From NCBI GenBank assembly GCA_003252455.1, contig QKED01000019.1, positions 1 through 34,330 on the forward strand: DNA of 34,330 bases, given 5' to 3'. A model generated the notes under the pieces. That model was not told where the DNA came from. It saw only the letters and a program-made list of their open reading frames with translations, and ran no database searches. The stretch comes from Gammaproteobacteria bacterium (lineage in GTDB: Bacteria > Pseudomonadota > Gammaproteobacteria > Thiohalomonadales > Thiohalomonadaceae). Below, piece by piece: positions 1-34,330 of this stretch. Numbering within the stretch: position 1 is the stretch's first letter; each line of letters opens with the position of its first letter. A program made the position numbers and the translations under genes.

Positions 1-131
1 AGGCATCCAGAACGCTGGAGCGGCAAGACGAGGAACTGGGAACTGGAGCCGGTGGTTCGGTTGAACCCGGAGCGAAGCGAGCCGCGGCTGGAGAGCAAAG
101 CCGCTGCTTGATAGGTGACGCGACAACTATC
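1..131. repeat. Degenerate interspersed intergenic repeat
   Basis: This stretch does not look like ordinary coding sequence. It holds a short direct repeat (GAACTGG twice, near 34-48), the palindrome AGCCGCGGCT at 80-89 and a stem-loop GCGGCT (84-89) / AGCCGC (99-104). Its minus-strand reading gives Ser/Gln/Leu/Arg-rich text ending in a phrase like SSQFLVLPLQRSG. From memory this resembles the translated form of a widespread proteobacterial intergenic repeat built around TCCCACGCTGGAGCGTGGGA, here heavily decayed. The left boundary lies outside the window, and the right boundary is set only by where ParE similarity stops. No database comparison was possible. Confidence 0.4.
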
Positions 132-230
132 TTGAAAAACACCGGGGGCTAGTTGCTCAAGGTAGTAGTCAATAGCAGCGTCTACGTCGCGTCTCGCTTG
201 GTCATGGAGTCTGATCGGTTTGTTCGTCAT
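1..230 (-). pseudogene. Truncated ParE/RelE-type toxin remnant
   Basis: The frame opens with ATG at 230, inside the end of parD (29 nt overlap), and begins MTNKPIRLHDQARRDVDAAI. The next residues include DYYLEQLAP. This matches the N-terminal helical part of ParE/plasmid-stabilisation toxins. After about residue 33 (near base 132) the sequence stops looking like ParE: the expected helix, strand core and C-terminal Arg/His region are missing, and the frame reads through the repeat to the window edge without a stop. The toxin is therefore probably inactive. An alternative ATG at 205, overlapping the parD stop as ATGA, leads to a stop after seven codons and was not used. Confidence 0.55.
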
Positions 231-477
231 CGACCGCTATCGTTCCTTGATATTGATGTACGCGATCTCGCAACCGACGGAAATCTTCTGCCGTGAAGGG
301 TTGAGTCAGCGGGGAGTGAGCGCCAGCAAGAAGCTCCTCACGTAGTGCCAGTCGTGCCTGTTCCTTGCGTAGTAGCGACTCTACGTAATCAGCTGGTGTA
401 GAAAATCCGTTGCGTACGGCCTGCTCCTCGACAAATTGGTCGAGGGGCTCAGTGATAGGTAGGTTGAGAGTAGACAT
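202..477 (-). CDS. ParD-family antitoxin
   Basis: A 91-residue protein of the ParD/CopG-like type II antitoxin family. The N-terminus (MSTLNLPITEPLDQFVEEQA, then NGFSTPADYVESLLRKEQAR) fits the ribbon-helix-helix DNA-binding fold: a short strand, then two helices with the typical 'G-F-x-T-P-A-D-Y-V' turn. The acidic, flexible C-terminus (about residues 50-91) is the usual toxin-binding part. In this family the antitoxin neutralises ParE and represses its own operon. The adjoining toxin frame appears truncated, so this antitoxin is probably orphaned. Family assignment is by recognisable sequence pattern; no operator site was identified upstream. Confidence 0.8.
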   Translation of the reverse strand: MSTLNLPITEPLDQFVEEQAVRNGFSTPADYVESLLRKEQARLALREELLAGAHSPLTQPFTAEDFRRLRDRVHQYQGTIAVDDEQTDQTP

Positions 478-522
478 GCGCTGAGCCTAGGTGAGTGGAT
501 CTGAATTGGCAAGTGGATGGGT

Positions 523-545
523 GAGTGTGCGCCAAGCGCTCACTC
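523..545. other. Stem-loop at the 3' end of the hydroxylase gene
   Basis: GAGTGTGCGC (523-532) pairs with GCGCTCACTC (536-545) across a 3-nt loop, with one mismatch in ten positions. It overlaps the stop of the minus-strand fatty-acid-hydroxylase gene. No run of T follows on either strand, so it may stabilise the mRNA end or assist termination rather than act as a classical terminator. Confidence 0.4.
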
Positions 546-1388
546 CCACTCCCGCCGGTTGATCGCATACCCGCTCACCCCACCCCGAAACGGCATCAGC
601 AGCAGCCCATCCAGTCGCACCGCCTCCTTCACCTCACGGAACTTGCGGATCCCGATGGTCATCCCTGTATGCCCGGCGCGCGGCTCTGCGCGATAGGTGC
701 CCATCAGCCGATCCCACAGCGACAGATTGAAGCCGAAGTTGCTATTGGTCTCGTCGTCCTCGACCGAGTGGTGTACGCGGTGCATGTCGGGGGTGACCAC
801 CAGCCAACGTAGCCAGCGGTCGAGGCCTTGGGGCAGTTGCACATTGCCGTGGTTGAACATCGCCATGGCGTTGAGCAGCACCTCGAAGATCACCACCGCG
901 ACCACTGGGGCACCGAGCGCGGCGATGGCGGCGAACTTCACCACCATAGAGAGGAGGATCTCGATGGGGTGGAAGCGCAGGGCGGTGGTGACGTCGTAGT
1001 CGAGGTCGGCGTGGTGTACGCGGTGTAGGCGCCAGAAGAGTGGTACGGCGTGGACCATGACGTGCTGCAGGTAGATCACCAGGTCGAGCAGCACGACGCT
1101 CAGCAGCAGTTCCAGCCAGAGGGGCCAGTGGAGATAGTTGAACAGGCCCCAGCCCGCAGTGGTGGCAAAGGCGGCCATGCCCACAGCGGCGGCGGGGAAG
1201 AGGAGGCGCAGGAGCAGGCTGTCGAGTAGTACCAGGGCGAGGTTGTTACCCCAGCGAGCCGCCTTGGAGACGCTCAGTCGTCGACAGGGGGCACGCAACT
1301 CCCAGAGGGCCATCGCCAGCAGCACGCCGACGAAGCAGCCTAGACGCAGGGGCGCCTCGTGTTGCACGACCCAGTCACTGATGGGCAT
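540..1388 (-). CDS. Sterol desaturase / fatty acid hydroxylase family membrane protein
   Basis: A 282-residue integral membrane protein with the histidine clusters of the di-iron fatty-acid-hydroxylase superfamily: HVMVH (109-113), HRVHH (122-126), H140, H180 and HRVHH (203-207). These ligate two irons for O2-dependent hydroxylation or desaturation of a lipid. Hydrophobic segments lie at about residues 15-31, 50-75, 88-108, 145-175. Bacterial members are mostly uncharacterised, so the substrate is unknown. The first ATG is used; GGAG lies shortly upstream on the minus strand. It is divergent from the hydrolase gene at 1547 and shares a 158-bp intergenic region with it. Neighbours give no pathway hint. 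Confidence 0.85.
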   Translation of the reverse strand: MPISDWVVQHEAPLRLGCFVGVLLAMALWELRAPCRRLSVSKAARWGNNLALVLLDSLLLRLLFPAAAVGMAAFATTAGWGLFNYLHWPLWLELLLSVVLLDLVIYLQHVMVHAVPLFWRLHRVHHADLDYDVTTALRFHPIEILLSMVVKFAAIAALGAPVVAVVIFEVLLNAMAMFNHGNVQLPQGLDRWLRWLVVTPDMHRVHHSVEDDETNSNFGFNLSLWDRLMGTYRAEPRAGHTGMTIGIRKFREVKEAVRLDGLLLMPFRGGVSGYAINRREWE

Positions 1389-1423
1389 GGTGCTCTCCTC
1401 TCACTCTGGGGGGATGGTCGGGG

Positions 1424-1432
1424 TGCTATACT
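1424..1432 (+). promoter_or_regulatory. Extended -10 promoter candidate for the hydrolase gene
   Basis: TGC followed by TATACT forms an extended -10 element (TGnTATACT). No good -35 is visible 17 nt upstream, which is tolerated by extended -10 promoters. The predicted leader to the ATG at 1547 is about 110 nt and contains a small hairpin CCTCG-TCGT-CGAGG at 1472-1485. The same GGGTGnTATACTG context recurs upstream of yoaA. Confidence 0.35.
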
Positions 1433-1546
1433 GCGCGGCCCAATGACGCTTGCATAGCGCATGTTGTTTGCCCTCGTCGTCGAGGTCAACCGGTTTTGTC
1501 TGGCAGCGCGTCGTCTCTGTAGCTCGGCCAATCGATGGAGTCCTCC

Positions 1547-2446
1547 ATGCAACGACTGTTCGCACTCTTCTTCCTCATCTTGACCTTGGGTATCCCTGCG
1601 CATGCCGATGAGGTGAGCCTCGACTACGAGGGGATCACCCTGCACGCCAGCCTGGTCACCACGGGCGATGGGTGGCAGCAGGGGCCGGTGGTGCTGATGA
1701 CCCACGGTACCCTGGCGCACTACCACATGGAGATCATGGATAGTCTACAGGCGGTACTCCTCGCGCGTGGCATCAGCTCGCTGTCGATCAACTTGAGCCT
1801 GGGCCTGAGCGACCGTGAGGGGATGTACGACTGCAAGGTGCCGCACACCCACGAACATACCGATGCGGTGAGCGAGATCGGCCTCTGGCAGGGGTGGTTG
1901 GCGGGGCAGGGGGTCGAGCGCCTGATCCTGCTTGGTCACTCCCGTGGCGGTAATCAGACCGCGCGCTACGCCTTAGAGCACGATAGCGAGCGGCTGCGCG
2001 GGGTAATCCTGGTCGCCCCGCCGACCTGGAGTGAGGGCAAGCATGTCGAGAGCTACGAGAAGCGCTACGGTAAGCCGTTGGCGCCGGTGCTGGCGATGGC
2101 CGAGGACCTGGTCGCCCGGGGTCAGGGCGAGACGCTGATGCAACCGGTCGACTTTATCTACTGCGAGCAGAGTGCCGCCACCGCTGCCGCCTTCGTCTCC
2201 TACTATCGCGCCGACCCGCACATGGATACCCCCTCGCTGATCCGCCAGCTGACAAAGCCGGTGCTGGTCTTCGCCGGGAGCGAGGACACCGTGGTCGCGG
2301 GCCTCGCCGAGGCGATGGAGGGGATCGATCAGCCCAACGTGCGCTTCGAGATGATCGACGGTGCCGACCACTTCTTCCGCGACCTCTATGCCGAAGAGCT
2401 GGGCGATATCTCCAAGGCCTTCATTGCCCAGGCCTTGGCCGACTAA
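1547..2446 (+). CDS. Exported alpha/beta hydrolase
   Basis: About 299 residues when started at the ATG at 1547, which has GGAG 6 nt upstream; an in-frame ATG at 1535 adds only four residues. The N-terminus (MQRLFALFFLILTLGIPAHA) is a clear Sec signal peptide, so the enzyme acts outside the cytoplasm. The alpha/beta-hydrolase triad is visible: Ser in GHSRG (about residue 132), Asp in FAGSEDTV (about 247) and His in DGADHFF (about 275). A THGT oxyanion-type turn lies near residue 52. The fold suggests an esterase, lipase or peptidase-type hydrolase; the substrate cannot be told. It lies 75 bp before aroA on the same strand, but no functional link is evident. Confidence 0.8.
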   Translation: MQRLFALFFLILTLGIPAHADEVSLDYEGITLHASLVTTGDGWQQGPVVLMTHGTLAHYHMEIMDSLQAVLLARGISSLSINLSLGLSDREGMYDCKVPHTHEHTDAVSEIGLWQGWLAGQGVERLILLGHSRGGNQTARYALEHDSERLRGVILVAPPTWSEGKHVESYEKRYGKPLAPVLAMAEDLVARGQGETLMQPVDFIYCEQSAATAAAFVSYYRADPHMDTPSLIRQLTKPVLVFAGSEDTVVAGLAEAMEGIDQPNVRFEMIDGADHFFRDLYAEELGDISKAFIAQALAD

Positions 2447-2521
2447 TCCGCAGCCGTGACCGACTCGCGTCGGGCGCGGCGTGCCTTTATTATTCCCGCT
2501 CCAACCATCAGGGAACACCCT

Positions 2522-3832
2522 ATGTCCGATCTGATCTTCCATGTCCTGCCCGGCGGCCGCCTCACAGGCACCCTGCGCGTGCCGGGCGACAAGTCCATCT
2601 CCCACCGCTCCATCATGCTCGGCTCACTGGCCGAGGGGGTGACCGAGGTGAGCGGCTTCCTCGAAGGGGAGGATAGCCTGGCCACCTTGCAGGCGTTTCG
2701 TGACATGGGGGTGGAGATCCACGGGCCTGAGCAGGGTCGGGTGACCATCCACGGGGTCGGCCTGCATGGGCTCAAGGCACCGAGCAAGCCCCTCGACTTG
2801 GGCAATTCCGGCACCTCCATGCGTCTGCTCTCGGGCCTCCTCTCTGGGCAGGCGTTCGACGTGACGCTGATTGGCGACAGCTCCCTCTCCAAGCGCCCGA
2901 TGAAGCGCGTCACCCTGCCGCTGGCACAGATGGGCGCGGTGGTCGAGACCACCGAGGGGGGCACGCCGCCCCTGGCGATCAAGGGCGGCAAGCCCCTGCA
3001 CGGCATCGACTACGCCATGCCGGTCGCCTCGGCCCAGGTGAAGTCCTGCCTGCTGTTGGCGGGTCTCTACGCCGACTCGCCCACCTGTGTCACCGAGCCC
3101 GCGCCGACCCGCGACCACACTGAGCGCATGCTGCGCGGCTTCGGCTACCCGGTGAAGGTCGATGGCGCCACCGCCTGCGTCGAGCCCGGCGGCAGGCTCA
3201 CCGCCACCACCATCGATGTGCCCGCCGACATCTCCTCGGCCACCTTCTTCATGGTCGGTGCCGCCATCAGTGAGGGCTCCGATGTGACCCTGCAACACGT
3301 CGGCATCAACCCAACACGCATCGGCGTGATCAACATCCTGCGCCTGATGGGCACCGACCTCGAAGTGCTCAATGAGCGCGAGGTGGGCGGTGAGCCGGTG
3401 GCCGATATCCGCGTACGTGGCTCGAAGCTCAAGGGCTGCGTCATCCCCGAGGATCAGGTGCCGCTGGCCATCGACGAGTTCCCGGCGCTCTTCGTCGCCG
3501 CCGCCTGTGCCGAGGGCGAGACCCTTCTTACCGGCGCCGAGGAGCTGCGGGTGAAGGAGTCCGACCGCATCCAGGTGATGGCCGACGGCCTCATCGCCCT
3601 CGGTGTGGACGCGGTGCCGACACCGGACGGCATGCGTATCCAGGGCGGTACCATCGGCGGTGGCGAGGTGCAGAGTCACGGCGACCATCGCATCGCCATG
3701 TCCTTCGCCATGGCGGCGCTGCGCGCCAGCGGGCCCATCACCATTCATGATTGTGCCAACGTCAACACCTCTTTCCCGGGCTTCGTCGAGTTGGCCGCCG
3801 GGGCAGGCCTTGGCATCGCGCTGGGGGGGTGA
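2522..3832 (+). CDS. aroA: 3-phosphoshikimate 1-carboxyvinyltransferase (EPSP synthase)
   Basis: A 436-residue cytoplasmic enzyme that joins phosphoenolpyruvate to shikimate-3-phosphate in chorismate synthesis. Recognisable motifs are PGDKSISHRS near the N-terminus, LGNSGTSMRL, SLSKRPMKR, the catalytic-region KESDRI and GDHRIAMSFA near the C-terminus. The length fits the family. The start is the ATG at 2522, with AGGGA 7 nt upstream and giving MSDLIFHV; an in-frame start at 2456 would add 22 non-conserved residues and was rejected. cmk begins 3 nt after the stop, which is the standard gammaproteobacterial aroA-cmk-rpsA order, so the two are probably co-transcribed. Confidence 0.97.
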   Translation: MSDLIFHVLPGGRLTGTLRVPGDKSISHRSIMLGSLAEGVTEVSGFLEGEDSLATLQAFRDMGVEIHGPEQGRVTIHGVGLHGLKAPSKPLDLGNSGTSMRLLSGLLSGQAFDVTLIGDSSLSKRPMKRVTLPLAQMGAVVETTEGGTPPLAIKGGKPLHGIDYAMPVASAQVKSCLLLAGLYADSPTCVTEPAPTRDHTERMLRGFGYPVKVDGATACVEPGGRLTATTIDVPADISSATFFMVGAAISEGSDVTLQHVGINPTRIGVINILRLMGTDLEVLNEREVGGEPVADIRVRGSKLKGCVIPEDQVPLAIDEFPALFVAAACAEGETLLTGAEELRVKESDRIQVMADGLIALGVDAVPTPDGMRIQGGTIGGGEVQSHGDHRIAMSFAMAALRASGPITIHDCANVNTSFPGFVELAAGAGLGIALGG

Positions 3833-3835
3833 ATT

Positions 3836-4510
3836 ATGAGTGCGGTGATTTGTGTGGATGGACCGAGCGGCGTGGGCAAGGGGACACTCTCGCTCATGCT
3901 CGCTGAGCAGTTGGGCTGGCACTTCCTCGATAGCGGGGCCCTCTATCGCATCAGCGCCCTGGCGGCACTGCGCCACGGCATCGCCTTCGACGACGAGGCC
4001 GCGCTGGGTGAACTGGCCCTCAACCTCGACGTGCGCTTCGCCCCGGTGCCCGGCGCCGAGCCGCGCGTGCTGCTCGAAGGCGACGACGTGACCAGCGAGA
4101 TCCGCACCGAGCAGGCGGGCAACGCCGCCTCCAAGGTGGCCGCGATCCCCGCCGTGCGCGCCGCTCTGCTTGAGCGCCAGCGCGCCTTCGCCAAGCAGCC
4201 CGGCCTGGTGGCCGATGGGCGCGACATGGGCACTACGGTGTTTCCCGGCGCGCCGCTCAAGCTCTTTCTCACCGCGAGCGCCGAAGTACGTGGCGAAAGA
4301 CGCTATAAGCAGTTGAAGGATAAGGGGTTGGATGTTAATCTTACGAGTCTCGTTGCAGAGATCGCCGAGCGCGATGAGCGTGACGCATCGCGAAGCGTCT
4401 CACCCCTGCGTCCTGCCGACGATGCCCTGGTCATCGACACCTCATCGCTCACCATCGATGCGGTGTTCGCCAAGGCCATCGCCGCGGTCGAAAAGGCCGG
4501 TCTGGTGTAA
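3836..4510 (+). CDS. cmk: Cytidylate kinase
   Basis: A 224-residue kinase that phosphorylates CMP and dCMP with ATP. The P-loop GPSGVGKG is at residues 9-16, the substrate motif DSGALYR at 32-38, and [13 protein letters not shown] at 127-139. The lid-region arginines fall in RDERDASRS, starting about residue 179. Length is normal. A segment covering codons about 157-190 (roughly 4304-4405) uses far more A/T-ending codons (GTT, AAT, CTT, GCA, CGA) than the rest of the gene, and contains a near-palindrome at 4382-4399. The protein motifs there are still conserved. Transcription from aroA-cmk probably ends at the hairpin just downstream. Confidence 0.97.
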
Positions 4511-4552
4511 CGAGAAGCACGCCTCGGGGGCGACCCTGTGGCACCACTGTCT

Positions 4553-4579
4553 GCCGCCGTTCAACGGCGGCTTTGTCTT
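4553..4579 (+). terminator. Rho-independent terminator between cmk and rpsA
   Basis: A 7-bp GC stem, GCCGCCG (4553-4559) and CGGCGGC (4565-4571), with a TTCAA loop, is followed by TTTGTCTT. It would end or attenuate aroA-cmk transcripts, leaving rpsA under its own promoter in the roughly 65 nt that follow. The T run is interrupted, so read-through is likely. Confidence 0.7.
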
Positions 4580-4644
4580 AACTACAACCGTCATTTGCCC
4601 GGCCCAGCCTTGAAAGACCGCGCGAATGCTTGATGGAATGAAAC

Positions 4645-6318
4645 ATGAGCGAAAGCTTTGCAGAACTTTTTGAACAGAGTATTGCCGAGACCCAGATGCG
4701 CCCCGGCAGCATCGTTACCGGTACCGTGGTCGCGATCAACGGCGACGTGGTGGTGGTCAACGCCGGTCTGAAGTCCGAGGGCGTGATCCCCGCCTGGCAG
4801 TTCCGTAACGAAGCCGGCGATCTGGAAGTGGCCATCGGCGACATCGTCGACGTCGCCCTGGAGGCCGTCGAGGATGGCTTCGGTGCTACCCGACTCTCTC
4901 GTGAAAAGGCAAAGCGTGCGGAAACCTGGATCCGTCTGGAGCGCGCCCACGAGGCCGAGGAGACTGTTACCGGTCGCATCGTCGACAAGGTTCGCGGCGG
5001 TTTCACCGTCGAGATCCAGGACGTTCGCGCCTTCCTCCCCGGCTCTCTGGTCGATGTGCGCCCGGTGCGCGACTCCACCTACCTCGAAGGTAAGGACCTG
5101 GAGTTCAAGGTGATCAAGCTCGACCGTCGTCGCAACAACGTGGTCGTCTCGCGCCGTGCCGTGGTCGAGGCCGAGACCTCCGAGGAGCGCGAGGAGCTGC
5201 TCAAGAACCTGCAGGAAGGCCTGGTGGTCAAGGGTATCGTGAAGAACCTGACCGACTACGGCGCCTTCGTCGACCTCGGTGGTATCGACGGCCTGCTGCA
5301 CATCACCGACATGGCTTGGAAGCGCGTCAAGCACCCCTCCGAGATCATCACCGTCGGTGACGAGGTCGAGGTCAAGGTGCTCAAGTTCGACCGCGAGCGC
5401 AACCGCGTCTCCCTGGGCCTCAAGCAGCTGGGCGAGGATCCGTGGGAAGATATCACCCGTCGTTACCCCGAGGGGACCCGCCTGTTCGGCAAGGTCACCA
5501 ACCTCACCGATTACGGCTGCTTCGTCGAGATCGAAGAGGGTGTCGAGGGTCTGGTGCATGTCTCCGAGATGGATTGGACCAACAAGAACATCCACCCCTC
5601 CAAGGTCGTCCAGCTGGGCGAAGAGGTGGAGGTCATGGTCCTCGACATCGACGAGGAGCGTCGCCGCATCTCCCTCGGTATGAAGCAGTGCCAGACCAAC
5701 CCCTGGGAAGACTTCGCCGCCAACCACAACAAGGGCGACAAGGTCTCCGGTAAGATCAAGTCCATCACCGACTTCGGCATCTTCATCGGCCTCGACGGCA
5801 ACATCGACGGTCTGGTGCACCTCTCCGACATCTCATGGAACGAGCAGGGCGAAGAGGCTGTGCGCAACTACAAGAAGGGCGAAGAGGTGGAGGCCGTCAT
5901 CCTGGCCATCGACCCCGAGCGCGAGCGCATCTCCCTGGGCATCAAGCAACTGGAGAAGGATCCGGTCTCCAGCTACATGGCCGACAACCAGAAGGGTGCC
6001 ATCGTGCGTGGTACCGTGAAGGAAGTGGACGCCAAGGGCGCCGTGATCCTGCTGGAGGATGGTGTCGAGGGTTACCTGCGTGCCTCCGAGCTCTCCCGCG
6101 ACCGCGTGGAAGATGCCCGCAGCCTGCTCAAGGAGGGTGATTCTGTTGAGGCCAAGTTCATCGGTATCGACCGTAAGAACCGTACCATCAACCTCTCCAT
6201 CAAGGCGAAGGACAGCGACGAAGAGGCCGAGGCGATGCAGGAGTTCAACCGCAACGCCGCTGCAGTCAACCCGACCCTGGGTGATCTGCTGAAGGAGCAG
6301 ATGGACAAGAACGACTAA
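4645..6318 (+). CDS. rpsA: 30S ribosomal protein S1
   Basis: A 557-residue protein, the same length as E. coli S1. It carries six S1/OB-fold RNA-binding repeats, at roughly residues 20-87, 105-171, 190-260, 277-347, 364-434 and 451-520. The central repeats show the typical [18 protein letters not shown] and [19 protein letters not shown] patterns. S1 sits on the 30S subunit and draws structured or weak-Shine-Dalgarno mRNAs to the ribosome. It starts [12 protein letters not shown] at 4645, with a TGGA-type ribosome site about 8 nt upstream. A bulged GC hairpin separates it from ihfB. In enterobacteria S1 represses its own mRNA; whether this leader folds the same way was not determined. Confidence 0.98.
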
Positions 6319-6337
6319 GTTCGCCGTCCACCTGCGT

Positions 6338-6367
6338 GTAGTGGGGGAGGGAACACCTCCCCCCTAC
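6338..6367. other. GC-rich bulged hairpin between rpsA and ihfB
   Basis: GTAGTGGGGGAGG (6338-6350) pairs with CCTCCCCCCTAC (6356-6367) around a GAACA loop. The pairing is perfect except for a single bulged T. There is no T run, so it is more likely an attenuator, a processing site or an mRNA-stabilising end for rpsA than a full terminator. It lies 26 nt before the ihfB start. Confidence 0.6.
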
Positions 6368-6393
6368 TGCAACGAAGCGTAGGTAAAGCAGCC

Positions 6394-6708
6394 ATGACCA
6401 AGTCCGAATTGATCGAGATCCTGGCCAACAAGCAGACTCAGCTTGCATATAAGGATGTCGAGTTGGCGGTAAAGACCATTCTCGAACATATGGTGGGTAC
6501 CCTCGCCGAGGGGGAACGCATCGAGATTCGTGGATTTGGCAGTTTCTCCCTGCACTACCGCCCGTCGCGCGTGGGGCGTAACCCCAAGACCGGTGACTCC
6601 GTCACCCTCGGCGACAAACACGTGCCGCACTTCAAGCCGGGTAAAGAGTTGCGTGAGCGGGTCAATGCCTGCACCAATCCGATCGTCCTCGCCAACGACG
6701 ATAACTGA
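6394..6708 (+). CDS. ihfB: Integration host factor subunit beta
   Basis: A 104-residue HU/IHF-family DNA-bending protein. The start [14 protein letters not shown] and the arm region [19 protein letters not shown] followed by KTG are diagnostic of IHF-beta; the beta-arm inserts into the DNA minor groove. It pairs with IhfA, which is not in this window, to bend DNA in transcription, replication and recombination. The position directly after rpsA is conserved across gammaproteobacteria. It is about ten residues longer than the E. coli protein at the C-terminus (after about residue 94). The ATG has AGGTAA upstream. Confidence 0.96.
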
Positions 6709-6731
6709 CCCGTACAGGCCCGTCTCTCTTA

Positions 6732-6787
6732 CTTCGCACGGCGAAGCCACTCCTCATTTCACGTTCGTGTACTACGCCTCTGCGTAG
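6732..6787. other. Two small hairpins in the ihfB-lapA gap
   Basis: CTTCGC-ACG-GCGAAG (6732-6746) and CTACGC-CTCT-GCGTAG (6772-6787) are perfect 6-bp stems with tight loops. They sit in the 163-bp gap between ihfB and lapA. No T run follows either, so they could be weak termination, processing or protein-binding sites. Nothing else convincing was seen in this gap. Confidence 0.4.
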
Positions 6788-6871
6788 CGGTCTCAGTCCA
6801 TACATGTCTGGCACCGTCCGTTCCTCGGGTGTTAGCATGTGGTCGACCGTCTCTTACGGGGTCTGCCGTTC

Positions 6872-7165
6872 ATGAAACGTCTCGTCATCCTTCTGTTGTT
6901 CATCTTCATCGCTGCCCTCGGGCTGCTGTTGGCGTTGCTCAACCCCTATGATGTGAGCTTCAACTACTATCTTGGTGAGCTGGAGCTGCCGCAGGCCGTG
7001 CTCCTGGTACTGACCCTGATCCTCGGTGCGCTGCTCGGTATGGTGAGTAACTTGGCGATGCTCCTCGGGCGTCGGCGTGAGTTGGCCAAGCTGCGTAAGC
7101 GGGTCAAGCTCCAGGAGCAGGAGATCCGTAATCTGCGTGAGATCCCGCTGCGCGACCTGCACTGA
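6872..7165 (+). CDS. lapA: Lipopolysaccharide assembly protein A (LapA, DUF1049)
   Basis: A 97-residue inner-membrane protein with two hydrophobic helices (about residues 1-22 and 41-65) and a charged, coiled-coil C-terminal tail (RRRELAKLRKRVKLQEQEIR). This is the LapA/YciS pattern. With LapB it links LPS status to proteolysis of LpxC by FtsH. The start MKRLVILLLF at 6872 places the first helix at the N-terminus as in the family. A GTG at 6839 would add 11 residues without a matching motif. lapB starts 4 nt after the stop, so the pair is translationally coupled or nearly so. Confidence 0.9.
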   Translation: MKRLVILLLFIFIAALGLLLALLNPYDVSFNYYLGELELPQAVLLVLTLILGALLGMVSNLAMLLGRRRELAKLRKRVKLQEQEIRNLREIPLRDLH

Positions 7166-7169
7166 GTCT

Positions 7170-8345
7170 ATGGGTCTCGAACTCCTCTTCATGCTCTTGC
7201 CCATCGCGGCCCTCTCTGGATGGGCCATCGGCCGTCGTGGCGCCAGTGGCGTGGAGCCACAGCAGCGCATCAGCCAGAACTACTTCCGCGGTCTGAACTA
7301 CATCCTCGAAGAGCAGCCAGACAAGGCAATCGACCTCTTTGTGCAGCTCACCGAGCTGGATAGCGACACAGTGGAGGTGCATTTCGCCCTGGGCAATCTG
7401 TTCCGTTCACGTGGTGAGGTGGAGCGGGCCATCCGTATCCACCAGAACCTCATCGCCCGCCCCACATTGACCCGCAGTCAACGCAATCAGGCGCTGCTGG
7501 AACTGGGTCGAGACTACATGACCGCCGGTTTGCTCGATCGCGCCGAGGGGATCTTCCAGCAACTCCTCGCCGACAGTCAGCACAAGCAGATCGCACTCGG
7601 GCAACTCGTGCAGATCTATCAGCAGGAGAAGGAGTGGGAGCGGGCCATCAACATCGCTCGCCAGTTGGATGAGAACGCACCACAGCCACGTGCCACACTC
7701 CTCAGCCACTTTCATTGCGAGCTGGCCGAGCAGGCGGCGCACCAGGGTGACGTAGAGCGTGCGCTCAAGCTGTGCAGGCGTGCCCTGGTCGAGGCCAAAG
7801 AGAACGTACGCGCCAATCTGCTCATCGCTGAACTCTACATGGAGCGTGACGACCTCGGTGCCGCCCTCAAAGCGCTGCACCAGGTGGAGGCGCAAGAGCC
7901 GGCCCACCTGCTCGACGCCCTGCCGCTACTGGTGGAGGTGCATGCACGCATGGGCCAGGAGGGGGAGTTGGACAGCTACCTGCGCCAGTTGCTGCGGCGG
8001 CATCCAGATACGGCGCTCTCGCTGGCCCTGACCCGGCGGCTCGCCCATCACACCGGCATGGAGGCGGCGAGCGGGTTTCTGGAGGGGTATCTGCAGGAAC
8101 ACCCGACACTGCACGGCATCGCCTGCTATCTCGACCTGCTCTCTCACGCTCAACCCTCCGATGCGCCGGAGCAGACACGCTTGCAGCTACTGCGTGAGCT
8201 CACCGCGCGCCTGGTGGAGGCGACGCCCAAATACAGTTGCCGACGCTGTGGCTTCAGCGGTAAGTCGCTGCACTGGCAGTGCCCCAGTTGTAAGGGATGG
8301 GATACCATACGTCCGGGCATCGCCCTGGACACTCCACAGCATTGA
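7170..8345 (+). CDS. lapB: Lipopolysaccharide assembly protein B (LapB/YciM)
   Basis: A 391-residue protein, close to the 389 of E. coli LapB. An N-terminal membrane helix (MGLELLFMLLPIAALSGWAI) is followed by tandem TPR repeats over about residues 35-340 and a C-terminal rubredoxin-like zinc or iron knuckle. The knuckle has Cys357, Cys360, Cys371 and Cys374 in CRRC and CPSC. LapB scaffolds FtsH-mediated degradation of LpxC and so limits LPS synthesis. The start at 7170 keeps the membrane anchor at the N-terminus; an upstream in-frame start at 7077 lies inside lapA and was rejected. pyrF follows 10 nt downstream, a conserved order. Confidence 0.95.
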   Translation: MGLELLFMLLPIAALSGWAIGRRGASGVEPQQRISQNYFRGLNYILEEQPDKAIDLFVQLTELDSDTVEVHFALGNLFRSRGEVERAIRIHQNLIARPTLTRSQRNQALLELGRDYMTAGLLDRAEGIFQQLLADSQHKQIALGQLVQIYQQEKEWERAINIARQLDENAPQPRATLLSHFHCELAEQAAHQGDVERALKLCRRALVEAKENVRANLLIAELYMERDDLGAALKALHQVEAQEPAHLLDALPLLVEVHARMGQEGELDSYLRQLLRRHPDTALSLALTRRLAHHTGMEAASGFLEGYLQEHPTLHGIACYLDLLSHAQPSDAPEQTRLQLLRELTARLVEATPKYSCRRCGFSGKSLHWQCPSCKGWDTIRPGIALDTPQH

Positions 8346-8355
8346 AAGGTGACAC

Positions 8356-9060
8356 ATGACTGGTGAACACGGCCCACGCATCCTGGTGGCCCTCGACTAC
8401 TCCGACCCACAATCCGCCCTCGACCTCGTGGCACGTCTCGACCCGACCCGCTGCCGACTCAAGGTTGGGAAGGAGCTGTTCACCCGGGGTGGGCCGGCGC
8501 TGGTGGAGCGGTTGACCGGGCTGGGTTACGAGGTGTTCCTCGATCTCAAGTATCACGACATCCCCAACACGGTGGCGGGTGCTGTGCGTGCCGCTGCGGC
8601 CCTCGGGGTATGGATGGTCAATGTGCATGCCCTGGGTGGGCGGCGCATGATCGAGGCCGCGCGCGAGGCACTGGAGCAGGAGCGTCATCGACCGCTGCTC
8701 ATCGCTGTCACCATCCTCACCAGCATGGCTCAGGAGGATATCGCTGAGATCGGCCTGGAGGGGACCCCAGTGGACAATGTGCTGCGCCTCGCCTCGTTGA
8801 CCCAACGTGCCGGTGCCGACGGTGTGGTCTGCTCGCCGCAAGAGGTGGTTCCACTGCGCGAGACCATCGGCAACGAATTCACCCTGGTCACCCCTGGGAT
8901 CCGCCCGGCATGGTCGGCGACCGGCGACCAGAAGCGCATCAAGACACCGGCCGAGGCCATCGCCGATGGCGCCGATTATCTGGTGATCGGTCGTCCCATT
9001 ACCGGCGCCGAGGACCCGCTGGTGGCCCTCGGGCGTATCGAGGATGAACTCAAGGGCTAG
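8356..9060 (+). CDS. pyrF: Orotidine 5'-phosphate decarboxylase
   Basis: A 234-residue TIM-barrel enzyme that decarboxylates OMP to UMP, the last step of de novo pyrimidine synthesis. The signature [10 protein letters not shown] spans residues 63-72, with catalytic Lys65 and Asp68; Asp14 and Lys36/Lys39 are in the expected places near the N-terminus, and TPGIRP marks the phosphate-binding loop. AAGGTGA just upstream of the ATG is a good ribosome site. The gene completes the lapA-lapB-pyrF unit. Its length is slightly below the E. coli protein (245). Confidence 0.97.
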
Positions 9061-9192
9061 TTCCCTACAGTGCGATCTGGCCGTCTCGCATAGGAGGGAG
9101 AGCGTAGGGCCCTAACCGGATTTCAGGTTGCGTAGTAGGCTTGTTAGGTCGCATTGCCGACGTACAAACCACAAGCCAATCATGGAGGAGAT

Positions 9193-9501
9193 ATGCCAAC
9201 CCTACGCGCAACCCTGTTCGCCCCGCTGCTGCTCGCGTCAGCCCTTGTCGGGTCGCTGCATGCCGCCGAGACGATCGATATCAACAGTGCCACGGCCTCG
9301 GAGCTCGCTACGGCGATCCACGGTGTCGGGCAGAAGAAGGCCGAGGCGATCATCGCCTACCGTGACGCCCACGGCCCGTTTGCCACGATCGACGACCTCG
9401 TCGCGGTGAGTGGGATCAGCATCAATCTGGTCGAAAAGAACCGCGAGCAGATGGTCGCGGTACAGCCAGCACCCGCCGTGCCTGTCGACGGCGCTCAATA
9501 G
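9193..9501 (+). CDS. ComEA-family helix-hairpin-helix DNA-binding protein
   Basis: A 102-residue exported protein. A signal peptide (about residues 1-23, ending SLHAAE) is followed by a compact double helix-hairpin-helix domain: IDINSATASEL, then HGVGQKKAEAIIAYR and DDLVAVSGI. This is the soluble DNA-binding domain of ComEA, which in competent bacteria pulls incoming double-stranded DNA into the periplasm. Short ComEA-like proteins of this type are common in gammaproteobacteria and are not always tied to competence. The ATG at 9193 has GGAGGAG in the right place; an in-frame start at 9154 was rejected. The C-terminus is a short Pro/Ala tail. Confidence 0.88.
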   Translation: MPTLRATLFAPLLLASALVGSLHAAETIDINSATASELATAIHGVGQKKAEAIIAYRDAHGPFATIDDLVAVSGISINLVEKNREQMVAVQPAPAVPVDGAQ

Positions 9502-9510
9502 TGGCCATGC

Positions 9511-9536
9511 GACGGGGGCGCGATGCTGCCCCCGTC
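9511..9536. terminator. Stem-loop terminator between convergent genes
   Basis: GACGGGGGC (9511-9519) pairs perfectly with GCCCCCGTC (9528-9536) around an 8-nt loop. It lies ten bases after the comEA-like stop and 31 bases beyond the stop of the convergent yjdF-like gene. The following bases (TCATCTACAT) are only moderately T-rich. It could serve both strands. Confidence 0.6.
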
Positions 9537-9566
9537 TCATCTACATCCTACCGAATACGCCATTAC

Positions 9567-10289
9567 CTACTGACGATTGCGCAGCATCCTCGCGATCTCC
9601 TCCTCTCCCAGTGGCTGTACCCCCTTCACCTTGAGGCTATCGGCCATCTCCTGGGCAAAGTCACGCTGTAACGCCAGATTGATCAATGCGGTCAGGAGCA
9701 TCGCGATGAGGGCCCCGAGACTGGCCAGCCCCATATCCTTGTGCGCATCCCACACATCGCCCTGGGTGCCGAGATAGGCCATTCCCAGGTCACCCCCCAC
9801 CAACTCGGCGACACCCCACTCTACCAGCTCGTAGAGCATGGAGGTGGACATGGTCAGATCGAGCGGCAGGAAATAGGCCCAGAAGCCTCGTGTCTCGGCC
9901 ACCCGCACGAAGAGTTCGCGGATCGGGTAGGCGAGCAGCAGGCCGTAGGAGAAGTGCACCAGGCGGTCGAAATGGTTGCGCTCGAAACCGAACAGGGCAT
10001 TGAGCGACTCACCTGTGTAGTGTCGCCACCAATCGTCGTAGGGGACCAGCGCATAGGTGTAGTGCGAGCCTACCTCGTGCAGGCTGAGAAAGAGCCAGAT
10101 GAGCGTGTAGGAGACGCCCGAGAGGGGGAAGCGCCTGCGTGTGGCCACCAGTAGGGCGACGAAGCCGAACACCAATAGGTTTTCCAAGAGCCAGTCTTTG
10201 CGGTCCAGAGGGTCGATGGCGAGATATGCCCACTCGACGAGAAAGATCAGGGAGAGGAGGATCAGATAGCCGCTCTTACGACTGCTCAT
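9567..10289 (-). CDS. YjdF-family (DUF2238) inner-membrane protein
   Basis: A 240-residue polytopic membrane protein. Hydrophobic segments lie at about residues 7-25, 34-50, 59-72, 108-124, 136-155 and 186-207. The conserved DUF2238/YjdF motifs are all present: HEVGSHYTY (71-79), RNHFDRLVHF (104-113), YELVEW (153-158) and GDVWDAHKDM (177-186). The molecular function of the family is unknown; the conserved His/Asp/Glu residues next to the membrane suggest metal or small-molecule binding, which is inference. The start at 10289 has GGAG 6 nt upstream; a longer open frame to 10580 runs back into yoaA and was rejected. It is divergent from yoaA. Confidence 0.88.
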   Translation of the reverse strand: MSSRKSGYLILLSLIFLVEWAYLAIDPLDRKDWLLENLLVFGFVALLVATRRRFPLSGVSYTLIWLFLSLHEVGSHYTYALVPYDDWWRHYTGESLNALFGFERNHFDRLVHFSYGLLLAYPIRELFVRVAETRGFWAYFLPLDLTMSTSMLYELVEWGVAELVGGDLGMAYLGTQGDVWDAHKDMGLASLGALIAMLLTALINLALQRDFAQEMADSLKVKGVQPLGEEEIARMLRNRQ

Positions 10290-10383
10290 GGGGGACTCCG
10301 GGGTGCGTGGCGCGGTGGTACTGCCGAGGATTGTGACACCAGGCCAGCCCCTGTGGGAACAGCCCCGGTGCCACTGGCTTGGG

Positions 10384-10392
10384 TGATATACT
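10384..10392 (+). promoter_or_regulatory. Extended -10 promoter candidate for yoaA
   Basis: TGA followed by TATACT (10387-10392) forms an extended -10 box, 28 nt before the yoaA ATG. No clear -35 hexamer lies 17 nt upstream. Its 13-nt context matches the candidate at 1421-1433 except at one position. This is the only obvious promoter element in the 130-bp divergent gap. Confidence 0.4.
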
Positions 10393-10419
10393 GGCGCTAT
10401 CTGATGACGCGTAGACCTC

Positions 10420-12354
<1,935 letters not shown>

Positions 12355-12444
12355 CACCAGATTTCACCGGAGGAGAGTGGACATCCCCCCCTCGGGCAGT
12401 AAACTCTTCGCCATTATCGTGCACGACCACAGTTGGAGACTCGC

Positions 12445-13107
12445 ATGAATAAAATCGCCACCCCGATCCTCGCTGCTGCCTTGGCCCTTGGCGGCGCTTC
12501 GACGGCCCAAGCCGACGAGCTGCTCGGTATGGGCGTCACCCTCAAGGGCGGTACCCTGGGTTATGGACTGGAGCTGACCAAGGCCTACAATCCCACCTGG
12601 AGCGCCCGCGTCGGCTTCAACACCCTGTCGGTCACCGACACCATGACCCAGGACGATATCGACTACGATGCCGAGCTCGACCTCTCCACCATCGCCATCG
12701 TCGGTGACTGGCACCCCTTCGAGGGGGGCTTCCGCCTGAGCCTCGGTTACGTGATCAACAATAACGAGTTCAAGCTCACCGCCACCCCGTCTAGCAATCA
12801 GCAGATTGGCGACAACACCTACACCCCGAGCCAGATTGGTACGTTGGCCGGCACCGTTACCTTCGACAACGGCTACTATGTGGGCCTCGGCTGGGGCAGC
12901 GCAGGTAGTGGTAGCGGCCTCGGTTTCAGTGCCGACCTCGGCGTCATCGCCCAGGGTTCCCCCGCGTTCGATCTCAAGGCCAGCGGCGGTGCACTCGGCA
13001 GCGTGCCCCAGGCCGACCTGGACCGTGAGGCGGCCAAGGCCGAGGATGACATGAGCGAGTTCAAGCTCTACCCCGCCATCGCCATCGGCATCTCCTACAG
13101 CTTCTAA
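12445..13107 (+). CDS. Small outer-membrane beta-barrel protein
   Basis: A 220-residue protein with a signal peptide (MNKIATPILAAALALGGAST, cleaved near AQA-DE). The mature part has alternating polar/hydrophobic strands: GYGLELTKAYNPTWSARVGF, RLSLGYVINNN, YYVGLGWGSAG and LGFSADLGVIAQG. It ends IAIGISYSF, the terminal-Phe signal read by the BAM machinery. The size suggests an eight-stranded barrel. It could be a small structural or uptake protein; no specific family is recognised. The ATG at 12445 has TTGGAGA upstream; a TTG at 12433 would add four residues. It separates yoaA from tsaB, which are usually adjacent, and is followed by its own stem-loop. Confidence 0.8.
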   Translation: MNKIATPILAAALALGGASTAQADELLGMGVTLKGGTLGYGLELTKAYNPTWSARVGFNTLSVTDTMTQDDIDYDAELDLSTIAIVGDWHPFEGGFRLSLGYVINNNEFKLTATPSSNQQIGDNTYTPSQIGTLAGTVTFDNGYYVGLGWGSAGSGSGLGFSADLGVIAQGSPAFDLKASGGALGSVPQADLDREAAKAEDDMSEFKLYPAIAIGISYSF

Positions 13108-13117
13108 ATCCCACCCT

Positions 13118-13138
13118 GCCACGCCCCTTGGGCGTGGC
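13118..13138. other. Stem-loop after the outer-membrane protein gene
   Basis: GCCACGCCC (13118-13126) and GGGCGTGGC (13130-13138) pair perfectly over 9 bp with a 3-nt CTT loop. It starts 10 nt after the stop and 23 nt before the tsaB ATG. No T run follows. It probably stabilises the upstream mRNA or partly terminates, which would lower tsaB expression relative to the porin-like gene. Confidence 0.6.
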
Positions 13139-13160
13139 GTCACCCACCACGGTCAAGACC

Positions 13161-13850
13161 ATGAAACTGATCGCCCTGGATACCTGCACCGAGGCGTGTA
13201 GCGCCGCCCTGTGGATCGACGGTGAGATCATCGAGCGCTTCACCGTCGCCCCGCGCGAACACACCAACCTGATCCTGCCCATGCTCGACGAGTTGCTCGG
13301 CGAGGCGGGTATGGCGCCCACGGAGTTCGACGCGATCGCCTTTGGGCGTGGCCCGGGGGCCTTTACCGGGGTGCGGATCGGTATCGGTGTGGCGCAGGGC
13401 ATCGCCTTTGGGGCCTATCTGCCGGTGATCCCCGTCTCCTCCCTCGCCGCGATGGCCCAGGCCGCGCTGGAGGAGACGCTGGCGGAGACGCTCTTGGCGG
13501 TAATCGATGCACGTATGGAGGAGGTCTACTGGGGGGCCTTCGCCCGCGGCCGTGATGGGGTGGTGAGCCTGATCGGGCAGGAGGGGATTAGTCGCCCCGA
13601 GGAGATGCCGATCCCAGAGCAGGGGCGCATCTTCGGCGTCGGCACCGGCTGGCAGAGCTACGGCAAGCTGCTCACCGAGCGCGTCGGTGAGCGCCTGCTC
13701 GGTGCCGCAGGCGAGCGCTTCCCACGTGCCTCGGCGGTGGCCAGCCTGGCGGCGGCAGAGTTCGCCGCCGGGCGACACATGGATGCCGAGCTGGCGGAAC
13801 CGGTCTACCTGCGCGATCAGGTGGCGAAGAAAAAGGCCGCCAATGGTTGA
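13161..13850 (+). CDS. tsaB: tRNA threonylcarbamoyladenosine biosynthesis protein TsaB
   Basis: A 229-residue ASKHA-fold protein. The N-terminus (MKLIALDTCTEACSAALW) and the motif GRGPGAFTGVRIG, starting near residue 62, identify TsaB (YeaZ). It forms a complex with TsaD and TsaE that adds the t6A modification to A37 of ANN-decoding tRNAs. It lacks the metal site of TsaD and is a structural partner. The start at 13161 matches the family; an in-frame TTG at 13128 lies inside the upstream hairpin. The last 8 nt overlap the start of the next gene (ATGGTTGA), implying translational coupling. Confidence 0.95.
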   Translation: MKLIALDTCTEACSAALWIDGEIIERFTVAPREHTNLILPMLDELLGEAGMAPTEFDAIAFGRGPGAFTGVRIGIGVAQGIAFGAYLPVIPVSSLAAMAQAALEETLAETLLAVIDARMEEVYWGAFARGRDGVVSLIGQEGISRPEEMPIPEQGRIFGVGTGWQSYGKLLTERVGERLLGAAGERFPRASAVASLAAAEFAAGRHMDAELAEPVYLRDQVAKKKAANG

Positions 13851-14343
13851 GGTGGTCACCAGTCGACAGATGGTGCAGTACCACCGCGGGGTGTTGGTAA
13901 TGACCCTTGGTGTGGGTTTGGGTGGTGTGGTGTTCGCGGCCCTGGCCCAGTTTCTCCCGGGGATTGGGGTCGCGCTGCCACTGGTGCTCTCGCCCATCCC
14001 CGCCTGGGGCGTGCATGCACTCTTGGCGTTGGTGTCTGTGGTGCTGTGGGGGGTGAGTAACGCCCTCTCCAACGGACAGATCGAGGCGTTGGAGCAGCGT
14101 AGCCAGGCCGTCGAGGCGGTACTGGTGCCGAGTGCCCGCTATGCACGTCTGCAGCGTGCGGGCATCCTGCGTGTGGTCGCCCTGGACCTGATCCCCGTGC
14201 TCGCCTTCGTCGATACCCTGCTCACAGGCTCTGCACTGGCGTGTCAGTTGGCCGTCCTCTTTTTCCTCTTCCTACTGGTGGCGGGGCATCCACGCCTCAG
14301 CGACTGGGAGGCGGTGTGTGCCCACAAGGTGGTGCTGCGCTAG
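13843..14343 (+). CDS. Uncharacterised polytopic membrane protein
   Basis: Not recognised. A 166-residue hydrophobic protein starting at ATG 13843, 8 nt inside the end of tsaB. Predicted membrane segments by eye lie at about residues 16-37, 41-52, 56-74, 108-126 and 130-148. A more polar stretch (about 76-107, with NGQIEALEQRSQAVEAVL) would form a loop or short amphipathic helix. No catalytic or metal motif is apparent. Codon use matches its neighbours, so it looks native. The overlap suggests coupling to tsaB, but co-functionality is unproven. Its stop shares a CTAG palindrome with the stop of the convergent tesA. Confidence 0.7.
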   Translation: MVEVVTSRQMVQYHRGVLVMTLGVGLGGVVFAALAQFLPGIGVALPLVLSPIPAWGVHALLALVSVVLWGVSNALSNGQIEALEQRSQAVEAVLVPSARYARLQRAGILRVVALDLIPVLAFVDTLLTGSALACQLAVLFFLFLLVAGHPRLSDWEAVCAHKVVLR

Positions 14344-14960
14344 AGCGCCCCGGCGCTGTGCAGCAGCGCCTGGACCGCCTCGGCGATCTGCCGGTACCCC
14401 TGGGCGTTGGGGTGGACGCGGTCCGAGCGCAGCGCGCGCTCGCCGATGACCCGTGCGAGCACCTCGGTATCGATCGGAACGGCGAACTCCTGTGCCACCT
14501 CCGCATAGAGCTCGGCGCTCTCAAGGGAGAAGAGTTCGGGGCGCGGCACCCCAAGCATCGCCACCTGCACGCCGCGTGCGCGTGCCATCTGCACCATCTG
14601 GCGCAAATTCTCCTTCAACGCCCCCTCGCCACGCTTGCGTAACAGGTCGTTACCGCCATGGCAGAGCAGCAGCAGGGTCGGCTCATATTCGTCGAGCAGT
14701 TGTGGCAGGCGCGCCAGCCCCTGAGCCGACTCCTCGCCGGGGATCCCCTCGTTGATCACCTCAAGACCGGTCATGCGTGCCAATTCGGCAGGGTAGGCCT
14801 GCTCCAGGCTGGCACCGGTGCCGTGGGTAAGGCTGTCGCCGAAGGCGAGGATGCGGGCATCCTTGAGCAGTGGGCGTAGGGGTGGCTGCTCGGGGCCACC
14901 GCCACAGGCGGTGAGTAGCAGGATCCCGAGCAGCAGTAGGAGGCGGGGTAGGGCGGTCAT
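14340..14960 (-). CDS. tesA: SGNH-family acyl-CoA thioesterase/lysophospholipase (TesA-like lipoprotein)
   Basis: A 206-residue GDSL/SGNH hydrolase. Block I is AFGDSLTHGTG (39-49, nucleophile Ser43), block III is HGGNDLLRK (101-109), and block V is SDRVHPNAQGY (179-189, Asp180 and His183). The best-known member is E. coli TesA, a soluble periplasmic thioesterase I/protease I/lysophospholipase L1. Here the leader MTALPRLLLLLGILLLTACG has a lipobox (LTAC, Cys19) with Gly at +2, so the enzyme is predicted to be a lipoprotein sent to the outer membrane. It is convergent with the upstream membrane-protein gene; both stop codons use the CTAG at 14340-14343. Confidence 0.88.
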   Translation of the reverse strand: MTALPRLLLLLGILLLTACGGGPEQPPLRPLLKDARILAFGDSLTHGTGASLEQAYPAELARMTGLEVINEGIPGEESAQGLARLPQLLDEYEPTLLLLCHGGNDLLRKRGEGALKENLRQMVQMARARGVQVAMLGVPRPELFSLESAELYAEVAQEFAVPIDTEVLARVIGERALRSDRVHPNAQGYRQIAEAVQALLHSAGAL

Positions 14961-15030
14961 TCGAGGGACTCCGTGTTAGGATCGCGGGCTATTATCCAAC
15001 CCTTGTCTATATGGGGTCATCCTCGCATCT

Positions 15031-16314
15031 ATGAACCTCATCTTCTACGCCTTGGTGCTCATCGCCTTTCTCACCGCCGCGGTACGTCAGCTCGGCTGGG
15101 ACCCGGGCAGTGGCACCACCTCACCCATGGACGCCCTCTCTACCGGCATGGTCGAGACTGCCGCAGGGGCGGTGGACCTGGCACTCGGTCTGGTCGGGGT
15201 GATGGCGCTCTTTCTCGGTCTGATGAAGGTGGCCGAGGCGGGCGGACTCTTGACCATCATCGCCAAGCTGATCCGTCCGCTGATGGTGCGCCTCTTCCCC
15301 GATGTGCCCGCCGACCACCCGGCCATGGGGGCGATGATCCTCAACCTCTCCGCCAACGCCTTGGGCCTCGGTAACGCCGCTACCCCCTTCGGGATCCGCG
15401 CCATGCAGGAGCTCGACCGGCTCAACCCACGCCCGGGTGAAGCGACCAACGCCATGGCGCTGTTTCTCGCGATCAACACCTCCAGTATCACCCTGCTACC
15501 GACCGGCATCATCGCCCTGCGCGCCTCGGCCGGCTCTGTCGACCCGGCGGGCATCCTCCCCACTACGCTGTTCGCAACCCTATGCTCCACGGCGGTCGCT
15601 ATCCTCAGTGCCAAGTGGTTGCAACGCCGCTTCCGCCAGGGCCCTGTCAGCGCAGAGCAGTCGGCTCACACGCCCACGCCCGAGGGTGTCGAGGCGCTGG
15701 TCGACCACGGTGCCTACGCCACCTGGGTCTCTTGGTTGGCACTCAGCGTGCTGTTCGCCCTGGTGCCGCTGACCATCGTCTATGGTAAGCAGATAGCCCC
15801 CTGGATCATCCCCGGGCTGATGCTCGCCTTCCTCACCTTCGGGCTGCTGCGCGGGGTGGCCATCTACGAGCAGTTCGTCGAGGGGGCCAAGGAGGGGTTT
15901 AACGTGGCGCTGCGCATCATCCCCTACCTGGTCGCGATCCTGGTGGCCGTGGGCATGCTGCGCAGTTCCGGTGCGCTCGACTATCTAGTCGGGGTGTTGA
16001 GCCTGGTCACCGCGCCACTCGGGCTGCCGGCCGAGGCACTGCCCATGGCCCTGCTGCGCCCCCTCTCGGGGTCTGGCTCCTACGGTGTGGTGGCGGCGTT
16101 GATCAACGACCCGGCCATCGGTCCCGACAGCTACGTGGGCTATCTGGTCTCCACCCTGCAGGGCTCCACAGAGACCACCTTCTACGTGCTGGCGGTCTAC
16201 TTCGGTGCGGTCCAGGTCAAGCGTATCCGCCACGCCCTCGCTGCCGCGCTGCTCGCCGACCTCACCGCAGTGGTCGCCGCCGTGGCCATCTGCAGCTATC
16301 TCTACGGCGCATGA
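15031..16314 (+). CDS. SpmA-SpmB fusion, nucleoside-recognition (Gate) domain membrane protein
   Basis: A 427-residue polytopic membrane protein. The N-terminal half (about 1-200) carries the SpmA signature NLSANALGLGNAATPFG (105-121). The C-terminal half (about 225-425) carries the SpmB signatures RPLSGSGSYG (343-352) and QGSTETTFYVLAVYFG (377-392). A hydrophilic linker at about 198-225 joins them. SpmA and SpmB are separate proteins needed for spore-core dehydration in Bacillus; fused forms are common in non-sporulating Gram-negatives, where the transport substrate is not established. The stop overlaps the rsmJ start by 4 nt (ATGA), so the two are probably coupled. No sporulation role is implied. 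Confidence 0.88.
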   Translation: MNLIFYALVLIAFLTAAVRQLGWDPGSGTTSPMDALSTGMVETAAGAVDLALGLVGVMALFLGLMKVAEAGGLLTIIAKLIRPLMVRLFPDVPADHPAMGAMILNLSANALGLGNAATPFGIRAMQELDRLNPRPGEATNAMALFLAINTSSITLLPTGIIALRASAGSVDPAGILPTTLFATLCSTAVAILSAKWLQRRFRQGPVSAEQSAHTPTPEGVEALVDHGAYATWVSWLALSVLFALVPLTIVYGKQIAPWIIPGLMLAFLTFGLLRGVAIYEQFVEGAKEGFNVALRIIPYLVAILVAVGMLRSSGALDYLVGVLSLVTAPLGLPAEALPMALLRPLSGSGSYGVVAALINDPAIGPDSYVGYLVSTLQGSTETTFYVLAVYFGAVQVKRIRHALAAALLADLTAVVAAVAICSYLYGA

Positions 16315-17063
16315 CCCTCCCTCTCTACGTAAGCCCCGGCCACGAGGGGCTGGCCGAGGCCTACCCGCTACCGCGCCTGACAGAGCCACTGCACACCGCA
16401 GGGTTCTATCTCGCCCTCGACGCAGAGGGGCTGGCCCTACGCGAGGGGGGCAAGGGGGCGCCCGGGCCGCTGCGCGTCGACCTGGCCGATGCCTCGTTGC
16501 TCTATCGCCTGCGTCACGGGGGCGGCTTGAAGGAGGCGATCGCCAAGGCTGTGGGGGTCAAGGGCAACCGCTTTCCCACGGTGCTCGACGCGACGGCAGG
16601 TCTCGGGCGCGATGCCTTCATCCTCGCCGCACTCGGTTGTCCGGTGCGCCTCTACGAGCGCCATCCGGTGGTGGCTATGCTGCTGCGTGATGGGCTCAGG
16701 CGTGCCGCCGCCGTGGCCGAGGTGCACGAGGTGGTGACGCGCTTGACGCTGTTGGAGGGGGACTCGCGCACGGCCCTGGGACAGGTGACGCCCGCGCCCG
16801 AGGTGGTCTACCTCGACCCCATGTTCCCCGAACGCAAGAAGTCCGCCTTGGTGAAGAAGGAGATGCGCTATTTCCACACCCTGGTAGGCCCCGATGCCGA
16901 CGCCGATGGGCTGCTCGCCCCGGCCCTCGCCCTGGCCACCGCCCGGGTCGTGGTGAAGCGTCCGGAGCAGGCGGGATGGCTGGCCGGACAGCCTCCGAGT
17001 CACAGTGTCGGTAGCAAGAAGCTGCGCTTCGATGTCTACCTGATCCCTCAGGGGAGGGTGTAG
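16311..17063 (+). CDS. rsmJ: 16S rRNA (guanine(1516)-N(2))-methyltransferase
   Basis: A 250-residue SAM-dependent methyltransferase. The SAM-binding motif [16 protein letters not shown] falls at about residues 89-104, and the catalytic-region motif [13 protein letters not shown] at about 166-178 is characteristic of RsmJ (YhiQ). It methylates G1516 of 16S rRNA. It begins with ATG at 16311, overlapping the preceding stop by 4 nt. Length equals the E. coli enzyme. A promoter for accA follows the stop almost at once. Confidence 0.95.
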
Positions 17064-17070
17064 GCGAGTC

Positions 17071-17099
17071 TATACAGTCGTCGCCTCTCACCGTAAAAT
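17071..17099 (+). promoter_or_regulatory. accA: Sigma-70 promoter candidate for accA
   Basis: TATACA (17071-17076), a 17-nt spacer, and TAAAAT (17094-17099) match the -35 consensus at 4 of 6 positions and the -10 consensus at 5 of 6. It is placed 45 nt before the accA ATG and 8 nt after the rsmJ stop. This is the best promoter match seen in the window. It implies that accA starts its own transcription unit. Confidence 0.6.
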
Positions 17100-17129
17100 G
17101 GCTGACTGCCGAATCATCAGTCGCAACCT

Positions 17130-17147
17130 ATGGCCCAGACTCCATGA
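17130..17147 (+). other. Five-codon upstream reading frame overlapping the accA start
   Basis: ATG GCC CAG ACT CCA TGA encodes MAQTP and ends so that its TGA overlaps the accA ATG (ATGA). It lies about 24 nt after the predicted transcription start. accA itself has no clear ribosome site, so a coupled re-initiation role is possible. It may also be chance, because the mini-frame has no good ribosome site either. Confidence 0.3.
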
Positions 17148-18109
17148 ATCTCAATTTCTTAGAATTCGAACAACCGATTGCCGAACTCGAGGCCAAGATC
17201 GAGGAGCTGCGTTATGTCGGCGACGATAACGAGATCAATATCGGCGAGGAGATCGCGCGTCTGGAGTCGAAGAGCCGCGAACTGACCGAGAGCATCTTCG
17301 CGGATCTCTCCCCTTGGCAGATCTCGCAGATCGCCCGCCACCCCATGCGCCCCTACACCAGTGACTACATCGAGCGCATCTTCACCGACTTCCAGGAGCT
17401 GCACGGCGACCGCGCCTACGCCGACGACCTCTCGATCATCGGTGGTGTGGCGCGCCTTGAGGGGCGTCCGGTGATGGTCATCGGTCACGAGAAGGGGCGC
17501 GACACCAAAGAGAAGGTGGCGCGCAATTTCGGTATGCCGCGCCCCGAGGGCTATCGCAAGGCCAAGCGTCTGATGGAGATGGCCGAGCGTTTCGGCCTGC
17601 CCATCGTCACCTTCATCGACACCCCCGGCGCCTATCCCGGTGTCGGTGCTGAGGAGCGTGGTCAGAGCGAGGCGATCGCCCGTAACCTCTTCGTCATGGC
17701 GCGTCTGAAGACGCCCATCATCTGCACCGTCATCGGTGAGGGTGGATCCGGCGGCGCCCTGGCCATCGGCGTGGGTGACCGGGTGCAGATGCTGCAATAC
17801 AGCACCTACTCGGTGATCAGCCCCGAGGGGTGCGCCTCGATCCTGTGGAAGAGTGCCGAGAAGGCGCCCGACGCCGCCGAGGCGCTCGGCATCACCTCCG
17901 CACGCCTCAAGGAGCTCGGCCTCATCGATGGGGTGATCGGTGAGCCCCTCGGCGGTGCCCACCGCAACTATACAACGGTGGCCGCCGCTATCCGCACTAC
18001 GCTCCTGGATGCCCTCGCCGAGCTGGAGAAGGTGCCCACCGAGGCGCTGGTGGAACGGCGTTACGAGCGCCTTATGGCCCTCGGCCACTGGGACAGCACA
18101 GAGGCCTGA
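17144..18109 (+). CDS. accA: Acetyl-CoA carboxylase carboxyltransferase subunit alpha
   Basis: A 321-residue protein, close to the 319 of E. coli AccA. It forms the carboxyltransferase with AccD (not in this window) and moves CO2 from carboxybiotin to acetyl-CoA, giving malonyl-CoA for fatty-acid synthesis. Visible family features are the N-terminal coiled region [20 protein letters not shown], the crotonase-fold stretch [19 protein letters not shown], and [16 protein letters not shown]. The start at 17144 matches the family. tilS begins 15 nt after the stop, a common neighbour. A promoter and a possible upstream mini-frame precede it. Confidence 0.97.
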
Positions 18110-18124
18110 GGTCGCACCTCGCAA

Positions 18125-21236
<3,112 letters not shown>

Positions 21237-21239
21237 TCC

Positions 21240-22076
21240 ATGCAACTGTGCGGTCACCGCGTCGGCCTCGATCAGCCGCTCTTTCTCATCGCCGGCCCCT
21301 GCGTCATCGAGGGGGAGGCAATCGTCCTCTCCATCGCCGAGCAGATGCAGGCGATCACCGCGCGTCTCGGTATCCCCTACATCTTCAAGGCGAGCTTCGA
21401 CAAGGCCAACCGCACCTCCTCCAGCAGCTACCGGGGGCCCGGGCTGGAGGAGGGGCTGCGCATCCTGGCCAAGGTGAAGAGCGAGCTGGGGCTGCCGGTA
21501 CTCACCGATGTGCACGAGGACACCCCGCTCGACGCGGTGGCCGAGGTGGTGGATGTGCTGCAGACCCCCGCCTTCCTCTGTCGCCAGACCAACTTCATCC
21601 AGAACGTGGCGCGCTGCGGTAGACCGGTCAACATCAAGAAGGGGCAGTTTCTCGCCCCGGGCGATATGGTCAATGTAGTGGCCAAGGCGCGTGAGGTGGG
21701 CAACGAGCAGATCATGGTCTGCGAACGCGGTGTCTCCTTCGGCTACAACACCCTCATCTCCGACATGCGTGGCCTGGCCATCATGCGCGCCACCGGTGCC
21801 CCGGTGGTCTTCGATGCCACCCACTCGGTGCAGCAGCCGGGCGGGCAGGGCGGCAGCTCCGGCGGCCAGCGCGAGTTCGTGCCGGTGCTGGCGCGCGCGG
21901 CCGTCGCCAGCGGTATCGCCGGGCTGTTCATGGAGACCCACCCGGACCCGGCCAATGCCAAGTCTGACGGCCCCAACTCCTGGCCCCTCGACCAGATGGA
22001 GGCGCTGCTCACCACCTTGCAACGTCTCGACGCCACGGTAAAAGAGGCCGGGTTCATCGAACAGGGGCTGTTGTAG
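21240..22076 (+). CDS. kdsA: 3-deoxy-8-phosphooctulonate synthase (Kdo8P synthase)
   Basis: A 278-residue TIM-barrel enzyme that condenses PEP with arabinose-5-phosphate, the committed step to Kdo for LPS inner core. Motifs include [31 protein letters not shown] and [12 protein letters not shown]. Cys21 in AGPC occupies the place where metal-independent enzymes such as E. coli KdsA have Asn26. This suggests a metal-dependent (class II) enzyme like that of Aquifex; the class call is inference from that residue. The Kdo product connects this block to lapA/lapB elsewhere in the window. Confidence 0.96.
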
Positions 22077-22097
22077 GCGCCAGATAACAAGATTCGC

Positions 22098-22120
22098 ACC
22101 CGACGCCTTGGACGTCGGGT
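22098..22120. other. Stem-loop between kdsA and eno
   Basis: ACCCGACG (22098-22105) pairs perfectly with CGTCGGGT (22113-22120) over 8 bp around a 7-nt loop. It starts 22 nt after the kdsA stop. There is no T run (CACCCCAAC follows). It may cause partial termination or protect mRNA ends so that eno can be expressed separately. Confidence 0.5.
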
Positions 22121-22154
22121 CACCCCAACTTAGCAACCAACGGAAGACACCTGA

Positions 22155-23471
<1,317 letters not shown>

Positions 23472-23519
23472 CCCACCCATCACCCACCTCGACCGGGATG
23501 GTCGGGGTCGGAGGCCGCC

Positions 23520-23798
23520 ATGCGCATGCTTTCGCTCATCCTGCTGACGCTGTTGGTCGCGCTGCAGTACCAGCTCTGGCTGGGTGAGGGGGGCTATCGT
23601 AAGTTGCTCCACATGAGCGAGTCGGTGGCCGCGCAAGAGGCGGAGAACGCACGCCTCGCCGAACGCAATCACCGCCTGCTCATCGAGGTGTCAGACCTCA
23701 AGGAGGGGCAGGCGGCCATCGAGGAGCGGGCCCGCAGTGAGCTCGGCTTCATCCGTCCCAACGAGACCTTCTACCTCACCCTGGACCCGCATGAGTAA
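23520..23798 (+). CDS. ftsB: Cell division protein FtsB
   Basis: A 92-residue bitopic protein: one membrane helix (about residues 3-20, LSLILLTLLVALQYQLW) and then a heptad-patterned periplasmic coiled coil (about 30-70, ESVAAQEAENARLAERNHRL). The C-terminal ERARSELGFIRPNETFY is the family-typical region contacting FtsL and FtsQ. FtsB helps activate septal peptidoglycan synthesis. The start is the ATG at 23520; a second ATG at 23526 is also possible. The last 8 nt overlap the ispD start (ATGAGTAA), a conserved arrangement. Confidence 0.93.
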   Translation: MRMLSLILLTLLVALQYQLWLGEGGYRKLLHMSESVAAQEAENARLAERNHRLLIEVSDLKEGQAAIEERARSELGFIRPNETFYLTLDPHE

Positions 23799-24504
23799 CC
23801 CGCGCTACTGGGCCCTGGTGCCCGCCGCTGGCAGTGGTCGGCGCATGGGCAGCGACACCCCTAAGCAGTACCTCAAACTGCATGGTCGCAGCGTTCTCGA
23901 ACACACCCTCTCACGTCTCCTTGCCCATCCCGATATCGCGGGTGCCGTGGTGGTCCTGGCGGCCGGTGACCCGTATTGGCCGAGCATCGACATCGCCAGT
24001 GGCAAGCCGGTATGGCACGTGGTCGGTGGTGACGAGCGGTGCCACTCGGTGCAGAACGGTCTGCAACGGCTGGCACGCGAGGGGGGGGATGACGACTGGG
24101 TGCTGGTGCACGACGCGGCGCGCCCCTGTGTGCGCCCGAGTGACCTCGACCGCCTGATACAGGGGCTACGCGACCACCCGGTCGGCGGCCTCTTGGCGCT
24201 GCCGATCCACGACACCATCAAGCGTGCCGATCAGGCGCAGCAGGTGGTGGAGACGGTGCCGCGCGATGGCCTCTGGCGCGCCCTCACGCCACAGATGTTC
24301 CGCATCGGGGCACTCAGTGCCGCCCTCGACCGGGCCCTCTCCGACGGGTTTCTCGTCACCGACGAGGCCTCGGCCATGGAGCATGCCGGCCACGCACCCT
24401 GCCTGGTCGAGGGAGAGCCCGACAACCTCAAGATCACCCGTCCCCATGACCTGGCCCTCGCGGAGCTGTTTCTTGCCCGACAGGCCGAGGAGAACCATCC
24501 ATGA
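23791..24504 (+). CDS. ispD: 2-C-methyl-D-erythritol 4-phosphate cytidylyltransferase
   Basis: A 237-residue MEP-pathway enzyme that couples CTP to MEP. The nucleotide-binding signature [18 protein letters not shown] lies near the N-terminus (about residues 11-28), and [17 protein letters not shown] near residue 105. The ATG at 23791 lies within the end of ftsB, giving [14 protein letters not shown]; starts further upstream would translate ftsB in a wrong frame. ispF overlaps the end by 4 nt, and the two enzymes act one step apart (IspE, which acts between them, is elsewhere). Confidence 0.97.
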
Positions 24505-24986
24505 TCCGTATCGGTCACGGTTTCGATGTCCACCGCTTTGCTGACTGTGCCGAGCGCGAACTGGTGATCGCTGGTGTGGCGATCCCGCACGACCGTAGCC
24601 TGGTCGCCCACTCCGATGGGGATGTGGCGATCCACGCCTTGTGTGATGCCCTGCTCGGTGCTGCCGGGCTCGGCGATATCGGGCGTCACTTCCCCGATAC
24701 CAGTGCCGAGTTCGCCGGTATCGACAGCCGCCTGCTGCTGCGTAGGGTTGTGGTCGAACTGAAGGCGCGGGCCTGGCGTGTAGGCAACGTCGACCTGACC
24801 ATCGTCGCCCAGCGGCCGAAGATGGCCCCGCACATCGACACCATGCGCGCGCGGCTGGCGGCGGATTTGGAGGTCATGCCGGAGGCGGTCAACGTCAAGG
24901 CGACGACCACCGAGCGACTCGGCTACACCGGGCGTGAGGAGGGTATCGCCACCCACGCCGTTGCCCTTATCGAGTCCATCGCTTGA
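24501..24986 (+). CDS. ispF: 2-C-methyl-D-erythritol 2,4-cyclodiphosphate synthase
   Basis: A 161-residue trimeric enzyme of isoprenoid synthesis. [13 protein letters not shown] supplies the metal ligands Asp9 and His11, and [20 protein letters not shown] contains the third metal-binding His and substrate loop. [12 protein letters not shown] and the C-terminal [17 protein letters not shown] complete the family pattern. It starts at ATG 24501 within the end of ispD and ends overlapping the TTG start of truD (TTGA), so ispD-ispF-truD look translationally linked. Confidence 0.97.
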
Positions 24987-26062
24987 GCATCGACCTGGTA
25001 CGTTACCCCGAGGCACCCTTGGCGGGGCTGCCCTATGCCTGGGGCGGTCCGGTGGGCAGCGGGTGGTTGCGCGTCGCCCCAGAGGATTTCCAGGTCGAAG
25101 AGCTCGGCTTGGTCGAGCCGTGTGGGGCGGGTGAGCACCTCTGGCTCTGGGTCGAGAAGCGTGGGGCGAACAGTGACTGGGTGGCGGGGCAGTTGGCCCA
25201 GGCCGCCGGGGTCGGTAGCGATGCGGTGAGCTATGCCGGGCGCAAGGACCGCCATGCGCTCACCTGGCAGTGGTTCTCCCTACATCTGCCCACCGACACT
25301 GCGGTCGACCTGCCTGAGGTGCCGTGTGAGGGTGCGCGTATCCTGCGCCGGGTGCGCCATGGGCAGAAGCTGCGCACCGGCGCCCTGCTCGGTAACCGTT
25401 TCACCCTGACCCTACGCGCGGTGCAGGCCGACCACCAGGCATTGGCCCAGCGCATCGAGGCGCTGAATGTCCACGGCTATCCGAACTGGTTCGGCGAGCA
25501 GCGCTTCGGCCATGCCAACGGCAATGTGCACGGCGCGCTGGCCATGTTCGCCGAACCCAAAGTGCGCATCTCGCGCAACCTGCGCAGCCTCTATCTCTCG
25601 GCCGCGCGCGCGTGGATCTTCAATCAGGTGCTTGCCGCACGGGTAGAGGCCGGCACCTGGTGCGAGGCGCGGGTCGGGGATTGCTTCAACCTCGACGGCA
25701 GTGACAACCACACCCTGGCCCTGGTGGTGGACGATGCCTTGCGCGAGCGTCTACGGCGCGGGGCGATCCACACCACGGGGCCGCTCTGGGGCACGGGACG
25801 CCCGCAGAGCGCGCGCGCGGTGGTGCAGGAGGAGCTGTCTATCGCCGCCGCCTGGCCCGAATTGCGTGAGGGCCTGGAGCGCATGGGCCTTCGCCCCGAG
25901 CGGCGTGCGCAACGGGTTCTGCCACGTGAGTTGCAGGCGCAGTGGCTGGATGCGCAGACGCTGCGTCTCGACTTTGTACTGCCGGCCGGTGCCTTTGCCA
26001 CCTCGCTTTTGCGCGAGCTTCTGGAGCTGGAGGATCGTGGCTCAGTGGCGACGTCGGCCTGA
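24983..26062 (+). CDS. truD: tRNA pseudouridine(13) synthase TruD
   Basis: A 359-residue pseudouridine synthase that modifies U13 of tRNA-Glu. The catalytic Asp89 is in [17 protein letters not shown], the TruD signature. Other family stretches are [12 protein letters not shown] and the conserved GPLWGTG near residue 270. The start is a TTG at 24983 overlapping the ispF stop; no in-frame ATG or GTG nearby keeps the conserved N-terminal region (YAWGG, then EDFQVEE). The last 21 nt overlap, antisense, the end of the convergent Smr-domain gene. Confidence 0.94.
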
Positions 26063-26611
26063 GCGGTGTGACTCGCCGCGGCGTAGCAGGAGGTAGAGTG
26101 CGCCCGTACCACCGTGTTCAGGCAGTGCCGAACAGAAGGCGAGGGTGTCGGGATAGTCGCGTAGCCAGTGGTTGACCATCCCTTTGAGCACTGGTTGCCC
26201 CTGCTGCGAGCTGTAGCCCTTACCATGGATGATCAGCACCGCGTGCACCCCGCGTTGGCGGCATTCGGCGAGGAATTCGAGCATCTCACTGCGCGCCTCC
26301 TCCACGCTCAGGCCGTGTAGGTCGAGGAGGGCATCGGGCGGGTATTGGCCGCGCCGTAGACGGCGCATCACCCGCTCTTGTACCCCCGGGACGGCGTAGT
26401 AGAGCGCCTCTCCCCCGTGTACCTGGGCCGTGCCCGCCTGGGTGGAGAAGAGGGCCGGGTGTTCCAGCGTGGCCCGCGCGGTGAAGCGCGGGCGCTGGGG
26501 GCGTTCGGGCGGGGTCGGGGGGATGGTGTCGTTGACCAGAGGCTGCACATCGGCCACCTCGCGGCGAAACAGCTCCAGCTCCTCCTCACTGATGGGGCGG
26601 CGGCGTGGCAT
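26042..26611 (-). CDS. Smr-domain protein
   Basis: A 189-residue protein. The N-terminal half (1-85) is polar and probably loosely folded. The C-terminal Smr domain (about 92-180) shows [12 protein letters not shown] (96-107), IIHGKG (127-132) and [14 protein letters not shown] (166-179). The Smr fold is a predicted nuclease; E. coli SmrB cleaves mRNA at collided ribosomes, while SmrA is less understood. Which paralogue this is cannot be fixed, though SmrA-like length and layout are plausible. The start [11 protein letters not shown] at 26611 agrees with the family; an upstream extension to 26662 was rejected. It is convergent with truD and divergent from surE (89-bp gap). Confidence 0.9.
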
Positions 26612-26700
26612 GGCGGGTTCCTTGGCAGGTGCGCTATTGTAGCAGTTTGTCCACACGCCCACGTGCCGAGCATTACGGCTTGATTTTGCAGGAGATCCGC

Positions 26701-27450
26701 GTGTCCATGAAGATCCTCATCAGCAACGACGATGGCTTCCTCGCCCCTGGTCTACGTACCTTGGCCGCCTATCTGGCCGCCGTCGGCGAGGTGACCGTGG
26801 TGGCCCCGGACCGTGATCGAAGTGGGGCCAGCAACTCCCTTACCCTCGACTATCCGCTACACGCCACCGAGACCGAGAACGGCTTCATCCGTGTCGATGG
26901 TACCCCCACCGACTGCGTCCACCTGGCCCTCACCGGCTTGCTCGACAACGAGCCCGACATCGTCGTATCGGGTATCAATGCTGGCGCCAATATGGGCGAT
27001 GACGTGCTCTACTCGGGCACCGTGGCCGCCGCCATGGAGGGACGCTTCCTGGGTCTGCCGGCCATTGCTATCTCGCTGGTCGGGCGTGAGCACTTCGAGA
27101 GTGCCGCGCGGGTGGCCGTGCAGTTGGTGCAGAACCTGCGCCATGAACCTATCTCGCCGGATGTCATCCTCAACGTCAATGTCCCGGACCTGCCCTATGA
27201 ACAGCTCAAGGGGATGGAGGTGACGCGCCTCGGGGCTCGGCACAAGTCCGAGCCGGTAGTGAAGGGCCACGACCCGCGCGGACGCCCTCTCTACTGGGTC
27301 GGTCCTGTGGGCAGTGAGGCGGATGCCGGGCCCGGGACCGACTTTCATGCCATCCGTGAGGGACGCGTCTCGATCACGCCGATCCACGCCGACCTCACCC
27401 GCCATAGCGCTCGCGACGCCCTCGCCCAGTGGCTCAAGCCCCTACAGTGA
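26701..27450 (+). CDS. surE: 5'/3'-nucleotidase SurE
   Basis: A 249-residue metal-dependent phosphatase that removes phosphate from nucleoside monophosphates and short polyphosphates. The metal-binding NDDG is ten residues from the start, and [19 protein letters not shown] holds the conserved Asn and Ser. AGGAGA lies 6 nt before the GTG at 26701, giving [12 protein letters not shown]. The ATG at 26707 gives the more usual [10 protein letters not shown] but sits 12 nt from the ribosome site, so either may be used. In many gammaproteobacteria surE is followed by pcm, then nlpD and rpoS; here yqaA follows directly and the others are not in the window. Confidence 0.95.
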
Positions 27451-27496
27451 ATACGCCTCACATGTCCCCCACCCACCTAAGCAACAAGGCCTGACC

Positions 27497-28072
27497 ATGT
27501 TCTCTACCCTCTATGCCCGCGCCATGCAGTGGGCGGTGCATCCGCACGCCAAACGCTATCTGGCTGGACTGAGCTTCGCCGAGTCCTCGTTCTTCCCGAT
27601 CCCGCCCGATGTGATGCTCGCCCCCATGGCCCTGGCACGCACCGACAAGGCCTGGGAGTACGCCCTGCTCACCACGTTGGCCTCGGTGCTCGGTGGACTG
27701 TTCGGCTACCTCATCGGCTACTTCGCCTTCGACCTCATCTCTGCTTGGCTGGAGCAGAGCCACTACTGGTCGGCCTATCTGCGCGCCCGGGAGTGGTTCG
27801 ATAGCTGGGGCTTTTGGGCCATCTTCTTGGCGGGGTTCTCCCCCATACCGTATAAGGTCTTTACCATCACCGCCGGTGTGGTGGGGATGAACATCCCGCT
27901 CTTCGTCCTGGCCTCACTTATCGGACGTGGTGCGCGATTTTATATGGTCGCGGGGTTGATGGTGTGGGGCGGCGCACGCATGGAGAGCCTATTGCGGCGC
28001 TATATCGACCGCATTGGTCTGGTGCTGGTGGTGTTGGCGGTGATCGCCTATGTCATGCTCAACGGGGGCTGA
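27497..28072 (+). CDS. yqaA: YqaA-family (VTT/DedA-like) membrane protein
   Basis: A 191-residue inner-membrane protein with the VTT/SNARE-associated fold. Family features are FAESSFFPIPPDVMLAPMAL near residue 30, the glycine-rich GGLFGYLIGY, and FLAGFSPIPYKVFTITAGV near residue 118, where the re-entrant loop and conserved basic residue occur. DedA relatives move undecaprenyl phosphate or polar lipids; the YqaA subgroup has no confirmed substrate. The ATG at 27497 has AAGG 7 nt upstream. The gene is 46 nt after surE, the expected location in proteobacteria once pcm is skipped. Confidence 0.9.
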   Translation: MFSTLYARAMQWAVHPHAKRYLAGLSFAESSFFPIPPDVMLAPMALARTDKAWEYALLTTLASVLGGLFGYLIGYFAFDLISAWLEQSHYWSAYLRAREWFDSWGFWAIFLAGFSPIPYKVFTITAGVVGMNIPLFVLASLIGRGARFYMVAGLMVWGGARMESLLRRYIDRIGLVLVVLAVIAYVMLNGG

Positions 28073-28114
28073 TTTGAGTCTCACCACGACCAGGATCTCT
28101 GTTACTTCCCTGAA

Positions 28115-28140
28115 GGCCGATTAAACTACCCCAATCGGTC
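28115..28140. other. Stem-loop upstream of the response regulator gene
   Basis: GGCCGATT (28115-28122) pairs with AATCGGTC (28133-28140), with one G-U pair in eight, around a 10-nt loop. It lies between yqaA and the signalling cassette, ending 16 nt before the ATG at 28157. It could be a leader structure or an operator half-site pair. No convincing promoter was found in the 84-bp gap. Confidence 0.35.
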
Positions 28141-28156
28141 ATAGGACGCAGTGCGC

Positions 28157-31045
28157 ATGAGTGACAAGGCCTCCATCCTCATTGTCGACGATATCCCTGA
28201 GAACATTCAGGTCGTCGCGCATATCCTCAAGTCGACGCGCTATGAGATGTCGTTCGCCACCAGTGGCGAAGATGCGCTGCACGCGGTCGCCGCCAGTCGC
28301 TTCGACCTGATCCTGCTCGACATCATGATGCCCACCATGGATGGCTTCGAGGTCTGCACCCGCCTGAAGCAAGACCCGGCAACGCAGGCGATACCGGTCA
28401 TCTTCCTCACCGCACGCTCCGATCACGACAGTCTGATCCGCGCCTTCGATGTGGGGGGTATCGACTACATCACCAAGCCGTTCAACGCCGCCGAACTGCT
28501 GGTGCGTGTCGATACCCACCTCTCGTTGCGGCGTACCCAGCGTGAGCTGAGCGAGCGCAACCTCAGCCTGCAGCGGCAGGTGGAGCAGACCCAGGCGGCG
28601 CAGAGCGCCCTCAAACGCGCGCACGAGGAGCTGCAGTTGTTCCTCGACAACATCCACGACTTGGCCCTGCACCGCCGTCTCGATGGCCAACCCATGCTCT
28701 GCAACAGCCGCTTTTTGGAGCTGACCGGCGTCGAGCCGACGCAACTCGGTGCCGTGGGGAGTTGGCTCGCCTTGATCCATCCTGACGACCAGTCCTGTCT
28801 ACGCTCGGTGTTCAGTGAGTACCCACAGGGGCGGGCATCGGCCGAGGTGAGTTATCGCCTGCGCGACCGGCAGGGGCAGTGGCGCTGGATCGAGTCGCGT
28901 TTAGTCGGTGTACCCGACGAGGCGGGTGGTTGGCGAGGCTATCACGACATCGGCCGCGATGTGACGGAGCAGCGTCTGGCGGTCGAGCGCGACCTCAACC
29001 GTGCCTACGGGCGTCTGGATGCCATTGTCGACGCCCTGCCGGACCAACTCTTCGTGCTTGATGAGCAGGAACGTGTGGTCGATTACCGAGTCCCGCAGTC
29101 GGAGTTGCAGTACACCGACCCCCATCGCTATCTCAATCACACTGTCGCCGAATTGATCCCGACGGAGGCCTATGCGCGGGTCCAGGTCGCGTTGGCGCAG
29201 GCGCGTCAATCCGGGCGCAGCAGTGGTGCCACCTACTCGCTCGATTTCGATGGGCAGACCCGCTGGTTCGAGCTCTCCGTCTCCAACGGTGGGCGGCGTG
29301 TCGATAATCAGCTGATCGTGCTGGTACGCGATATCAGCGAACGGGTCGATAACCTCGATCGCCTACGCCAGGCCGCCAGCGTGTTCAACAATGTGGCCGA
29401 GGCGATCCTCATCACCGACGCGCAGCAGCAGATCATCGCCGTCAACCACGCCTTTACGCGCATGACCGGTTGGGAGGAGGAGGAGTTGCGGGGGATGACG
29501 CCTTCGGTGCTGAAGTCCGGTGCCCATGACGCCCCCTACTACGATGAGCTGTGGAAGAGCCTCAACGAGACCGGTCATTGGCGTGGTGAATTCTGGAATC
29601 GGCGCAAAGGGGGCGAGGGCTTCCCGGTGGTCGAGAGCATCAACAGTGTGCTCGATGATGAGGGCGAGGTGCGCTTCTACATCGGTGTCTTCAGTGATGT
29701 CACTGAGCAGCGCCAGTCTCAGGAGCAGATCCGCCACCTCTCCGACTGGGACCTACTCACCGGCCTGCCCAACCGCAAGCTGCTCTTCGACCGTCTGCAT
29801 CAGGCCATCTCGCGGGCACGGCGTAACAGTGAGGGGCTGGCGCTCTTGCAGCTCGACCTCGATCGCTTCAAGCATATCAACGACAGTATGGGTCACCCGG
29901 TCGGCGACCAACTGCTCACTCAAGTGGCGCGGCGGCTTGAGCACATCACGCGCGACAACGATACCCTGGCGCGCGTCAGTGGCGATGAGTTCATCCTCCT
30001 GGTGGAGGATATCGACAACGCCTATCAGGTGGCGAATATCGCCGAGAAGCTGCAGGAGGCGTTTACCCCGGCCTACGCCTTGGACGACCTCTCGCTCTAT
30101 CTCTCCTGCAGTATCGGGATCAGTCTCTATCCGGAAGATGGGCAGGATGGGGATACCCTGCTGCGCAGTGCCGAGGCGGCCATGTACGCGGCTAAGGAGC
30201 ATGGTGGGGGCAACTATCGCTTCTTCACCAATGAGATGAGCACGCGTGCCTACCAGCGCATCCTGCTCGAAAGCCACCTGCGCCGTGCTCTGGTCGCCGA
30301 TGAGTTGGAGATCTACTTCCAGCCGCAGATCAGCCTCCCTGACCAAGCCGTGATTGGTGCCGAGGTCCTGGTGCGTTGGCAGCATCCAGAGCTGGGCCTC
30401 ATCATGCCGGATCAGTTCATCCCGCTGGCCGAGGAGAGTGGTCTCATTCTAGAGCTGGGACTGCAGGTGTTGCGTAAGGCGTGTCGCCAACTCCAGGCGT
30501 GGCGTGAGGCGGGGGTCGAGCTGGTCGACTACCTGGCAGTCAACGTCTCGGCACTGCAGGTGATGCGCTCGCCGCTCGTGGAACAGGTGCTCGATGTACT
30601 GCACGAAACGGGTCTACCGGCCCAATCACTGGAGCTGGAGATCACCGAAAATGCTATTATGCAAAACCCCGACCGAGCGGTAGAGATCTTCGGTGACCTA
30701 CGAAAGATGGGCGTTCGCCTCGCGTTGGACGATTTTGGTACCGGTTACTCCTCACTCGGCTACCTCAAGCGTCTACCCATCGACAAACTGAAGATCGACA
30801 AATCGTTCGTGCTGGACCTACTGACCGACAAGAATGACCGGGTCATCACTCATACCGTGGTCAATCTGGCCAAGAGCCTCGGCATCAAGGTGATCGCCGA
30901 AGGTGTCGAGGAGCAGGCACAGGCCGATTTTCTCCTCACCGAGGGTTGCGATGAGGGGCAGGGGTATCTCTACTCACGGCCCCTGCCCAGAGAGGCGTTT
31001 GAGCAGTGGGTCGAATCTCGACGTCACTCACTGATTGCTGTCTAG
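28157..31045 (+). CDS. REC-PAS-PAS-PAS-GGDEF-EAL response regulator (c-di-GMP turnover)
   Basis: A 962-residue cytoplasmic protein without membrane segments. Domain order: REC (about 3-120; phospho-acceptor Asp55, Lys107), coiled coil (125-160), PAS (160-278, PAS-PAC end DIGRDVTEQR), PAS (285-398), PAS (405-520), GGDEF (528-690) and EAL (702-950). The GGDEF signature reads SGDEF (608-612), preceded by an RxxD inhibitory site, RDND (599-602). The EAL signature reads EVL (736-738), with the other catalytic residues present: NVS, ELEITEN, DDFGTG, AEGVE and the QGY of the C-terminal strand. Both synthesis and breakdown of c-di-GMP are plausible. AGGACG is 8 nt before the ATG; a GTG at 28151 would add two residues. 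A REC-kinase gene follows 58 nt downstream. Confidence 0.93.
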   Translation: MSDKASILIVDDIPENIQVVAHILKSTRYEMSFATSGEDALHAVAASRFDLILLDIMMPTMDGFEVCTRLKQDPATQAIPVIFLTARSDHDSLIRAFDVGGIDYITKPFNAAELLVRVDTHLSLRRTQRELSERNLSLQRQVEQTQAAQSALKRAHEELQLFLDNIHDLALHRRLDGQPMLCNSRFLELTGVEPTQLGAVGSWLALIHPDDQSCLRSVFSEYPQGRASAEVSYRLRDRQGQWRWIESRLVGVPDEAGGWRGYHDIGRDVTEQRLAVERDLNRAYGRLDAIVDALPDQLFVLDEQERVVDYRVPQSELQYTDPHRYLNHTVAELIPTEAYARVQVALAQARQSGRSSGATYSLDFDGQTRWFELSVSNGGRRVDNQLIVLVRDISERVDNLDRLRQAASVFNNVAEAILITDAQQQIIAVNHAFTRMTGWEEEELRGMTPSVLKSGAHDAPYYDELWKSLNETGHWRGEFWNRRKGGEGFPVVESINSVLDDEGEVRFYIGVFSDVTEQRQSQEQIRHLSDWDLLTGLPNRKLLFDRLHQAISRARRNSEGLALLQLDLDRFKHINDSMGHPVGDQLLTQVARRLEHITRDNDTLARVSGDEFILLVEDIDNAYQVANIAEKLQEAFTPAYALDDLSLYLSCSIGISLYPEDGQDGDTLLRSAEAAMYAAKEHGGGNYRFFTNEMSTRAYQRILLESHLRRALVADELEIYFQPQISLPDQAVIGAEVLVRWQHPELGLIMPDQFIPLAEESGLILELGLQVLRKACRQLQAWREAGVELVDYLAVNVSALQVMRSPLVEQVLDVLHETGLPAQSLELEITENAIMQNPDRAVEIFGDLRKMGVRLALDDFGTGYSSLGYLKRLPIDKLKIDKSFVLDLLTDKNDRVITHTVVNLAKSLGIKVIAEGVEEQAQADFLLTEGCDEGQGYLYSRPLPREAFEQWVESRRHSLIAV

Positions 31046-31103
31046 GCGTCAGCCAGTGAGTCCGTTATTGTATGCAGTAATTGCTAATACCTGGAGAAGG
31101 TAG

Positions 31104-32210
31104 ATGAGTTCCGAGCGTAAACCGAACATCCTCATCGTCGACGACGTCGCGGAGAATATCCAGATCGTCGCCAGCACCCTACAACGTGAGGGATACGACA
31201 TGAGTTTTGCCACGAGTGGCAAAGCCGCCCTGGAGAGTGTCGCGCAGGACGCCTTCGACCTGGTACTTCTAGACGTTATGATGCCCGAGATGAACGGTTT
31301 CGAGGTGTGCGAGCAGCTGCGCGCCAACCCGCGTACCGCCAACCTGCCGGTCATCTTCCTCACCGCCAAGACCGATGCCGAGAGCATCGTGCGTGGTTTT
31401 GCCGTCGGTGGCGTCGACTACGTGACCAAACCCTTCAACGCCTCGGAGCTGAACGCCCGCGTTCGCACCCACTTGCGCCTACGTCGCACCGAACAAGAGC
31501 TGCGCGAGCTGAACGACAGCAAGGATAAGTTCATCTCGATCATCGCCCACGACCTGCGTATCCCTTTCAGTGGTTTGAGCGGCATTCTCAAGCTCCTCAG
31601 CCGCGACCCCGACTCACTGAGCCGCGAGGAGTTGCTGGAGTACCTGGGGTTGGCTCAGGAGTCGGCAGACAACATCAACCACCTCCTCACCAACCTGCTC
31701 TCATGGTCGGGTCTGATGCAAGGGATGGTCAGCTTCCGCCCCTACGATTTCCTCCTCAAGCCGGTCTTCGACGACGTCACATTCCTGTTCCGCAATGATG
31801 CAGCGGCCAAGTCGATCCGCTTCGAAACCGGTGGGGCTGAGGGGGTGTGGGTGTTTGGCGACCTGGAGATGCTGGAGAGCGTGCTGCGCAATCTCGTTTC
31901 CAACGCCATCAAGTTCAGTCATGCGAATCAGGTCATTCAAATCAGCGCCAGCACGAGCGGCGCCGAGGTGACCGTGTGTGTCGCTGACCAGGGGATCGGC
32001 ATCGACCCCGAGCTTCAGGTCGAGATCTTCTCCCTCGGCAGCAAATTGAAGGAGACCGGCACTGAAGGTGAGATGGGCACCGGCATGGGGCTCATCCTCA
32101 GCCGCGAGCAGGTCGAGCGCAACGGTGGACGCATCTGGCTGGAGAGCCGACCGGAGGAGGGCACCAAGGTCTACTTCACCCTGCCGATCGGCAAGGATAG
32201 CAGCGAGTGA
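31104..32210 (+). CDS. REC-HisKA-HATPase hybrid histidine kinase
   Basis: A 368-residue soluble protein. REC occupies about 5-122 (Asp57 phospho-acceptor, Lys109), a short coiled linker follows, and the HisKA dimerisation helix carries His149 in IIAHDLRIPFSGL. The HATPase_c domain (about 245-362) has the N box with Asn267 (LRNLVSNAIKFSH), G1 DQGIG (295-299) and G2 GTGMGL (325-330). No sensor or membrane domain is present, so activity may be set by phosphorylation of its own REC domain. That REC is about 60% identical by eye to the REC of the upstream gene, including the extended RRTEQEL tail. GGAGAAGG precedes the ATG. Confidence 0.93.
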   Translation: MSSERKPNILIVDDVAENIQIVASTLQREGYDMSFATSGKAALESVAQDAFDLVLLDVMMPEMNGFEVCEQLRANPRTANLPVIFLTAKTDAESIVRGFAVGGVDYVTKPFNASELNARVRTHLRLRRTEQELRELNDSKDKFISIIAHDLRIPFSGLSGILKLLSRDPDSLSREELLEYLGLAQESADNINHLLTNLLSWSGLMQGMVSFRPYDFLLKPVFDDVTFLFRNDAAAKSIRFETGGAEGVWVFGDLEMLESVLRNLVSNAIKFSHANQVIQISASTSGAEVTVCVADQGIGIDPELQVEIFSLGSKLKETGTEGEMGTGMGLILSREQVERNGGRIWLESRPEEGTKVYFTLPIGKDSSE

Positions 32211-32211
32211 A

Positions 32212-32246
32212 CCAGGTCAGTGAGTTACCCGACACTGCCGACCTGG
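32212..32246. other. Stem-loop leader before the third signalling gene
   Basis: CCAGGTC (32212-32218) pairs with GACCTGG (32240-32246); the helix can extend with AGTG (32219-32222) and CACT (32233-32236) past a 3-nt bulge. It begins just after the stop of the histidine kinase and ends 25 nt before the next ATG. No T run follows. It could modulate relative expression of the two genes. Confidence 0.45.
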
Positions 32247-32271
32247 ATAGCACTAACTAGGGGAATCCTCC

Positions 32272-33081
32272 ATGTACCATGAGTTGCCCTTACAGGATTT
32301 TCTCAAGTCGCTGCTTGCCATTGCACTTGAGAAGCGTACCGGCACCATCTTCTTCGTTACCGAGGACGAGGGGTGGGGAAAGGTCGCCTTCGATAAAGGT
32401 GAGATCGTCTCACTCGGTTACAAGATGAAGTGGGGCCTGGACGCACTCCCGCTCATTCACGAGATCGATAAGGCTCAATTCTACTTTCGACCCCAAGAGT
32501 TGCATCTGGCCCAGGCGCAACGTCTGAGTGGTCTCAGCAACCAAGACATCTTCCTCTACTTCGGTATTAACTACGACCGTGCCCTGGAGGCAAACAAACA
32601 GCGTAGTGCCCCCTCTGTCAGTGGGGCTGCCACTGCTAGTGCGATGCCACAGCCGTCGATCTCCGCCGCCGCACGTGGTGCCCGCAGTGCCGACCCGCTC
32701 AATGTGTCGGTGGAGCACAAACCGAAGATCCTGGTTGCCGACGATAGCGGTATTGCACGTAAGTCCATCTCCCGTGTGCTCTTAGCGGCCAACTATGAAG
32801 TGATCGAGGCACGAGACGGTTTCGAGGCGCTCGGGCAGATCGAGAATGAACACCCGGACCTGGTTGTACTCGACCTCATCATGCCCGGCATCGATGGTTA
32901 TCAGGTCTTACACATGATGAAGAAGAACTCTCAGACGCGTGACCTGCCGGTGATCATCCTCACCTCGCGCGATAGCCTGATGGATAAGCTCAAGGGCAAG
33001 ATGAGTGAGTCGGATGAGTATCTGACCAAGCCGTTCGAACCCGAGACACTACTACAGAAGGTCAATAAGTACCTCGCCTAG
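32272..33081 (+). CDS. PatA/DUF4388-like N-terminal domain fused to REC
   Basis: A 269-residue soluble protein. The N-terminal part (about 1-105) resembles DUF4388/PatA N-terminal domains: LQDFLKSLLAIALEKRTGTI, then GKVAFDKGEIVSLGYKMKWG. A flexible Ser/Ala/Pro linker (about 108-148) leads to a C-terminal receiver domain (150-269; Asp157/Asp158 acidic pocket, phospho-acceptor Asp201, Thr/Ser230-232, Lys253). Members of this group act in gliding, twitching or heterocyst signalling, but the role is not fixed. The REC is less similar to the two upstream REC domains. It has no output domain, so it probably works by protein-protein binding. GGGGAA is 7 nt before the ATG. Confidence 0.85.
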   Translation: MYHELPLQDFLKSLLAIALEKRTGTIFFVTEDEGWGKVAFDKGEIVSLGYKMKWGLDALPLIHEIDKAQFYFRPQELHLAQAQRLSGLSNQDIFLYFGINYDRALEANKQRSAPSVSGAATASAMPQPSISAAARGARSADPLNVSVEHKPKILVADDSGIARKSISRVLLAANYEVIEARDGFEALGQIENEHPDLVVLDLIMPGIDGYQVLHMMKKNSQTRDLPVIILTSRDSLMDKLKGKMSESDEYLTKPFEPETLLQKVNKYLA

Positions 33082-33105
33082 AAGCGCCGAATGTACGCCT
33101 GTGGA

Positions 33106-33151
33106 GCATGAAAAAGCCCCTGACTCTCACGACTCAGGGGCTTTTTCATGC
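33106..33151. terminator. Strong bidirectional terminator
   Basis: An 18-bp perfect stem, GCATGAAAAAGCCCCTGA (33106-33123) and its exact complement at 33134-33151, surrounds a 10-nt loop. The arms contain A5 and T5 flanking the GC core, so both strands present a GC hairpin followed by a T run. It ends the signalling cassette on the plus strand and the LbtU-like porin gene on the minus strand. Confidence 0.95.
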
Positions 33152-33176
33152 CCCCCTCTCGCCGCCGGAGAGGGGG
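33152..33176 (-). other. Second hairpin beside the bidirectional terminator
   Basis: CCCCCTCTC (33152-33160) pairs perfectly with GAGAGGGGG (33168-33176) over 9 bp with a 7-nt loop. On the minus strand it is met first, 14 nt after the porin stop, and directly precedes the larger terminator. Together they would form a tandem 3' structure for the porin mRNA. Confidence 0.6.
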
Positions 33177-33189
33177 TAATGCAAGTGGC

Positions 33190-34260
33190 TTAGAATTCTA
33201 CGGCTAGTTGCATCCCGGTCCAGTTGCTCTTGGTGCCGCTATAGTCCTCGGCACTCCCCAACTCAATGGCGAGGCTGGTCGCCTCCATCACCTGCATAGA
33301 GAAGGTGGCCAAGGTAGCCTTCTCGGGCAGAGCGAGCCACTCGGCATCCTCAGTGGTCTGGGTGCTGAGGGCGAGGGTAGCGTCCTTACCCGCGACATCG
33401 AGCTGGAAGCTCAGCTCCACGTTGCTCGCCTTGGCGGTACTCGGTAGGCCCAGGCCAGCATCGATGTTGTCGCTGGCCTGTACCTGCTCGAAGATGAACC
33501 CGAACGGGCCCATCTCGGCGTTGGCGTGGAATGCGGTACCAGAGACCAGCTCGGCCAGACCCTTAGTGGTGGTCGGGGTGAGACTCGCGTCGTCCAGCGC
33601 CGTACTAATGTTGCCACTCTCGGCCATGGAGCTGATGTAACCAACGCCCACATCGAGTGTGAAGCCCTCGCCCTCGAAGATAAAGCCGATATTGCCGCCG
33701 AACTGGGCCACGGTGTCGTTGGCCTCGGTGGCCTCCTGGCTGACGCCATTGAAGGCGTAGATATCACCGTAGATACCACCAAGGTCGAAGCCGAACAACA
33801 GGGCACTGTTGTAGGTTTCAGCGACCTCAAGGGTCAGCGGATCGGAAACCTGGTAGGTGTCGAAGCGTCCGAAGGGGAGCCACATCTGGCCAGCGGTGAT
33901 ATAGGTGGAACCCATGTGGATGGTGATCGTCGCCTCATCCACATTGAGGCCGGTGTCGTTGGCGGTGTCTATATCCTCATTGAGCAGGACGATGGAGGCC
34001 GTGGTGGCGTCGTTGATCTCTGCCTCGATGTCCAGCTCGACGGTGGCGGTGTAGATATCGGAGTCATCCTCCATCTTTACCGCCTCGACCTCGACGAGCC
34101 CACCGACATTGATACGCTTGCTCCAATCCCCTCCGGCGTTGGCCGCCTCCAGGGCCTCCACGCGGGCGGATAGGTCGGACATCTCGGCGGCGCCAGCCGC
34201 GGCGGTGCAGGCCAGGCCCGCCATGATGAGGGCGATTCGGATCGGTGAGAGGTGGTTCAT
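33190..34260 (-). CDS. LbtU-family siderophore porin
   Basis: A 356-residue outer-membrane protein. A signal peptide (MNHLSPIRIALIMAGLACTA, cleaved near AGAAE) is followed by a short coiled segment (SDLSARVEALEAAN) and then a long beta-barrel with many amphipathic strands. The barrel includes INVGGLVEVEAVKMED, TYITAGQMWLPFGRFDTYQV and SDPLTLEVAETYNSALLFGF. It ends MQLAVEF, a terminal Phe for BAM. These features match LbtU of Legionella, which takes up legiobactin without TonB. The ATG at 34260 has GGAG 8 nt upstream; a TTG at 34266 adds two residues. Whether this copy carries a siderophore is inference; no clear Fur box was found. Confidence 0.85.
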   Translation of the reverse strand: MNHLSPIRIALIMAGLACTAAAGAAEMSDLSARVEALEAANAGGDWSKRINVGGLVEVEAVKMEDDSDIYTATVELDIEAEINDATTASIVLLNEDIDTANDTGLNVDEATITIHMGSTYITAGQMWLPFGRFDTYQVSDPLTLEVAETYNSALLFGFDLGGIYGDIYAFNGVSQEATEANDTVAQFGGNIGFIFEGEGFTLDVGVGYISSMAESGNISTALDDASLTPTTTKGLAELVSGTAFHANAEMGPFGFIFEQVQASDNIDAGLGLPSTAKASNVELSFQLDVAGKDATLALSTQTTEDAEWLALPEKATLATFSMQVMEATSLAIELGSAEDYSGTKSNWTGMQLAVEF

Positions 34261-34306
34261 GGGCAATGCTCCGTATCAGCTTGAGAGGGATGAGTCTAGG
34301 CTCAAA

Positions 34307-34326
34307 TAACTTGTATCAATAAGTTA
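34307..34326. promoter_or_regulatory. Inverted repeat upstream of the porin gene
   Basis: TAACTT (34307-34312) and AAGTTA (34321-34326) form a perfect 6-bp dyad around 8 A/T-rich bases. It sits 47 nt before the porin ATG, in a short A/T-rich patch within a GC-rich genome. A TTGATA on the minus strand lies inside the dyad and could be a -35 element, so the repeat may be an operator. It does not match the usual Fur 19-mer. Confidence 0.35.
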
Positions 34327-34330
34327 GCAC

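Follow-up and report, generated by a model that had tools for sequence, protein, structure and literature searches.

A possible split-output phosphorelay operon with twin receiver domains on a c-di-GMP enzyme and a Rec-controlled kinase

Introduction

Rec-controlled histidine kinases are common, and the input and network place of most of them are unknown. Their structural prototype is LvrB, for which a seven-residue preference has been reported in the spacing between the REC and DHp domains (PMC13269768). In Leptospira, LvrA phosphorylates the REC domain of LvrB, and the LvrB kinase then phosphorylates LvrC (PMC13269768). A comparable cascade operates in Rhodospirillum centenum, where CheA3 phosphorylates the first of the CheS3 receivers (REC1) and the CheS3 kinase phosphorylates CheY3 (PMC3868531). 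The sign of REC control differs between the two: LvrB is activated (PMC13269768) and CheS3 is inhibited (PMC3868531). Among small REC proteins, PixG and PilG of Synechocystis are set in chemosensory clusters, and their PATAN domains bind the pilus motor PilB (PMC10519157, PMC7690835).

Here we describe a three-gene cassette in a 34,330-nucleotide stretch of gammaproteobacterial DNA (the window) that combines a c-di-GMP enzyme, a kinase of the LvrB type and a small REC protein. The host genome is a 4.58 Mb draft that is 99.7% complete; it encodes 30 EAL domains, and REC matches number about 118. The cassette is real and not an artefact, and its component parts are already known. In the open-access literature searched we found no description of a twin-REC or REC-GGDEF/REC-HK cassette, an absence that is not proof; the cassette combination and the recurrent twin-receiver tandem described below appear to be undescribed in those papers.

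Results

The three genes run in the same direction with gaps of 58 bp (genes 1 and 2) and 61 bp (genes 2 and 3). Their coordinates, order and domains, as listed in a first-pass annotation of this DNA, hold in the open reading frames and Pfam matches (Table 1). Gene 1 starts at ATG 28157, and a GTG 6 bp upstream is also possible. A promoter scan of the cassette returned no strong promoter. The single strong terminator claimed at its end was missed by a simple scan but revealed by folding, as a hairpin between gene 3 and a convergent porin-like gene that serves both. This gene, for a porin-like outer-membrane protein, occupies 33190–34266 of the window. Upstream of the cassette (26605–28157) lie surE and a gene for a YqaA-like membrane protein; the surE region in gammaproteobacteria often also holds pcm, nlpD and rpoS. 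No hybrid kinase gene was found within a few genes of the cassette, whose neighbours are surE, the YqaA-like gene and the porin gene.

Table 1 Features of the cassette, in window coordinates
Feature	Coordinates	Strand	Description	Basis
Gene 1 (P0001)	28157..31045	+	962 aa, REC-PAS x3-GGDEF-EAL	ORF and Pfam
REC1 with signalling-helix tail (conserved)	28166..28573	+		Identity to REC2, genome-wide best match
Gene 2 (P0002)	31104..32210	+	368 aa, REC-HisKA-HATPase_c, sensorless	Pfam, AlphaFold model, structure match
REC2 with tail	31119..31526	+	REC1 twin	Identity and best match in genome
Gene 3 (P0003)	32272..33081	+	269 aa, N-domain, linker and REC	Pfam, homologue context
Intrinsic terminator hairpin	33107..33150	.	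Bidirectional	Folding: -29.9 kcal/mol, z -5.0

All three receivers keep the phospho-acceptor aspartate (D55 in REC1, D57 in REC2, D201 in REC3) together with the acidic pair, the threonine and the lysine. Gene 1 carries an RDND I-site, its GGDEF motif reads SGDEF, and its EAL domain retains the catalytic EVL and DDFGTG motifs together with the catalytic K and E. Both enzymatic domains look catalytically competent, and the REC aspartate and catalytic motifs together class gene 1, by sequence, as a REC-GGDEF-EAL response regulator. The closest solved relative of the twin REC and its tail, by sequence, is PleD.

Gene 2 fuses one N-terminal REC directly to HisKA-HATPase_c, an architecture without a sensor domain seen both in Pfam matches and in the structural model. 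H149, N267 and the G boxes are intact and, like D57, invariant or nearly so in an alignment of 21 sequences. In an AlphaFold model made with 21 sequences (pLDDT 88), a single unbroken helix, residues 113–167, carries REC alpha5 into DHp. A structure search with this model returned LvrB (8vc9) as the best PDB match, over the full length and with low TM-scores (0.38), which we read as the same domains in a different arrangement. The KP-to-His spacing of gene 2 is 40, which puts it in the commonest class among the REC-HKs compared; 85 of the 112, gene 2 included, have an alpha-S heptad register of 5 mod 7. By its architecture and residues gene 2 is a Rec-controlled histidine kinase of the LvrB type, and the earlier proposal of a kinase under the control of its own REC is supported.

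The first-pass annotation had also placed REC1 and REC2 at about 60% identity by eye, tail included, with different outputs. The measured identity is 60–62% (for example 61% across 132 aa that take in the tail as far as about residue 136), and the common tail runs into the start of the dimerising signalling helix. Among the roughly 118 RECs of the host genome the two are mutual best matches: REC1 finds REC2 at 166 bits (next best 134.5) and REC2 finds REC1 at 168.6 bits (next best 142.9). They have two of five specificity positions in common. Other proteins come as close, REC1 reaching 60% with receivers of gammaproteobacterial REC-HD-GYP proteins and REC2 reaching 62–65%, equal to or above REC1, with the RECs of a Desulfobacterales cassette (L051). 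Because of this last comparison, the resemblance is no more than suggestive of duplication. Any duplication was not recent, since the DNA identity is 63% and 21 of 41 fourfold sites agree, where chance would give 36%. A tree of REC domains had been proposed as a check; trees of 120, 60 and 32 RECs gave no resolved grouping of REC1 with REC2, and clade tests rejected neither this pair nor a grouping of REC2 with other RECs. We therefore call REC1 and REC2 twins by resemblance, for which duplication in place is possible, and dropped the claim of a proven local duplication.

To place the pair in a wider setting, REC-HK relatives from named and anonymous genomes were gathered into a non-redundant set of 237 loci, which hold 136 REC-HK genes, and the REC of each REC-HK was compared with the REC of its co-directional neighbour. 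As the loci were chosen for their similarity to gene 2, the counts do not give frequencies in nature. Adjacent N-terminal RECs fall into two groups, either alike (51–93%) or unrelated (at most 44%). REC-GGDEF adjoins REC-HK in 15 loci, with the GGDEF gene upstream in 14. The median REC identity in these 15 tandems is 59%, against 44% in 2974 unlinked pairs (99th percentile 58%). A hybrid kinase, absent at the window, is close by in 13 of the tandems, and one further contig ends too early.

REC pairs are well-supported sisters in L051, L055, L064, L075, L275 and L280, and such sister forks occur in unrelated lineages. Since several adjacent pairs are such sisters, twin RECs have, on the evidence of these trees, arisen repeatedly. 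In one larger clade the receivers of REC-GGDEF proteins fall into one subclade and those of REC-HKs into the one next to it, a pattern pointing to a single old duplication after which both copies were inherited together. Helix 1, the kinase-contacting helix, is identical at a mean of 6.4 of 14 positions over all 37 adjacent pairs, compared with 3.6 in 14,618 unlinked pairs, and mostly at 7–13 of 14 within twin pairs. This likeness within adjacent pairs fits a shared donor.

The output of the REC-HK's twin is GGDEF, HD-GYP or SpoIIE. In two Bacteroidota loci (L055, 4274–6591; L075, 2811–5275) the twin is a REC-SpoIIE phosphatase and not a c-di-GMP enzyme. The host genome itself carries a second twin cassette (L137, 12898–19975; contig C5, about 36898–43975), composed of a PAS-rich hybrid kinase, a REC-GAF-PAS-GGDEF protein and a REC-HK-REC protein, with RECs that are 72% identical. 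In four loci (L276, L284, L288 and L303) an extra REC gene lies directly 3' of the REC-HK, in the slot occupied here by gene 3. The small RECs at this place in L284, L288 and L276 have in common a distinct helix 1 (LRLMYxKAF-like), unlike that of the twins. These small RECs are likely targets of the kinase.

Gene 3 begins with a domain of about 100 residues, followed by a low-complexity linker and a REC of the PilG/PixG type (residues 153–264, Pfam). The earlier description of gene 3 as a PatA-like REC protein stands for the REC; a PATAN-like, or PatA-like, N-terminal domain is weakly supported, its match to DUF4388 scoring 18.6 bits against a cut-off of 25. PATAN/DUF4388 scores fall below the Pfam threshold in every gene 3 relative tested, and the fold model of gene 3 was too poor to use. 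N-terminal domains of this type are rare, occurring in 19 of 369 genomes of the class sample at E ≤ 1e-3 and in 2 of 398 genomes of the phylum sample at E ≤ 1e-6, the host genome being counted in both.

The closest relatives of gene 3 are a paralogue on contig C116 of the same genome (44%) and proteins of other gammaproteobacteria. These homologues are encoded at the head of Chp/Pix-like chemosensory clusters that also contain CheB, MCP, CheW, CheY and CheA, and the window copy sits outside any such cluster. On contig C116 (L133, 4172–15537) the cluster holds a PATAN-like REC protein, two CheB proteins, a dCache MCP, CheW, CheY and a multi-Hpt CheA, and similar clusters occur in several gammaproteobacteria (L132, L180–L183). 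The host genome also encodes, on contig C55, a PilB that scores above the NCBIfam cut-off.

Co-occurrence of the three genes elsewhere, another check that had been proposed, gave a divided result. Beyond the fetched loci the trio was sought in hit lists with strict cut-offs. The full trio was found in none of 95 relatives, nor in the class (369 genomes) and phylum (398 genomes) samples, and conservation of the complete trio was dropped on these counts. Genes 1 and 2 represent a widespread tandem, and genes 2 and 3 recur once, in another genus of the same family (G013), where the REC-HK is paired with a gene-3-like gene without the GGDEF-EAL gene. Tree support for the orthology of gene 3 with its G013 counterpart is weak. 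This pair suggests an older partnership of genes 2 and 3, to which gene 1 was added later or from which it was lost in G013.

Discussion

Our preferred reading, held with about as much belief as doubt, is that the cassette is a split-output phosphorelay operon in which an outside kinase feeds both twins and the REC-HK feeds the third REC. In the scheme that we infer, from the phosphotransfers and the identity of the donor to the sign of each output and the pilus target, an unlinked histidine kinase, probably a hybrid, would phosphorylate REC1 and REC2. Phosphorylated REC1 would shift the balance between synthesis and breakdown of c-di-GMP by the GGDEF-EAL protein. Phosphorylated REC2 would act as the sensor of the REC-HK, the alpha-S coiled-coil forming and H149 autophosphorylation being switched as in LvrB. 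The REC-HK would then phosphorylate the dissimilar receiver of gene 3, whose PATAN-like domain would most likely act on the type IV pilus motor, and a single signal would set c-di-GMP level and pilus activity jointly. Coupling of phosphorelay to c-di-GMP level, as first suggested for this locus, is supported, the phosphotransfers themselves being predicted.

The assignment of the twins to an outside kinase, and of REC3 to the REC-HK, follows LvrB and CheS3, the only two characterised REC-headed kinases that we found, in both of which the REC is phosphorylated by another kinase and the target is a third protein. The 15 tandems with matching RECs, the sister forks and the hybrid kinase near 13 of the 15 argue for it, as do the slot of gene 3 beside other REC-HKs and the REC-HK/PATAN-REC pair of G013. 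The pilus target is suggested by analogy with the PilB-binding PATAN regulators of Synechocystis and by the PilB of the host. Several points count against the split-output reading. The lack of an adjacent hybrid kinase makes the donor hypothetical; the PATAN assignment of gene 3 is sub-threshold and its model too poor; its REC resembles CheA-fed receivers, so the Chp-like CheA of contig C116 could phosphorylate REC3 instead; the twins agree at just two of five specificity positions; and, on the CheS3 precedent, REC phosphorylation might inhibit the kinase.

The first-pass annotation had instead let the kinase phosphorylate both neighbours. With the REC-HK as sole kinase of the cassette, its own REC would provide feedback. 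A kinase and response regulators in one operon are usually partners, and no further kinase adjoins the cassette. However, neither in LvrB nor in CheS3 do the kinase and its REC share a partner, a precedent that makes this wiring less likely than an outside donor. REC1 resembles REC2 and not REC3, so that a single DHp surface would have two dissimilar receivers to serve, one of them resembling the kinase's own REC, and a sensorless kinase still requires an input. We consider this wiring rather unlikely.

Distinctly unlikely, in our judgement, is that the three regulators have separate donors and merely lie in one operon, gene 3 answering to the Chp-like CheA of contig C116. The genome is rich in signalling proteins (118 RECs and 30 EAL domains), gene 3 is nearest to Chp-cluster proteins and the trio is not conserved, but REC-c-di-GMP enzymes and REC-HKs recur in tandem with RECs more alike than unlinked pairs, and a second genus retains the REC-HK/PATAN-REC pair. 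Very improbable is direct coupling through REC1–REC2 heterodimers, with the likeness kept for dimerisation and not for a common donor: response regulators do pair through 4-5-5 faces, alike RECs could by our reasoning do so too, and conservation includes the tail leading into the dimerising signalling helix, but the likeness extends to helix 1, the kinase contact.

Beyond this locus, we tentatively suggest, with somewhat more doubt than belief, that twin-receiver modules are a general and repeatedly evolved splitter, in which a REC is duplicated between an effector and a Rec-controlled kinase while donor specificity is kept in common; the window would be a variant in which the local donor was lost and a third output, of pilus type, was added. 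If so, one hybrid kinase would drive a second-messenger output at once and a relay output with a delay, the effector being a c-di-GMP enzyme or, in Bacteroidota, a SpoIIE-type phosphatase. For Rec-controlled kinases the tandem would then predict partners from sequence: a donor in common with the adjacent REC effector, and as target the unlike REC beside the kinase. It offers a directly testable case in which one phosphosignal is divided, part going to c-di-GMP and part to a second kinase; should gene 3 act on pili, c-di-GMP and type IV pilus motility would be under joint control. The interest rests on the general twin-receiver pattern more than on this single locus.

Compared with described systems, gene 2 is like LvrB in its Rec-DHp-CA architecture, its full-length structure match and the heptad register of its Rec-DHp helix. 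It differs in its spacing of 40, the shortest common class here, and in having no adjoining LvrA-like hybrid kinase; unlike LvrB, it lies between a c-di-GMP enzyme and a PATAN-like REC protein, and LvrB is a structural precedent only. The CheA3-CheS3-CheY3 cascade likewise has a REC-headed kinase whose REC is phosphorylated by another kinase and which passes phosphate on to a separate regulator. CheS3, however, combines an HWE kinase core with a PAS and two RECs, and a c-di-GMP enzyme twin is not described there. With PleD-like and other REC-GGDEF(-EAL) regulators gene 1 has in common c-di-GMP turnover under REC control; it differs by three inserted PAS domains, an added EAL and the twin of its REC in the next gene. 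Gene 3 resembles PixG/PilG of Synechocystis and PatA in its small N-terminal domain and C-terminal REC, and its homologues, as with PixG/PilG, head clusters of MCP, CheW, CheY, CheA and CheB, whereas gene 3 itself has a sub-threshold PATAN match and adjoins a REC-HK rather than CheA. The tandems of hybrid kinase, REC-GGDEF and REC-HK (L280, L288, L303, L305, L307 and the host's own contig C5) are like the window in placing a REC-c-di-GMP enzyme immediately upstream of a REC-HK with a matching REC (62% in the window). The window differs from them in having no hybrid kinase, in the three PAS domains and the EAL of gene 1, and in its third gene, a PATAN-like REC protein.
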